64,000 nt of DNA, from positions 1 to 64,000 of the forward strand of contig JAJFKP010000024.1 in NCBI GenBank assembly GCA_021773135.1. Reading direction: 5' to 3'. The stretch comes from Woeseiaceae bacterium. Its GTDB lineage: Bacteria; Pseudomonadota; Gammaproteobacteria; Steroidobacterales; Woeseiaceae. Shown here one piece after another: positions 1 through 64,000 of the stretch (position 1 is its first letter; each line of letters starts with the position of its first letter). The notes under the pieces are model-generated. The model was not told the origin of the DNA and ran no database searches. It was given only the letters and a program-made list of their open reading frames with translations. A program made the position numbers and the translations under genes.

Positions 1-1808
1 TCGTCGCCCTTGTTCCAGAGAAACTGACCCAGAGACCTGCCACCCGCAGCAAATCCTTTGATGTATAGATCGTCGAAATAGTATTTGCGGTCGAGCAGGT
101 TGTAGAGACCGGAGAAACGAGCACCGATTGCTTCCGGAATATCTGGGCGCTTGAGGTACAGGAACCATGCGGTTAACGCGCCAGCAAAGGCCAGGTACAC
201 CGCAGGCCCTTGCATAGCGTGGATGATAAATGCCGCGCTGCCATGGAACGTCTCGCCAAGGTGCGCCAATACATCATGCTCTGGCAGCACCCTTATCGCG
301 TCACCGAAAAAATCACCAAAAAGTACGGGTTCAATTGTGAACCAGCCGATCAGTGCCGAGGGAATCGCCAGCAAAATGAGCGGCGCGGTCACGACCCGCG
401 GCGTCTCGTGCAAATGCGACCTGGTTTCCTTGTCCATGCGCTCTTCTCCATGGAATACCAGGAAGAACATGCGGAACGAATAGAGCGCGGTCACGAAGAC
501 GCCCAACAGGACACTCAGGTAGGCGATCCAGTAGACAGCGCCCTGCCCGTGCCAATGCGACTCCTTCACAGCCTCTATCAACGCGTCCTTGGAAAAGAAA
601 CCGGAACTGCCGGGAAACCCGATTAATGCGAGCGTACCGATGACTGCCGTCCAGTAGGTGATCGGCATGTACTTGCGCAAACCACCCATCTTGCGGATGT
701 CCTGCTCATGATGCATGGCGATGATCACCGAGCCGGCGCCGAGGAACAAGAGCGCCTTGAAGAAGGCATGCGTCATCAGGTGGAAGATGGCACCACTGTA
801 GGCTGACACGCCCAGCGCAACGGTCATATAGCCCAGCTGCGACAACGTCGAATAGGCCACCACACGCTTGATGTCGTTCTGGATAATGCCGAGCAGGCCC
901 ATGAAGAATGCGGTGATGGCACCGATGGTCAGCACGACCGCCAGGGCCGTTTCCGTCAGTTCGAATAGTGGCGACATACGCGCCACCATGAATATGCCGG
1001 CCGTGACCATAGTGGCCGCATGAATAAGCGCAGAAATCGGCGTTGGGCCTTCCATCGAATCGGGCAACCAGACATGCAGCGGCGCCTGGGCAGACTTACC
1101 CATGGCACCGATGAAAAGCAGGATGCAAATCATCGTCATGGCGTTCCACTGGGTGCCTGGCAAGACCGCGACACTTTGCGTGGCAATGGAATCGGCGCTG
1201 GCAAAAACCGTCGCGTAGTCCAGGGAATTTGTGAACATGACCACGCCCGCAATGCCCAGAATAAAGCCGAAATCGCCGACGCGGTTTACCAGGAACGCCT
1301 TGAGATTGGCGAATATGGCTGTTTCTCGCTTAAACCAGAAGCCGATCAGCAAGTAGGACACCACACCAACCGCTTCCCAGCCGAAAAACAATTGCAGGAA
1401 GTTGTTCGACATGACCAACATCAGCATTGCGAACGTAAACAGCGAGATGTAACTAAAGAACCGCTGATAGCCCGGGTCATCGTGCATATAGCCGATCGTG
1501 TAGATGTGCACCATCCACGATACGAACGTGACGACGACCATCATGAGGGCGGTCAGGCGATCGATAAGGAAACCGACCTCCATGCGCAGCCCTTCGCTGA
1601 CAGCCCACGTATACAGGCTGTAGTTTTCCGACGCGACGCCGTCGAGGTAGAGGCCTTTCAGGACAACGACCGACAGCACAAATGATAGTCCTACGGCCAG
1701 AATAGTTATCCAGTGTGCACCCGCCCGGCCAATCTGTTTGCCAAACAAGCCGGCCACGATTGCCGCAACCAAAGGCGCCAGTACGATGGTGAGATGAATG
1801 CCGTGCAT
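1..1808 (-). CDS. nuoL: NADH-quinone oxidoreductase subunit L (partial, runs off left edge)
   Basis: Antiporter-like membrane subunit of respiratory complex I, thought to carry one of the proton channels in the membrane arm. The minus strand is open from an ATG at 1808 to base 1 with no stop, giving about 602 residues, so only a short C-terminal part is missing. The translation begins [20 protein letters not shown] and continues as long hydrophobic helices, as NuoL does. The start shares one base with the nuoK stop (TGATG), indicating translational coupling. The plus-strand ORFs across it are shadows. nuoM and nuoN would be expected beyond the edge. Confidence 0.93.
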   Translation of the reverse strand, partial: MHGIHLTIVLAPLVAAIVAGLFGKQIGRAGAHWITILAVGLSFVLSVVVLKGLYLDGVASENYSLYTWAVSEGLRMEVGFLIDRLTALMMVVVTFVSWMVHIYTIGYMHDDPGYQRFFSYISLFTFAMLMLVMSNNFLQLFFGWEAVGVVSYLLIGFWFKRETAIFANLKAFLVNRVGDFGFILGIAGVVMFTNSLDYATVFASADSIATQSVAVLPGTQWNAMTMICILLFIGAMGKSAQAPLHVWLPDSMEGPTPISALIHAATMVTAGIFMVARMSPLFELTETALAVVLTIGAITAFFMGLLGIIQNDIKRVVAYSTLSQLGYMTVALGVSAYSGAIFHLMTHAFFKALLFLGAGSVIIAMHHEQDIRKMGGLRKYMPITYWTAVIGTLALIGFPGSSGFFSKDALIEAVKESHWHGQGAVYWIAYLSVLLGVFVTALYSFRMFFLVFHGEERMDKETRSHLHETPRVVTAPLILLAIPSALIGWFTIEPVLFGDFFGDAIRVLPEHDVLAHLGETFHGSAAFIIHAMQGPAVYLAFAGALTAWFLYLKRPDIPEAIGARFSGLYNLLDRKYYFDDLYIKGFAAGGRSLGQFLWNKGD

Positions 1809-2113
1809 CAGCCTTTCATCCTGTCCATTTCCTGGACATTGATGGAGCGACGATTTCGAAACAGCACTACCAGTATCGCCAGGCCGATTGCCGCCTCTGC
1901 AGCGGCAACAGTAAGAATGAAAAAGACAAACACCTGGCCGGTCTCATCGCCCAGGTAGCGAGAAAACGCGATGAAGTTAAAGTTCACTGCGAGTAGCATC
2001 AGCTCGATACACATCAGCAGCAAAATAAGGTTGCGCCTGTTGATGAAGATGCCCGCGATACTCAGTGCAAAAAGCAATGCGGAAAGCGTCAGGTAGTGAC
2101 TGAGACCGATCAC
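1808..2113 (-). CDS. nuoK: NADH-quinone oxidoreductase subunit K
   Basis: Small membrane subunit of complex I in the proton-pumping arm, homologous to MrpC/ND4L. The 101 residues match the usual length. Three hydrophobic helices are visible. The family acidic residues are present: Glu in IELMLLAVN of helix 2 and Glu in [10 protein letters not shown] of helix 3. It overlaps the end of nuoJ by 4 bases and touches nuoL, consistent with one transcript. Confidence 0.95.
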
Positions 2114-2730
2114 GATTCGCTCCCGGCATCCGGACGTTCGGAGTCCATTTTTACGACGCGGATCCGGTCAGCAGCGCGCACGGCCACCTGCGCGGAAATA
2201 TCCTGCTGCTTCAGGCCCGGGCGCTTGCGCATCGTGAGCGTAATCGCGGCGATAATGGCCAGCAACAAAATCACGGCGGCGATTTCAAATGCATACACGT
2301 GTTCCGTGTAAAGCACAGCGCCCAGCGCCTCAGTATTACTGTAGCCTTCAGGCGTCGCAGCGAAACCATTGCCGGAATCCGCCCCGCGGCCACGCATCAA
2401 CACGATCTGAATGAGCTCAAAAACCATCAGGCCGGCAATGCCAATCCCCAGCTGCCAGTAACGCGTATAACCGTCGCCCGCTCGCTCGATGTTGATATCA
2501 AGCATCATGACCACGAACAGGAACAAAACCATAACTGCGCCGACATAGACCAGCACCAGGACGATCGCCAGGAACTCCGCCTCTGCGAGCAGCCACAGCA
2601 TGGCACTCTGAAAAAAAGCGAGCACGAGGAACATCACGCCGTGCACCGGGTTGCGCGAAAAGATCACGCCCAGTGCGGCACCGACCAGGATCGCCGCAAA
2701 GGTGTAAAACAAAATAGCGTGGAACAACAC
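2110..2730 (-). CDS. nuoJ: NADH-quinone oxidoreductase subunit J
   Basis: Membrane subunit of complex I (ND6 homologue). At 206 residues it is somewhat longer than E. coli NuoJ (184). It has five hydrophobic segments, and the conserved helix-3 stretch [19 protein letters not shown] is clear. The last 35 or so residues are a charged cytoplasmic tail ending PDAGSES, the likely source of the extra length. It starts 5 bases after nuoI and overlaps nuoK by 4. Confidence 0.95.
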
Positions 2731-2735
2731 TCAGC

Positions 2736-3224
2736 TTACCTGTACTTCGCGTCTGCAGCTTTGTCGGCGGAAATCATCGCGTCATATTTGTCGCCAATCG
2801 CGAGTAACTTGTCTTTTGTCATGATGTTTTCGCCGGGCGACTCCATGTGGTACTCGTGAATGCGTGTTTCGACGATTGCGTCTACCGGACAGGCCTCTTC
2901 GCAAAAACCACAGTAGATGCACTTGAATAGATCGATGTCATAGCGAGTCGTGCGCCGCGTGCCGTCTTCACCGACATCGGACTCAATTGTGATCGCCAGG
3001 GCAGGACATACTGCCTCGCATAGTTTGCAGGCTATGCAGCGTTCTTCCCCGTTCGGATAGCGACGCAGGGCATGCAGCCCCCTGAAACGGGGCGACTGCG
3101 GCGTTTTTTCTTCAGGATAGTAGACGGTTACGGGGGTCCGAAAGAAATTACGGAATGTGACCGACAATCCCTGCCACAACTCCCAAAGTGTGAACGTTTT
3201 TATATAACTGCGTAACTTTGTCAT
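2736..3224 (-). CDS. nuoI: NADH-quinone oxidoreductase subunit I (2 x 4Fe-4S)
   Basis: Ferredoxin-like subunit of the complex I peripheral arm that carries clusters N6a and N6b and passes electrons to NuoB. Two classic 4Fe-4S motifs are seen, [12 protein letters not shown] near residue 63 and [12 protein letters not shown] near residue 102. The 162-residue length is normal, and the N-terminal amphipathic region that docks to the membrane arm is present. It lies 4 bases after nuoH. Confidence 0.97.
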
Positions 3225-3228
3225 TACC

Positions 3229-4323
3229 CTACCCTGCGAGATTGCGCCATGGACCGACCTGCATCCACGCCATTACGCCTTCAACGACAATCCAGACGAT
3301 GGTTACCGGAATGAAGACTTTCCAGCCAAGTCGCATAATCTGGTCGTATCGGTACCGTGGAAATGTTGCGCGCAACCAAAAGAAAACAAATATAAAGAAA
3401 CAGATCTTGATGATCAGCCAGAGAAGCGCCGGCTCCCTGAGGAAATGGCCTTCACCCAGGAATGTCCAGCCTTCAAAGAATGAATTGTATCCGCCAAGAA
3501 ATAAAATCGACGTCAGCGCTGATATCAGAATGATGTTGGCGTACTCACCCAGGAAAAACAAAGCGAAGGCCACGCCCGAATATTCGACATGGAACCCGGC
3601 AACGATTTCCGACTCGCCCTCGGCAACATCAAACGGTGCCCGATTGGTTTCAGCAACGCCCGAAATCAGGTAAACGAAAAACAGGGGCAGCAAAGGCCAC
3701 ACAAACCAACTTGAAAATCCGCCTGACTGCGCTTCAGTGATCACACCGAGATTTAGACTGCCTCCCGCCATCAAGACCCCGACCAGCGCGAAACCCATTG
3801 CGATTTCGTAAGCAACAATCTGCGCCGCTGACCGCATGGCGCCAAGCAAGGCGTATTTTGAGTTGGTGGCCCAGCCAGCGAGTATTACGCCGTAGACGCC
3901 AACGGATGTCAGCGACAGTACATACAACAGGCCGGCATTGATGTCTGCAATTACGAAGGTGTCCGTGAGCGGAATTACCGCCCAGGTGGCCAGCGCCGGA
4001 ATCAACGTTAGTAGCGGTGCAATAATAAAAAGAAACCGGTTTGATTTGCCGGGAACGATCACTTCCTTGATCAGCAGCTTGATGACATCGGCAAATGGTT
4101 GACCAAGCCCCAGTGGGCCGACACGGTTAGGCCCAATGCGACCCTGCATGTAACCGATGACCTTGCGTTCGAAATAAGTTGTGAAGGCGACGGCAAGGAT
4201 GACCGTAATCATGACGACCAGAATCCAGAACGTCGTTTCAACAAGATACTGCATCAAGGGTGGCAACCACCCCCAGACAGACATCCAGATATTCAGGACA
4301 AAATCGGGGAGCAACGCTTTCAT
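3229..4323 (-). CDS. nuoH: NADH-quinone oxidoreductase subunit H
   Basis: Membrane subunit of complex I at the junction with the peripheral arm, forming much of the quinone-access site. The translation has eight or so membrane helices and the family signatures [20 protein letters not shown] and [21 protein letters not shown] chose the ATG at 4323, which overlaps the nuoG stop as ATGA and gives 364 residues. An upstream in-frame ATG at 4347 would add eight residues but would overlap nuoG further. Confidence 0.95.
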
Positions 4324-6485
4324 GAACCGTCGCCCTGCGAGCGACACGCTTCCGGCGTTAGTTGCAGGGCGGTTGCCCGTCTGACAACACCATCGACCTC
4401 GTAGATCGGGATATCAATTTGTTCTGCAGCTGAGTCTGCACCATTTACGACCGCAAGCGCTCGCGTGCCCGCATAACGCTGTGCGGCATCAAAATCACCG
4501 ATTTGCGCGGCGAGTTCATCACGAACCTCTTCGCTGGATTGGTAGTCGAACTGTTCCGCATCCAACAAATTTCCCAATACTCGCAGCACCTTCCAACCGG
4601 GCCGCGCTTCACCAACCGGATTGGCTACGCCGTTAAAACTCTGCCATTTCAGCTCGCAGTTAACGAACGTTCCGGCCGTCTCGGCAAAGGTGCCTACCGG
4701 CAGCAGCAGGTCCGCAGCCCGCTCGAGCGATTCACCAGCATAGGGAGTCATCGCAACAACAAAATTCTGCGCCGCCAGGCACGCCTCTGCGCTGGGAATG
4801 CAGGTCAGATCTGATTCCGGTTCCACGCCGAACAGCATCACCACATCGAGTGATCCGCCTGCGATCGCGGCAGCGTCGAGACCCCTGTTCGCCCTGCTCG
4901 TGCCACCGCGCGCACGATGCGGCAGTACACCAGCAAGATGCGCGCCGGCCGAATTGGCACCCTCAGTCAGGGAGCCGAAACGCGAGCCGGTCGCATCACT
5001 GATTGCACTGCTCAATGCCCTGACGGCGGAAAACGCAGGATGCCGCGCCGCGATTAAGCCAGTGAAAATAATCGCATCATCAGCAGCGGCCAGCGATTCC
5101 GCGATGGCCTTTTGCGCAGCGCTTGGAACAACGCCATCACAAATGCTTGCAACAGAACCTGATATGTCTCCGCGCGATGCAGCAACGGCGATTCCGGCAA
5201 GTTCCTGGACGAGGCCTGTTCCATGAATGTGCTGGTTGATGTCGAAATAGTATTGGTATTCAGAGTGGTTAACGACATTCACCTGGCAACCATTGAGAGC
5301 TGCTTTGCGCACTCGGTGCGCAAGAATAGGCGCTTCTTTGCGCAGGTTCGAACCGACCACAAGAATGGCGTTGGCAGATTCCAGTTCGGCGATCGAACAA
5401 CCCAGCGATGGGACTGCAGGATCATTGTCCTGATCAGAAAAATCACGCCGACGAATTCTATGGTCGATATTGCTTGTGCCGATATGCTCGGCCAGACGAG
5501 ATAACAGGTGCAACTCTTCGAGGGTCGACCAGGGTGCCGCAAGAATACCGATCTTATTTCCGTCTGCCGCTCGCACTTTTTCTGCCAGTTTCTTGAGCGC
5601 CTCCTCCCAACTGATATCTTCCCATACACCGCCGGCCTTCATCCGCGGCGTGAGCAGGCGATCCCGACTGTAGATACCCTCGTAGCTGAATCTGTCTCTG
5701 TCAGGCAACCAGGTTTCGTTGATCGATTCGTTTTGCCGCGGAACAATGCGCTTGATCGTGCCGCGCAGTACGTGAGCAAACATATTCGAACCGACGCAAT
5801 CGTGCGGTGATACTGATTCTCGCTGCACCATCTCCCACGCCCGTGCGCTGTATCGATAGGGCTTGTTATTCAACGCGCCGACAGGGCACAGGTCGATGAT
5901 GTTGCCTGACAATTCGTGATCGATACTTTTTTCTACATAAGTACCAATCTTCATATTTTCGCCGCGCTCGGTGGTGCCCAGCTCTTGCAGCCCGGTGATT
6001 TCTTCTCCGAATCGCACACACCGCGTGCAATGAATGCAGCGGGTCATGTCGGTCGACACAAGGGGGCCGATGTCCTTATCTTTCACAACCCGTTTGCGTT
6101 CCTGGTAGCGCGACACATCTCGCCCGTAACCCAGCGCGAGATCCTGCAGTTCACACTCGCCACCCTGATCACAAATCGGGCAATCGAGCGGGTGATTGAT
6201 CAACAGAAATTCCATGGTCGCTTTCTGCGCAGAGATTGCAGCCGGTGAGCGGGTGAAGACTTTCATGCCGTCCATTACCGGGGTTGCACAGGCCGGCATT
6301 GGCTTCGGCGCCTTCTCAACTTCGACCAGGCACATGCGGCAGTTGGCCGCTATCGACAGCTTTTCGTGGTAGCAAAAGCGCGGAATATAAGTGCCGATGT
6401 TATCGGTCACTTCAATAAGCATCTGGCCCTTCCGGGCTTCGACTTCCTTGCCGTCGACTTCAATTTTGACGACGTCGACGCTCAT
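4320..6485 (-). CDS. nuoG: NADH-quinone oxidoreductase subunit G
   Basis: Large iron-sulfur subunit of the complex I peripheral arm, 721 residues. The N-terminus carries the 2Fe-2S ligands ([16 protein letters not shown], then CATPV), the His/Cys set of N5 ([16 protein letters not shown]) and the N4 motif ([11 protein letters not shown]). A molybdopterin-oxidoreductase-like domain follows. The CxxCxxxC motif that binds the extra N7 cluster in E. coli and Thermus is absent; the region reads [13 protein letters not shown]. It overlaps both nuoF and nuoH by 4 bases. Confidence 0.96.
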
Positions 6486-7789
6486 GCGGCAACCTCGGCC
6501 GGATCATCGACGATGCTACGCCCGCCATTCCTGACCATGTACTCGAATTCGTGGCGATAGTGCTTAAGGAAACTTTGCACGGGCCAGGCGGCGGCATCCC
6601 CAAGGGCACAAATGGTATGCCCTTCTATCTTGTTGGCGACATCGACCAGCTTGTCGAGATCTTCTTCTTTGCCGTCACCGTCAATTATTCTGCACAGCAT
6701 GCGATACAGCCAGCCGGTCCCTTCACGACACGGGGTGCACTGGCCACAGGACTCCGCCATATAAAACCTGGAAATTCGCCGCAGCACCTTAACCATGCAG
6801 GTCGTTTCGTCCATCACCATGACGGCGCCGGTACCGAAAGAAGAGCCCGCTTCCTGCAAGGACGTGTAATCCATGGTGCAGTTCATGATGACATCACCGG
6901 GCATCACTGGAACAGAAGACCCCCCGGGTATGACTGCCTTCAGTTTGCGACCGCCAAGCACGCCGCCGCACAGCTCAAGCAGGTCTTTAAACGCAATACC
7001 CATCGGCAGCTCAAAGTTGCCAGGCTTTTCGACATGTCCGGACACCGAGAACTGCGCGGTTCCGCCGGAGCCTTCCGGACCGAGGTCAGCAAACCATTTT
7101 CCGCCGTTGCGAATAATCGCGGGTACGCTTGCAAGGCTCTGGGTATTGTTGATTGTTGTCGGCTTGCCGTAGAGGCCGAAATTGGCAGGGAAAGGTGGCT
7201 TGAAACGCGGTTTTCCCTGCTTACCTTCCAGCGACTCGAGTAGCGCAGTTTCTTCGCCGCAAATATAGGCGCCTGCACCGACGAAAGTGTAGATGTCAAT
7301 ATCGATGCCAGAACCATTGATGTTGGTGCCCAACAGCCCTGCTGCGTAGGCCTCAACCAGAGCAGCCTCGAATCGCGGCACAGGCTCGTCGATAAATTCT
7401 CCGCGGATGTAATTGTAAGCGACTGTTGCACCCATCGAGTACGCAGCGATCGCCATCCCTTCAATTAAAGAATGCGGGTTATAGCGCAGCACCTCACGGT
7501 CATGACAGGTGCCAGGTTCACTCTCGTCGGAATTGCAAACGAGGTATTTCTGTCCGGGCGCCGAACGCGGCATGAAGCTCCATTTGAGACCAGTCGGGAA
7601 CCCGGCCCCGCCGCGACCGCGCAAACCGGATGCTTTGACCTCATCGATGACATCATCCGGGGTCATTTCACCGGCAAGAATCTTGCGCCAGGCCTTGTAG
7701 CCGTCAAGCTTTTCATACGTCGCCATCGACCACGGCTGCTCTTCGCCGAACGTGTTGAAACAAACGAGATTCTGTCTCATGTCACTCAT
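6482..7789 (-). CDS. nuoF: NADH-quinone oxidoreductase subunit F (NADH/FMN binding)
   Basis: Flavoprotein subunit of complex I that oxidises NADH through FMN and cluster N3. The glycine-rich nucleotide motif [13 protein letters not shown] is near residue 55. The cluster motif [15 protein letters not shown] lies near residue 345, with the fourth Cys in [12 protein letters not shown]. The 435 residues match the family. It overlaps nuoE and nuoG by 4 bases each. Numerous long antisense ORFs here are shadows. Confidence 0.97.
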
Positions 7790-8277
7790 TCGAGGCCATC
7801 CAGAATCTCGTCAACTTTTTCCGTGGTGAGATTTTCGTGATATTTGTGATCGACCATCATCATCGGTGCACCGCAGCAAGCCGCCAGGCATTCTTCTTCC
7901 CGTTTCAGATAAATTCGACCGTCATCGGTACTCTCACCAAGCCTCGTATCGAGCTTACGCTCAACATGCTCAACCAGTTCTTCTGCGCCACGCAGCATGC
8001 AGGAGACATTGGTACATATTGCAACATTGTGCCGACCGACGGGCTTGGTCTGGAACATGGAATAAAATGTGGCTACTTCGTAAACCTGTATCGTCGGCAG
8101 GTTCAGGTAATCGGCAACGCCATTCATTAACTCCGCCGTCAGGAAACCGTCGTTCTCGTGCTGCACCGCGTGCAGCGCACCAATAACGGCGGAACGCTGC
8201 CGGTCTTCCGGAAACCGTGCCTTCCAGCGTTCGATTTCCTCGCGTACGTGTGCGGAAAGAATATCAGCGTCACTCAT
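7786..8277 (-). CDS. nuoE: NADH-quinone oxidoreductase subunit E (2Fe-2S)
   Basis: Thioredoxin-fold 2Fe-2S subunit (cluster N1a) that pairs with NuoF. The four ligands are visible as CTNVSC (near residue 87) and CLAACCGAP (near residue 130), the spacing expected of the family. The protein is 163 residues. It overlaps nuoD and nuoF by 4 bases. Confidence 0.96.
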
Positions 8278-9527
8278 CGATCAATCTCACCAAATACGAT
8301 GTCCTGGGTACCTATGACGGCGACGACATCCGCCAACATGTGTCCTTCAACCATCTCCGACATTGCAGCAAGGTGCGAAAATCCAGGCGCACGAATTTTC
8401 ACGCGATAGGGCTTGTTGGCACCGTCGGATACCACGTAAACACCGAACTCGCCCTTGGGATGTTCGATCGCAGCGTAGCCCTCGCCTTCAGGTACGCAAT
8501 AACCTTCGGTGAACAATTTGAAATGATGTATAAGCGACTCCATGTCATCTTTCATTTCGATACGTGAAGGCGCGACAATTTTATGATCATCGACCATGAC
8601 CGGGCCGGGATTTTGCCGCAACCAGTCGACACATTGCTTGATGATTCGGTTTGACTGGCGCATTTCCTCGACTCGCACCAGGTAGCGATCGTAACAATCG
8701 CCATTGACACCAACGGGGATGTCAAAATCAACCTGGTCGTAGGTTTCGTAAACCTGTTTCTTGCGCAGGTCCCACTCGATTCCGGAACCGCGCAGCATGG
8801 GTCCTGTAAATCCAAGATTCAATGCACGCTCAGGAGAAACCACTGCGATATTTACGGTGCGTTGTTTCCAGATGCGATTGTCAGTCAGCAGCGTCTCGTA
8901 TTCGTCGACACAGCCCGGGAACTTTTCGCAGAATGCGTCAATAAAGTCGAGCAGAGAGCCGCTGCGAATGTCGTTTAGTCGATCGACTTCTTTCTGACTG
9001 CGCCACTTGGAGGCCTGATACTTCGGCATCGTTTCCGGGAGGTCTCTGAATACGCCGCCCGGACGATAATAAGTGGCGTGCATGCGCGTGCCGGACACTG
9101 CCTCATAACAGTCCATGAGGTCTTCGCGTTCGCGGAAGCAGTATAGAAACATCGTCATCGCACCGATATCCAGCCCGTGTGCCCCGAGCCACATCAGGTG
9201 ATTCAGGATGCGCGTAATTTCGTCAAACATAACGCGGATATACTGGGCCCGAACCGGCGGCCGGATTCCCAGTAATTTTTCAAGCGCCAGTACATAGCCA
9301 TGTTCGTTGCACATCATGGATACGTAATCGAGTCGATCCATGTATCCGATGCTTTGATTGTAGGGCTTTGATTCAGCCAGTTTTTCCGTACCGCGATGCA
9401 GCAACCCTACGTGCGGATCGGCCTTCTGAATGACCTCCCCGTCCATTTCGAGAACCAGTCGCAACACGCCGTGCGCTGCCGGGTGCTGCGGCCCGAAATT
9501 CATTGTGTAATTCTGAATCTCAGCCAT
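8274..9527 (-). CDS. nuoD: NADH-quinone oxidoreductase subunit D
   Basis: 49-kDa-type subunit of complex I that forms the quinone site with NuoB. The sequence starts in the conserved region [22 protein letters not shown] and ends DIVFGEIDR, both diagnostic. The 417 residues are full length for a stand-alone NuoD. It is separate from nuoC (8-base overlap), unlike the NuoCD fusion of E. coli. Confidence 0.97.
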
Positions 9528-10224
9528 CGCCGGCTACATCCTTCAGGTCTGTCGAATAGCGATTGTCGTCACGAATCACGCGCGGCACGAGTGTACGTTC
9601 TTCGATGCTGACCGGCTGATAGGCAACCCGCCCCTTGTCCGCGTCGTAGATGACTTCGACATTGCCTGACAATGGGAAATCCTTGCGGAACGGATGACCG
9701 ATGAAACCGTAATCGGTCATTATGCGACGCAGATCAGGATGACCTTCGAACAAAACGCCAAACATGTCGAATGCCTCACGCTCGAACCAGTTGGCCGAGT
9801 TCCAGACCGGCACCAGTGACGGAACAACGGGTGGATTGCTCTCGCCTGTATAGACGCGCAGCCGCAGTCGAACGTTATTGGCTAACGACAACAGGTGATA
9901 AACCACCGCGAAGCGCCGCGCATCAAAAGTATCGCTCTCATCGAGAATCACAGGCTTGCGTTCAACGCCGCGACTGTAGCCACTGTCAGTAGCGCTGTTG
10001 GTTTTCCACTCGTCTTCGCCGTAGGTCAGGTAGTCAACGCCGCAGACGTCGATAAGCTGATCTACGGCAAACTCGGATTCGTCGCGTAGCGCAAGTGCAA
10101 GCTGCAAGACTTCATCTTTGCTGACCTCATAGGTCAGCTCATCGCATATCGACGCGATGCGTGTGACCTGCTCGCCGAAGCGAGTGTCGATCCGAGCGGC
10201 AAATGTCTCGAGCGGGATGGTCAT
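9520..10224 (-). CDS. nuoC: NADH-quinone oxidoreductase subunit C
   Basis: 30-kDa-type subunit of the complex I peripheral arm. The family signature [23 protein letters not shown] is present in the C-terminal half (split here as [12 protein letters not shown] and [14 protein letters not shown]). The 234 residues include an insert near residues 72-95 ([13 protein letters not shown]) that may be lineage specific. It starts 12 bases after nuoB and overlaps nuoD by 8. Confidence 0.95.
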
Positions 10225-10236
10225 TTGATTCTGTTT

Positions 10237-10761
10237 CTACCTGGCAATCGTGCTGGTACGGCGAATTTTTTTCTGCAACTGGATAAGGCCGTAGATCAGC
10301 GCTTCCGCAGTCGGTGGACAGCCGGGGACATAGACATCGACGGGAACCACGCGATCGCAGCCACGGACCACCGAATATGAGTAATGGTAATAGCCGCCGC
10401 CATTGGCACAGGAGCCCATTGATACCACCCAGCGTGGTTCGGGCATCTGGTCATAAACTTTTCTGAGAGCCGGCGCCATTTTGTTGCACAGCGTACCGGC
10501 AACAATCATCACATCTGACTGGCGCGGGCTGGGGCGAAAGATGATGCCGAAGCGGTCGAGGTCATAGCGCGCGGCCCCCGCCTGCATCATCTCGACGGCG
10601 CAGCACGCAAGCCCGAAAGTCATGGGCCACATGGATCCTGTCCTGGCCCAGTTCATGACGTTGTCGACGCTTGCGACCACGAACCCTTTCTTTTGCAGAC
10701 TGGCGCTATCGGACGCCTGCTCGGTATCGGGCGGCGTCTCTGCAGTATTTTCTAATCCCAC
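10237..10761 (-). CDS. nuoB: NADH-quinone oxidoreductase subunit B
   Basis: Subunit carrying cluster N2, the last electron carrier before quinone. The ligand motifs [24 protein letters not shown] and [10 protein letters not shown] are all present. I prefer the GTG at 10761 as start because a GGGAG ribosome-binding site lies 7 bases upstream. It gives 174 residues and overlaps nuoA by 10 bases. An in-frame ATG at 10782 lacks such a site, and longer frames reach into nuoA. Confidence 0.93.
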
Positions 10762-11108
10762 TCCAGCGCTCCCTTTTTCCATTCGTAAATAAAGCCGACG
10801 ACCAGCAGGCCGAGGAAAATACCCATGGAAATCAGGCCGAATGTGCCGACGGCATCCAGGGATACAGCCCAAGGAAAGAGAAACGCAATCTCCAGGTCGA
10901 AAATGATGAACAGAATTGCGACGAGGTAGTAGCGCACGTCGAATTTCATGCGCGAGTCTTCGAAAGGCTCAAATCCGCATTCATACGGAGAAAGCTTCTC
11001 ATCGTCCTTGCTGCCGCTGCCAAACAGGAATCCCAACACTAGCAGCAGCACACCGATACCGGCGGCCACTCCGAGGAAGATCAGAATCGGCACGTAGTTT
11101 TGTAGCAT
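10752..11108 (-). CDS. nuoA: NADH-quinone oxidoreductase subunit A
   Basis: First gene of the complex I operon, a small membrane subunit (ND3 homologue). It has three hydrophobic helices and the conserved loop [12 protein letters not shown] with the family cysteine, followed by [18 protein letters not shown]. The length of 118 residues is typical. The upstream 180 bases hold the operon promoter region, beyond which the tRNA-Leu repeat array begins. Confidence 0.95.
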
Positions 11109-11155
11109 GTTGGAAGGTCTGGTTCTTTAGTGTGTAAGACCGAAACTAGCGCGCA

Positions 11156-11183
11156 ATTGTATCAGGGTGACTCCCCTTGATAA
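11156..11183 (-). promoter_or_regulatory. Candidate sigma-70 promoter of the nuo operon
   Basis: On the minus strand TTATCA and TACAAT are separated by 16 bases, about 50 bases upstream of the nuoA ATG. Four of six and five of six positions match the sigma-70 consensus. This is only a pattern match in the sole gap where a nuo promoter is expected. Confidence 0.4.
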
Positions 11184-11660
11184 CACCCCTGCAAGCAATT
11201 GAAAAGTAACTTTTTCAGTCTCAGAGAAGGCGGACGGATCGCCAATGCTCACGTGCGCGCTGAGAGTAGCTCCCTTATCGGCCGATAAGCCAATCCGTCC
11301 GCACCGCCGCGATGAACAACGCCAGGCTGGTGCGGATTGATCTTAAGTGCCGAAGACCGGAGCCGCAGCGTCCACTTGCCGGATGTCCGCATCGCCAAAG
11401 TTGAACCACTCCTGGCCGGTGCGGATTGATCTTGAGCGCCGATGGCCGGACTCGAACCCAATCCGCCCGCACTGCCAATATGGTCTGCTCCAGACCGGTG
11501 CGGATTGATCTTTAGCGCCCAAGCCTGGCAACGCGCCGATGATCCTGCCGGGAAGTCGGTCTCCGCACCGCCAAAATGAACCACCCTAGGCTGGTGCGGA
11601 TTGATCTTGAGTGCCGAAGACCGGAGCCGTAGCGTTCATTTCTGCCGGATGTCCCTATCA

Positions 11661-11708
11661 GCACCATAAAAAAAGGCCAGCCCAAAGGCTAACCTATTAT
11701 TATGGTGC
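11661..11708 (-). terminator. Hairpin 3 of the tRNA-Leu array (imperfect)
   Basis: Two 22-base arms around a CAAA loop. The central AGGCCAGCC/GGCTAACCT and the outer GCACCAT/ATGGTGC pair, with mismatches in the A/T-rich middle. It follows the second tRNA 3'-end copy and looks like a degraded version of hairpin 2. Confidence 0.55.
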
Positions 11709-11828
11709 CGATGGCCGGACTCGAACCCAATCCGCCCGCACCGCCAATATGAACCACCCCAGGCTGGTGCGGATTGATCTTGAGTGCCGAAGACCGGAGC
11801 CATAGCGTTGATTTCTGCCGGATGTCCG

Positions 11829-11886
11829 CATCGGCACCATTAAAAAAGGCCAGCCTTTAGGCTGACCTTTTTTAATGGTGCCGATG
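11829..11886 (-). terminator. Hairpin 2 of the tRNA-Leu array
   Basis: A 27-base inverted repeat with one mismatch and a 4-base loop. It includes GGCCAGCC/GGCTGACC and A6/T6 tracts, so it has the form of a rho-independent terminator. The outer part of the stem is the tRNA acceptor 3' strand with CCA paired to an inverted copy of itself. Confidence 0.7.
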
Positions 11887-12006
11887 GCCGGACTCGAACC
11901 CAATCCGCCCTCACTGCCAATATGGTCTGCCCCAGACCGGTGCGGATTGATCTTTAGCGCCCAAGCCTGGCAACGCGCCGATGATCCTGCCGGGAAGTCG
12001 GTCTCC

Positions 12007-12067
12007 GCACCAATAATGAAAAAGGGGGTACGACCTAAAGTCGTACCCCCTTTTTCATTATTGGTGC
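12007..12067 (-). terminator. Long perfect hairpin at the 3' end of tRNA-Leu
   Basis: A perfect 28-base stem with a 5-base loop, containing GGGGGTACGAC/GTCGTACCCCC flanked by A5/T5. The stem begins inside the tRNA 3' end, so GCACCA of the tRNA pairs with TGGTGC beyond the loop. It probably terminates the glmM-tpiA-secG-tRNA transcript and could also influence 3' maturation. Confidence 0.75.
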
Positions 12068-12146
12068 CGATGGCCGGACTCGAACCGGCACAGCTTTCGC
12101 CACTGCCCCCTCAAGACAGCGTGTCTACCAATTCCACCACATCGGC
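12062..12146 (-). tRNA. leuU: tRNA-Leu (anticodon GAG)
   Basis: An 85-base class II tRNA with encoded CCA. Acceptor arms GCCGATG/CATCGGC pair fully. The anticodon arm CTGTC-TTGAGGG-GGCAG gives anticodon GAG, a variable arm follows, and the T arm is GCCGGTTCGAGTCCGGC. It lies 21 bases after the secG stop, as leuU follows secG in E. coli, and is probably processed from the secG transcript. Confidence 0.96.
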
Positions 12147-12167
12147 TTGTGCATCAGGCGCGTTCCG

Positions 12168-12614
12168 CTATTGTTCGGTTTCTGGCTCCGCTGCAGGCTC
12201 CATAACGGGCAAATCCGTATCGACATCCAGATCCGGAATTGAGGCATCTTCCGTCACCGCCTCCGCACCCTCGAGCGCGGGTACGCCATCTACCGCAGGC
12301 AGATCATCCATGCTGCTTTGCTCGTCAATCTCGACCGCCGGCATCGCCTCCATGAGGCTATCGGTCACGCCCGCCTGCTGGCTACTCAGGTAAGCCAGCG
12401 TCAGGCTTGTTGCGAAAAACGCAGTGGCAAGAATTGCTGTCGCCCGCGAAAAGAAGCTGGTCGATCCCCGCGAGCCGAATACGGTGCCAGAAGCGCCGGA
12501 GCCAAAAGCGGCCCCTGCGTCAGCACCCTTGCCGCGCTGGATCAAAACCAGACCAACGATCGCAAGCGCAATCAGCGTGTGTACTACCAAAACAGGTGTT
12601 TGCATGTCGTCCAT
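12168..12614 (-). CDS. secG: Protein translocase subunit SecG
   Basis: Small membrane partner of SecYE in protein export. Two membrane helices flank the conserved cytoplasmic loop GKGADAGAAFGSGASGTVFG. At 148 residues it is longer than E. coli SecG (110) because of a C-terminal tail of about 70 residues rich in Asp and Glu. The ATG at 12614 is preceded by a GAGG site 5 bases upstream. It follows tpiA closely and precedes tRNA-Leu, the standard order. Confidence 0.93.
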   Translation of the reverse strand: MDDMQTPVLVVHTLIALAIVGLVLIQRGKGADAGAAFGSGASGTVFGSRGSTSFFSRATAILATAFFATSLTLAYLSSQQAGVTDSLMEAMPAVEIDEQSSMDDLPAVDGVPALEGAEAVTEDASIPDLDVDTDLPVMEPAAEPETEQ

Positions 12615-12621
12615 ACTTACC

Positions 12622-13383
12622 TCAACACAGCGACGTAGCAGCTTCTGCGATCGCTAAAAAGTCATCAGATTTAAGCGAAGCGCCACCGATCAGCCCGCCG
12701 TCGATATCCGGATTCGAAAACAGTCCGGCAGCATTGTCACCTTTCACGCTGCCGCCATACAGGATTTTTATCTTTTCGGCGACGCCGGCATCGCGAGACT
12801 CGAGCAATTCACGAATGTGCCGGTGAACCTCCTGTGCCTGCTCAGGGCTCGCCGTTACGCCGGTTCCGATTGCCCATACGGGCTCGTAGGCAATAACCGC
12901 GTCCTCGAAACCATCGATGCCGACCGCATCAAGAACGGCAGTAAGTTGTTCATCGATGACCGCTTTAGTCTGACCGGATTCCCTTTGCTCGAGGGTCTCG
13001 CCGACACACAGAATTGGCTTCAAGCCGGCACTGAGCGCCGCCTTGAACTTGTCGGCGACAATCGAGCTGGTTTCGCCCATTATTGCACGCCGCTCAGAAT
13101 GCCCAACGATAACAAAGTCGCAGCCAACGTCGCGCAACATTGATCCGGCGGTTTCGCCCGTAAATGCGCCGGACGAATGCTCTGATACATTCTGGGCACC
13201 CAACTGAACCGGAGAGCCTTCGATCAGTTTTCCCACACTTGAAATATAGGGGAATGGCGGGCAAACCAGCAGCTGCACATCGACATCGGCCGGGGCGCCG
13301 CCGACTATGCCTGCCACCAATGCCCGATTGGCATCGAAGCTACCATTCATTTTCCAGTTACCAGCGACCAGATATCCGCGCAT
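12622..13383 (-). CDS. tpiA: Triosephosphate isomerase
   Basis: Glycolytic and gluconeogenic enzyme interconverting glyceraldehyde 3-phosphate and dihydroxyacetone phosphate in the cytosol. The N-terminal GNWKMNG carries the catalytic Lys, VGHSERR the catalytic His, and AYEPVWAIGTG the catalytic Glu. The phosphate loop ILYGGSVKGDNA is near the end. The 253 residues are full length. It lies 7 bases upstream of secG. Confidence 0.97.
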   Translation of the reverse strand: MRGYLVAGNWKMNGSFDANRALVAGIVGGAPADVDVQLLVCPPFPYISSVGKLIEGSPVQLGAQNVSEHSSGAFTGETAGSMLRDVGCDFVIVGHSERRAIMGETSSIVADKFKAALSAGLKPILCVGETLEQRESGQTKAVIDEQLTAVLDAVGIDGFEDAVIAYEPVWAIGTGVTASPEQAQEVHRHIRELLESRDAGVAEKIKILYGGSVKGDNAAGLFSNPDIDGGLIGGASLKSDDFLAIAEAATSLC

Positions 13384-13484
13384 TTCTAGTTAATCCGTCT
13401 GCGTGAAAAAGCGCGCAAGGATACCGAGCGGCACCGCTTAGCGCAATGAAAACAGCCTCCAGGCGAGTGCAAGTGGCTAATTCA

Positions 13485-14819
13485 TCAGGAGGCCGCCGCA
13501 GCGACTACAGCAGCCAGTCGACCTGCCAGGAGCGCCACCAGCGCCTCATCTTCGCCCTCAACCATGACTCTGATCACTGGCTCGGTACCCGAAGCTCTTA
13601 ATACGACACGACCGGAATGCGCCAGTTCCTTCTCAACCTGATCGACTGCGTCGAGTATCTGGGGAACCTGACCCGGATCCATTTTTTGTTCTGTCCTGAC
13701 ATTGATCATTGTTTGCGGGTAGCGCGACATACCGCCGGTCAGCTCAGAAAGCGACCTGCCAGTGCGCCGCATTACGGCAAGCACCTGCAGCGCACTCACG
13801 AGGCCGTCACCAGTCGTTGTCTTGTCGAGACAGATCATATGCCCGGAGGTTTCGCCACCAATGATGCCACCCGATTCGCGCAGCGCTTCCAGCACGTAAC
13901 GGTCTCCGACCGCCGCCCGCTTGAATTCAATATTATGACGTTGCAAGGCGTGCTCGAGGCCCAGATTACTCATTACAGTGCCGACGACGGGCCCACGCAG
14001 GGCACCCTCCTCCTGCCTCGACATCGCAAGAACATAGAGCAGCTGATCGCCGTCGATCGTTTCGCCCTGCTCGTCGACCATCACGACACGATCACCGTCG
14101 CCGTCGAGCGCAATGCCCACCGCGGCCCCAACCGCTGGCACAGTTTTTTGCAGGAGCTCCGGTTCCGTTGATCCGCAACCGTCATTGATATTTCGACCAT
14201 TTGGCGAACAACCAATCGTAATGACCTCTGCACCGAGATTATTAAGCGTGCGGGGACCCACTTTGTAACCCGCGCCGTTGGCACCATCGAATACAACCTT
14301 CATGCCCTCCAGGTTGAGATCAGCGGGAAACGTTGACGCACAAAACTCCTGATAGCGATCCCTTGCCGTATCGATTCGTTTGGCCCGGCCGAGCTTACCG
14401 GACTCCAGCGTTATTGCCGGCGACAGGAGCAACTTTTCAATCTTTCTTTCCACATCGTCGGAAAGCTTGGCGCCACTGCCATCGAAAAACTTGATGCCAT
14501 TATCGTGAAACGGGTTATGTGAGGCACTGATCACGACGCCCAGATTGGCGTCGAATACCTGCGTCAGGTTTGCGATGCCGGGCGTCGGCAGCGGCCCCAA
14601 AAGAAGCACATCCGCGCCGGCAGCGACGAAACCGGCTTCGAGGGCCGACTCGAACATGTAGCCCGACAACCTTGTGTCTTTCCCAATCAACACGGTGCCG
14701 CCGGCGGGCACCAGCACCTGGGCTGCAGCACTGGCAAGTCGCAGCGCAAACTCGGCACTCATCGGATCCTTCCCAACCGTACCTCTGACACCATCTGTGC
14801 CAAAATATTTTCTGCTCAT
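13485..14819 (-). CDS. glmM: Phosphoglucosamine mutase
   Basis: Converts glucosamine 6-phosphate to glucosamine 1-phosphate for peptidoglycan and lipopolysaccharide precursors. It starts RKYFGTDGVRGTVG; the active-site phosphoserine loop VISASHNPFHDNGIKFF lies near residue 100. The metal loop DGDGDR and the sugar loop GGETSGHMI follow, and the phosphate loop RASGTEPVIRVMVEG is near the C-terminus. The 444 residues are standard. It sits 6 bases after folP, a pairing conserved widely in proteobacteria. Confidence 0.97.
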   Translation of the reverse strand: MSRKYFGTDGVRGTVGKDPMSAEFALRLASAAAQVLVPAGGTVLIGKDTRLSGYMFESALEAGFVAAGADVLLLGPLPTPGIANLTQVFDANLGVVISASHNPFHDNGIKFFDGSGAKLSDDVERKIEKLLLSPAITLESGKLGRAKRIDTARDRYQEFCASTFPADLNLEGMKVVFDGANGAGYKVGPRTLNNLGAEVITIGCSPNGRNINDGCGSTEPELLQKTVPAVGAAVGIALDGDGDRVVMVDEQGETIDGDQLLYVLAMSRQEEGALRGPVVGTVMSNLGLEHALQRHNIEFKRAAVGDRYVLEALRESGGIIGGETSGHMICLDKTTTGDGLVSALQVLAVMRRTGRSLSELTGGMSRYPQTMINVRTEQKMDPGQVPQILDAVDQVEKELAHSGRVVLRASGTEPVIRVMVEGEDEALVALLAGRLAAVVAAAAS

Positions 14820-14825
14820 TGGCTT

Positions 14826-15656
14826 TCATCCTGACGTCGCGACGGCCCGAATCACTGCCAGCGCGTCTATTGTCGCAGCGACATCATGCGTGCGCACAAT
14901 GCTCGCCCCTTTTTGTACGGCAATAACCGCGGCGGCAATCCCAGCTGCGCCACGATCCTGCACCGACCTGCCAGTCAGATTGCCGAGCGTTTTCTTGCGC
15001 GACAAGCCTACCAGCAATGGCAGGCGAAGGTCCGCGAACTGCTCCAGTTTTGCGAGAATCTCCACATTGTGGCGATCGTTTTTCCCAAACCCGAAACCGG
15101 GATCGACAATTAGCCTCTCGCGTTCAATGCCAGACGCGACACACGCGCTGACCCGTTCCGCCAGGAAGTCGATAACGTCGCCGGGCAACGTGTTGTAGTG
15201 CGGTGCTTCTTGCATACTGTCTGGCTGGCCCTGCATATGCATCAGTACAATCATGCTATTCAGGGACGCCGCTGCCTGCATAGCACCAGGCCTTCGGAGC
15301 GCGTAAACGTCATTGATCATGGTGGCACCGGCCGCCACAGCTGCCCGCATTATTTCGGGTTTACTGGAGTCTACTGACAATTCAACGTCAAATCGTTTGG
15401 CGATTCCGGCGACAACCGGAATGATTCGATCGAGTTCCTCCTGCAGTGAAATCTTCTGCGCGCCGGGACGAGTCGATTCTCCCCCAACGTCGATTATGTG
15501 CGCACCAGCATCGACCATGGCAGCCGCGCGACGCAGCGCATCACCCTCGTCGAGGAACTGACCGCCATCCGAAAACGAATCCGGAGTTACGTTCAGAACT
15601 CCCATCACGGCTGGTGACTTGGTGTCCGCGAGCTTTTTCTTGGCGGCCTGGCGCAT
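14826..15656 (-). CDS. folP: Dihydropteroate synthase
   Basis: Folate pathway enzyme joining p-aminobenzoate to the pterin pyrophosphate. The signature MGVLNVTPDSFSDGG is near residue 18, followed by DVGGESTRPGAQ, and the pterin-binding GFGFGK and SRKKTLG motifs are present. At 276 residues it is normal. It lies between ftsH and glmM as in E. coli and Pseudomonas. Confidence 0.96.
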   Translation of the reverse strand: MRQAAKKKLADTKSPAVMGVLNVTPDSFSDGGQFLDEGDALRRAAAMVDAGAHIIDVGGESTRPGAQKISLQEELDRIIPVVAGIAKRFDVELSVDSSKPEIMRAAVAAGATMINDVYALRRPGAMQAAASLNSMIVLMHMQGQPDSMQEAPHYNTLPGDVIDFLAERVSACVASGIERERLIVDPGFGFGKNDRHNVEILAKLEQFADLRLPLLVGLSRKKTLGNLTGRSVQDRGAAGIAAAVIAVQKGASIVRTHDVAATIDALAVIRAVATSG

Positions 15657-15718
15657 CTTCCGGGTCTCAAAAAAAACGGCAGCACAAAGGCTGCCGCATC
15701 CTGATCGAACAGCCGACG

Positions 15719-17641
15719 CTAGTGTTCGCTGGCGGGGCCGCCTATCGGCGAAATCGAATCCGGTTTATCGGTCTTGCTTTTCGTCGCTGGCGGTGACTCG
15801 TCTGAATCATCCCAGTCTGCAGGCGGTCGCGGAGTTCGACCTTCCATGATGTCCTTAACCTGCTCATGATCGATCGTCTCGTATTTCATAAGCGCTTCGG
15901 CCATCACATGCAGCTTCTTCTCGTGCTTCTTCAGCAGAGACTCTGCGCGCTCATAGTTACGATCAATAATTTTTCGCACTTCTTCATCGATCGTATTAGA
16001 GGTGACATCGGATACATGCTTGTGCTGCGTGACCGAACGACCAAGGAAAACTTCGCCATCGTCTTCGCTGTAGGTCAGCGGTCCGAGTTTCTCGGAAAGA
16101 CCCCACTTGGTGACCATGTTTCGGGCAATTTCGGTAGCACGCTCAATGTCGTTGGATGCACCCGTCGTCACATGCTCTATTCCCAGGGTCATCTCCTCGG
16201 CGATTCGGCCGCCGAACAGCGTCGAAATATTACTTTCCAGCGATGACTTGGACACACTGTATTTGTCTTCCTCCGGCAAATACATCGTGACACCGAGCGC
16301 CCTGCCACGAGGAATGATCGTGACTTTATAGACCGGGTCATGATCAGGAACGCTATAGCCGACGATTGCATGCCCGGCTTCGTGATAGGCGGTATTCAGT
16401 TTTTCCTTTTCGCTCATGACCATGGAGCGACGTTCGGCACCCATCATGATCTTGTCCTTGGCCTGCTCAAACTCCTCCATGCTAACCACACGCTTGTTGG
16501 AGCGCGCAGCAAACAGGGCCGCCTCGTTAACCAGGTTAGCCAGATCGGCCCCCGAAAAACCTGGCGTACCGCGCGCAATCAGGCTCGGCTTTACGTCGTC
16601 GTCCAGCGGCACCTTGCGCATGTGAACTTTCAAAATCAGTTCGCGACCGCGGATATCAGGCAATGGCACGACCACCTGCCGATCGAAACGGCCCGGGCGC
16701 AGTAGCGCCGGATCCAGAACGTCCGGTCGGTTGGTGGCGGCTATGACGATAATTCCTTCGCTGCCTTCAAACCCGTCCATTTCCACCAGCATCTGGTTAA
16801 GGGTCTGCTCGCGCTCATCGTGACCACCGCCAAGTCCTGCCCCACGATGGCGGCCGACCGCATCAAGCTCGTCGATAAAGATAATGCAGGGCGCCTGTTT
16901 TTTCGCCTGGTCAAACATGTCGCGTACGCGCGACGCGCCAACGCCGACAAACATCTCAACAAAATCCGAGCCGGAAATGGTGAAGAACGGAACCTTGGCT
17001 TCGCCTGCAATCGCCCTGGCCAGCAGGGTCTTGCCTGTGCCGGGCGAACCCACCATCAGAACACCCTTGGGAATTTTGCCGCCTAACCTTTGAAACTTGC
17101 TGGGATCTTTAAGGAAATCGACGATTTCACTGACTTCCTGTTTGGCCTCTTCGATGCCCGCCACATCGGCAAAAGTAACGCCGACCTGGTCCTCGCCGAG
17201 CAGGCGCGCCTTACTCTTGCCAAATGACATCGCACCGCGGCCGCCACCACCGCCCTGCATCTGCCGCATGAAATAGATCCAAACGCCGATGAGCAACAGG
17301 ATCGGGAATGAATTGATCAAGAGCTGGCCTATCAGGCCGGTGGACTCGGGTTCCTGAGCTGTGAACTTAACACCGTTGTCTTCCAGAATTCCGATCAGGG
17401 TATTGTTGTCGGTCTCCGGGCTGATGGTGTAATTCTGCAGGGGAATACGATTACCGTAGGTAATCTTTTCATCCTCGAACTCCACGCGCTCAACCGCGCC
17501 GGAGCGCACATCATTCAGAAAATCCGAATAATCCTGCTTCTGCGGGCCCTGGCCGCTGACGCCACTGAGGCCCTGCACGACCGACAGCAAGACGACGATA
17601 ATGACGATGAATACAAGAACATTTTTAGTTAAATCGTTCAC
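15719..17641 (-). CDS. ftsH: ATP-dependent zinc metalloprotease FtsH
   Basis: Membrane-bound AAA protease that degrades unstable and misfolded membrane or cytosolic proteins. Two membrane helices (about residues 7-25 and 105-122) flank a periplasmic domain. The AAA module has Walker A GSPGTGKT, Walker [11 protein letters not shown] and the second region of homology ending RPGRFDRQ. The zinc site is HEAGH. The Walker A has Ser where many FtsH proteins read GPPGTGKT. The start is GTG at 17641. Length is 640 residues, with a low-complexity charged tail. Confidence 0.97.
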
Positions 17642-17700
17642 TTAGCAAATACCACTCCACCAACCGGTTTTAGACTGCGTCTAATGCAATTTAGACAGTA

Positions 17701-18324
17701 CTATAGATGATAGTTTCTCGCTACCAGATAAATCTCACTACTGCTATCCCTGGAAGCCTTTGGTTTAAGGGCTTTTACCGTGCCAAATGACGATCTGGCA
17801 TCGGCAATGAAAGCATCCGTGCCTTCACCTTGAAAAACCTTGCAAATGAAGGCGCCCTTTGGTCCGAGGGTATTCCTGGCAAGATCAAGGGCCAATTCTG
17901 CCAGATACATGGATCGTGGCTGATCAACCGCTTTGTTGCCGCTTATATTGGGTGCCATATCGCTCATTACAAGATCCGCCCTGGAATTTTCCAGGCGTTT
18001 ATGCAAATCCTCAAACACCTCGTTCTCGGTAAAGTCACCCTGGATAAACTCTACACCCGGCAATGAATCCATTGGCAGCAGATCCAGCGCAATCACCCTT
18101 GCCCGCCCCTTGAGCATCGCGGTCACATATTGACTCCAGCCCCCCGGCGACGCGCCGAGATCAATGCATATCATGTCGCGGCGCAGCAATTTTTCCTTGG
18201 TAACAATCTGCTCAAGTTTGTAAACCGCCCGTGACCGCCAGCCGTCTCGCCTGGCCATCTGCACATAAGGGTCTTTCTCTTGCCTCTGTCGCCAGGAATT
18301 TCCACGTCGTCTCGGCTTACTCAT
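17701..18324 (-). CDS. rlmE: 23S rRNA 2'-O-methyltransferase RlmE (FtsJ/RrmJ)
   Basis: Methylates the ribose of U2552 in 23S rRNA during late assembly of the large ribosomal subunit. The SAM-binding motif DLGASPGGWSQY is near residue 56, and SDMAPNISG, with the catalytic Asp, follows. The C-terminus has KPKASRDSSSEIYLVA. Length is 207 residues. It lies 59 bases upstream of ftsH, a pairing known for heat-shock control in E. coli, and is divergent from yhbY with only 20 bases between the starts. Confidence 0.96.
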   Translation of the reverse strand: MSKPRRRGNSWRQRQEKDPYVQMARRDGWRSRAVYKLEQIVTKEKLLRRDMICIDLGASPGGWSQYVTAMLKGRARVIALDLLPMDSLPGVEFIQGDFTENEVFEDLHKRLENSRADLVMSDMAPNISGNKAVDQPRSMYLAELALDLARNTLGPKGAFICKVFQGEGTDAFIADARSSFGTVKALKPKASRDSSSEIYLVARNYHL

Positions 18325-18344
18325 CCTTGCTACACTCCGCAGCC

Positions 18345-18644
18345 ATGAAACTAACTGATACCCAAGCCAAATATCTGCGCGGTCGCGGCCACAAGCTGAA
18401 ACCGGTTATCGTGGTTGGTGACGCCGGCTTGACTGCGTCCCTGTTAGCTGAATTTTCGTCGACAATAGATCATCACGAATTGATCAAAGTTCGTATTCGC
18501 GCGGGCGATCGCGAGACCCGCGACGCAATTATTAAAGATCTATGCAAACGCGAGTCGGCCGAGCTTGTCACCAGAATCGGCAACGTTGCTTTGATGTACC
18601 GTCCAAACTCCGACAAGCCGAAATTACTGTTGCCGGCCAGATAA
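18345..18644 (+). CDS. yhbY: RNA-binding protein YhbY (CRS1/YhbY domain)
   Basis: Small KH-like RNA-binding protein associated with pre-50S ribosomes. The 99 residues start MKLTDTQAKYLRGRGHKL and contain the family GDAGLT segment and the HELIKVRI strand. I chose the ATG at 18345; the longer open frame upstream runs antisense through rlmE and is not coding. It is divergent from rlmE and convergent with greA. Confidence 0.93.
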   Translation: MKLTDTQAKYLRGRGHKLKPVIVVGDAGLTASLLAEFSSTIDHHELIKVRIRAGDRETRDAIIKDLCKRESAELVTRIGNVALMYRPNSDKPKLLLPAR

Positions 18645-18672
18645 TTTTGCCTTGACTGGCTACCGGGCTGCT

Positions 18673-19149
18673 TCAGACGTATTTCACCTCGATAATCTCA
18701 TAGTGCTTATCCCCGCCCGGGGCCGAAAACGTCACTTCATCGCCTTCGTTTTTACCAATCAGGGCGCGCGCGATCGGGGATGAATAGGAGATCAGGCCTG
18801 CGTTAATGTCGGCCTCATCCTCACCGACAATTCTGTACGTAATCTCGAGCTCGGCCTGCACGTCGAACAATTCGACCGTCGCACCGAATATAACCTTGCC
18901 ACGTGCGTCAACAGCCGTTACGTCAATGACCTGGATGTGCGATAGCTTGCCTTCGATTTCCTTGATGCGGCCCTCGATGAACCCCTGCTGCTCCTTTGCT
19001 GCGTGATACTCGGCATTTTCCTTCAGGTCTCCATGCGCCCTCGCCTCCGCAATGGCCTGGATCACCTGGGGTCGGTCTCCGGACTTCAGACGACGAAGCT
19101 CTTCACGAAGCAACTCTTCGCCACGCACTGTCATGGGCACTTTGCTCAT
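18673..19149 (-). CDS. greA: Transcription elongation factor GreA
   Basis: Rescues backtracked RNA polymerase by stimulating transcript cleavage. It is 158 residues: an N-terminal coiled-coil hairpin with the acidic tip [16 protein letters not shown] near residue 41, and a C-terminal FKBP-like domain ending [13 protein letters not shown]. The start overlaps the carB stop by 4 bases, so it is translated from the carAB transcript, an order shared with Pseudomonas. Confidence 0.97.
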
Positions 19150-22100
19150 GCGGCAGCCTCTTTATGCAGATCCTGAAGTCGATTGACATCGCCGTCATGC
19201 AGGTGCTCGAGCGCCTTACAGGTCGCTACCGCTGCACCGAGAGTCGTATAGTAAGTAACGTTTCTGCGCACTGCTTCACCACGTATGGAAAGTGACTCCT
19301 GAATGGCCTGCTTACCCTCGGTCGTGTTGACCATCAGAGCAAACTCACCGTTCTTGATCATGTCTACTATGTGCGGACGACCCTCCCGTACCTTGTTAAT
19401 GCGTCTGCAGTTGACGCCCGCTTCAGCGAGAAACCTGGCGGTGCCGTCGGTAGCTACGATCTCGAAGCCGCGCTCAAGCAGGATATTGGCCAGCTCCACT
19501 GCACCGTCCTTGTCCCGATCGCGGACACTGAGCAATGCGGCACCCTTGGTCGGCAACACCACACCGGACGCCAGCTGGGCCTTGGCGTAGGCCTCACCAA
19601 ATGATCTGCCGACCCCCATCACCTCACCTGTCGATTTCATTTCAGGCCCGAGAATCGGATCGGCCCCGGCAAACTTGAGAAACGGAAACACGGATTCCTT
19701 TACGGAGAAATACTCAGGCGTCCGCTGATTGACGAAGCCCTGTTTTTCAAGCGATTCCCCAACCATAACCCGTGCTGCAATTTTTGCCAGCGGCACGCCG
19801 GTGGCCTTAGACACGAAAGGTACCGTGCGAGACGCTCGCGGGTTCACTTCAAGGAGGTAGACGACGTTATTCTGGATCGCAAACTGGGTATTCATAAGAC
19901 CAACGACCTGCAGGCCCCTGGCAAGGCTCACGACCTGCTCAATCAATACTTTCTGCAGTTCATTGTCCAGGCTGAACGGCGGTAACGAACATCCGGAATC
20001 GCCTGAGTGCACACCTGCCTGCTCGATATGCTCCATGATACCGCCAATCAGGACGCGCTCGCCGTCGCAAATAGCGTCGACATCAACCTCAATTGCGAGA
20101 TCGAGAAATCGGTCGAGCAGGACCGGGCTGTCATTGGACACGCCAATCGCCGCATTCATATACGCGGCGAGATCCTCTTCGCGATGAACAATTTCCATAG
20201 CACGCCCGCCAAGCACATAGGAAGGGCGAACAACCAGCGGATAGCCGACTTCTGAACCCATTGCCAGGGCCTCATCGGCGTTCCTGGCAGTTCTATTCGG
20301 CGGCTGCTTGAGGCCCAGCTCTTCAACGAGCTTCTGGAACCGCTCGCGATCTTCTGCAAGGTCAATTGAGTCCGGAGAAGTGCCAATGATCGGTGCACCT
20401 GCCGTCTCAAGTTCACGCGCAAGTTTAAGAGGCGTTTGTCCACCGTATTGAACGATGACGCCTTTTGGCTTTTCCTTGTCGATTATCTCCATCACGTCTT
20501 CAAACGTAAGGGATTCGAAATAGAGCCGGTCCGAGGTATCAAAATCGGTCGAAACGGTCTCGGGATTGCAGTTGACCATGATGGTCTCGTAGCCCGCCTC
20601 CCTGAGCGCCAGTGCCGCGTGCACGCAGCAATAGTCGAATTCGATACCCTGGCCTATTCGATTTGGCCCGCCACCCAGGATCATTATTTTCTCAGTGTCA
20701 TTGGGCAGCGACTCGCATTCTTCTTCATAGGTTGAATAGAGGTAGGCCGTGGTCGTTGCAAACTCCGCACCACACGTATCGACCCGCTTGTATACGGGAC
20801 GGACTCCGGCATCGATGCGCCGCTTTCGGACAACAGATTCGTCCTCGCGGAGCAATGACGCCAATCGAGCATCGCAAAAGCCCTTGCGTTTGAGTTGCCG
20901 GATCCTGGATTCCTCGAGACCGGCCAGACCCGCACTACGAATTTCCGCCTCTTCGTTCACGAGGTCTGCTATCTGCACCAGGAACCACGGATCAATGCCC
21001 GTCAGAGCGGCCACCTCCTCAATATCAAACCCGAGCCTTAGCGCATCTGCAACGTAAAATAATCTGTCGGCACCGGGCAGCCGCAACTCCTGCCGCAACG
21101 CGTCCAGGTCCTCGTCTGCGGCAACAATCCCTGTCTTCTCATTCAGGCCGTCTACGCCGGTTTCCATCCCGCGTAGCGCTTTTTGCAAAGATTCCTGAAA
21201 ATTGCGTCCTATTGCCATGACTTCGCCGACAGATTTCATCTGCGTGGTCAATCGATCGACCGCACCCGGAAATTTCTCGAACGTGAAACGCGGAATCTTG
21301 GTCACGACATAATCGATTGTGGGCTCAAACGATGCCGGCGTCGCACCTCCGGTTATCTCGTTTTTGAGTTCATCGAGCGTATAGCCGATGGCCAGCTTGG
21401 CAGCAATTTTGGCAATCGGAAAACCGGTTGCCTTGGAGGCCAGCGCCGAAGATCTTGAAACGCGAGGGTTCATTTCAATGACCAGCAGCCGCCCATCGTC
21501 GGGGTTGACCGCGAACTGGACATTCGAACCACCGGTCTCAACACCGATTTTTCGCAGCACGTCAATCGACGCGTTGCGCATGCGCTGATATTCCTTGTCC
21601 GTGAGCGTCTGTGCGGGAGCGACCGTTATCGAGTCTCCGGTATGTACGCCCATCGCATCAACGTTTTCAATCGAACAAACAATGATGCAGTTGTCATTCC
21701 TGTCCCTGACGACCTCCATTTCGAACTCTTTCCAGCCGATAACCGATTCTTCCAGTAATACTTCGGTCGTCGGCGACATCTCAAGGCCGTGGGCCACAAT
21801 GCGTCTAAATTCATCCTGATTGTAGGCAATACCGCCGCCGGTTCCGCCAAGCGTGAACGAAGGTCTGATAATGGTTGGATAGCCCACATTTTGCTGTTTG
21901 TCGATTGCCTCATCGAGCGAATGCGCAATTTCCGCCTTTGGCACGTCAAGCCCGATGTCCGCCATTGCCTGGCGGAATAGGTCACGGTCCTCGGCCATAT
22001 CGATTGCCTTTCGCGAGGCAGCTATCAGCTCTACGTTGAACTTGTCGAGTACCCCCTCCCGGACCAGGTCGAGGGCACAATTCAGCCCGGTTTGCCCGCC

Positions 22101-22370
22101 CATGGTCGGCAGCAGGGCATCAGGACGCTCTTTCGCGATGACTCGTTCGAGAGCGGTCCAGTGTACGGGTTCGATGTAGACGGCATCCGCGGTCTCCGGA
22201 TCCGTCATGATGGTGGCCGGATTGGAGTTGACCAGAATGACCCGGTACCCCTCCTCCTTGAGTGCCTTGCACGCCTGCGCCCCGGAATAGTCAAACTCGC
22301 AAGCCTGCCCGATAATAATAGGGCCCGCGCCAATAATCAGGACGCTCTCGATGTCCGAACGTTTCGGCAC
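19146..22370 (-). CDS. carB: Carbamoyl-phosphate synthase large subunit
   Basis: Synthesises carbamoyl phosphate for pyrimidines and arginine, using ammonia channelled from CarA. It has 1074 residues with two ATP-grasp halves: [13 protein letters not shown] near residue 20 begins the first and [19 protein letters not shown] near residue 568 the second. A C-terminal methylglyoxal-synthase-like regulatory domain follows. The start is GTG at 22370 with GGTGAG upstream. The 73-base gap from carA is AT rich and may hold a secondary promoter. Confidence 0.97.
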
Positions 22371-22443
22371 TGGTTAGCTCACCCGCCTGATTTTATATGA
22401 TATTTCACTATAAATAAGCACTATAAACTCATGTTTTGTAACG

Positions 22444-23628
22444 TTATATTGCGACAGTAGTTTGGCTCGAACTTAGTTTGTACTGGTCCATTTCACGAAT
22501 AAAACGTTCGAACAGATGTATGACATCGTGTGGGCCGGGACTGGCCTCGGGATGGCCCTGGAAGCCGTAGGCAGGCCGGTCCTTGAAGGCAATCCCTTGT
22601 AACGATCCGTCGAAAAGCGATTCGTGCGTGATCTGGATATCGTCAGGCAGGGTTGCCGGATCGACCGCGAATCCATGGTTCTGACTCGTAATCATGACCC
22701 GTCTCGATTTGAGATCCTGAACCGGATGATTCGCGCCATGATGGCCGAATTTCATTTTCATTGTCTTTGCGCCGGCGGCAAGTGCGAGCAACTGGTAACC
22801 CAGGCAGATGCCAAACAGGGGTACAGCGGTTTCGAGAATTTCCTGTATTGCTGCTATCGCATAGTCACAGGGCTCAGGATCGCCGGGCCCGTTTGCCAGG
22901 AAGACGCCGTCCGGTGCCATCGCCAGCACTTCGGCAGCGGGCATGGTTGCCGGTACAACCGTCATCCGACACTCCAGGTCTGACAGTATGCGCAATATAT
23001 TTCGTTTAATGCCAAAGTCGTAAGCAACCACGTGGTAAGGGGCAATTCGCCGGCTCATGATGCGATTTCGGTCACCGAAATGAGTCCCGTGACACCACTG
23101 ATAAGGCTCGTCGGTGCTGACGAACTTTGCGAGATCCATGCCGGCAATACCTGGAAATTTGTTGGCATGCTGAACGGCGACTTCCGGATCGATTTCCCCC
23201 GTCATGATGCAACCTGACTGCGCCCCGGTTTCGCGCAGTATACGGGTCAGCTTGCGGGTATCGATTTCTGCAATTGCAACGGTATTCCCGCGCGCCAGGA
23301 AATCCGAAAAACTGCGTTCGTTTCGCCAGCTGCTGGCAATCATCGAGGCATCGCGGATCACCAGCCCGGAAGCCTGCACCCGCGACGACTCCATGTCGTC
23401 GCTGTTGGTCCCGGTGTTGCCGATATGGGGATAGGTCAGCGTAACAATCTGACGACAGTAAGACGGATCCGTCAGGATTTCCTGGTAGCCGGTCATCGCC
23501 GTATTGAAGACGACCTCGCCGATCGTCTTGCCTTCGGCGCCGACAGAAACGCCGCGGAAGATCGTTCCGTCTTGCAAAGCCAGAACAGCGGGCGTTCTCA
23601 AGCAGCTTTCCTTCTGATGCAGCGGCAT
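22444..23628 (-). CDS. carA: Carbamoyl-phosphate synthase small subunit
   Basis: Glutaminase subunit that supplies ammonia to CarB. The class I amidotransferase triad is visible: Cys275 in FGICLGYQ, with His359 and Glu361 in [11 protein letters not shown]. Length is 394 residues, slightly longer than E. coli CarA (382), with a short N-terminal extension before [10 protein letters not shown]. It follows dnaJ after a terminator hairpin. In Pseudomonas dapB sits in that gap; here it is missing. Confidence 0.97.
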
Positions 23629-23662
23629 GAAGCCGGTTTACGCGTACATTAGATGCACAAAA

Positions 23663-23684
23663 GCGGAAGGACATTGCCTTCCGC
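23663..23684 (-). terminator. Rho-independent terminator after dnaJ
   Basis: An 8-base perfect stem GCGGAAGG/CCTTCCGC with a 6-base loop, followed on the minus strand by TTTT. It lies between the dnaJ stop and the carA start and probably separates the heat-shock transcript from carAB. Confidence 0.75.
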
Positions 23685-23764
23685 TCTGGGTACGCCGGAC
23701 TCCCGGCGACCCGGCTTAGTTTACTCAAGCCGACCGAGATCCGCTAGCTGAATTTCGGGTTTCT

Positions 23765-24895
23765 CTAATTGCTGATCTTGTCAAAGAATCGCTTAACGGT
23801 GTCCAGCCAGCCGCCGGCACGCGGGTTATGGCGATCACCGCCTGCGCTTACAGACTCTTCGAAGCGGCGCAGCAGCGATTCCTGATCGTCTGTCAGGTTA
23901 ACTGGTGTTTCTACCGCGACACGCGCAAACAGATCCCCGGTACGGTGATCCCGGACCGTCGCCACACCCTTACCTCGCAAGCGGAATATCTTGCCTGACT
24001 GTGTTCCGGCCGGGACTTTGAGCGAAACGTGCCCATCCAGAGTCGGCAACTGTACCTCTCCACCGAGTGTGGCCGTGGCAAAACTGATCGGCACCTCGCA
24101 GGACAGATCGGCGCCATCCCGATCAAATATCTTGTGCGGCTCTACCCGAATCTCGACATAGAGATCGCCGGCAGGCCCGCCATTTCGACCAGCCTCTCCT
24201 TCGCCGGACAGGCGAATACGATCACCCTGATCGACTCCGGCAGGAACTTTTACATTAAGCGTTTTGGTTTTCGAGATGCGTCCACGTCCATGACAACCGG
24301 AACACGGGTCGGATATGACCGTTCCAGCGCCCTTGCAGGCAGGACAGGTCTGCTGTATCGAAAAGAACCCTTGCTGCATGCGCACCTGGCCGGCCCCTGC
24401 ACAGGTCGTACATTTAACCGGTTCAGAACCCTTCTTCGCGCCGCTGCCGTCGCATTTATCGCAGGCTACCTGGGTCGGTACATCAATCGTGACAGAGTCG
24501 CCGCGAACCGCTTTTTCCAGATCCAGCTTTAATTCGTAGCCCAGGTCGGCACCGCGGAATACCTGGCTGGCCCCACGACGACCACCGCCGCCGAAGATGT
24601 CACCGAAGACGTCTCCAAATATGTCGCCGAAGCCCTCCGCACCAAATCCCCCACCGGCGCCAGCGTTGCCGCTGACACCGTCATGTCCGAAGCGGTCATA
24701 CGCAGCGCGCCTGTCGCCGTCCTTCAGGATTTCGTAGGCTTCCTTGGCCTCCTTGAATTTTTCCTCGGCACCGGAATCGTCGGAATTGCGGTCGGGATGA
24801 AATTTCATGGCAAGTCGTCTGTAGGACTTCTTTATTTCAACTGCGGACGCGTCCTTGCCAACGCCGAGAATTTCGTAGTAGTCACGCTTAGCCAT
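23765..24895 (-). CDS. dnaJ: Chaperone protein DnaJ
   Basis: Type I Hsp40 that delivers substrates to DnaK and stimulates its ATPase. The N-terminal J domain contains HPDRN, and a Gly/Phe-rich linker follows. There are four CxxCxGxG zinc repeats ([32 protein letters not shown]), then the C-terminal substrate domain. The length of 376 residues equals E. coli DnaJ. It follows dnaK after a palindrome. Confidence 0.98.
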
Positions 24896-24915
24896 ATAGC
24901 ACGCTTGTATTTAGA

Positions 24916-24941
24916 ATCGGGCGTCGCATGCGACGCCCGAT
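24916..24941 (-). terminator. Palindrome between dnaK and dnaJ
   Basis: A perfect 26-base palindrome centred on GCATGC (arms ATCGGGCGTCGCA). It lacks a strong T run on the minus strand, so it may be a partial terminator or an mRNA-stabilising hairpin that lowers dnaJ relative to dnaK. Confidence 0.5.
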
Positions 24942-24964
24942 ATATTACCTTCTGACTTCAAATT

Positions 24965-26893
24965 CTAGTCAGCTTTGGACTTTTCGTCGCCGTCGACTTC
25001 CTCAAATTCGGCATCGACCACGTCATCGTTGCCGCTTTCGCCGCCTCCGGCATCCTCGGCACCATCTTCAGGCGCCTGCTCAGCATAGAGCTTTTGTGCC
25101 ACGGCTGCCGAGGCCTCTGCCAACGCCGCCGTCTTGGCCTCAATAGCCTCTTTGTCGCCGTCGTCCAAAACTGCCTTCAGATCGGAAACCGCGTTTTCGA
25201 CCGCCAGACGCTCCTCGCCGCTGACTTTTTCACCGGCGTCACTCAGCGTCTTCTCAGCAGCATGAATCAACCCATCAGCCTGATTTCGAGCGTCAATTCG
25301 TTCACGAAACTTCTTGTCTTCTTCAGCATGACTCTCGGCATCGGCAACCATCTTTTCAATTTCATCTTCAGACAGGCCGCTGGAAGCCTTAATTACGATG
25401 TTTTGACTCTTTCCAGTCGCCTTGTCTTTGGCCGACACGTTGAGAATGCCATTCGCATCGATATCGAATTGAACCTCAATCTGCGGCAAACCGCGGGGCG
25501 CCGGTGGGATATCCGTCAAATCGAATCGACCAAGCGACTTGTTGTCATGAGCTCGCTGGCGTTCACCTTGTAACACATGAATCGTCACCGCCGTCTGATT
25601 ATCCGCAGCGGTAGAAAAAACCTGCGTTTCGTTGGCAGGAATGGTTGTGTTCTTACCGATGAGCGATGTCATGACCTCACCCTGCGTCTCGATTCCGAGC
25701 GACAGCGGAGTCACGTCCAGCAACAACACATCTTTCACATCGCCAGCCAGGACCCCACCCTGGATTGCTGCACCAACCGCAACCGCCTCGTCAGGGTTGA
25801 CGTCTCGCCGCGGTTCTTTACCGAAGAAGTTCTGCACTTCTTCCTGCACCTTCGGCATACGCGTCTGGCCGCCAACCAGAATGACATCGTCAATCTCGTT
25901 AACTTTAAGACCTGCATCTGTCAATGCTGTGCGACAGGGTTCGATGGTCCGCGACACCAGTTCATCAACCAGTGACTCGAGCTTGGCGCGCGTCAATTTG
26001 ATATTGAGGTGCTTGGGACCGGTTGAATCCGCAGTGATGTATGGCAGATTCACTTCCGTTTGCTGCTGTGTCGACAATTCAATCTTCGCTTTCTCTGCTG
26101 CTTCCTTTAATCGCTGCATCGCAAGCGGATCCTGTGTGATATCGACGCCGCTTTCCTTCTGGAATTCTGACGTCAGGTATTCGATAACGCGCATATCGAA
26201 GTCTTCACCACCAAGAAATGTATCGCCGTTCGTTGCAAGCACTTCAAACTGATGCTCGCCGTCAACCTCGGCAATCTCGATGACCGAGATGTCGAACGTG
26301 CCGCCACCGAGGTCAAACACGGCGATTTTGGCATCGCCGCGTTTCTTGTCCATGCCGTAGGCAAGCGCGGCCGCTGTTGGCTCATTGATAATGCGCTTGA
26401 CATCAAGCCCGGCAATCTTGCCAGCGTCTTTTGTCGCCTGGCGCTGCGAATCGTTGAAGTATGCCGGCACGGTTACGACCGCCTCAGTAACGGCCTCACC
26501 GAGGTAGTCCTCTGCAGTCTTTTTCATTTTCATCAGGACGCGTGCGGAGATCTCGGGAGGCGCCATGGCTTTGCCATTCGCCTCCACCCATGCATCACCA
26601 TTTTCTGCAGCCACGATCTTGTAGGGCACCATGTCGATATCCCGTTGCACGACCTCATCTTCAAATCGGCGCCCAATCAACCGCTTGACGGCGTGCAGGG
26701 TGTTACTCGGATTTGTAACCGCCTGACGTTTGGCCGATTGACCAACAAGAACCTCACCGTCCTTGCTGAACGCGACGATAGATGGCGTTGTCCGGTCTCC
26801 CTCGCTGTTCTCGATCACGCGGGGCTTATCACCCTCCATGACAGCGACGCAGGAGTTGGTGGTACCCAGATCGATACCAATAACTTTACCCAT
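24965..26893 (-). CDS. dnaK: Chaperone protein DnaK (Hsp70)
   Basis: ATP-dependent Hsp70 chaperone. The N-terminal [30 protein letters not shown] and [11 protein letters not shown] motifs define the ATPase domain. The linker [16 protein letters not shown] leads to the peptide-binding domain, and an acidic C-terminal tail ends DEKSKAD. Length is 642 residues. It has its own sigma-32-like promoter 40-70 bases upstream. Confidence 0.98.
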
Positions 26894-26936
26894 GATTTAA
26901 GTACTCCAATTCCAGTTAAATTCAAACTAGCCAATT

Positions 26937-26963
26937 AGTGGGGCCAGCAAACAGCGATTCAAG
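26937..26963 (-). promoter_or_regulatory. Sigma-32 (heat-shock) promoter of dnaK
   Basis: On the minus strand CTTGAA, a 14-base spacer and CCCCACT lie about 44-70 bases upstream of the dnaK start. This closely matches the RpoH consensus (CTTGAAA, 11-16 bases, CCCCATNT). It implies dnaK can be induced separately from grpE. Confidence 0.75.
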
Positions 26964-26991
26964 CGACATCGCGAGCATTTTTGTGACTAAT

Positions 26992-27528
26992 TTATTGCGG
27001 CTCCGAAGCGACGACCACTCGGGCCGGTCGCAGCAGGCGGCCATTAAGTGCGTAGCCCTTCTGAAATACGTTCAAAACTGTGCCAGGCTCTGCTTCAGCT
27101 GACGGCTGCATGGTCATAGCCTCGTGCACGGCGGGGTCAAACGGCTCGCCATGCGGGTCCAGTTCCTCAACATCAAATCGCGACAGAACAGACTGCAACA
27201 ATTTCAAGGTCGCCTCACTGCCTTCTTTCATGCTCTCGACGCTGACATCGTCATCAGTGCCCAGCGCCATCTCCAGACTGTCGCAAACGGACAAAAGCTC
27301 GGTGGCGAATCGCTCAAGCGCGAATTTATGCGCTTTTTCGATATCCCGCGCAGCGCGCTTGCGGACATTTTCCATTTCTGCAGCGGTGCGCAAATACTTG
27401 TCCCAATTCTCATCTGCTTTCGCCTGCAGCGCCCGCAACTCGTCATCATCGGTCTGTGGTTCACCCGCCTCGTCAGCTGCAGCATCCGTGATGATGTCTT
27501 CATCATCACGCTCTGGCTCTGAATTCAT
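26992..27528 (-). CDS. grpE: Nucleotide exchange factor GrpE
   Basis: Releases ADP from DnaK. The acidic N-terminal tail is followed by a long helix (about residues 28-90, with ENVRKRAARDIEKAHKFALE) and the beta domain with family residues HEAM and VLNVFQKGYALNGRLLRPARVVV. Length is 178 residues. An AGAGG site precedes the ATG, and a sigma-32-like promoter lies about 70 bases upstream. It is between hrcA and dnaK. Confidence 0.96.
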   Translation of the reverse strand: MNSEPERDDEDIITDAAADEAGEPQTDDDELRALQAKADENWDKYLRTAAEMENVRKRAARDIEKAHKFALERFATELLSVCDSLEMALGTDDDVSVESMKEGSEATLKLLQSVLSRFDVEELDPHGEPFDPAVHEAMTMQPSAEAEPGTVLNVFQKGYALNGRLLRPARVVVASEPQ

Positions 27529-27592
27529 TCCTCTGCTCCAAAAAATTTATGCCGCCCCAGCCACCTGGCCGAGTGGATTTAAGAATGCGGGA

Positions 27593-27623
27593 ATTGTGGG
27601 ACTCCGCCAGCAAATATCAAGGG
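27593..27623 (-). promoter_or_regulatory. Sigma-32 (heat-shock) promoter of grpE
   Basis: The minus strand reads CCCTTGAT, then about 14 bases, then TCCCACAAT, 65-95 bases upstream of the grpE ATG. The -35 resembles the E. coli dnaK P1 promoter (CCCTTGATG). It lies in the gap after hrcA. Confidence 0.65.
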
Positions 27624-27661
27624 TTTATCTGAATATATCGTCCCGGAACGTACGATACGTG

Positions 27662-28723
27662 TCACTTGCCCTGCGATTTGAGCGCTGATTCGAGCAATCG
27701 GGCGGTGATGTCGACGATGGGAACCACCCTATCGTAGGCCATACGCGTCGGGCCGATTACGCCCAGGACGCCGACGTGGTCGTCGTCAAGGTGGTAGGGC
27801 GCAGTCACAATACTGCAGTCATCGAGAATCTTGTACCCGGATTCATTACCTATGAAGACCTGGACGCCGTCGGCATCAATGCTTTTGTCGAGCAGGGAGA
27901 GCATGAATCGTTTGCGCGAAAACGTATCAAATAGCCGGCGCAGGGTCTCCACGTCGGACATTTCCGCAAAATCCATCAGCTTCGTTTCGCCTGACAGGAC
28001 GAATTCCTCTTTTGGTTCCGCGGCGTCTTTCATCGCCGACTGGGCTACCGAAATTATGTCGAGCATGGCCTGGTTCATCGTGTCGCGTGTTTCTTCCAGG
28101 TCCTCGATCAGCCGTTTGCGAATTTGTTCCAGATCGACGCCAACGTAATTGGTATTGATGTAGTTTGCGGCGCGCTGCAGCTCGTCGCGTGTGTAGGGTT
28201 TTTCCGTATGCAATACACGGTTTTGCACTTCGCGGTCATTGATGACGAGAATTGCCAGAACGCGGTTCTCTGATAAAGACAGGAACTCGATTTGCCTGAG
28301 AACCGCTCGCTGCCCTTTGGGGACCGTCACCACGCCGGCCAGGCTGGTTACATCGGACAGCATGCCCGAGACTGAATCGAGCAGCGAACCGGGGTTGTCT
28401 GCCTGGCCCACAAGCTGCGTTTTCAGGCGGTCGATATCTGCCTGCTTTGGCGTTTTGTAACGGATTAACGAATCGACAAACAGACGGTAACCCTGTGCGG
28501 TTGGCACTCTGCCAGCAGAAGTGTGCGGTGCTGCGATCAGTCCCATTTCTTCCAGATCAGACATAACATTACGGATTGTTGCCGGGCTCAATTCGATTCC
28601 GGGATTGCGCGCCAGAGTCCTGCTGCCGACCGGCTGGCCGTCCTGAATAAAGCGCTGGATCAGCACTTTCAGCAAATGCTGGGCGCGTTCGTTGGGGAGC
28701 TTAGAAACTGATTCCGTTGACAT
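27662..28723 (-). CDS. hrcA: Heat-inducible transcription repressor HrcA
   Basis: DNA-binding repressor of class I heat-shock genes that acts at CIRCE operators. An N-terminal winged helix is followed by the signature SPATIRNVMSDLEEMGLIAAPHTSAGRVPTAQGYR (seen in two parts), and the C-terminal domain ends near residue 353. I chose the ATG at 28723 (MSTESVSKLPNE); the frame extends upstream without family similarity. No CIRCE sequence is seen before hrcA, grpE or dnaK, so its targets probably lie elsewhere. Confidence 0.94.
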   Translation of the reverse strand: MSTESVSKLPNERAQHLLKVLIQRFIQDGQPVGSRTLARNPGIELSPATIRNVMSDLEEMGLIAAPHTSAGRVPTAQGYRLFVDSLIRYKTPKQADIDRLKTQLVGQADNPGSLLDSVSGMLSDVTSLAGVVTVPKGQRAVLRQIEFLSLSENRVLAILVINDREVQNRVLHTEKPYTRDELQRAANYINTNYVGVDLEQIRKRLIEDLEETRDTMNQAMLDIISVAQSAMKDAAEPKEEFVLSGETKLMDFAEMSDVETLRRLFDTFSRKRFMLSLLDKSIDADGVQVFIGNESGYKILDDCSIVTAPYHLDDDHVGVLGVIGPTRMAYDRVVPIVDITARLLESALKSQGK

Positions 28724-28883
28724 TTGCACAGTTACGAGAAATGGGCAGCTAACACGGTATGGTAGGGTGAACCAAAAAGCTAGCAACGGGTTGGCGATGG
28801 GTCAAGGGTTTGTAACAATCGCAGTCCCTGTTTGACTGTAGCCCCACCGAATTACATTTTTTTGCGGAGAGTTCCGGCTCTGT

Positions 28884-29780
28884 ATGACCAATCAATTCAG
28901 AAAGGTAGCCCTTGTCGGGCTGTATGCCGACGCGCGTGTCGCCGAACCGATGCGAATGATATCGGAATACCTTTCAAACGCTGGCATAGACGTAATGGCC
29001 GAAGCGGCCTACGCAGAAAGCCTGTCCGCCAGGGTGGTCGATACCGACACTCTGACGAGCGAGGCTGATCTTATTATTGCCGTCGGCGGAGACGGCACCA
29101 TGCTGCACGCTGCGTCAATGACGAAAGATGTCCAGGTGCCATTGCTGGGCGTCAACCGTGGCCGGCTTGGTTTTCTCTCAGACGTTACACCGGATGAGAT
29201 GCTGCAAAGTCTCGACCAGATATTCAGTGGCAATTTTTCAATGGAGGCCCGGCTCCGGCTCACTGCGACCATCGTCAGGCAAGAGGCTGACAACGACAGT
29301 GAACTCGCGCTCAATGACGTCGTCCTGCAGCGCAGGGATACCGGTCGAATTCTTGATTTCGAGACCCGGATAAACGGCAACTATGTCAATACCCATATGG
29401 CTGACGGGCTGATTGTGGCAACACCGACCGGTTCGACCGCCTATGCCCTGAGTTGCGGCGGCCCGATTATCGAGCCACAGCTTGGTGCCGTGGTTGTCGT
29501 GCCAATATGCCCGCACACGCTCAGCGACAGACCGGTCGTCATTCCGGCTGAACAGGACATTGAAGTAACGTTGTTGCCACGTGACGGCACCCAGGCCGAG
29601 ATCAGCGTGGACGGGCACTCCATGGGTGCATTCAATACTGGCGACACGCTGCGAATCAAGGCAGCAGCTAACCCGGCCAGGCTGATTCACCCCCCGGGTT
29701 ATGACTATTACGAGATACTTCGTTCGAAACTCCACTGGGGCCGGGACAGCCGGATTCGAAACCTTGGGAGCACAGAATAG
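28884..29780 (+). CDS. nadK: NAD kinase
   Basis: Phosphorylates NAD to NADP. The diagnostic GGDGTML motif is near residue 68, and TPTGSTAYALSCGGPI is near residue 178. Length is 298 residues. The gene is divergent from hrcA and its stop is immediately followed by the recN GTG, so the two are probably co-transcribed. Confidence 0.97.
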   Translation: MTNQFRKVALVGLYADARVAEPMRMISEYLSNAGIDVMAEAAYAESLSARVVDTDTLTSEADLIIAVGGDGTMLHAASMTKDVQVPLLGVNRGRLGFLSDVTPDEMLQSLDQIFSGNFSMEARLRLTATIVRQEADNDSELALNDVVLQRRDTGRILDFETRINGNYVNTHMADGLIVATPTGSTAYALSCGGPIIEPQLGAVVVVPICPHTLSDRPVVIPAEQDIEVTLLPRDGTQAEISVDGHSMGAFNTGDTLRIKAAANPARLIHPPGYDYYEILRSKLHWGRDSRIRNLGSTE

Positions 29781-31478
29781 GTGCTGACGAATATTCAGGT
29801 CAGGAATTTCGCAATTATTGATGCGGTCGAGATTGAATTCGGCGCCGGGATGACGGTTCTAACCGGCGAGACCGGTGCCGGCAAGTCTATCCTGGTGGAT
29901 TCACTGGGTTTCGTCCTGGGTGAGCGCGGTAACAGCGGGCTCGTGCGCACTGGCGCTAAAAGGGCCGAATTCACGGCTGAATTCGATCTTGCCAAATTAC
30001 CGGCGGCGCGCGAGTGGCTCGAGGAACAAATGCTCGACCAGGACGACGAGTGCAATTTACGACGCGTCATTGGCACCGACGGTCGATCACGAGCCTTTAT
30101 TAATGGCAACAGCGTTCCCTTACAGAGTCTCAAGACGTTGGGCGAAATGCTCCTGGATATTCACGGCCAGCATTTTCACCAGTCTCTTGCACGCCGCGAT
30201 GTACAGCGAAACGTACTCGACTATTGCGGCGGTCTGACCGATTTGTCCGCTGCAACCAGCAATGCGTTCAACGAATGGAGCACGCTTGCAGAACAGCTAA
30301 TTGAACTGGAGTCTGCAGACAACGACAGAAGCTCGCGCCTCGAACTGCTGCGTTTCCAGCTTGGCGAAATGGACACTCTGGATTTGCAGCCGGGCGAATA
30401 CGAGGCGCTGTCGCTGGAACGCAGCAAGTTGCAGAACAGCGGCAGACTGGCGGAAGGCGTTAGCCTCACTTTGCAGCGACTTTATGATGCCGACGAGGGA
30501 AACGCTCAGTCCCTGCTGGCAGAGGCAACACAGACGATTGAAAGTCTTGCAGCGATGGATACCACGCTGGCATCGACCTTGAGTATTCTCCAGGAAGCCA
30601 CAATTCATGTTTCCGAAGCCGCCGAAAACCTGCGCCGCTACGGCGACTCGCTCGACATGGACCCTGCCCGGCAAAATTGGGTCGAGGAACGGCTCGACGC
30701 GATTGTCAATATCGCCCGGAAGCATAAAATCGAGCCGGAAGAAATTTACGACCTGCACAGCCGGTTGAGTAAACAGCTGGATGATCTGCTGCATGTCGAA
30801 GAACGTGGCGCTGAACTACAACAGGCCGTAAGCGCGGCAGAAAAAAAGTTTCGCAGTTCGGCCGGAAAATTATCAGCCGGGCGCAAGAAAGCCGGCAAAG
30901 CATTCTCGACGGCGGTGACCGCCGCCATGTCAGGATTGGGCATGCCCGGTGGCGTTTTTGAAGTCAGCATCAAGCCGCGCGATACGGGTGATGCGCGCGC
31001 GAACGGTCTTGATATCGTCGAATACCTGATTAGTGCTAATCCGGGCCAGAAACCCATGCCACTATCCAAAGTTGCCTCAGGTGGCGAATTGTCGCGAATG
31101 AGTCTTGCCATTCAGGTGATCGCGAGCGATGGCAGCGCTATTCCCACCATGGTTTTCGACGAAGTGGACAGCGGCGTCGGTGGCGGTGTCGCTGAGATGG
31201 TGGGTCTGCGTTTACGGGAAATCGGGCAGTCCCGCCAGGTTTTCTGCGTGACACATTTGCCCCAGGTTGCGAGCCTTGGCGACAATCATTTCCGAATCGC
31301 GAAGCTTACGGATGGCACGACAACGAAAACCTCGATTGCAAAATTATCCAAGGACGAACGTGTCGAGGAGATTGCGCGTATGTTGGGCGGCGTTGAAATC
31401 ACTCAACGCAGCCGTGACCACGCTGCCGAAATGCTTGATCTGGATCGTCTGAACCGGACGCGCAATAAAACCGCGTGA
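29781..31478 (+). CDS. recN: DNA repair protein RecN
   Basis: SMC-like ATPase for double-strand break repair. Walker A GETGAGKSIL is near residue 29, a central coiled coil spans about 150-350, and the ABC signature VASGGELSRMSLA and Walker B MVFDEVDSGVGG lie near residues 430-470. It has 565 residues and a GTG start directly abutting nadK. No obvious LexA box lies in front, and recN may be read from the nadK promoter. Confidence 0.97.
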   Translation: MLTNIQVRNFAIIDAVEIEFGAGMTVLTGETGAGKSILVDSLGFVLGERGNSGLVRTGAKRAEFTAEFDLAKLPAAREWLEEQMLDQDDECNLRRVIGTDGRSRAFINGNSVPLQSLKTLGEMLLDIHGQHFHQSLARRDVQRNVLDYCGGLTDLSAATSNAFNEWSTLAEQLIELESADNDRSSRLELLRFQLGEMDTLDLQPGEYEALSLERSKLQNSGRLAEGVSLTLQRLYDADEGNAQSLLAEATQTIESLAAMDTTLASTLSILQEATIHVSEAAENLRRYGDSLDMDPARQNWVEERLDAIVNIARKHKIEPEEIYDLHSRLSKQLDDLLHVEERGAELQQAVSAAEKKFRSSAGKLSAGRKKAGKAFSTAVTAAMSGLGMPGGVFEVSIKPRDTGDARANGLDIVEYLISANPGQKPMPLSKVASGGELSRMSLAIQVIASDGSAIPTMVFDEVDSGVGGGVAEMVGLRLREIGQSRQVFCVTHLPQVASLGDNHFRIAKLTDGTTTKTSIAKLSKDERVEEIARMLGGVEITQRSRDHAAEMLDLDRLNRTRNKTA

Positions 31479-31493
31479 GCAAAGCCGGTTGCC

Positions 31494-31928
31494 TCAGGCG
31501 CCGTCCTTGTCCTTCTTCAAGGGCCGTACGTACAGCACCAGGTTGTGGTCGACCAGCTCGTAGCCGTACTCTGTGGCAATTCGCTTCTGAATTTCTTCGA
31601 TGTCGTCGTTGATGAACTCCACGACGTCACCGGTTTCAATACAGACCATGTGATCATGGTGATCACCGCTGTCCAGCTCAAATATGGAATGGCCGCCTTC
31701 GAAATTGTGGCGAATAACGAGACCGGCAGCCTCGAACTGAGTGAGCACCCGGTAAACAGTGGCCAGGCCAATATCTTCGCCCGTATCGAGTAATTCGCGG
31801 TAAATATCCTCCGCACTCATATGTCGAAGCGTATTGGTTTCGAGAATTTCCAGAATTTTCAACCGCGGTAGCGTGACTTTCAGACCGGCCTTACGCAATT
31901 CCTGACGCTGTAACATCTTCTGACTCAC
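31494..31928 (-). CDS. fur: Ferric uptake regulator Fur
   Basis: Fe2+-sensing repressor of iron-uptake genes. The N-terminal winged helix includes KVTLPRLKILEIL and AEDIYRELLDTGEDIGLATVYRVLTQF; the metal-binding region has GDHHDHMVC and GDVVEF. It has 144 residues and lacks the His/Cys-rich C-terminal tail found in E. coli Fur, as in many non-enteric Fur proteins. It is convergent with recN and divergent from bamE. Confidence 0.97.
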   Translation of the reverse strand: MSQKMLQRQELRKAGLKVTLPRLKILEILETNTLRHMSAEDIYRELLDTGEDIGLATVYRVLTQFEAAGLVIRHNFEGGHSIFELDSGDHHDHMVCIETGDVVEFINDDIEEIQKRIATEYGYELVDHNLVLYVRPLKKDKDGA

Positions 31929-32090
31929 TCTGCCAATGGGGGAAAGAATATGCGGCGGCTACCGCGGCGCGTGACAAGTCGGTATCATGCGCCGCTATTA
32001 TGACCCAGTTACAGCAGTGGCTCCACTGGGGTTTATCGTGCGATATTCAAAAAACGCACGAATCACACACTTCATTGTCAATCCTAAATC

Positions 32091-32417
32091 ATGCGTAAAA
32101 GCCTGCTCTTAATGATGTTTCTATCAGTTAGCCTGCTGGCTGGCGGCTGTGTATACCAGGCGGCGCTTTCGCAGGGAAATCTTCTCGATCAGGAAGACAT
32201 CGACCAGGTAGAGGTCGGCATGACGCGCGGACAGATTCGCTTTCTTCTGGGTACGCCGATGATTGATGACCCGTTTCACGAAGATCGCTGGGATTACATT
32301 TATTTCTTGCGGATCGGCCGGGAAAAAGCGTCGTTTAAACGCTGGGTCTCCATTCTGTTTGACGGCGAGAACGTCGTTGAAATTCGTAAAGATCAGGAAT
32401 TGCGCGAAGACCTTTAG
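32091..32417 (+). CDS. bamE: Outer membrane protein assembly factor BamE (SmpA/OmlA)
   Basis: Lipoprotein of the BAM complex that inserts beta-barrel proteins in the outer membrane. The lipobox LLAGGC is at residues 16-21, and the family motifs VEVGMTRGQIRFLLGTPMIDDPFHEDRWDYIY follow (seen in parts). Length is 108 residues. It is divergent from fur, a widely conserved arrangement, and its stop overlaps the rnfH stop. Confidence 0.95.
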   Translation: MRKSLLLMMFLSVSLLAGGCVYQAALSQGNLLDQEDIDQVEVGMTRGQIRFLLGTPMIDDPFHEDRWDYIYFLRIGREKASFKRWVSILFDGENVVEIRKDQELREDL

Positions 32418-32740
32418 GGATCTGGACTACGCAAGCCGGATCCGCCCATGTACCGCCCATCTGTGGCAAGTTGGCGCCGCGCGTCGCGGGGATCCTTTTC
32501 CAGGTGCCGCAGGATCTCGATACGATCGCCTTGATGCACCAGCCCGTCGGGTGGCACCGGTTTCCCCCAAACCGCGAGCGGCAATGACTCAATACGGTCA
32601 TGAGGAAAAAGATCAGATATTCCGGACAGCAAGACCGCTTCTCCGCAGGTTGTCCCCTGTTTGACCCGAATTTCGACCAGGCTCTGCCGGTCGGCAGTTC
32701 CGTAGGCGACCTCTAGTCTGAGTTCGTCTGTATCACTCAT
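32414..32740 (-). CDS. rnfH: RnfH family protein (UPF0125, RatB)
   Basis: Small ubiquitin-fold protein of unclear role, usually paired with RatA. I chose the ATG at 32740 (MSDTDELRLEVAYG), giving 108 residues; the open frame extends further but runs antisense to nothing conserved. The family segment LPLAVWGKPVPPDGLVHQGDRIEI is present in parts. It starts 14 bases after ratA on the same strand and converges on bamE. Confidence 0.9.
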   Translation of the reverse strand: MSDTDELRLEVAYGTADRQSLVEIRVKQGTTCGEAVLLSGISDLFPHDRIESLPLAVWGKPVPPDGLVHQGDRIEILRHLEKDPRDARRQLATDGRYMGGSGLRSPDP

Positions 32741-32754
32741 CAAAGCTTCTCGCG

Positions 32755-33186
32755 CTATGAATACACTTCGGCAGCACGCTGGGTGAAGGCGTCCACCAGC
32801 GAATTGCAGGTTTGCTCGAAGAACGGTCCGAACATCATGTCGACCATACGACTGTTGAACTGGAACTCCAGCTGCAACGTTATTTTGCAGCCCTGATCGC
32901 CCAGTTCGGTGAATTGCCATCCACCTTCAAGGGTTTTGAACGGGCCGCCTAGCAGTGCCAGGTCGATCGATTCGTATTCCCTGCGCGTATTACGCGTCGT
33001 GAACGATTTCGTAATTGATCCCTGCTGCAATTCGACGCGCGCATCCATTGTAGCTCCGTCCCGCGACACAATTTCCGAATGATTGCACCAGGGGAGAAAT
33101 TCAGAGTACGAATTAACATCGTCGACAAGCTCAAACATTTGTTTGGCCGAATAAGGGACTATTGCAGTTCGATTGACAGTTCGCAT
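32755..33186 (-). CDS. ratA: RatA family protein (COQ10/START-domain)
   Basis: Member of the polyketide-cyclase/START superfamily. In E. coli RatA was described as inhibiting 70S ribosome formation; relatives are coenzyme-Q-binding COQ10 proteins. The start MRTVNRTAIVPYSAKQMF and the motif VDDVNSYSEFLPWC are diagnostic. The chosen start at 33186 gives 143 residues. It is divergent from smpB, the conserved arrangement. Confidence 0.93.
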   Translation of the reverse strand: MRTVNRTAIVPYSAKQMFELVDDVNSYSEFLPWCNHSEIVSRDGATMDARVELQQGSITKSFTTRNTRREYESIDLALLGGPFKTLEGGWQFTELGDQGCKITLQLEFQFNSRMVDMMFGPFFEQTCNSLVDAFTQRAAEVYS

Positions 33187-33351
33187 TGATGGTTCGAGTC
33201 GAGGATAAATCGGTCGGGCGACACGTCGCAGATTGCCTGTTGGCATGGTTGAGGCCCTATTGGAGCAAAATGAATTGCAAACAACAAACGTTGATGGGCA
33301 ACCTGTCTTATAATCGCCGCCCGACCGATTCAGCCTCAATCAGACCCATCC

Positions 33352-33828
33352 GTGAGCAAAGACAAGAAAGCAGCACCGGCAAAAATAGCCGTCAACAAGA
33401 AAGCCCGCCACGACTTCTTTATCGAAGATACAGTTGAGGCTGGCGTCGCATTGCAGGGATGGGAGGTGAAAAGCCTCAGGGATGGTCGTGCCCAGATCAC
33501 CGAGGGGTATGTCAACCTGCGCGGCGGTGAGGCGTGGCTTTTCGGTGCACACATAACTCCGCTTGGCACTGCTTCTACCCATATCCGTCCGGACCCAACA
33601 CGTACTCGCAAGCTGCTATTGCACCGGCATGAGCTGGATCGCTTGATCGGTGCTGTCGAGCGCAAAGGATATACGCTGGTTCCGCTCAATCTGCACTGGA
33701 GCAAAGGCCGGGTGAAACTCGATATCGGCCTCGCGAAAGGCAAAAAGATGCATGACAAACGAGCCACGAAGAAAGAACAGGACTGGAAGCGCGAACAGGG
33801 CCGAATAATGAAATCCTTGAATCAATAA
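33352..33828 (+). CDS. smpB: SsrA-binding protein SmpB
   Basis: Binds tmRNA and brings it to stalled ribosomes for trans-translation. The 158 residues contain [30 protein letters not shown] and the basic C-terminal tail [19 protein letters not shown], which acts in the mRNA channel. The start is GTG. It sits 163 bases upstream of ssrA, so both partners of the rescue system are adjacent. Confidence 0.97.
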
Positions 33829-33942
33829 AAGTCATTAATTCAATAAGTTACAATATATACCTCATGCTAATTAGCACTAACTGACACGGCGTAATTCCAG
33901 CCGCCGCGGTGCAGTCCCTTGCTAACAATAGTGCGGGGTGGA

Positions 33943-33970
33943 TTGTAATTTCAATGACTGCCCTTACACT
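33943..33970 (+). promoter_or_regulatory. Candidate promoter of ssrA
   Basis: TTGTAA, a 16-base spacer and TACACT end 21 bases before the mature 5' end of tmRNA, leaving a short leader for RNase P to remove. The rest of the gap after smpB (33829-33942) shows no other clear signal. Confidence 0.5.
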
Positions 33971-33991
33971 TGAGTGTCGGAACGGTTATCC

Positions 33992-34354
33992 GGGGGCGAA
34001 TTGGATTCGACGTGGGTTGCGAAGCTCCGAGTGCATGCCGAGGGACAGATCACCTCGTAAAACCAGCTGTAAACCTTATAGTTGCCAACGACGACAACTA
34101 CGCGCTAGCTGCTTAAAAACCAGTCTTAGCGTCTTCTGCCCGGCTCGTGCTTGTGCGGCTGGATCCCAGGAGTCACTTACACAAGACCGCGGCAAGGGCA
34201 TGTTCAGGGCCTGAACCGTTAAATCCTTACTGAACTGGTTACAGGTTTTCCCTGCCCGTCGGGTAGCCCGTAATGAGATTAAAGACGGAATAAGCCTGTC
34301 GAGCTCGTAGTGGAGGGCTTGCGGACGCGGGTTCGATCCCCGCCGCCTCCACCA
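33992..34354 (+). ncRNA. ssrA: Transfer-messenger RNA (tmRNA)
   Basis: A 363-base one-piece tmRNA. The 5' end GGGGGCGAATTGGATTCGACG pairs with the 3' end CGCCTCC-ACCA, and the T arm GCGGGTTCGATCCCCGC is intact. The tag reading frame is at 34084-34116 and encodes ANDDNYALAA followed by TAA, differing from the E. coli tag by Asp for Glu at position 4. It lies downstream of smpB. Confidence 0.97.
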
Positions 34355-34365
34355 ACAAACAGAAT

Positions 34366-34389
34366 GGCTGCCGCAAGGCAGCCTTTTTT
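34366..34389 (+). terminator. Rho-independent terminator of ssrA
   Basis: A 7-base stem GGCTGCC/GGCAGCC with a GCAA tetraloop, followed by TTTTTTG, 12 bases after the tmRNA CCA end. Confidence 0.85.
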
Positions 34390-34426
34390 GTTTTTGTGGA
34401 CAGCGCGTGGAGCGAAGCCGCGTAGC

Positions 34427-34693
34427 GGGTTCACAAAATGCGCCAGCATTTTGGACGCACGCAGTGCGCCCGAAGGGCGAGGATCGCGATTAAGCGATCC
34501 GAGTCAATCCCCGCCTGGTTCCTAACGCCTCAGGCAAAGCCAATCGGGGGGACTAAAGATCAATCCGCACCGATCGGCAGCGCGTTGGCAGAAACTGCAA
34601 ACGGATTGGGGTTCACAAAATGCGCCAGCATTTTGGACGCACGCAGTGCGCGCGAAGGGCGAGGATCACGATTAAGCGATCTGAGTCAATCCC
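34427..34693 (+). repeat. 182-bp-spaced direct repeats after tmRNA, with a core shared with the tRNA-Leu array
   Basis: An approximately 85-base sequence at 34427-34512 recurs at 34609-34693 with only a few changes. It contains small hairpins such as AAAATGCGCCAGCATTTT and GGATCGCGATTAAGCGATCC. Between the copies, 34553-34572 reads CTAAAGATCAATCCGCACCG, identical to the minus strand of the tRNA-Leu array at 11496-11515 and 11938-11957. In both places CGGATTGGG follows 25-35 bases later and can pair with AATCCG. No protein gene is credible from 34390 to 34893; the remainder (34694-34893) shows nothing recognisable. Confidence 0.8.
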
Positions 34694-34893
34694 GACCTGA
34701 CACCCACCTTCAACATCATTCGAAATAGCTGCCTCCGGGCACGCTTTTATTGTTTGCTGGCAACCCGCGTAGCAAAGTCGCTGTTCTTGTCATAAGGCAA
34801 TAACTGACCCGTTTTCATCTCGCATACGATGAACTATGGTAGCCAGATTGCCTAAAGGCCTCACCCCTGTCTGCCGATACCCCATGTGTGGTT

Positions 34894-35622
34894 ATGCCAG
34901 TTGAAAATCGCAATTATTATGATGTCCTCCATGTGAGCCGTGATGCCCCGTTGGCAATCATTCGCGGCAGCTATCGCACGCTGATGCAGCACATGAAGAA
35001 CCATCCTGACCTGGGCGGAGATACAGCGACGGCCGCACTGATCAACGAAGCCTATGCGGTACTCAGTAACCCCGACAAGCGGGCCGAATACGACGCAGAG
35101 CTGGATATCATGGCGAGAATCGCCGGCGGCGTACCAGGCGGACACGCGGACCACGAGCCTGGTACTGTCTCGGATCGAATGCTTGACGCCTCGCGGGAAT
35201 GCATTTTCTGTGCGACTTCGCATGATTTCGGCGCAGGCAGAAAGCTCGACGAAACCTGTGAAAGATGTGGCAGCCCGCTGGCCATCGCAGAAAACCAGCG
35301 TATTGAGTCAATAGGTCAACGATCCATCTTGCGGATCGACAAAGAACAGGAAATCACTTTTTACACCCAATGGCCGCAATCGAGCGCATTCACCGGTCGT
35401 ACTGAAGACATTTCGCTGAACGGACTCCGTTTTGCAACTGAGCAAGAGCTCCGCGAGGGACAGCGTATTAAAATAGTAAGCGAATTCCTCGAAGCAGTCG
35501 CCAACGTGACCAACTGCAACTACTACCGCGTGGGATTGAAGGTGCAATGCGTTGCCGGTGTATCGTTTGCGACACTGCGCTATTTAAAGTCCGTTGGCGG
35601 TTTTGTGTCCTCACATGTGTGA
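34894..35622 (+). CDS. J-domain / zinc-ribbon / PilZ fusion protein
   Basis: An unusual three-part protein of 242 residues. Residues 7-68 are a J domain with the HPD motif (37-39, in KNHPDLGGD), which normally activates an Hsp70. Residues 103-125 hold two CxxC pairs (CIFC, CERC), a likely zinc ribbon. From about 140 a PilZ domain follows with RSILR (RxxxR) and DISLNG (DxSxxG), the residues that bind cyclic di-GMP in this family. A GTG at 34888 is an alternative start. It stands alone downstream of tmRNA. Coupling c-di-GMP to a chaperone is inference only. Confidence 0.8.
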   Translation: MPVENRNYYDVLHVSRDAPLAIIRGSYRTLMQHMKNHPDLGGDTATAALINEAYAVLSNPDKRAEYDAELDIMARIAGGVPGGHADHEPGTVSDRMLDASRECIFCATSHDFGAGRKLDETCERCGSPLAIAENQRIESIGQRSILRIDKEQEITFYTQWPQSSAFTGRTEDISLNGLRFATEQELREGQRIKIVSEFLEAVANVTNCNYYRVGLKVQCVAGVSFATLRYLKSVGGFVSSHV

Positions 35623-35791
35623 TCGGCCACAGGCGCAATTCCTGTAGTATGGCGCCGACGCATGCAGCAATAACTAAACGTCAGGGATACACCAAAACTC
35701 TTTTCGCTACCGCCTCTCCGGCCGGCTCCGGGATGGTTTCCGTCGGGAGAATCGATCTCTCTGAGAAACCAGAAGACGAACAAACGCAATT

Positions 35792-36700
35792 ATGTCGAAA
35801 TTAAATATTCTGCTTACGCTGGGCGCAATAGTGCCTGTTTTTCTCGCTTCCTGCGACGCCGTCGATCGGGACCAGCAGGTGCAGCCCATTGCGGATATTG
35901 CGCCCCGGCAATTCACCGCTACGAAGAGCCCGGTTGCTGAAGATGTGCTGTTTGTTGTGCTGGGTAAGATGGCACTTTACGACCAGGGAACAACCGGCGA
36001 ACTCGCGCTGCGAAATCACCATTTCGTGGCTGAAATCATGCCGAAGGCGGGTAGAAAAATAATTGGCGGCACGCTGTCGGATGCAAAAGATGCAAGCAAA
36101 AATATCAGTTTCAATCCTGAGGGCATTGCGTTCATGGCTCATGGCGCTCGGGTCTCGGATCCGAACGAGTTGCATCGATTACATCCGGACGGTGCGTACG
36201 TTTTCTCCTACCGGACGGAGAGCGGCCGCATGGATTCGCAGGTCCTTGATCTGAAAAAGCGCGAATACATCGATGGAATGCCTGCGCCAGCGAAGGTATC
36301 AGCAAAACAAAATGGATTACCGGTAACGGATTCTATGCTCGATGCAAACACCGACCTGGAGCTTTCCTGGGAGAAAATGCCCGGCAATATGAAAGCGCCT
36401 GACAGTGAACTTGCCGACCTTATTTTCGTACTCGCCTTCGATTGTTTTGGAAACAACATAGCGCATAGCGGCCGACCCTATCAGGGCGGCTCATTCTTGA
36501 CTTACGAAAATACTCGCTACGTCATTCCTGCAGCAGCGCTGATGCCGGGTTTGAATTACACCGTTGTCGTCGAGCAGGCGACTGCAGACGTTACGACGAC
36601 GCTGGGCGTTCCCGGCATTGCGACGTACGCTACTTTGACCTTTTTGAAATTTGCATCATCGGGAACGGCACAAGCAGATAGTTGTCCTGCCGTCCGATAG
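35792..36700 (+). CDS. Predicted lipoprotein of unknown function
   Basis: Not recognised. It is 302 residues with a signal peptide and lipobox FLASC (Cys near residue 21), so it is probably anchored in a membrane of the cell envelope. The body is a mixed sequence without obvious catalytic motifs. A segment near residues 180-270 (LELSWEKMPGN to LNYTVVVEQ) has the look of a beta-sandwich domain. It has its own upstream gap of about 170 bases and converges on the phosphatase-like gene. Confidence 0.75.
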   Translation: MSKLNILLTLGAIVPVFLASCDAVDRDQQVQPIADIAPRQFTATKSPVAEDVLFVVLGKMALYDQGTTGELALRNHHFVAEIMPKAGRKIIGGTLSDAKDASKNISFNPEGIAFMAHGARVSDPNELHRLHPDGAYVFSYRTESGRMDSQVLDLKKREYIDGMPAPAKVSAKQNGLPVTDSMLDANTDLELSWEKMPGNMKAPDSELADLIFVLAFDCFGNNIAHSGRPYQGGSFLTYENTRYVIPAAALMPGLNYTVVVEQATADVTTTLGVPGIATYATLTFLKFASSGTAQADSCPAVR

Positions 36701-36764
36701 GAATTTTGCCGGTCGCGGGCCGAATACTGAAATCCGGCCAGGCGCCACCGCTACTGCAAAGTCG

Positions 36765-37298
36765 CTATTCCTGCAGCCGTTTAATTACGACTGGTTCCAG
36801 TCGTGTTAGTCCGGCAGCCTTACCCAGTGCCAGCGCTTCGTCGGCAGAGGTACCGCCGAGTTTCGCACGCAGTGCAAAGATCGCCCCTACCCGGTTGCCA
36901 CTGGCGCAGTGCACCAGAACCGGCCCGTCGGCAGTGGCGAGAATTCGATCCAGTTGGCGAGCATTGTCATAGCTTACATCCTCCGCGACGCCGTTTTCGA
37001 TTGGCAAGCTGTAGTAACGCATTCCGCGCATCTCCACCTCTGTGGCCTCGTCAATGCCACGATTCTCCCCTTCGCCTCGCATATCGATCACGGTCTTAAA
37101 CCCGGCCTCCTTTATCGCGTCTAGCACGCCGGTGTCAGGTTGCCCTGATGAAACATATTCCCAACCTTTGAGAGATACGGTACCCGCACGAATATCGCTG
37201 GCCTTGATCGACACAACGGACTCGGCGCCTTCACCGTCCGCAAAAGAAAGAGAACAAAAAGCTATCAGGGTCAGGAACGAGAACAACACTTTTTTCAT
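36765..37298 (-). CDS. Exported tyrosine-phosphatase-like protein
   Basis: A 177-residue protein with an N-terminal signal peptide (MKKVLFSFLTLIAFCSLSFA), so periplasmic or secreted. The P-loop VLVHCASGNRVGA has Cys and Arg spaced CX4R rather than the classical CX5R, as in the DUF442/BLH-type phosphatase-like group. An upstream Asp-containing strand (VIDMRGEGEN) precedes it. I chose the ATG at 37298 because it begins the signal peptide. Substrate unknown. It lies just downstream of lhgO on the same strand. Confidence 0.75.
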   Translation of the reverse strand: MKKVLFSFLTLIAFCSLSFADGEGAESVVSIKASDIRAGTVSLKGWEYVSSGQPDTGVLDAIKEAGFKTVIDMRGEGENRGIDEATEVEMRGMRYYSLPIENGVAEDVSYDNARQLDRILATADGPVLVHCASGNRVGAIFALRAKLGGTSADEALALGKAAGLTRLEPVVIKRLQE

Positions 37299-37358
37299 CA
37301 GGCGCACCAAATAAAGATTTAACTGGAATGGGTAATGCTGCAGGATGAGCGGCAAAAC

Positions 37359-38573
37359 CTAATCAGCATTAATACGTAGATCGGCTTTGTTTGCAACGTG
37401 TTTACCGATCATCAGCGAAGACGTCGCCGCCGGAGAGGGGGCGTTTAATACGTGAATCGCACCGGGAGATTCCTCGATGCGAAAATCGTCCACGAGATTG
37501 CCACGGCTATCCACCGCCTGTGCCCGCACCCCTGTATGCCCAGGCACCAAGTCTTCTTTTCGGATTTCGGGCACCAGGCGTTGCAGACTTTTAGCAAAAA
37601 CGCTGATGCGCAGCGAGCGATTGATCTCGGATATGCCAGCACCCAGATTCCTGGCGGCCAGGAACCAGAAACCCGGATAGGAGATCGTCGAGCCGAAATC
37701 TGCCCAGGAAAAATCACTGCGCCGGTAGCCTTCGCGTTTTGTCGCAAGCACCGCATTGGGTCCTGCATCAACCGCTCCATCAACTGTGGGCGTCAGATGC
37801 ACATCCAGAAAAGGCAATGAGGGATCGGGCACCGGGTAGATCAGGCCGTTCACCAGGCTGCGTCGGGATTCGATCAGCTGATAATACTCGCCTCGAAACG
37901 GGATGATTCTCAATTTCGGATCGACGCCCATTTTCCTCGCAATTACGTCGCAGTGCAGTCCAGCGCAATTAATAATCAGCTGCGTATCGATTTCACCCGC
38001 GTTGGTCACAACCCGATGTCGGCCTTCTGTTGACGTCACGGATTCAAATTTTGTATTCAGGTGCATGACCCCGCCGGCATTCTGGAATACGGCAGCATAT
38101 TTCTCGGCCACTTTCTTGTAGTCGACCAGTGCCGAGTGCGGCGCGTAGAGCGCCTTGTTGCCTTTCACATGCGGCTCGATTTCGGCAAGCTCTTCATTGG
38201 ACAGAATCCGTAGATCCGGTACGCCGTTTTCGGTGCCGCGAGTGGTCAACGTTTCCAGTCGGGCAATCTCCTGGTCGGTATTCGCAACGATAACCTTGCC
38301 GCAACGAATCACCGGAATCTCAAAGCGCTCGCAAAACTCCGCTAACGCCCGATTACCTTCGACGCAAAATCGCGCTTTCAACGAGCCCGGTTCATAATAG
38401 ATTCCGGCATGCAGTACGCCGGAATTGTGGCCAGACTGCTGTGCCGCCACTTTGTGGTCTTTCTCGATCAGCGTGACTTTCTTGCGTGGCTGCATTTGCT
38501 GCAACTGCATTGCCGTCGCCAGACCGACCAGCCCGCCACCGACAATCAAAACGTCAGTTTTTAAGTCATCCAC
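37359..38573 (-). CDS. lhgO: L-2-hydroxyglutarate oxidase
   Basis: FAD-dependent enzyme oxidising L-2-hydroxyglutarate to 2-oxoglutarate. The dinucleotide motif VLIVGGGLVGLATAMQLQ is at residues 8-25. The family segment QQSGHNSGVLHAGIYYEPGSLKA near residue 45 and the later GPNAVLATKREGY are characteristic of LhgO. Length is 404 residues, close to the usual 400-420. It seems to stand alone with a possible tie to the downstream phosphatase-like gene. Confidence 0.9.
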   Translation of the reverse strand: MDDLKTDVLIVGGGLVGLATAMQLQQMQPRKKVTLIEKDHKVAAQQSGHNSGVLHAGIYYEPGSLKARFCVEGNRALAEFCERFEIPVIRCGKVIVANTDQEIARLETLTTRGTENGVPDLRILSNEELAEIEPHVKGNKALYAPHSALVDYKKVAEKYAAVFQNAGGVMHLNTKFESVTSTEGRHRVVTNAGEIDTQLIINCAGLHCDVIARKMGVDPKLRIIPFRGEYYQLIESRRSLVNGLIYPVPDPSLPFLDVHLTPTVDGAVDAGPNAVLATKREGYRRSDFSWADFGSTISYPGFWFLAARNLGAGISEINRSLRISVFAKSLQRLVPEIRKEDLVPGHTGVRAQAVDSRGNLVDDFRIEESPGAIHVLNAPSPAATSSLMIGKHVANKADLRINAD

Positions 38574-38612
38574 AAAAAATACGCCTGCCGTCTGCTGTCA
38601 ACACGACACTGA

Positions 38613-40352
38613 CTAGTCTTTCAGCGTCATATCGGATACCACTTCAATCCCGTCATCAGTGAAGTTGATCGCGACGCTGACGCGATCCATCAACAGTTGC
38701 GACGCTGCATTCATTGCCGCAACGGCGTCACGAACTTCCGGCATATCGCCAAGTTCGCCAATATCAGACGCCATCGAATTGCCGACGAATTCGTAATAGG
38801 CAGCGGCATCCATTTCTGCATGGAAAAACGGGGGTTGATCAGCGACGTTTGCCTCCAGCATATCGCCCAGGCCGTCCTGCATACCCTCTCCAACAGAAAT
38901 CGCAAGCGCCTTGTCGGTCATTGCCAGGTAGATTACCTGTGCCAGCGCATCCGCCATCGGCAGATTCACTCTGACCGGCTCGCCATCTGATTCGAGATTC
39001 AGCGATGCCAGCTCGGGACTGAACATCGCGCCCATGGCCAGCAGGCCCTCAGCGTTCTCGATTGCGACTAGCATCCGCATATCTATTGAAGTTGGCGGTT
39101 GCTGGGCACTTAGATCCATGCCATCGACGCTGTCAACGGCCGCCAGGAACCCTTTAAACCCGTAAACTATTGGGGGAATGGGTTGATTCAAAACTTCGCG
39201 TCCCGATTCAACGCCGGCCTGGAGGTCTGCAAATATCTCGCAGTTCAGTGGACTTTCCTGCAGTGCATCAAGTCGGTCTGAGTAGAATTCGCGTAAGGCA
39301 AGCAGGTCCATGCTCATGCCGAAAGAGAACAAGCCGCCCTGAGACTGACCGAGTCCTGCCACCGGGGCCGTCAATGCCGAAACGGCAGTTGCGATGTCAT
39401 CCCGGAGCTCCATGACCGCATTGCTGGAGATCCGGTCCACGCTAAGTTCCGAGTAACCCATAACCGCACGCGGCAGAATTCCACTCATGGTGCGAATCTC
39501 CGCCTTACACACATCGTCAAGAGACGTCTCGCCGTAGTCCATCAATTTAAGCAACTCGGCATTCACACCGGTTTGTGGATCGATAAACGTCGCTACAATA
39601 CGCTCAACGTCTATTGCGCCAACCATGTAGTCGTCGTATCCATACTCACTTCGGATAGCCGCGAGTGTTCCGGAAGTGGCCATGCTGTCAACAGGCATAG
39701 TCAGCCCGAGAACCTGTTTCAATAGATCTTCAGGTAGCGATGACGGCACCATGGTCATAATCAGATGGTCGTCAACAATGGCCAAGACAACCCTGCCCTC
39801 ATCATTTCCGGCATATCGATAGGAATTACCATCGATGGTCGATGTCTGCATGTCCTGTTCGGCTTTTTCTTCGAGACGTTTGATTGCCGTTTCCATCAGC
39901 TGACTATCGGAAAGCGAGATACGCATTACGGGCAACAGTCCGGCTCCATAAAATGCGAACTGCGAATCGCGGTCGATACCGGCATCCGCAAAGCCTTCTA
40001 TCGACATCAGGCTTTCGAGTTCGTCTATAAATGGCAGTGCCTGCTTGAACCAGTCTGAGTCCTCGTCATTTTCGCGGGCTTCAGCATAAGCATTCTCGGC
40101 CACGGCGCGAATAATCTGGTGATAAGCAGATAACGTCGCGTCTATTTGTGGAGAGAGCTTGTCGATTACATCGTCAGGTGCGTCACCTGTCGTCGCGAAC
40201 ACGTACGGCGTGTCGGCCGGCACATAGACCAGGATGCTGTCTGCCGAAACAGAGCCCGACGATCCCGCCTCATCTGAATCGCCGCACGCGACCAGCAGGA
40301 CCACAAATGAGACCGCTGCGACCAGCGACCGGCGCATACTGAGTATTGACAT
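38613..40352 (-). CDS. Large predicted lipoprotein, unknown function
   Basis: Not recognised with confidence. The 579 residues begin with a signal peptide and lipobox LLVAC (Cys near 23), followed by a short Gly/Ser linker. The opening SILVYVPADTPYVFA and recurring blocks suggest a repeated alpha/beta fold somewhat like DUF3352-type proteins, but this is a weak impression. No catalytic motif is visible. It is followed by lhgO on the same strand after 39 bases. Confidence 0.72.
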   Translation of the reverse strand: MSILSMRRSLVAAVSFVVLLVACGDSDEAGSSGSVSADSILVYVPADTPYVFATTGDAPDDVIDKLSPQIDATLSAYHQIIRAVAENAYAEARENDEDSDWFKQALPFIDELESLMSIEGFADAGIDRDSQFAFYGAGLLPVMRISLSDSQLMETAIKRLEEKAEQDMQTSTIDGNSYRYAGNDEGRVVLAIVDDHLIMTMVPSSLPEDLLKQVLGLTMPVDSMATSGTLAAIRSEYGYDDYMVGAIDVERIVATFIDPQTGVNAELLKLMDYGETSLDDVCKAEIRTMSGILPRAVMGYSELSVDRISSNAVMELRDDIATAVSALTAPVAGLGQSQGGLFSFGMSMDLLALREFYSDRLDALQESPLNCEIFADLQAGVESGREVLNQPIPPIVYGFKGFLAAVDSVDGMDLSAQQPPTSIDMRMLVAIENAEGLLAMGAMFSPELASLNLESDGEPVRVNLPMADALAQVIYLAMTDKALAISVGEGMQDGLGDMLEANVADQPPFFHAEMDAAAYYEFVGNSMASDIGELGDMPEVRDAVAAMNAASQLLMDRVSVAINFTDDGIEVVSDMTLKD

Positions 40353-40539
40353 GAATTTAATTCCCTGGTGATTTTTGCGGCAGGCTATCGCCCAAATTGC
40401 GTTTTGTCGGTGTCAGGCATCACAGATACCTGAGCGGAGCGTCTTATTCGACCCGCTTGTTGGCGATTATCCCCAGATATCGAGTGTCACACCAGCCCCG
40501 GCGGTTGTAATGGGGTGGCCTGCTCTCTAACCTGCGCGG

Positions 40540-41781
40540 ATGGAAAATACGCCGCCAGCAGAAAACACCCGCTTCGATGTCATTGTCTGGGGTGCCACCG
40601 GCTTTACCGGTCGCCTGGTTGTCGAATACCTGTTACAGCGTTATCCGCCTGGCAAGACACTGCGCTGGGCGGTCGCCGGACGCAGCCAGTCGAAGCTGGA
40701 CGCTTTGCTGGACGAATTGGTTGCAAGTGGCGAACGGCCTCCAACCATGGTGGCGGACAGTCACGACGAGGCCTCGCTCGAGCAAATGACGAGAGCGACG
40801 CGAGTCGTATTGACAACGGTCGGTCCCTACGCCAAGTACGGCAGTGAACTCGTAGCTGCCTGTGTTCGCAACGGCACGCACTACTGTGATCTGTGTGGTG
40901 AGGTGCAGTGGATGCGCAAAATGATAGATCTGCACCAGTCCGCCGCAGAAAAAAGTGGCGCGAGAATTGTGATGAGCTGTGGGTTCGACTCGATTCCATC
41001 CGATTTTGGCACCTGGTTCTTACAACAGCAGGCGATGCGCCTGCACAGCCAACTTTGCGAACGAATAACCCTCCTGGTCAGGGCGATGAAAGGCGGCGCC
41101 AGTGGCGGCACGTCTGCAAGCATGCTGAATGCAATTGACGAAGCCCGTCGCGACAGGAACGTCGCGCGCGTGCTGGTGGATCCGTACGGATTGAACCCGG
41201 CCGGCGCGCACCGTGGAGCAGATTCCAGAGACCAGCAGGGAGCGACTTTCCACAGGCCTGCCGATTTGTGGACCGCGCCGTTCGTGATGGCGACGGTGAA
41301 CACGCGTGTTGTGCGGCGTACCAATGCCCTGTCCGGTTTTGCCTATGGAAAAACATTCCGATATCACGAAGCGACGATTACCGGCAAAGGGCTGGCAGGT
41401 CGGCTTCGCGCGGCAGCCATGGGCTTGGCGTTGCGCCTGTTTGTGCTGGCCAGCGCAATGCGTCCTACCCGCCGTTGGGTCGTGGAGAAACTGCTACCCA
41501 GTCCCGGCGAGGGCCCGTCAAAACACGAGCGGGAGAACGGGTACTTCAATCTATTGCTGATCGGCGAACTCGCTGACGGCTCGCTAATTCGCGCCAGGGT
41601 AAAAGGGGACCGCGACCCGGGCTACGGCTCGACGAGCAAGATGCTGGCAGAAAGCGCGGTTTGTCTCGCGCTCGATGCAACTGACGTCGGCGGCGGCTGC
41701 TGGACGCCGGTCACCGCAATGGGCCAGTCACTTTATGAACGACTAACGACGAATGCCGGCCTTAGCTTTGAGCTGGATTAG
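40540..41781 (+). CDS. Saccharopine dehydrogenase family protein (trans-acting enoyl reductase type)
   Basis: NAD(P)-dependent oxidoreductase with a Rossmann N-terminus, FDVIVWGATGFTGRLVVEYL, at residues 12-31. The conserved GPYAKYG, CDLCGEVQWMRKMI and CGFDSIPSDFGT segments follow. The family includes mycobacterial trans-acting enoyl reductases and eukaryotic SCCPDH; none of these is necessarily the role here. Length is 413 residues. It is a single gene divergent from the lipoprotein at 38613-40352. Confidence 0.85.
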   Translation: MENTPPAENTRFDVIVWGATGFTGRLVVEYLLQRYPPGKTLRWAVAGRSQSKLDALLDELVASGERPPTMVADSHDEASLEQMTRATRVVLTTVGPYAKYGSELVAACVRNGTHYCDLCGEVQWMRKMIDLHQSAAEKSGARIVMSCGFDSIPSDFGTWFLQQQAMRLHSQLCERITLLVRAMKGGASGGTSASMLNAIDEARRDRNVARVLVDPYGLNPAGAHRGADSRDQQGATFHRPADLWTAPFVMATVNTRVVRRTNALSGFAYGKTFRYHEATITGKGLAGRLRAAAMGLALRLFVLASAMRPTRRWVVEKLLPSPGEGPSKHERENGYFNLLLIGELADGSLIRARVKGDRDPGYGSTSKMLAESAVCLALDATDVGGGCWTPVTAMGQSLYERLTTNAGLSFELD

Positions 41782-42008
41782 TCCGGGAAGTGGTTGCAGA
41801 AATGAGGCCCGACTACGCCGCAGTGATTCGTCCGGGTACCCGCCACTGCCACATTAAAGGGTGCCAAGCATTTTCTCGAATTGAATTTAACTAAATAACT
41901 TAAATAAATGATTTATAACGTTATTTATTTCACAAGCACACCTACAATTCCATGACGCTTTTATGAACTCACATCCCATTCGTCACGCCTGCCCGGCCAG
42001 GCATCACT

Positions 42009-43007
42009 GTGGCTGATTCCGATGAATCAACGCTCGCCTACATGGGCCTGCAACCACACGACATTCTTGGGGCGCTCGAAAACCTTGGGTTTCAATGTGA
42101 CGGTCGGTTTCTGACCCTGAACAGTTACGAGAATCGGGTCTACCAGGTAGGCATTGAAGACAGTCAGCCTGTGGTTGCCAAATTCTATCGCCCGGGACGC
42201 TGGACAGACCTGGCGATCCAGGAAGAACACGACTTCGCAATCGAGCTTGCCAATACGGACATTCCTGTCGTGCCCCCCATAGCAGTCAACGGTAATACGC
42301 TGCATCATCTGGACAATTTCAGGATTTCTGTTTCGCCCTGCAGGGGCGGACGGTCGCCGGATCTCGATAATCAGGACCTTATGCGGCAACTGGGCAGACT
42401 GATTGCGCGCATCCATCTTGCCGGCGAAGCCAGCCGCTTTCGCCATCGGCCACGGCTCGATATCGAAACTTACGGTTACGAGTCCTGTGATTTCCTGCTC
42501 GACAACGAGTTTATTCCCGCTGAGATGAGTGATGTCTATGCGGGCATAACCGAACATCTTTTTGATGGCATTCACAACTGCTATGACCGCGCGGGGAATT
42601 GTCGGGAAATTCGTTTGCACGGCGATTTCCATCCGGGAAACGTCCTTGTCAATGGCGAGCAACTGCACATCGTTGATCTCGACGATGCGCGGACCGGCCC
42701 TGCCATCCAGGATCTGTGGATGTTCCTGTCGGGAGACCGCGCGGAGCAAACGCCGCAGTTGGCAAACCTCCTGGAAGGCTATCTCGAATTTCGCCGCTTC
42801 GATGCGCGCGAACTTCACCTGATCGAAGCACTGCGAACGCTGAGGTTAATGCACTACGCGGCCTGGCTCGCCCGCCGCTGGGAAGACCCTGCCTTTAAGA
42901 CCGCATTCCCATGGTTTGACTCGCCGCGCTATTGGGACGAGCACATACTGTCTCTGCGGGAACAGGCAGCACTGATGCAGGAGGAACCGCTCGCCTGGTC
43001 GGGATGA
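42009..43007 (+). CDS. srkA: Stress response serine/threonine kinase SrkA (YihE)
   Basis: Aminoglycoside-phosphotransferase-fold protein kinase, in E. coli protecting stressed cells from the MazEF pathway. The 332 residues include NSYENRVYQVG (nucleotide loop region), VVAKFYRPGRW with the ATP-contacting Lys, the catalytic loop LHGDFHPGNVLV near residue 201 and the metal motif IVDLDDARTGP. The start is GTG at 42009. The 227-base gap upstream is AT rich (41878-41940) but holds no gene. Confidence 0.92.
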   Translation: MADSDESTLAYMGLQPHDILGALENLGFQCDGRFLTLNSYENRVYQVGIEDSQPVVAKFYRPGRWTDLAIQEEHDFAIELANTDIPVVPPIAVNGNTLHHLDNFRISVSPCRGGRSPDLDNQDLMRQLGRLIARIHLAGEASRFRHRPRLDIETYGYESCDFLLDNEFIPAEMSDVYAGITEHLFDGIHNCYDRAGNCREIRLHGDFHPGNVLVNGEQLHIVDLDDARTGPAIQDLWMFLSGDRAEQTPQLANLLEGYLEFRRFDARELHLIEALRTLRLMHYAAWLARRWEDPAFKTAFPWFDSPRYWDEHILSLREQAALMQEEPLAWSG

Positions 43008-43232
43008 ACGCCGTTAGTTTATCGCTGCAAATAGTAATCGACGGATTAAATGATTTTTTCAAAAACCTGATTAAAATCTAATACATAGACGCCAATGGCA
43101 AGGTTATGTTGCACGCGGATACCGATCGCCGACCGGTTGCACTGCCTTGCAGTGCAGTCTACAGTCATAGACCTTAGTATTGACGGGGCTTTGCGGAACT
43201 AAACAGGCTGCAGACGCTCTGATATGTGAACC

Positions 43233-43961
43233 ATGGCACGCCAATCCCTCCGGGAAAATTCTGCTTTGAAGTCCAACCGACTGAAGTTCGTCCTTAGCGT
43301 CATGACGGCGATGATGGCCGCCGGCTGTGGCGGCTCCAAAGTGACGCTGCACAATCCAACCATTCCGGAACCGTTGATCGATCAAATGCCGCTAATCGTC
43401 GCGGCCCGTTACCCGGAAGTCTTTGACAGCTTCGTCCATGAAGAACAGGTGATCGGGAAAGAGAAATGGTCAATCGACCTGGGGCGATCGAATCGAATGT
43501 TGTTCACACAACTGTTTGGCTCAATGTTTACCGATTTCAGCGTTGTTGGCGCGGAGGATGACGCGCGTGACCTGACGTTTGACGCACTAATCGAACCCAG
43601 CATCGACGCCTTTGAATTTTCGGTACCCAGTCAAAGCCAAACGGAGGAGTTTGCCGTCTGGATTCGATACCGCATCAAGATTTTTGACAAAGACGGCACG
43701 CAAATAGCGAATTGGCCGATTGCAGCGTATGGGAAGAGTCAATCCGGGTCGTTTGGCGGCGACGATGCCCTGAAAAGAGCAGCGGTGCTGGCGATGCGCG
43801 ATGCCGCAGCGCTCATAATTTTACAGATGGATAAAGCCACCGGCATCAGCAAACTCAGTGAAGCGCATGCCAATCAAACGGCTACCCCCGCTGAGATGCC
43901 TGACGAGATGACCCTACGGACGACGGCGGCAGAGGATATACCGGATGAATCAGGCTTATAA
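43233..43961 (+). CDS. Predicted lipoprotein of unknown function
   Basis: A 242-residue protein with an N-terminal signal peptide and lipobox MAAGC (Cys near residue 32). I do not recognise the family. The middle reads like a lipoprotein with an ABC-transport-auxiliary-like or LptE-like alpha/beta fold (FDALIEPSIDAFEF, FAVWIRYRIKIFDKDG), but that is speculation. The last residues are Pro/Asp/Glu-rich. Its stop overlaps the start of the next gene by 17 bases, indicating translational coupling. Confidence 0.75.
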   Translation: MARQSLRENSALKSNRLKFVLSVMTAMMAAGCGGSKVTLHNPTIPEPLIDQMPLIVAARYPEVFDSFVHEEQVIGKEKWSIDLGRSNRMLFTQLFGSMFTDFSVVGAEDDARDLTFDALIEPSIDAFEFSVPSQSQTEEFAVWIRYRIKIFDKDGTQIANWPIAAYGKSQSGSFGGDDALKRAAVLAMRDAAALIILQMDKATGISKLSEAHANQTATPAEMPDEMTLRTTAAEDIPDESGL

Positions 43962-44628
43962 CCACAATCTATCTCGTGCTCTGCTGCTGGTCCTATCGGC
44001 ATGGCTGTTAAGCGGTTGCGTTACGTCCAGGATTGAGAATATCCGCGAAGGCAACACCGGGCTCGAAGAAGGAGAAGGCATTGTCATCATGGCCAAGAGT
44101 TATCACCTTGGCAATGAAACAGAAGCGAAATTCATTAGCTGTGTCGGTAAGTCGATCGGTCGTGGTTCAAGCGGGCTGCGCGTTATTCCGAATAACGAAT
44201 TCGTCGATGCCCTGTTTCCCTGGTTTGAGCCACGTACAGCGCCAGCCGAAACCAAGGGTCTGCCAACTTTGATGTCACGGCCCGGAGTCGCACAGAAAAT
44301 CAAGGACCAAGGCGTTCGTTACGTCGTATGGCTTGACGGCGACACCGATAAAGTTGCGGGCGGCGGCAGCATGTCGTGCGCGGCCGGGCCTGGCGGCGGC
44401 GGTTGCTTCGGTTTCGCCTGGTGGCAAAATGACTCCAATTACGAAGCCAGCGTGTGGGATCTTTCGGGACTGGAAGATGCCGGCACCGTCAGGACTGACG
44501 TCAGTGGTACGTCCTTTCTGCCTGCAATCGTCGTCCCGATTCCGTTACTCGCCAGGACCCAAAACAAGGCCTGCAACGCGCTGGCTGACCAGCTAAGGCT
44601 ATTTATCGTCTCAGACGAATCAGCCTAA
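43945..44628 (+). CDS. Predicted lipoprotein of unknown function
   Basis: A 227-residue protein with signal peptide and lipobox LLSGC (Cys near residue 25). A central Gly-rich insert (AAGPGGGGCFGFAWW) and two further cysteines are present. The sequence GVRYVVWLDGDTD suggests an alpha/beta fold, but no family is recognised. It overlaps the preceding lipoprotein gene by 17 bases, so the pair probably acts together. Its stop overlaps the stop of the NlpC/P60 gene. Confidence 0.75.
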   Translation: MNQAYNHNLSRALLLVLSAWLLSGCVTSRIENIREGNTGLEEGEGIVIMAKSYHLGNETEAKFISCVGKSIGRGSSGLRVIPNNEFVDALFPWFEPRTAPAETKGLPTLMSRPGVAQKIKDQGVRYVVWLDGDTDKVAGGGSMSCAAGPGGGGCFGFAWWQNDSNYEASVWDLSGLEDAGTVRTDVSGTSFLPAIVVPIPLLARTQNKACNALADQLRLFIVSDESA

Positions 44629-45146
44629 TACGGACGCGCAGCTCGCACGAACGCGCGCCGGTAGAAATCCGAGTCAAGCACCTCGACACTCACCTGCCGT
44701 CCGGAAGCTGGCGCATGCACAAAACGCCGCTCGCCCAAATACAGGCCGACGTGCGAAATGCTGCCATCTATTCTAAAAAAGAGCAGGTCCCCTACCCGCA
44801 AATCCCTGCTCTTCACCGGCGTTAACTGCCGCCATTGCTCTGACGTGGTTCTCGGAATGCGCCGACCTGCACCCGCATAGGCATACTGGACCAACCCACT
44901 GCAGTCGAAGCCCCGGTCAGTTGAACCGCCGTAAACATACGGCACTCCCAGCTGGCGCAGTGCTACTACTGCGGCGCGCTCACCAACGGTCCTGCTCTTT
45001 GCCGGCGCCCTCGCAACCGGTTTGGCAGTCGCGCTCTTGCCAACGGGCACGCGCCTGACCTGCTCATGCCCGCACGCCGAAATAATCGTGAAAATCACGC
45101 AAAGTGCTGCAATTTTGTAGTTAATGGAAAGCTGCAAAGATGACAT
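44625..45146 (-). CDS. NlpC/P60 family lipoprotein endopeptidase (MepS/Spr-like)
   Basis: Predicted peptidoglycan endopeptidase of family C40. An N-terminal signal with lipobox IISAC (Cys near 25) is followed by a basic linker and the catalytic domain: GVPYVYGGSTDRGFDCSGLVQYAYA with the catalytic Cys, DGSISHVGLYLG with the His, and FVHAP with the third residue. Length is 173 residues. Likely works in the periplasm on peptide cross-links. It converges on the lipoprotein pair and is divergent from the AAA ATPase gene. Confidence 0.9.
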   Translation of the reverse strand: MSSLQLSINYKIAALCVIFTIISACGHEQVRRVPVGKSATAKPVARAPAKSRTVGERAAVVALRQLGVPYVYGGSTDRGFDCSGLVQYAYAGAGRRIPRTTSEQWRQLTPVKSRDLRVGDLLFFRIDGSISHVGLYLGERRFVHAPASGRQVSVEVLDSDFYRRAFVRAARPY

Positions 45147-45193
45147 GGGTCTTACTCTGATCGATGCTGATTAACATACACTGTGGTCCCTGA

Positions 45194-46756
45194 ATGACAA
45201 ATGAACTGGGTCGAGCCTTTGGATTGGCACAGACTAACGTACGTGAATATGCAAGCAGCGGAATGATGGACAGACAAAGGGACCTCGAAATAATTCTCCG
45301 ATCGCGGATGCCGATCGTTGTAATTGAAACTCGCGACGAAAAGCGCATGCTGCAGCTGCTTCGGTCCATTGCGATGGCCCAATTTGGTGACAATTATCTC
45401 CCCCTGTTTCGCTGGACTGTTACAGACGGCTTGCAGCGGCTCGACATAGAACTTGAACCACAACTGCACAACTCAGAGCCGCCGGATGTGCTCAAGCACA
45501 TTCGCGCCGTGAGCAAACCGGGACTGTATGCGCTCCTCGACTTCCATCCGTACCTGCAGGACCCGGTCAACATACGACTGCTCAAAGACATCTGCATGGG
45601 CTATGCGGAAGTGCCGCGCCAGCTGATCCTCCTCAGCCACAAGGTTGAGCTACCTCAGGAACTGGAGAACTTCACCGCGAGGTTTGACATGGCGCTGCCA
45701 ACGACCGCGCAGCGCGAGACTATTGTGAAACGAGTCGCATCCGAATATACAAGCGAACATCCTGGCGCACGTGTGCAGACCGACCGGAAGGCTTACACGA
45801 TGCTAATCCAGAACCTGGCTGGTCTAACCGATCGGGATACTGAACGGCTCGCACGTAACGCGATATTTCACGACGGCGCTATTACGAAGAGCGACCTGCC
45901 TGGCGTCATGCAGGCAAAGTACGAATTACTGAATCGTGGCGGCATATTGCACTTTGAATACGACACCGCGAAATTCAGCGACGTCGGCGGACTGAAGAAC
46001 CTGAAGCAGTGGTTGCAATTGCGCAAACCAGCGTTTCACACAGAAGCCGGCCCTACTCACCTGGACACACCAAAAGGTATCTTACTGATTGGCGTCCAGG
46101 GGTGCGGCAAAAGCCTGGCTGCGAAAGCAACAGCAGGCATATTCGACCTGCCACTTTTGCGACTGGACTTTGCGACGCTTTACAACAAATACCACGGGGA
46201 GACAGAGCGTAATTTAAGAGACTCCCTGAAGACGGCCGACGTCATGTCTCCGTGCGTGCTGTGGATTGACGAAATAGAAAAAGGCCTTGCCGGGAAAGGC
46301 GGTGAGACCGGCACCTCGCAGCGCGTGCTGGGAAGCTTTCTAACCTGGATGGCTGAAAAGGAGAGCAATGTATTTGTGGTCGCAACCGCAAACGACATCA
46401 GCACGCTACCGCCGGAACTGGTACGCAAGGGTCGATTTGACGAGTTGTTTTTCGTCGATCTTCCTGCCACCTCAATTCGCAAGCAGATTTTTGAAATCCA
46501 CATGCGTATGCGCAGTCAGGACACCGGCGCGATAGATCTCGACAAAGTAGCGATGGCAGCGGAAGGCTTCTCGGGTGCGGAAATTGAGCAGGCGATCGTA
46601 TCTTCGCTATATGCTGCACATGCACATGACTCTACTCTAACTACAGAGCTGCTCTTGGCCGAACTCAAGCGAACCCGACCACTGTCAGTCGTAATGGCTG
46701 AAAAGGTTGATCTATTGCGGCGCTGGGCGGATGGAAGAACGGTTGCCTGTGATTAA
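45194..46756 (+). CDS. Ycf46-type AAA ATPase
   Basis: A 520-residue protein of the Ycf46/AAA group known from plastids, cyanobacteria and many bacteria; its role is not established. The N-terminal region (PIVVIETRDEKRML) is the Ycf46-specific domain. The AAA module has Walker A GVQGCGKS (residues 300-307), Walker B VLWIDE (355-360) and RKGRFDELFFVDLP containing the likely Arg finger. Homologues often begin near DLEIILRSR, so the true start may be the ATG at 45263 or 45266. It is followed by a hairpin and the FHA coiled-coil gene. Confidence 0.88.
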   Translation: MTNELGRAFGLAQTNVREYASSGMMDRQRDLEIILRSRMPIVVIETRDEKRMLQLLRSIAMAQFGDNYLPLFRWTVTDGLQRLDIELEPQLHNSEPPDVLKHIRAVSKPGLYALLDFHPYLQDPVNIRLLKDICMGYAEVPRQLILLSHKVELPQELENFTARFDMALPTTAQRETIVKRVASEYTSEHPGARVQTDRKAYTMLIQNLAGLTDRDTERLARNAIFHDGAITKSDLPGVMQAKYELLNRGGILHFEYDTAKFSDVGGLKNLKQWLQLRKPAFHTEAGPTHLDTPKGILLIGVQGCGKSLAAKATAGIFDLPLLRLDFATLYNKYHGETERNLRDSLKTADVMSPCVLWIDEIEKGLAGKGGETGTSQRVLGSFLTWMAEKESNVFVVATANDISTLPPELVRKGRFDELFFVDLPATSIRKQIFEIHMRMRSQDTGAIDLDKVAMAAEGFSGAEIEQAIVSSLYAAHAHDSTLTTELLLAELKRTRPLSVVMAEKVDLLRRWADGRTVACD

Positions 46757-46765
46757 GTTCAATGC

Positions 46766-46791
46766 CTGCGACATTTAACGAAATGTCGCAG
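46766..46791 (+). terminator. Strong hairpin after the AAA ATPase gene
   Basis: A perfect 11-base stem CTGCGACATTT/AAATGTCGCAG with loop AACG, starting 9 bases after the stop and followed by TTTGT. The T run is short, so it may be a weak terminator or an RNA-stabilising hairpin between this gene and the FHA gene. Confidence 0.6.
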
Positions 46792-46842
46792 TTTGTCGTG
46801 CTGGTGCGGCAAATATGGGTATCTCCATGTTAGAATTTCCTG

Positions 46843-49365
46843 ATGACTAATAAGAATAATAAATCTGATAATTTAGTCGACGCCACCGATCCAGATGCGA
46901 CCGCGGAAGTAGAAGTCAGGGGTGTTTTGCGCTCCATGCGGACCGATAGCCCGGAAATCGAAGTCGATGAGCAAACGTTCGACATAGAAGATCATCACGC
47001 AGGCCTGAATCAGTATTCGCGTGCCGAGCTTCGGACGTTGCTCACAGAGCGGGAAACCGAGCTGGAAAACCTGCGCTACCAATACGAACAAACCAGGAGC
47101 CGCCGTCGTGGCCTGGACGAAGAGCTGAAAGCGCGGATTGAAATTACCGACGATCTAAACGCCCAGGCGGCACGAACCGACGCGCAAATTGGCGAACTGA
47201 CAGACAAACTTGATGCAGAGATTGGCGACCGACTGGCGCTGCGCACCGAACTCGACACGTCGATCGAAACGACAAGAAAATTTGAGACACAGCTTAAAGA
47301 AGCGCGGCAGAAACTCGAAGATACGACACAGAAACTGGAAACGGAAGTCGGCGAACGGAAAAGTCTGCAACTGCAACTGGATAAATTGTCGCAAGATCAT
47401 GACGCCGAAGGAAAGGACCGGCACAGCCTGCAACTGCGTCTCGACGAAGCAGTCAAGAATGCCGAGCACTTAAAGTCTCAGTCGATCAGTGCCGAGACTC
47501 GCCTTGCAGAGGCCGATCAGAAAATCAACGCTGAGGCTGAAGAACGCGAGCAACTGCTACAGCAACTGGAGGCCGAAGCCAAGGAGCGGGAAAGTCTTGC
47601 CGAGCAGCTGGATGCTGCACTCAAAGACCAGCAAAGCCTGCAGCAAAGACTCGATGAGTCAGTTGCACATGCCGAACACCTCAAAACGCAGTCGCACAGC
47701 GCTGAGACTCGTTTGGAAGAAACGCTTCATAGACTTGAAACCGAAGCGCTTGAGCGAGACGGCATTGCGCAAAACCTGGCGGCTGAAATCAGCGCTCGAA
47801 GCGACCTGGAGATCAAGCTGGATGCCGAAATTTGCGACAGAAAAGAATTACAGGGGAGACTTGACGATGCATCCAGTTCTGCGGAGCGCCTGAAGGCAAA
47901 ATCAGACGAACTGGTCTCCAGCTCAAAAGAATTAAAAGGAAAGCTCCGAGCTCGGGAAAGCGATGCCGCGAAAAAAGACAAGCGGATCGCGTCGCTTGAG
48001 AAGCAATTGAAGAAACTATCGAAACGCAGTCGCAGCGTGAACAAAGTCGAATTGGAAAAAGCAAAGAAAGCGTTGGCGCATGAATTATCCGCTTCCAGAA
48101 GTGAAGTGGCAGAGTTAAAGGTTTACATCGATGCCCGCAAGGCCGAATGGGCAGGCCTGCAGACAGGCCTGCAGGATGCTACACAGCAGCTGGAAGAGAA
48201 AAAACTCGAACTTGATACGCTTGCCACCGAATTGGATTCTCGCAATACCCAGTTAGTTCGATCCCGAGAGCAGTACATCAAGGCATCTGAAGACCTTGCC
48301 AATCAGAAAGCGCGGGTACGTAAACTGCGTAAAGAAAACAGTGAACTGGATAAATCGCTACATCACGACGCTAAGCAGAAACTGGACGAGACAGCCAGGA
48401 TCGTATCGGAACAATCCGGGCAACTGGAAGCACAATCCCACCAAATTGAAGAACTGCGTACCGACCTCGAGAAATCGACAAGCTATGCAGACTCGCTGCG
48501 CATGCAGCTGCAAGACCAGATTGCAATCTCCAAAGTTTCAGTCGCCATGCGTGAAAAACTGGAAGCCGGACTGGATGCGGCAAATGCGGCGATCAACGAG
48601 CTGACCGACAAGCATCACGCAGAGGCAGAACGCGCCAACCAGCTCGCCGAATTAAATGCTTCCATGCAATCGAGGTTCGACAATGAAATTCGACAGGTCA
48701 GGTTCGAATTGGGCGCTGCCGAAGAAACCATCGCCGGACAGGAGACGCTGAATGAGCAATTAGTGTCTGACCTGGTCGATCACCGGAGCTTCCGACAGGC
48801 ACTGGAAACGCAACTCGGTGAGGTTGAGCAGGAATCCAGCGATTCCCTTGCCGGACTCAATAAGGAACTCGCGAAGGCCCGTCGCAGTGCAGAGGATCTT
48901 GAACGAAACCTGCGCAACAAAGACACGGTCATTACGGAGTTGATGCAGGAGCTGGCGGGCAGAAGTGATTCGATTGAGCTGAAAGATGAGAGCAACAACG
49001 GGCTCCAGGGGATTGATGGTTTCAAAGCTGAAACCGACGAAGATCAAACGCTCGGTGACAGAGACAGAGTCACAAGACAGCTGATCGGCAACGCTGACGG
49101 GCAGGAGCTTCGGTTTCCGCTGTTCAAAGATCGCCTCACAATCGGGCGCACGTCGGATAACGATATTCAGCTAAATATGCAGTACATCAGCCGACGACAT
49201 GCTGTGATCTCGATCGATCACAATCAAACCAGGGTCATCGACTGGGGCAGCAAGAACGGTGTCTTCGTCAATGACACCAAGGTTACCGAGCGAATACTCC
49301 AGCGCGGTGACATCGTCACCATTGGCACTACCGACTTCAGATTCGAAGAACGAACCAAGCGTTAG
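46843..49365 (+). CDS. Long coiled-coil protein with C-terminal FHA domain
   Basis: An 840-residue protein with no clear family. Residues 1-60 are polar and probably disordered. From about 60 to 720 it is a nearly continuous heptad coiled coil rich in Glu, Lys, Leu and Gln. An internal repeat of exactly 70 residues (ten heptads), in which SLQLRLDEAVKNAEHL and SLQQRLDESVAHAEHL are equivalent, shows expansion by duplication. An FHA domain occupies about 745-835, with the key Gly768-Arg769, Ser783, His786 and Asn805-Gly806 that bind phosphothreonine. No membrane segment is seen. It follows the Ycf46 gene on the same strand. Confidence 0.85.
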   Translation: MTNKNNKSDNLVDATDPDATAEVEVRGVLRSMRTDSPEIEVDEQTFDIEDHHAGLNQYSRAELRTLLTERETELENLRYQYEQTRSRRRGLDEELKARIEITDDLNAQAARTDAQIGELTDKLDAEIGDRLALRTELDTSIETTRKFETQLKEARQKLEDTTQKLETEVGERKSLQLQLDKLSQDHDAEGKDRHSLQLRLDEAVKNAEHLKSQSISAETRLAEADQKINAEAEEREQLLQQLEAEAKERESLAEQLDAALKDQQSLQQRLDESVAHAEHLKTQSHSAETRLEETLHRLETEALERDGIAQNLAAEISARSDLEIKLDAEICDRKELQGRLDDASSSAERLKAKSDELVSSSKELKGKLRARESDAAKKDKRIASLEKQLKKLSKRSRSVNKVELEKAKKALAHELSASRSEVAELKVYIDARKAEWAGLQTGLQDATQQLEEKKLELDTLATELDSRNTQLVRSREQYIKASEDLANQKARVRKLRKENSELDKSLHHDAKQKLDETARIVSEQSGQLEAQSHQIEELRTDLEKSTSYADSLRMQLQDQIAISKVSVAMREKLEAGLDAANAAINELTDKHHAEAERANQLAELNASMQSRFDNEIRQVRFELGAAEETIAGQETLNEQLVSDLVDHRSFRQALETQLGEVEQESSDSLAGLNKELAKARRSAEDLERNLRNKDTVITELMQELAGRSDSIELKDESNNGLQGIDGFKAETDEDQTLGDRDRVTRQLIGNADGQELRFPLFKDRLTIGRTSDNDIQLNMQYISRRHAVISIDHNQTRVIDWGSKNGVFVNDTKVTERILQRGDIVTIGTTDFRFEERTKR

Positions 49366-49465
49366 CCTCTCGTCGATTTGTTTTTTCTGTGAGAGTAATC
49401 ACGGCATCCCGGACGGCAATCCGTTATGGTTTGCGCAGTCTTGGCTTACCCGCAATCAAGAACTT

Positions 49466-49762
49466 ATGCAAACGAATGCGCGCACCGGAGAAATGGATTT
49501 CTCGGCGACAGCACAGCTGCCGCGCGACTCATACCATCTCATAAATCGTAAGATCTGGTTACCGAAACTCCTGTATGACAGCCTGCCGATATTCTATTTG
49601 CTGGCCGGCGTTGTGGCGCTTGCGGCAACTCTGTATATCGGTGCCTGGTACTGGGTGGTACCGCATTACATGCTGTTTTCCGCCGGGTGTTTGCACCTTT
49701 TCATTACCGTCTATCGGCGCCGACGCCGACCACCAGAGCCTGAGCAATCGCAGTCCGATTAA
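49466..49762 (+). CDS. Small membrane protein of unknown function
   Basis: A 98-residue protein with two hydrophobic segments (about LLYDSLPIFYLLAGVVALAA and YWVVPHYMLFSAGCLHLFI) and a basic tail RRRRRPPEPE. I chose the ATG at 49466; the longer frame overlaps the FHA coding sequence and is not convincing. Another possible start is a few codons later (MDFSATAQ). No family recognised. Confidence 0.6.
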   Translation: MQTNARTGEMDFSATAQLPRDSYHLINRKIWLPKLLYDSLPIFYLLAGVVALAATLYIGAWYWVVPHYMLFSAGCLHLFITVYRRRRRPPEPEQSQSD

Positions 49763-49875
49763 GACGACCTGGCAAATCCTGCTTGACCTGCATAGCGGCT
49801 TGATAAACGATTAACCATCCTGGTGCTGCCAACCATGCCAATGGTTAGCTCATTGCAATCTTGCCGAGTCGTTAA

Positions 49876-50169
49876 ATGTCTACAGACACAAGGACTGCGA
49901 AGAACAGGTTGGAGCGCGAATGCGCCTTATTCCTGGTTTTGTTTTTAGCAGGTATTTTCGTGCTGCCGAGCATCATTTACCTGGTCGGGGATGCATTGTT
50001 TGGCGATTACGGCGGCAGCGGATTCTCAACATTTTATGGCGAACTCCATAGCCGATTTCGTGCCGGTGACCTCGGTGTCTGGTTTCTTGCGCTCGCGCCC
50101 TACGTCGTATGGCAGCTGATGCGAGTCACAATCCGCGGCTTCCGACGGATTGGAAACGCCCGCCAATAG
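49876..50169 (+). CDS. Small membrane protein of unknown function
   Basis: A 97-residue protein with a charged N-terminus, two membrane segments (FLVLFLAGIFVLPSIIYLVG and LGVWFLALAPYVVWQLM) and a basic end. It has no recognised family. A hairpin terminator follows 30 bases after the stop. Confidence 0.6.
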   Translation: MSTDTRTAKNRLERECALFLVLFLAGIFVLPSIIYLVGDALFGDYGGSGFSTFYGELHSRFRAGDLGVWFLALAPYVVWQLMRVTIRGFRRIGNARQ

Positions 50170-50198
50170 CCGGATTGCCCCGATCGCAATCACGCGAT

Positions 50199-50222
50199 AG
50201 TGTGACAGGAGTCACACTTTTT
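50199..50222 (+). terminator. Rho-independent terminator
   Basis: A perfect 8-base stem AGTGTGAC/GTCACACT with loop AGGA, followed by TTTT. It closes the small-membrane-protein transcript. Confidence 0.75.
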
Positions 50223-50349
50223 CCTTGCATTACAGCAAATTATCGTATATTTCATAGGTTTTATGTTAAGGATGTTACATCCTCGGACTAAGGCGCGATT
50301 AAATTGGCGCTGACAGAGATCTCTATGACCAACTGCATGGCGGGTGGCA

Positions 50350-50706
50350 ATGAAAAGCTTCTTTAAATGGCTAATCGATAGATTCGGCAAGGACCAGCCT
50401 GCCGAACCGTCTGCCCTGCAGAAGGCAACCGCACGTAAAGTGCCCAGGCCCCTGCCACCCAAGCCAGTGGCTCGCCCGCAGGCCGATTTTTCGAGCAGGA
50501 TTCAGGGCGAAATCGTGGACGGTGGGCCGGGTAAAAACATACTCATGCGAAGCAAGCAGGTTCGCGAAGATACCGGCACTCACGAAACCCTCAAAATCCT
50601 CGATGATTCAATCCTGGATTCGATAGAGGAAGACGGAATCGATCCATATAACACCGGTCGATTCGATCGCTCGAAATCCTGGGACTCGTCTCGGTCGCGC
50701 AAATAA
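50350..50706 (+). CDS. Small hydrophilic protein of unknown function
   Basis: A 118-residue protein starting MKSFFKWLIDRFGKD, an amphipathic basic N-terminus that could bind membranes, followed by a Pro/Arg/Lys-rich stretch and an acidic C-terminal half rich in Asp and Ser (DSILDSIEEDGIDPYNTGRFDR). It is probably largely disordered. A GTG at 50344 is an alternative start. No recognised family. It may share a transcript with the DUF1232 gene 80 bases on. Confidence 0.55.
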   Translation: MKSFFKWLIDRFGKDQPAEPSALQKATARKVPRPLPPKPVARPQADFSSRIQGEIVDGGPGKNILMRSKQVREDTGTHETLKILDDSILDSIEEDGIDPYNTGRFDRSKSWDSSRSRK

Positions 50707-50786
50707 CGGGCGCATTCCAGCCTGAATTGACCGCAATTTACAGCCCGGTTAGTCTGCACGCCACGATTTCCCGGAGCAGGCTCTAA

Positions 50787-51347
50787 GTGGGGTTGAGAAT
50801 TTCGATCAATCTTCAAGACGAGGACCTCAGGCATTTTCGTCTTATCATGCGCGAAGCCCGGCAGGCCTCAGCACGACTTCAACCCGAGGAAATCGTTGCT
50901 GCCGCCGAATTGATCCTCGCCAATGTCGACAGAAAGAGAGTCCCAAGATTCGTCCTGGATCGCCTGACCAAGCTGGAAATCATGATCCGAATGCTTACCG
51001 ATCATGAGTGGCGATTGCCGCAAAAGGATACGGTCAGGGTGCTTAATGCGCTTGCCTATTTTTCGGAGCCGGAGGACCTCATTCCTGACCACGTTCCCGG
51101 CCTCGGATTCCTCGACGATGCAATCATGATCGAACTCGTCGTCAGGGAACTCAGGCATGAAATCGACGCCTACGAGGATTTTTGCGATTTTCGTCTCAAT
51201 CACGATCGTCGCAAGGGAATCAAGTCCAAAACATCTGACATAACTCGGGATTCCTGGCTCGACGGACGCCGAGAGGCGCTCCAGGCGCGTATGAGGCGGC
51301 GCCGCAGTAAGAGCTCGGCTGACGCAAACACACCGAAAATCCTGTAG
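50787..51347 (+). CDS. DUF1232 (YkvA-like) domain protein
   Basis: A 186-residue protein. The core RVLNALAYFSEPEDLIPDHVPGLGFLDDAIMIELVVREL (seen in parts near residues 88-128) matches the YkvA/DUF1232 signature, a short helical domain with the pattern YFxxPxDLIPDxxPxxGxxDD. Function is unknown for the family. A charged N-terminal helical region and a basic tail RMRRRRSK surround it. The start is GTG at 50787. Confidence 0.8.
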   Translation: MGLRISINLQDEDLRHFRLIMREARQASARLQPEEIVAAAELILANVDRKRVPRFVLDRLTKLEIMIRMLTDHEWRLPQKDTVRVLNALAYFSEPEDLIPDHVPGLGFLDDAIMIELVVRELRHEIDAYEDFCDFRLNHDRRKGIKSKTSDITRDSWLDGRREALQARMRRRRSKSSADANTPKIL

Positions 51348-51394
51348 TTTCAGCAACAGAATGCAAGCCTCGCCGCCAGACAGACCTGCCTTCC

Positions 51395-51679
51395 TCAGGG
51401 CCAGTAGTAGGCGCCGATTGCCACCAAACCGCTCCACATCAGCCCCTGAGCCGCCCATCGCGCGGGATGGTTCTTGACCAACGCATAGAAACTCGCGGCC
51501 GTAATAGCTGTCATAGCTGTGAATAAGGAAAAACTTGCGACCAGGGCACCAAATTCGTGCGCCAGCCGCGGGTAATCATCCCCGAGTAACAGGAAAATGA
51601 TCAAGACAGCGGCAAGACTGAATGCGATGGACAGGCAAGAGCCAAGGATGATGCCGGTAATGACCGTGAGCGGAAGCAT
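51395..51679 (-). CDS. Small hydrophobic membrane protein, unknown function
   Basis: A 94-residue protein with three hydrophobic segments, starting at an ATG at 51679 and reading LPLTVITGIILGSCLSIAFSL. It is convergent with the DUF1232 gene and divergent from prc. There is no recognised family; it may be a small integral membrane protein of the cytoplasmic membrane. Confidence 0.6.
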   Translation of the reverse strand: MLPLTVITGIILGSCLSIAFSLAAVLIIFLLLGDDYPRLAHEFGALVASFSLFTAMTAITAASFYALVKNHPARWAAQGLMWSGLVAIGAYYWP

Positions 51680-51806
51680 GGCGGTATTTTACCCTTGGAT
51701 ACGGCGGACTTAGCCACAATGAAAGAAAATTGCCAAATTCGCCCTTGATTGAAGGGCTTATGCCAACTAGCCTATCCTACTAGAGGCTGTGCGGCAGCAC
51801 GCGACC

Positions 51807-53930
51807 ATGGAGAGCACTTTGACAACCTACCTGACTGGCCCAAAGGGAAAGATCATTACAGCCGTGCTGGCTGTTGCCGCGCTAACAGCGGCGACGCCGA
51901 TTGTTGCTGACACGGCAGAAGATCAACTGTCCCCGGTTCCGCGGCATGAAAAAATAGGTCAGCTGGTCACCGAGTTTATTCAGAAATCACACTATCGCCA
52001 CGCTTCCGTAGATGACGACCTGTCGTCACAGGTTCTTGATCGGTATATCGAAGCTCTCGACAACAACCGCATGTACCTGTTGGCCTCGGATATCGAGGCT
52101 TTTGAGCAGTATCGTTACCTCCTCGATGACATGGTGCGGTCAGAGCCGCTCAATCCGGTTTTTGAGATGTTCGACGTCTATCGAACCCGGGTCCGCCAAC
52201 GACTGGCCTTTGCGCGAACCCAGCTTGAATCTGAACCGGATTTTTCTGTCGATGAGTCCTATCTGTTCGACAGAGAGGATATTGACTGGGCGGCCTCTGA
52301 AGCCGAACTCGATGAGTTATGGCGCAAGCGCGTGAAAAATGACGCGCTCAGCCTTGCTCTGGCGGATAAGGAGTGGCCTGACATTCAGGAAGTCCTGGAA
52401 AAACGTTACGCGACGTTTGCCAAGCGGATGGATCAGATCAAGAGCGACGACGTTTTCGAAACCTTCATGAACGCGTTCGCCCATACGCTCGATCCTCACT
52501 CTAGCTACCTGTCGCCCAGGAACTCAGAGGAGTACCGAATTCAGATGAGTCTGTCTTATTTCGGTATTGGCGCATCGTTGCAGACTGAAGACGATTTCGT
52601 AATGGTCAGCAATATTATTCCGGGCGGTCCTGCGGCAATCGATGGTTCGTTGCAACCGAAGGACAAGATTACGGCGGTCGCGCAGGGCGAAGACGGCGAG
52701 CTGGTGGACGTGATTGGCTGGCGCCTCGACGACGTTGTGCAACTTATTCGCGGCCCGGCCGAAACCGTTGTGCGCCTGCAGGTAATGCCTGCCGGCACCC
52801 TGCCTGGTGCAGAAGAGAAAGTCATTATGCTGACGCGCAACCAGGTAAAACTGGAAGAGCAGGCAGCCAAGAGCGAGATTGTGACCATTCCACGCGACGG
52901 CAGGGACTGGTCGATCGGTGTTATTGACGTGCCGAGTTTTTATCGCGATTACCGAGCGCTGAGTAATGGCGACAAGGATTACACCAGCACCACCAAAGAC
53001 GTAAAACGTCTTATTGGAGAACTGGAAGAGCAAGGCATCGATGGACTGATAGTCGACTTGCGCAATAACGGCGGCGGCCACCTTACGGAAGCAACCGCAT
53101 TGTCTGGCCTTTTTATCGACAATGGCCCGGTTGTACAACTGCGGAACTCAAACGGTCGCATTAGCAGGCTCGACGATCCGGATCCCGTGCCGCGAGTCGC
53201 CTATACGGGTCCCATGGCCGTTTTGGTAAATCGTTACAGTGCGTCCGCATCGGAAATTTTTGCCGCTGCCATCCAGGACTACGCCCGCGGTGTCATCATC
53301 GGGCAACAGACTTTCGGCAAAGGCACTGTGCAGAACCTGTATTCACTCGATCAATATGTTCGGCGTCCTGACGATGAAGGCCTCGGGCAACTCACACTGA
53401 CGATTGGCAAGTATTACCGGGTAACGGGAGAAAGCACTCAGCATCGCGGCGTTGACCCGGATATTTCGCTGCCGTCGCCGATCGATGCCACGGTCGTTGG
53501 CGAAAGCGTGCGTGACAGCGCCCTGCCCTGGGACACGATCCGTACCACCGAATTTCGCGCCGGAACGCCCCTGGAGACGACGATCAACTCCCTGACGGCA
53601 AACCATATCTCGCGAGCCAAGGACGACCCTGACTTTCAATATTTGCTGGAAGGCATCCGGGACATCGAGGAAGTCCGCTCGCGCAAGACCATGTCCCTGA
53701 ATATTGAGCAGAGACGCATCGAACGTGAAGAGGATATGGCCAATAGACTGGCTCGCGAGAATCAACGCCGCGCAGCGTTTGAGCTTGAGCCGCTGGCGAG
53801 CATTGAAGAACTCGAGGCACTCGAAACACCGGACATTCATCTTGACCAGGCAGCCGCCATCGTGACCGATCTCGCCGCATTGCGAGAGGTCCAGGCTGCG
53901 CCGACGCAGACAGCCCAAATTGAGCAATAA
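51807..53930 (+). CDS. prc: Carboxy-terminal processing protease Prc/Tsp
   Basis: Periplasmic serine protease that degrades proteins with nonpolar C-termini, including tmRNA-tagged ones, and trims some envelope proteins. A signal peptide of about 30 residues is followed by a helical N-terminal domain, a PDZ domain (SYFGIGASLQTED onward) and the catalytic domain. The Ser is in NRYSASASEIFAAAIQDY and the Lys in QTFGKGTVQNLY. About 707 residues. I favour the ATG at 51807; the GTG at 51789 is possible but its AGAGG is only 2 bases away. Confidence 0.93.
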   Translation: MESTLTTYLTGPKGKIITAVLAVAALTAATPIVADTAEDQLSPVPRHEKIGQLVTEFIQKSHYRHASVDDDLSSQVLDRYIEALDNNRMYLLASDIEAFEQYRYLLDDMVRSEPLNPVFEMFDVYRTRVRQRLAFARTQLESEPDFSVDESYLFDREDIDWAASEAELDELWRKRVKNDALSLALADKEWPDIQEVLEKRYATFAKRMDQIKSDDVFETFMNAFAHTLDPHSSYLSPRNSEEYRIQMSLSYFGIGASLQTEDDFVMVSNIIPGGPAAIDGSLQPKDKITAVAQGEDGELVDVIGWRLDDVVQLIRGPAETVVRLQVMPAGTLPGAEEKVIMLTRNQVKLEEQAAKSEIVTIPRDGRDWSIGVIDVPSFYRDYRALSNGDKDYTSTTKDVKRLIGELEEQGIDGLIVDLRNNGGGHLTEATALSGLFIDNGPVVQLRNSNGRISRLDDPDPVPRVAYTGPMAVLVNRYSASASEIFAAAIQDYARGVIIGQQTFGKGTVQNLYSLDQYVRRPDDEGLGQLTLTIGKYYRVTGESTQHRGVDPDISLPSPIDATVVGESVRDSALPWDTIRTTEFRAGTPLETTINSLTANHISRAKDDPDFQYLLEGIRDIEEVRSRKTMSLNIEQRRIEREEDMANRLARENQRRAAFELEPLASIEELEALETPDIHLDQAAAIVTDLAALREVQAAPTQTAQIEQ

Positions 53931-53949
53931 ACAGCATTATAGTTTTCAC

Positions 53950-53977
53950 TTGCAAGACCAGTTGCGGGTGTTATACT
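53950..53977 (+). promoter_or_regulatory. Candidate sigma-70 promoter upstream of the 54024 gene
   Basis: TTGCAA, a 16-base spacer and TATACT (four and five of six consensus positions) lie between prc and the next gene. An inverted repeat GGTGTT/AACACC surrounds the -10, which could be an operator. Confidence 0.5.
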
Positions 53978-54023
53978 GAAGTACAACACCAACCTACCTG
54001 ATTCTAATCCTGTAGAGGTCGCT

Positions 54024-54533
54024 GTGGACATGAAGCATCCGCCGAGGAGTCTCCCAGTAGCAGCTCGAAGCTTGCTTGCCACAGTTGTGTTTGCGAGCGC
54101 CGGTTGGGGCGCTACCGCGCTGGCAGCGGCCACCAACAAAGCGGACTGCGACGCGTATGCGAGTCCGGCAGAAACACTTCAGAGCCCCATAGCCGCACTT
54201 TCACTGAATGCCGTAGATCATGTCACCATCGACAGCGAGAGTGCCGCTATCGATGAACTGGAGAATAATCAGGAAGGCAGTGAACGCGCAGCCCCGTTCC
54301 TGTTCCTCACCCCGCGAGTAGCATCAGTCCTTCGCGATATATTTGAGGTGGCACGTGACCAGCAGTCGCCAGAGTCCGAGGTGCGAGAGGATGCAGCCTC
54401 TTCTCCGCTGGCGGAAGTTGAAGATCAAGCGAACGGCGCGGAGTACCGATACGAGACATTGCCGGCACCGGCTATCGACGAAGAGCATGATCTTCCATTG
54501 CTGCAACGGCAGATGTTCCGGACTGATATTTAA
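54024..54533 (+). CDS. Exported protein of unknown function
   Basis: A 169-residue protein with an N-terminal signal-like segment (SLLATVVFASAGWGATALAA, residues 17-36), then an acidic Ser/Ala/Glu-rich body without conserved motifs. The start is GTG at 54024. I do not recognise it. It converges on the coiled-coil gene at 54564. Confidence 0.6.
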   Translation: MDMKHPPRSLPVAARSLLATVVFASAGWGATALAAATNKADCDAYASPAETLQSPIAALSLNAVDHVTIDSESAAIDELENNQEGSERAAPFLFLTPRVASVLRDIFEVARDQQSPESEVREDAASSPLAEVEDQANGAEYRYETLPAPAIDEEHDLPLLQRQMFRTDI

Positions 54534-54563
54534 TCGCTATTGCTACTTCTTATTTGGCCGAAT

Positions 54564-55595
54564 CTAGCGGCTGAATATTTTTGAAATTCCCCAGTAGTTT
54601 TCGCTTGCCAGGTTGCCTTCACTCCTGTGCACCTTGCCATCTGCGTCAAACCGATAGATCGTAGCGACAGATCCGGCAAGCGGCACAGGATCCCGGTCGT
54701 CCGCGAATTTCGCCGTTTCGCTCAGCAATTTTGCTCGCTTTTGCAGAACGTCAGCGAAATTCGCATTTTGCTCCATGCTGTCGGCGCTCTTGCTAATCTG
54801 GTCAAGCAGGCGATTGCACTCGTGGCGAGTACCGTAATTGATCGCACCAACGCTTTTCTCGGTGGACTCTTTGATCAGGTTGGCAATGTCGGCATCTGCG
54901 AAATGTATATAGAGCTGTTGGGCAAACGCAAGAATCATCAGGTTTATCGAACGCTTGGTTGGCACATCCAGTCCCTGATGGTCTGGCGGCTGTCGGTTTT
55001 TAATCTCGTCCAGGCGGATAACAATCGCCTGATCTTCCTGGGCAGCCAATTCAATTTGCTCGGCAATGCGGTCAATCTTCTTCATCGCCGATCTGCCGCG
55101 AAACATCCGCACCAGGCCGCTCATTGATGTCAAACGTCGCTGCTCTGATTGCAGCTGGTCCTCCAGCTGAAAAACCGAGTCGCGTTTTTCCAGGAGCTCC
55201 AACTCAACGCTTTTCGATTCGTTGCGCAGATCCTGCTGCCAGTCTTCCAGGAGACTGTCGTGGCTTTTTTGTTCACGCTGCTGCTTCAATTGCTCGGCGA
55301 ATTTTGCAAGCATCCGTTCGCACTGTAATCCAAGACCACGCAGCTGATAAAAAACCACCACGCTGTGTGCCAGCTGTGAATCAACCAGCAGGTCCTCGAG
55401 ATGCTCGAGCCGCTGCTGCAGGCGCGCAGTTGCACCTTCCTGTTGCTTGACCTTGTCTTGCAGGCGGTACTGCTCTTTTCGCAGACCGGCAAATTCTTTC
55501 TTCAGCTCGGCACGATTCCAGTACAGGTCCATCAGCTTGTCGCTGTCCTGCGCCTTCTCCTCGGAACTGCCAAAAATTGCCGTCAAACTGGACAA
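54564..55595 (-). CDS. Coiled-coil cytoplasmic protein of unknown function
   Basis: A 343-residue protein with two long heptad regions (about residues 25-75 and 95-200, rich in Gln, Glu, Leu and Lys), then a helical domain with LMILAFAQQLYIHFADADIANL. No signal or membrane segment is apparent. Translation begins at TTG (55595) with a GGGAG site 6 bases upstream, which makes the start convincing. No family recognised. Its partner, if any, is not clear from the neighbours. Confidence 0.7.
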   Translation of the reverse strand: MSSLTAIFGSSEEKAQDSDKLMDLYWNRAELKKEFAGLRKEQYRLQDKVKQQEGATARLQQRLEHLEDLLVDSQLAHSVVVFYQLRGLGLQCERMLAKFAEQLKQQREQKSHDSLLEDWQQDLRNESKSVELELLEKRDSVFQLEDQLQSEQRRLTSMSGLVRMFRGRSAMKKIDRIAEQIELAAQEDQAIVIRLDEIKNRQPPDHQGLDVPTKRSINLMILAFAQQLYIHFADADIANLIKESTEKSVGAINYGTRHECNRLLDQISKSADSMEQNANFADVLQKRAKLLSETAKFADDRDPVPLAGSVATIYRFDADGKVHRSEGNLASENYWGISKIFSR

Positions 55596-55739
55596 AACAA
55601 ACTCCCTTTACATAACCACCGGCCAGCGGACGCTGGAATATGTGGAATACACTAAAGAGATGATGACAAGACAGCGGCCGTCAATCTTTGATTGAATCGA
55701 CAGTTTTGGCGCTTGTCCGGCTTAAATTGGTGCGCGAGA

Positions 55740-56195
55740 TCAGCGCTCGAGGATCATGTGGCCCTGGTCCATCAGGTACTCCAGCCATTTGTTCAGCAGC
55801 ATGTTGCGCCGCCAGCGCAGGTCGAGTTCCTTACGATGCGCCCTGCTAAGCCGACGTAGTGCGGCATGCCGATGTTCGCCGGAACAGCGCATTGCCTCGG
55901 CCAAGTGACCGTCAAGGTACAGGCGGACCTGCATATCCGGATCGGCAACCCGAACGTCATCTTCCGTGAACATGTACGACAAAGACATCGTTACCGTATA
56001 GCGGCTTCGCTCCAGTATCTCGAGGTACAGGTCGCAATCTCCGGCAACCGTTGAACGGTAGCAGCCGTCCAGTCGATGAATTTCCGGCACCAGTTGCAAC
56101 AAACGCAAATAGTTACTTTCGTACAATGTCATGAGGCCAACGAAACTTCCTGGCCTGACGACCGTCTCCGGAACAAGTTGATAGTCACGTAACAT
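55740..56195 (-). CDS. DUF1249 family protein (YqiB-like)
   Basis: A 151-residue cytosolic protein matching the YqiB family: TLYESNYLRLLQLVPEI near the start, then LYLEILERSRYTVTMSLSY and the metal-poor C-terminal DPDMQVRLYLDGHLAEAM region. Function is unknown. The ATG at 56195 is preferred; a longer frame to 56216 adds seven residues. Confidence 0.8.
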   Translation of the reverse strand: MLRDYQLVPETVVRPGSFVGLMTLYESNYLRLLQLVPEIHRLDGCYRSTVAGDCDLYLEILERSRYTVTMSLSYMFTEDDVRVADPDMQVRLYLDGHLAEAMRCSGEHRHAALRRLSRAHRKELDLRWRRNMLLNKWLEYLMDQGHMILER

Positions 56196-56272
56196 GCCCT
56201 GAATATAGCACAGCATTTTCGAATCAAGAGTTATGCAAGTTTGATTCCGGAACTTGTATTTTCAGGAAAAAA

Positions 56273-57097
56273 TTACGGTCGCACGCGGCGCTCCACGCCA
56301 GTACTATTGAGAATTCTGCTGGCTATTTCTTCAATAGAAAACTCAGTCGTATTAATGTGCGGTACGTCATACTTTTTAAAAATTTTCTCAGCTTCCCGTA
56401 ACTCATAGCGCACCTGCTGCGCGGACGCATACTGGCCCAATGCACGACGCTCTTTTCTGATCTGCTGCAAACGAGTGGGCGCAATCGTCAAACCAAACAG
56501 TTTTTCCTTTTGACTCACCAGGAAATCCGGCAGGCTGCCACTATCAAATTCTTCATCGGTCAGGGGAAAATTGGCGGCATAAACCCCGTACTGAAGGGCC
56601 AGATACAGGCACGTAGGTGTCTTTCCGGATCGTGATACACCAAGCAGTATTACATCGGCCACCTCGTAGTTTCGGGTAATACCACCATCATCGTTGGCCA
56701 GCGCGAAGTTTGTCGCCTCGATCCGCTTCATATAGCTATCAATATCACTCATTCCATGGGCCCGGCCGGCTTCATGGGTCGATTTCTGCTGCAACTCATT
56801 TTCCATCGGCTCTAAAAAAGCGTCGAATATGTCAAGGTGTAACCCTTTCGCTTTGCGTAGAATTGCTCGGAATTCATCCTGAACGAGAGTGGAGAAAACG
56901 ATGGGACGCTCAGCCCCTGAATCTGCTGCCAAATTGATTTTCTTGACAGCTTCCCGTGCCTTGTCTTCGCTATCTATAAATGGCAAAGTCACCTGCCTAA
57001 AATTCTGGCCACTGAATTGGGTCAGGAGACTGTGCCCAAGAGTTTCAGCGGTAACTCCGGTCTGGTCAGACAGAAAAAAGACGGTACGCTCACTCAT
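56273..57097 (-). CDS. ppsR: Phosphoenolpyruvate synthase regulatory protein (PpsR)
   Basis: Bifunctional kinase/pyrophosphorylase of the DUF299 family that inactivates and reactivates PEP synthase by threonine phosphorylation. The N-terminus FFLSDQTGVTAETLGHSLL and the P-loop VILLGVSRSGKTPTCLYLA (near residues 150-168) are diagnostic. Length is 274 residues. It is divergent from ppsA, with its target gene directly across a 118-base gap, the arrangement found in Pseudomonas. Confidence 0.95.
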   Translation of the reverse strand: MSERTVFFLSDQTGVTAETLGHSLLTQFSGQNFRQVTLPFIDSEDKAREAVKKINLAADSGAERPIVFSTLVQDEFRAILRKAKGLHLDIFDAFLEPMENELQQKSTHEAGRAHGMSDIDSYMKRIEATNFALANDDGGITRNYEVADVILLGVSRSGKTPTCLYLALQYGVYAANFPLTDEEFDSGSLPDFLVSQKEKLFGLTIAPTRLQQIRKERRALGQYASAQQVRYELREAEKIFKKYDVPHINTTEFSIEEIASRILNSTGVERRVRP

Positions 57098-57204
57098 AAT
57101 GGATAATTTCTCCGATCGCCACAGGTTCTCCGTGGCTGACCACCATTTTGCTATTGATACTCGTTATTGATAATGGATTGTCCATTTCCTAGGAATTAAC
57201 ACAA

Positions 57205-57218
57205 GGGAGTCTGATTTG
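57205..57218 (+). promoter_or_regulatory. Ribosome-binding site and TTG start of ppsA
   Basis: GGGAG at 57205-57209 precedes a TTG at 57216-57218 by 6 bases. No better ATG or GTG lies in frame near the conserved N-terminus, so a TTG start is the best reading. Confidence 0.75.
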
Positions 57219-59579
57219 GAGCCATACGTCATCAAGCTAGACCAGCTGGGCATGCACGATGTTGAGATCGTCGGCGGGAAGAATGCTTCGCTTGGAGAAA
57301 TGATCGCAAACCTTTCCGGCCTTGGCGTGGACGTCCCGGGCGGGTTCGCGACAACAGCGGCGGCATATCGCGACTTCCTGGCAACCGACGGACTGGACAA
57401 ACGCATCCAAGATGCCCTCAGCGACCTTGATGTCGACGATATCGCAACCTTGACGACGACAGGCAAGAATATCCGTGAATGGATAGTCGGCACCGAATTG
57501 CCGCAACGATTGATGGCTGAAATCCGCGACGCCTGGGATGAGATGTCCGACGGTCGGGATATTGCCGTTGCGGTTCGCTCGTCAGCGACCGCGGAAGATT
57601 TGCCAGACGCCTCGTTCGCGGGCCAGCAGGAAACGTTTCTAAACGTGCGCGGTCTGGATCATCTGGTTGACGCGCTGCACCAGGTATTCGCATCACTGTT
57701 CAACGATCGTGCCATTGCCTACAGGGTGCACCAGGGCTTCGAACACTCAGTCGTGGCGCTCTCCGTGGGCGTCCAGTACATGGTGCGCAGTGACTTAGGG
57801 TCTGCCGGCGTCATTTTTACGCTGGACACCGAAACAGGATTTCGCGACGCGGTGTTCATTACGTCATCGTACGGCCTCGGTGAGACGGTCGTTCAGGGTG
57901 CCGTAAATCCGGACGAGTTTTACGTCTTTAAGCCGGCTTTGGAGAACGACAAACACCCAATACTGCGCAAAAACCTGGGCAGCAAAGCGATCAAGATGGT
58001 GTTCAGTGATAACCCGGTGCCTGGCAAGACCGTCGACACCGTCGACGTGGACGAAGCCGAAAGCATGCGCTTCTCTCTCAGTGATGAAGATATCGTTGCG
58101 CTGGCCCGGACAGCGGTCACCATTGAAAAACACTATGACCGGCCAATGGATATCGAATGGGGCAAAGATGGATCTGACGGACGCCTGTATATCCTGCAGG
58201 CCCGGCCCGAAACGGTGCAGAGTCGCAGCGGCCGGACGATCGATCGATTTACGCTTAAAGAACACTCCGATGTGCTGACCAGAGGCCGGAGTATCGGGCA
58301 CAAAATTGGACAGGGAAAAGCCAAGGTCATTCGAGACGTCAGTGAGATGAATCGGATTCAGCCGGGCGACGTCCTGATCTCGGACATGACTGATCCTGAC
58401 TGGGAGCCGGTAATGAAACGCGCAGCCGCGATCGTCACCAACCGCGGCGGCCGCACCTGCCACGCGGCAATCATTGCGCGCGAGCTTGGCATACCGGCCG
58501 TTGTTGGCTGCGGCGATGCAACCACCACTATTCCAGATGGCGATGACGTGACCGTCAGCTGTGCCGAAGGCGATGAGGGTTTCATCTACAAGGGTATGCT
58601 GCCGTTCGAGGAATCTCATATTGAGCTCGATTCCCTGCCCGATATACCGGTCAAAATCATGATGAACGTCGGCAATCCCGATCGGGCGTTCGACTTCGCC
58701 AATATTCCGAATCACGGCGTCGGACTGGCACGACTCGAGTTCATTATCAATCGAATGATCGGTGTCCATCCGAACGCGCTGCTGGAATATGACCAGCTTG
58801 ACGAAGACACGAAGTTCGCGGTCAACGAGCAAATGGCGGGTTACGACGACCCCGTCGGATTTTTTATCGAGAAACTGGCAGAGGGTGTCGCTACGATTGC
58901 TGCCGCATTCGCCCCTGAGCCCGTTATTGTGCGCCTCTCTGATTTCAAATCGAACGAGTACGCGAATCTAATCGGTGGTGACAAATACGAACCCTCAGAA
59001 GAAAACCCGATGCTTGGATTCAGAGGCGCCTCACGCTACGTTGCAGAAAGTTTTCGGCCGTGTTTCGACCTTGAATGTGAAGCACTGAAAAAAGTACGAA
59101 ATGAGATGGGTCTTACGAACGTCCAGATCATGATTCCGTTCGTGCGTACAGTCGCGCAGGCGAAACAGGTCATCGATATTCTTGCTGAAAACGGCCTCGA
59201 ACGGGGCAAAGACGGCCTGAAAGTCATCATGATGTCGGAGCTCCCGACCAATGCACTGCTCGCGGATCAATATCTCGAGCACTTTGATGGCATGTCTATT
59301 GGCTCAAATGACATGACCCAGCTGACGCTTGGCCTCGACAGGGATTCCGCGCTGATCGCCGATCTTTTCGATGAGCGTGACGAGGCCGTGCAGGCCTTGT
59401 TGGCAATGACGATCAGGGCCTGTATTGCCAAAGGCAAATACGTTGGCATTTGCGGTCAGGGACCATCAGATCATCCGGATCTTGCTCGCTGGCTTCTCGA
59501 CGAAGGAATCGAAAGCATGTCTCTCAATCCCGATACAGTCGTTGAAACCTGGATGTTCCTGGCGGGCCAGAAAGTCTAG
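57216..59579 (+). CDS. ppsA: Phosphoenolpyruvate synthase
   Basis: Gluconeogenic enzyme converting pyruvate and ATP to PEP, AMP and phosphate. The nucleotide domain begins [19 protein letters not shown]. The phosphohistidine loop [23 protein letters not shown] is near residue 420. The C-terminal PEP domain has [17 protein letters not shown] and [11 protein letters not shown]-like [17 protein letters not shown]. Length is 787 residues. It starts at TTG with a strong RBS and is divergent from ppsR. Confidence 0.97.
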
Positions 59580-59582
59580 CTG

Positions 59583-60263
59583 TTAGAAACTGTCATACCT
59601 GGAACGACGCTGGAACTTCATGCGCGGCAGCACCAGTCCAAGCAGAACGCCACCAAAAAGCACTAGTGCACCAGTGATGAACCAGTTCCTGGTGGTCTGG
59701 CCCGACAGATCCTCGTTTTCCTGCTCAAGCAGGCTGACCTTGATTTCCGCATCCGTCAACTGCTGCTGCAGATTCTGATTCTGTCGGTCTATGGCCAGTG
59801 TGTCGGCTGCTTTCTGGGTAATTTCATCAAGCTGTTGCTGCAAATTCGATTTGTCCTGCTCAAGCTCGCGAATCTGCCGGGTCGCGTTCTCAAATTCTCC
59901 GCGCAGCGCGCTTAGCTGGCTACCCAGGCCACTGCTGTCAGAGGTTGCGTCCGTTAGCTGCTGGGTCAGCGTAATCAGCTGCTCGCGGGCCGACGGCTCA
60001 TCCATAAGGTAACGGGTAAGCACCCATCCCTCGGTGCCGCCCCGGGTCCGAACCTGCGTATATCCTGCTTCGACATCTTCGTCGAGTATCTCAAGCTCGG
60101 TGCCGCTGTCGACCTGCAGTTGGATAGCATTATTGGTGCTCGGACCGGTGCGCAGCATTACTTCGAACTGGTCGCTTACCCAGGCGGACTCTGCCGAGGC
60201 AATTACTGAAAGCCCGAGACCGTAGATGAGCACGAGCGCCTGTCGCAGTATTTTCTGGTTCAT
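59583..60263 (-). CDS. SH3-domain protein (YgiM/TIGR04211 type)
   Basis: A signal peptide (MNQKILRQALVLIYGLGLSVIASA) is followed by a bacterial SH3 domain (residues about 30-95, with VMLRTGPSTNNA and GTEGWVLTRYL). A coiled coil lies at about 100-195, then a C-terminal membrane helix and a basic tail. This is the TIGR04211 architecture. Length is 226 residues from the ATG at 60263. It converges on ppsA, with 3 bases between the stops. Confidence 0.88.
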   Translation of the reverse strand: MNQKILRQALVLIYGLGLSVIASAESAWVSDQFEVMLRTGPSTNNAIQLQVDSGTELEILDEDVEAGYTQVRTRGGTEGWVLTRYLMDEPSAREQLITLTQQLTDATSDSSGLGSQLSALRGEFENATRQIRELEQDKSNLQQQLDEITQKAADTLAIDRQNQNLQQQLTDAEIKVSLLEQENEDLSGQTTRNWFITGALVLFGGVLLGLVLPRMKFQRRSRYDSF

Positions 60264-60369
60264 AGTAAACAATGATTGCGGGCCAATTTGCGCCAACTAT
60301 AAGGCATCGACATTTGGTGCACCAGCGCATTGTTCATTCGCGTAACTCGCTGTCGCAGATTGGCGACTG

Positions 60370-60756
60370 TCAGGATTTCTGATGCAGGCGGTGAATATTT
60401 TTTTCCCAGTTGGCGCCATCGAAATCCTCGACGGTGGTTGGCTCAAAAGTGCCGGCATCGATGCACCTTGCGTTGATGCTGATGCCGTCGGGATGCGAGC
60501 GCGGGACATAAAATGACTTGATACCGCAATGCTTACAGAAATAGTGTTTGGCAACGCCTGTATTGAAGGTGTAACAGGACAGAGCCTCTTCGTCGCTGAT
60601 CAGTCTGAAATTCGAGCTGTCGATAATCAGGTGCAGATAACCGGACATTCGGCACACGCTGCAATTGCAGTTACTTAAACCCGCCTGCGCCGGAGCATCG
60701 AACTCGAATCGCACCCGACCGCAGTGGCAGCCACCTTCATGCCTCAATATTCCCAA
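60370..60756 (-). CDS. GFA/CENP-V family zinc protein
   Basis: A 128-residue protein with the cysteine pattern GGCHCGRVRFEF, NCNCSVC and CKHCG that binds two zinc ions in the glutathione-dependent formaldehyde-activating (GFA) family. Enzyme activity is not assured, as many members are uncharacterised. It is a single compact gene downstream of the methyltransferase. Confidence 0.87.
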   Translation of the reverse strand: MGILRHEGGCHCGRVRFEFDAPAQAGLSNCNCSVCRMSGYLHLIIDSSNFRLISDEEALSCYTFNTGVAKHYFCKHCGIKSFYVPRSHPDGISINARCIDAGTFEPTTVEDFDGANWEKNIHRLHQKS

Positions 60757-60765
60757 CCCCTTCCA

Positions 60766-61365
60766 TTAACCCAGCTTTTTCCAGACCACCAGCATGTTAT
60801 TAGCAGGCATCGCATACCGGCGCAACATTTCCAGACCATTGTCCTGGCCAAGCTCCTGCAGAGATTCTAAATCGCGAATACCCATTTGCGGATCCTGTTG
60901 TCGCAGCGAGCTGTCGAACGCCTCATTGCTTGAACTCGTGAAATTGCCATCCAGCTTGAAAGGTCCGTAAAGGCAAAAAATGCCGCCAGATCGCAGAACT
61001 CGACCGACAATCGCAAACATGCAGGTAACCGCAGCGAAACTCATGATGTGGGCCGTGTTCGCCGAAAAGACGGCAGCGTAGGTATTCGGCAACTTCGGCG
61101 CCTGCTGCACGTCGAGATCCAGCGGCGGGCGCACATTGCTAACAGCAGACTCCGTAATCCATGCACTGATGCCAGCATGATTAACCGATCGGTCGCTGGT
61201 TTGCCAATCGAGCCACGGCATACTGGCGCCGAAAAAAACGGCGTGCTGACCGGTACCAGAGCCTATTTCCAGTACAGAGCTAATCTCGCTCAGTTCCTCA
61301 CGCAATACCTCGAGAATCGCGTCGCGATTGCGCTCGGTTGCGGGTGCCGATGGCTTTTCATTCAT
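60766..61365 (-). CDS. DUF938 family SAM-dependent methyltransferase
   Basis: A 199-residue protein with SAM motif I VLEIGSGTGQHAVFFG near residue 33 and the DUF938 segments PATERNRDAILEVL and SANTAHIMSF. Substrate is unknown. It lies 9 bases upstream of the GFA gene on the same strand, so the two may be co-transcribed. Confidence 0.87.
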   Translation of the reverse strand: MNEKPSAPATERNRDAILEVLREELSEISSVLEIGSGTGQHAVFFGASMPWLDWQTSDRSVNHAGISAWITESAVSNVRPPLDLDVQQAPKLPNTYAAVFSANTAHIMSFAAVTCMFAIVGRVLRSGGIFCLYGPFKLDGNFTSSSNEAFDSSLRQQDPQMGIRDLESLQELGQDNGLEMLRRYAMPANNMLVVWKKLG

Positions 61366-61383
61366 TGGGCATCGCCAAAATGC

Positions 61384-61953
61384 TCAGCAAACGAACATCT
61401 TTTCGCGGTAATACGCGAGCTCCGCAATGGAATCGCGAATATCGTCCAGCGCCCGGTGCGCGGAATCCTTGCTGTACCCTGATGCAACCTCCGGCATCCA
61501 GGTACCAGCAAGAATTTTTAACGTACTGACGTCCAGGTTTCGATAATGGAAAAACGCCTCGAGTTCGGGCATCAGACGTGCCATAAATCGCCGATCCTGG
61601 CAAATACTGTTACCGCACATGGGCGATTTGCCCGCATCCACATGTTCGCGCAGGAAATCCAGTGTCTTTGACTCCGCAGCAGCGGCTGATAAAGAAGAGG
61701 TCAGGACACGTTGCGTGAGGCCGGACTCGCCATGGTGTTTGGTATTCCAGGCATCCATCGCATCCATTACTTCCGCGGGCTGTGCGATGACCAGTTCCGG
61801 ACCGATGGCAATTTCATTGAGCTGTTCATCAGTCACAATTGTCGCGATCTCGATGATGTAATCGGCAGTCGTATCGAGCCCCGTCATCTCAAGATCGATC
61901 CAGATGAGGTTCGTCGCCCCGCTTGCCGTATCTGTCTGCGCTGTTTCCGTCAT
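61384..61953 (-). CDS. orn: Oligoribonuclease
   Basis: 3'-5' exonuclease that degrades short RNAs and pGpG, the linear product of cyclic di-GMP. The DEDDh residues are visible: [12 protein letters not shown] (Asp, Glu), the Asp in MDAWNTKHH or CQDRRF regions, and [11 protein letters not shown] (His, Asp). Length is 189 residues. It is divergent from rsgA, as in E. coli. Confidence 0.97.
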
Positions 61954-62084
61954 GCTGTTTCCGATTATCCAATCCAGAGGTCAATTGCGGCAGATAGTGT
62001 ATCAGTGTCGGCAGGTGCAAGGATCACCGGTGCGCGGCATACTGCACGCTCTCACCACAGTATTAAGACGGATCAAAGCTGGCA

Positions 62085-62996
62085 ATGACGGTGGAAATTC
62101 AACAGCAGTGCCTTGTAGTGGGTGCCTATAGCCGCCGCATGACGTTGCAACTGGATAATCATGGTGAAATCGAGGCGCGCATAAAAGGCAAAAAACTGAA
62201 GCCCGTTTGCGGCGATCGGGTGGTGGCGGAACCGATACTGAACGAACCCGAATGGCTGATCACGGAAATCTGCCCGAGGACTAATGAGCTAACCCGTCCG
62301 GATAGTCGCGGCCGCAAGGATGTTCTGGCCGCCAACATCGACTGTGTGGTTGCAATGGCCGCTCTCGAACCCGAGCCGGACTGGTACATCGTGGACCGAT
62401 ACCTCGCCGCGGCAGAAATTATGGGCGCAAACAGCATCGTCGTACTGAACAAGACAGATTTAAGTCCGCTACCCGAAGCCGTTAATTCAGTTCTCGACGA
62501 CTACTTGTCGTGTGGCATTGAAGTCATTCCCTGCAGCGCGAACACGGGCGCTAATATCGACCAGTTGCTCGCCGCCATGAAGAACAGGATTTCGATTATT
62601 GTGGGTCAGTCCGGCGTCGGCAAATCCAGCGTAATTAACAGAATTATTCGCGACAGTGCACAGCGAACGGGCGAATTATCGGACAGCACCGGCGAAGGCC
62701 GACACACAACCGTAAATTCCGTGATGCTGGACCTGCCCGACGGCGGCGCCGTGGTCGATTCGCCCGGTGTTCGCGACTATGCTCCGGTCATCGATAGCCC
62801 GCAAGACGTTAACTGTGGTTTTCGCGAGATTTACGAACGTAGCCAGGATTGTCGATTTGCGAACTGCATTCATATGCGGGAGCCCGGTTGTGCCGTCAAG
62901 GCAGGTGTTGATAATGGCGATATCAGCGCCCGGCGCTACGAAAGTTACAGACGGCTGATGAACGCTTCGCAACGCCTCAGCGACAAGTTTGGTTAA
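62085..62996 (+). CDS. rsgA: Ribosome small subunit GTPase RsgA
   Basis: Circularly permuted GTPase that helps mature the 30S subunit. The order G4-G1-G3 is seen: NKTD near residue 122, Walker A GQSGVGKSS near 172 and DSPGVRD near 225. A zinc cluster DCRFANCIHMREPGC (Cys, Cys, His, Cys) is near 264. The N-terminus has an OB fold. Length is 303 residues. The stop overlaps the stop of the HIT gene. Confidence 0.96.
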   Translation: MTVEIQQQCLVVGAYSRRMTLQLDNHGEIEARIKGKKLKPVCGDRVVAEPILNEPEWLITEICPRTNELTRPDSRGRKDVLAANIDCVVAMAALEPEPDWYIVDRYLAAAEIMGANSIVVLNKTDLSPLPEAVNSVLDDYLSCGIEVIPCSANTGANIDQLLAAMKNRISIIVGQSGVGKSSVINRIIRDSAQRTGELSDSTGEGRHTTVNSVMLDLPDGGAVVDSPGVRDYAPVIDSPQDVNCGFREIYERSQDCRFANCIHMREPGCAVKAGVDNGDISARRYESYRRLMNASQRLSDKFG

Positions 62997-63343
62997 CCGG
63001 GAGGCCAGTCTAGATTTCGCCCACCGAGAACATGCAGGTGTATATGAAAAACAGTTTGCCCGGCAGCCGCATTGCAGTTCATGACAGTACGAAAGCCGTC
63101 TGCAGCGATGCCCTCCCGCGCGGCGATATCCCGGGCGGCAAGGAACAGCGATCCAACGGTTTTAGCGTCTTCATCCTGCAGGTCATTCAGGGTGGCAATG
63201 TGTCGCCTCGGGATCACCAATACATGCGTTGAAGCCTGAGGATTGATATCACGAAAAGCCACGATATCGTCATTTTGATAGACGACATCTGCTTCAATCT
63301 CGTCACCTGCGATTTTGCAAAAAAGGCAATTCGGGTCTGTCAT
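62993..63343 (-). CDS. HIT family hydrolase (HinT-like)
   Basis: Nucleoside phosphoramidase/phosphohydrolase-type protein. CLFCKIAGDEIEADVVY is at the start and the catalytic HIHLHVLGG triad is near residue 103. The chosen ATG at 63343 gives 116 residues. The frame extends to 63550, antisense through recR, and is not coding there. It lies 28 bases downstream of recR. Confidence 0.92.
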   Translation of the reverse strand: MTDPNCLFCKIAGDEIEADVVYQNDDIVAFRDINPQASTHVLVIPRRHIATLNDLQDEDAKTVGSLFLAARDIAAREGIAADGFRTVMNCNAAAGQTVFHIHLHVLGGRNLDWPPG

Positions 63344-63371
63344 CGGCTGGGCCTCACTGTCCAAACAACAT

Positions 63372-63971
63372 TCAATCGACGACTCGCCGGCCGAAAAAAG
63401 CATGCGACAATGTGCCGCCATCAACGTACTCGAGTTCGCCACCCAGGGGTACGCCATGGGCAATTCGGCTGGCCTGCACGTTGTGTTGTCCTGCCAGATC
63501 CGCGAGGTAGTGAGCAGTTGCATCACCCTCAACGGTCGGATTCGTCGCAATAATTAATTCGTTGACGGTCCCGTCACCGAGCCTGGATTCCAGTGCCGAC
63601 ATGCCGAGTTCGTCAGGACCGATACCATCGAGCGGTGACAAGTGCCCCATAAGCACAAAATACAGGCCGCGATATCCGGTGGCATCCTCAACTGCCATTA
63701 CGTCCGCGGGTGATTCAACCGCGCAGAGCAGCGAAATGTCACGGCCGGTCGCTGCACAAATGTTGCACGTTTCGTGTTCGGTCAGCATACGGCATCGCCC
63801 GCAATGGCCAATTCCCTGCACGGATTCAGCCAGCGCAGCCGATAGTTCCCGGGCGCCTTCTCGATCACGTTCCAGCAAGTGAAACGCTATACGCTGCGCT
63901 GACTTTCGACCAATGCCCGGCATGCAGCGCAGCGAGTCGATAAGATGCATCAGTAACGGCGAAAATGTCAT
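63372..63971 (-). CDS. recR: Recombination protein RecR
   Basis: Partner of RecFO in gap repair. The 199 residues contain an N-terminal helix-hairpin-helix ([20 protein letters not shown]), a C4 zinc finger ([16 protein letters not shown]) and a Toprim domain ([15 protein letters not shown]). It is full length; the adjacent ybaB found in many genomes would be beyond the right edge. Confidence 0.96.
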
Positions 63972-64000
63972 CGGAGTGAACTATCCGTTCAGAATGGAAG

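Follow-up and report, generated by a model that had tools for sequence, protein, structure and literature searches.

A tandem array of tRNA-Leu 3′ tails in a Woeseiaceae genome and a dispersed hairpin element at its joints

The window, a stretch of 64,000 nucleotides from a Woeseiaceae bacterium of marine sediment, holds an array of repeated tRNA 3′ ends behind the gene for tRNA-Leu(GAG). The intact unit comprises the tRNA tail from the T-loop onwards, a terminator palindrome, a spacer and a module termed element E. This hairpin is dispersed, and duplications repeatedly have their breakpoint at its base. We give roughly even chances to the reading that the array consists of tandem duplications of this unit, seeded by E via template switching, and we regard the tail copies as passengers, not functional RNA.

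The array behind tRNA-Leu(GAG) and its counterparts

The features of the array are listed below in window coordinates, together with the E copy behind the tmRNA gene.

12062–12146, minus strand: tRNA-Leu(GAG), source of the tail (ARAGORN; Rfam RF00005)
12004–12070, minus strand: terminator palindrome 1, 31-nt arms, extending into the tRNA 3′ GCACCA (repeat search, 97% complementary; fold −54.0 kcal/mol, z −13.4)
11899–11960, minus strand: element E copy 1, complete (pattern; covariance model match 11899–11969)
11876–11900, minus strand: tail copy, 25 nt, abutting the right base of E copy 1 (repeat and tail search)
11829–11886, minus strand: terminator palindrome 2, taking in 11 nt of the tRNA tail (28-nt arms, 96% complementary; −47.9 kcal/mol, z −13.8)
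11726–11787, minus strand: element E copy 2, complete (covariance model match 11726–11796)
11703–11727, minus strand: tail copy, 25 nt (repeat and tail search)
11657–11713, minus strand: terminator palindrome 3 (26-nt arms, 81% complementary; −35.6 kcal/mol, z −8.4)
11551–11616 (outer limits approximate), minus strand: element E copy 3, without 3′ arm; 5′ arm 11593–11606 (pattern)
11457–11518, minus strand: element E copy 4, complete (covariance model match 11457–11527)
11438–11458, minus strand: tail copy, 21 nt, without terminator, passing directly into the next E (repeat and tail search)
11376–11441 (outer limits approximate), minus strand: element E copy 5, degenerate 3′ arm; 5′ arm 11418–11431 (pattern)
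11289–11350, minus strand: element E copy 6, the final one before nuoA, without a following tail (covariance model match 11289–11359)
34541–34610, plus strand: element E behind tmRNA (33992–34354), locus L057 (covariance model)

Three extra tails of 25, 25 and 21 nt follow the tRNA at steps of 186, 173 and 269 bp; the two 25-nt copies (11876–11900, 11703–11727) are identical, and each extra tail is preceded by an E module. ARAGORN, Rfam and the repeat search thus confirm the tail copies and steps described in the first-pass annotation, and chance is an inadequate explanation, as a reversed query gave no match over 114 tRNA genes. The terminator-like hairpins described there correspond to the three palindromes, with fold z scores of −13.4, −13.8 and −8.4. 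Its “alternating modules” likewise exist as a repeated module, the identity of which had been overlooked, namely the genome-wide element E. Six E 5′ arms are present in the array, four of them in copies complete enough for the covariance model.

The palindrome stems vary from unit to unit and are near-perfect in two of the three. A generic terminator scan of the array region returned two sites, one on each strand, against 1.1 expected, which is near expectation and on its own lends no support to terminators; we take it that palindrome arms swallowing the T-run escape the generic rule. Promoter-like sites in the same region numbered zero, with 0.6 expected. The palindromes at 12004–12070 of the window and in loci L042 and L043 reach the tRNA 3′ end, so that the CCA could pair with the downstream arm; this pairing may be relevant to 3′ maturation. 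On the minus strand the gene order is presumably tpiA, secG, tRNA-Leu(GAG), array and nuoA, the names of the protein genes being our assignment from the open reading frames, and the frames between 4.3 and 17.6 kb resemble what we take to be nuo genes, secG, tpiA, glmM, folP and ftsH.

With a 20-nt query and at most three mismatches, tail copies were found downstream of 12 of 114 tRNA genes (4/42 in the relative G017, 5/37 in G020 and 3/35 in the source genome; reversed control without match, genes near contig ends searched in part). E-type arrays also stand behind tRNA-Asn, tRNA-Met, tRNA-Lys, tmRNA and 5S rRNA. Allowing four mismatches, 28 of the 169 stable-RNA genes in the examined loci have tail copies, a figure that is no population rate because the set was partly chosen for holding E or a tail, and that includes some four-mismatch rows resembling chance (e.g. 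L026). The periods of these 28 rows lie entirely within 173–189 bp in 15 cases and at 205–220 bp in four, the other nine being different or mixed (130–410 bp). The 205–220 bp rows belong to tRNA-Leu(GAG), tRNA-Leu(CAG) and tRNA-Val of G020 and to a tRNA-Leu of G013. They represent a second array type that is without direct E and has its joint likewise at GGTTC (L049, L179 and L226 in G020, L042 in G013).

Among the relatives' Leu loci listed, those of G017 and G005 have neither E nor a copy, that of G004 has E without a copy, and those of G008 and G001 have E with one or two copies; the source genome also combines E with copies. Tail copies without direct E occur at the Leu loci of G013 (three) and G020 (one). 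The first-pass annotation had held that an array lacking both counterparts in close relatives and transcripts would point to a one-off duplication without function; similar arrays are present in relatives, and the array is not a one-off. At the tmRNA locus of the window, a different module occurs on both sides of E as direct copies (34427–34517 and 34609–34699). The module at 34427–34517 forms multiple hairpins and ends in AATCCCCGCC, which resembles the tmRNA tail.

Element E: structure, distribution and placement

Element E is ~60 nt long, with conserved pairing arms that flank a hypervariable loop of ~25 nt, and its consensus reads CACTAAAGATCAATCCGCACC, ~25 variable nucleotides, GCGGGCGGATTGG. 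It was first seen when the array of the source genome, used as a query, gave further short matches elsewhere that reduced to E. Over 83 distinct copies the arms are nearly invariant and the loop variable, with conservation dropping sharply outside the element; a conserved unpaired flank, CACTAAAGAT, is found on the 5′ side only. The length is almost constant: measured from AAAG through ATTG, 133 of 134 copies span 53–56 nt. GATCAATCCGCACC occurs 36 times in the source genome at up to one mismatch, compared to zero times in the reversed control.

Stem pairing is reflected in covariation. Ten of 86 copies, which were not chosen for variants or pairing and were collected with a detector allowing two mismatches per arm, show two-sided change with pairing kept, versus eight with one-sided change; all ten concern one base pair (C-G to G-C). 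The hand-picked alignment A1 contains 12 covarying cells at three pairs, versus 2.2 ± 1.2 in shuffles, although its 40 sequences (37 of 88 copies plus three stem variants) lean the counts towards variants. Loops from different loci mostly lack similarity (≥75% identity in 10 of 7833 pairs) and therefore offer little indication that E spread recently; on this basis, recent copying from one locus to another was set aside. One of the ten similar pairs, L106/L110, also shares some flank similarity. No Rfam family reached its gathering score on E in the window, nothing on E or such arrays appeared among the papers listed (in part the ten best of 92 and of 142), and GATCAATCCGCACC occurs in none of the open-licence papers searched, a scope outside which the older tyrT work lies. 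We treat E as a repeat family for which no description was found, and the array itself as belonging to a known kind.

At an E-value of ≤1e-4 the covariance model detects E in 33 of the 119 relatives. Across the order, 46 of 396 genomes have a match at this threshold, and the other 350 give none under these strict filters. The E-bearing families are f1, taken as Woeseiaceae, and three others (f9, f15 and f16). At an E-value of ≤0.01, 44 copies were counted in the source genome, 10 in G017 and 39 in G020. A pattern scan of public genomes returned 50 stretches, all labelled Woeseia, Woeseiaceae, Gammaproteobacteria or Proteobacteria. A phage origin of E was considered and rejected, the exact pattern scan of viral contigs having given zero matches.

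Copies of E cluster at tRNA and tmRNA genes: 9 of 10 are near such a gene in G017 (0.1 expected), 21 of 39 in G020 (0.3 expected) and 13 of 44 in the source genome (0.33 expected), where for the latter two “near” denotes up to 800 nt downstream or 300 nt upstream of the gene. The gene list comprised tRNAs and two tmRNAs but no rRNA, and as copies in one array are not independent, it should be noted that the RNA genes involved number 3, 12 and 8, respectively. In the source genome the remaining 31 copies lie away from any tRNA or tmRNA on the list. In G017, nine copies lie behind three tRNA genes (Asn four, Met three, Met two) and the tenth behind 5S rRNA.

The first E starts 92–105 nt past the tRNA end in four of four cases for tRNA-Leu(GAG), four of five for tRNA-Met and five of six for tRNA-Asn, the odd Met and Asn cases being at 46 and 165 nt. 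Behind tmRNA it starts at 89 nt in one instance and 196 nt in a second, and behind other tRNAs at 35 to 170 nt. The near-fixed distance holds despite almost unrelated loops (mean identity 0.29–0.35) and spacers (0.17–0.39). In addition, six tRNAs carry E in the opposite orientation directly at their 3′ end. In locus L171 of G020 (7400–8230), inverted and direct copies tile the gaps between tRNA-Leu, tRNA-Lys and tRNA-His genes, with E directly at the 3′ end of tRNA-Lys and tRNA-His. By crude ORF calling for 95 copies, 14 fall within an ORF and 28 in the gap between convergent ORFs; no shared theme was seen by eye in the protein genes upstream of E. The length, distance, loop, ORF-context and joint counts derive from a detector requiring paired arms (≤1 mismatch), and are hence uninformative on pairing.

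Duplication joints and the origin of the array

The right flank of E is a direct copy of upstream DNA in 53 of 126 copies (45 distinct joints; donors sought within 330 bp upstream), and in 34 of these 53 the copy begins exactly at the E stem base, with zero offset. The other 73 are without such a duplication. Copies of E cut by locus ends were dropped, leaving 126 of 134 for the joint analysis and 110 for orientation, and copies within one array are not independent in the joint counts. The duplicated DNA was direct in 47 of 110 cases and inverted in 0–2 of 110, with 8 of 110 for a control stretch. The joint mostly falls at ATTG| of the stem base, usually at a GG. Of 21 distinct copies, 15 begin with GG, for which the background is 7.5%, and copies of E without a duplication are followed by GG in 47 of 59 cases as well, so that GG is common to both sides of the joint. 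Copies usually start in the T-loop, even at loci without a direct E, but their exact start varies by a few nucleotides between tRNAs, unlike a fixed crossover.

The far end of the copy is variable. In 37 distinct cases the copy begins no more than 3 nt from the stem base. Of these copies, 18 continue into E, 19 break off ahead of it and none terminates at the start of E. E consequently did not enter with a long target-site duplication, and a MITE or transposon with a target-site duplication flanking E was ruled out; rather, the base of E marks the point at which upstream DNA was inserted or up to which it was repeated. Donors are diverse and include loci without a tRNA or tmRNA gene (L027, L035, L047, L060, L062, L065 and L172). 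In L232 of G020 (1628–1758), an antisense tRNA-Gln half is joined to the E base (38 nt, 87% identical). Taken together, the non-tRNA donors and the antisense half imply that RNA templating is not needed, and they argue against templated insertion of RNA 3′ ends as a general rule. Some copies in tRNA arrays do stop at CCA (L006, L032) or near it (L046), and others at the terminator end (L223, L012, L038, L010, L090).

In the template-switching reading, DNA synthesis would stall at the E hairpin, and the end ..ATTGG would re-anneal on an upstream GG, in tRNA genes mostly the one before the T-loop. The re-annealed end would then copy the tail, the terminator and sometimes E again, and copy number would subsequently be altered by unequal exchange. 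The outcome that has presumably been kept is a row of terminators between tRNA and nuoA, which may be of use, and the tail copies as such need no function. We favour template switching because it accounts for a joint that is fixed at the base of the stem, for GG as shared micro-homology and for the variable far end, as well as for the diverse donors, the long palindromic terminators and the two-sided change in the E stem. According to PMC8794818, such a process makes perfect stems. The coexistence of states at the Leu locus (no E and no copy, E without copy, E with copies) also counts in its favour. Of the options offered by the first-pass annotation, a recombination by-product is the best supported, given breakpoints at the hairpin base and arrays that vary among relatives. 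Conversely, the conserved 5′ flank, constant length and near-fixed distance of E are not predicted by template switching. Tail copies that lack a direct E and share the GGTTC joint would rather be predicted by a recombinase at the T-loop, several copies finish with CCA or where the terminator ends, as expected of RNA templating, and the 73 of 126 E without duplication also count against it. The conservation of E and the T-loop joint without direct E thus fall outside what template switching explains. That it was probably at work here is concluded from sequence comparison.

The main rival holds that E is the recognition or cleavage site of a putative recombination or mobile system acting at stable-RNA 3′ ends, guided by the hairpin much as HUH transposases or integrases are, with the tails as its joints. 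If lineage-specific, such a system would explain both the near-fixed E distance and the T-loop joint, the latter being the usual copy start even without direct E. It would also suit the exactness of the joint in 34 of 53 cases, the clustering of E at tRNA and tmRNA genes where only 0.1–0.33 copies are expected, and the six tRNAs with opposite-orientation E directly at their 3′ end. Still, we consider it rather unlikely: the two E-bearing genomes searched gave no Y1 (RAYT-type) transposase at an E-value of ≤0.001, the 11 loci with Y1 genes in four other genomes are free of E, similarity between E loops is rare (≥75% in 10 of 7833 pairs) and suggests little recent spread, copy starts vary by several nucleotides, and viral contigs contain no exact E pattern. 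A specific form of the idea, to which we assign a slightly smaller chance, takes E as a cis site ~95 nt behind stable-RNA 3′ ends that is cut at the hairpin base and joined to T-loops or CCA ends, the E. coli tyrT array arising by a sister process that involves a different hairpin module. If true, Woeseiaceae and some related families possess an as yet undescribed recombination system that builds tail arrays.

Two functional readings were also weighed. E and the repeated terminators may have been selected as an insulator or termination system against read-through from stable-RNA genes into the next operon, which would agree with the near-fixed E distance behind tRNA-Leu, tRNA-Met and tRNA-Asn despite almost unrelated spacers, with terminator stems that differ between window units while two of three are near-perfect, and with the position of the array on a single strand between tRNA-Leu and nuoA. 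We judge this improbable, however, as 350 of 396 genomes of the order have no E match at an E-value of ≤1e-4, some relatives have no array at the Leu locus, and 31 of the 44 E copies in the source genome lie away from the listed tRNA and tmRNA genes. Least credible, in our estimate very improbable and unsupported here, is that transcripts of the units yield small RNAs by processing, or that the units act as decoys of RNase P/Z or of CCA enzymes, comparable to RtT RNA. The analogy with RtT and the retention of mature tRNA 3′ sequence in the tail copies would speak for it, yet the first two extra tails sit behind palindromic terminators, the region has no promoter-like site (0.6 expected) and no RtT match, and arrays that follow the same tRNA have little in common in their spacers and loops.

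Comparison with known systems

Integrase attachment sites in tRNA T-loops also duplicate the tRNA tail from the T-loop; the E arrays differ in their ~180-bp unit, their variable joint and the presence of E-base joints in loci without tRNA genes. With REP/REPIN sequences and their RAYT transposases, E has in common that it forms dispersed hairpins, some in inverted pairs, but its 25-nt hypervariable loop and one-sided conserved 5′ flank set it apart. A RAYT-driven REP was rejected, as the E-bearing G017 and G020 gave no PF01797 match at an E-value of ≤0.001; RAYT is present in G000, G001, G003 and G014, the 11 RAYT loci of which are without E. Quasi-palindrome template-switch mutations (PMC8794818) likewise yield perfect stems and paired changes at hairpins; the E arrays differ in consisting mostly of direct templated duplications, one end of which is anchored at a conserved repeat.

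The closest known array is that of E. coli tyrT/RtT, which has a different module. The tyrT/tyrV repeats (RtT RNA, RF00391; rttR, tpr) likewise consist of ~178-bp units in tandem, each carrying the tRNA 3′ end, to which the steps of 186, 173 and 269 bp correspond. The E. coli copies start at AATCC, also in the T-loop, and their spacer is a chain of small hairpins. The likeness to tyrT drawn in the first-pass annotation therefore stands for the architecture of ~178-bp tail repeats and fails for the spacer, which is unrelated in the window unit (z 0.2). Membership in RtT was rejected for the Woeseiaceae loci L001, L038 and L203, which are without an RF00391 match at an E-value of ≤1, compared to four matches of 132.9–137.5 bits in the E. 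coli region; the sub-threshold matches of these three loci to other Rfam families all lie below the cut-offs of those families.

A tyrT-like hairpin chain does occur behind the tRNA-Arg of G017 (178, 178 and 177 bp), and also behind a Glu, a Ser and two Arg tRNAs in relatives. The unit of the G017 tRNA-Arg reaches z 4.0 against E. coli tyrT (0 of 300 shuffles). The chain lies between GTTCGA and AATCC in L203 (the G017 tRNA-Arg, TCG), L184, L230, L128 and L227; the latter four are related to L203 (z 6.8–11.9), and all five are more weakly similar to E. coli (z 1.7–4.0).

To our knowledge, the E. coli tyrT repeats have been an isolated oddity. Tail arrays recur behind several tRNAs, tmRNA and 5S rRNA within one family, with at least three spacer modules, often with similar periods and with the T-loop as the usual joint. 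Owing to this recurrence, the origin of tail arrays becomes testable by comparison.
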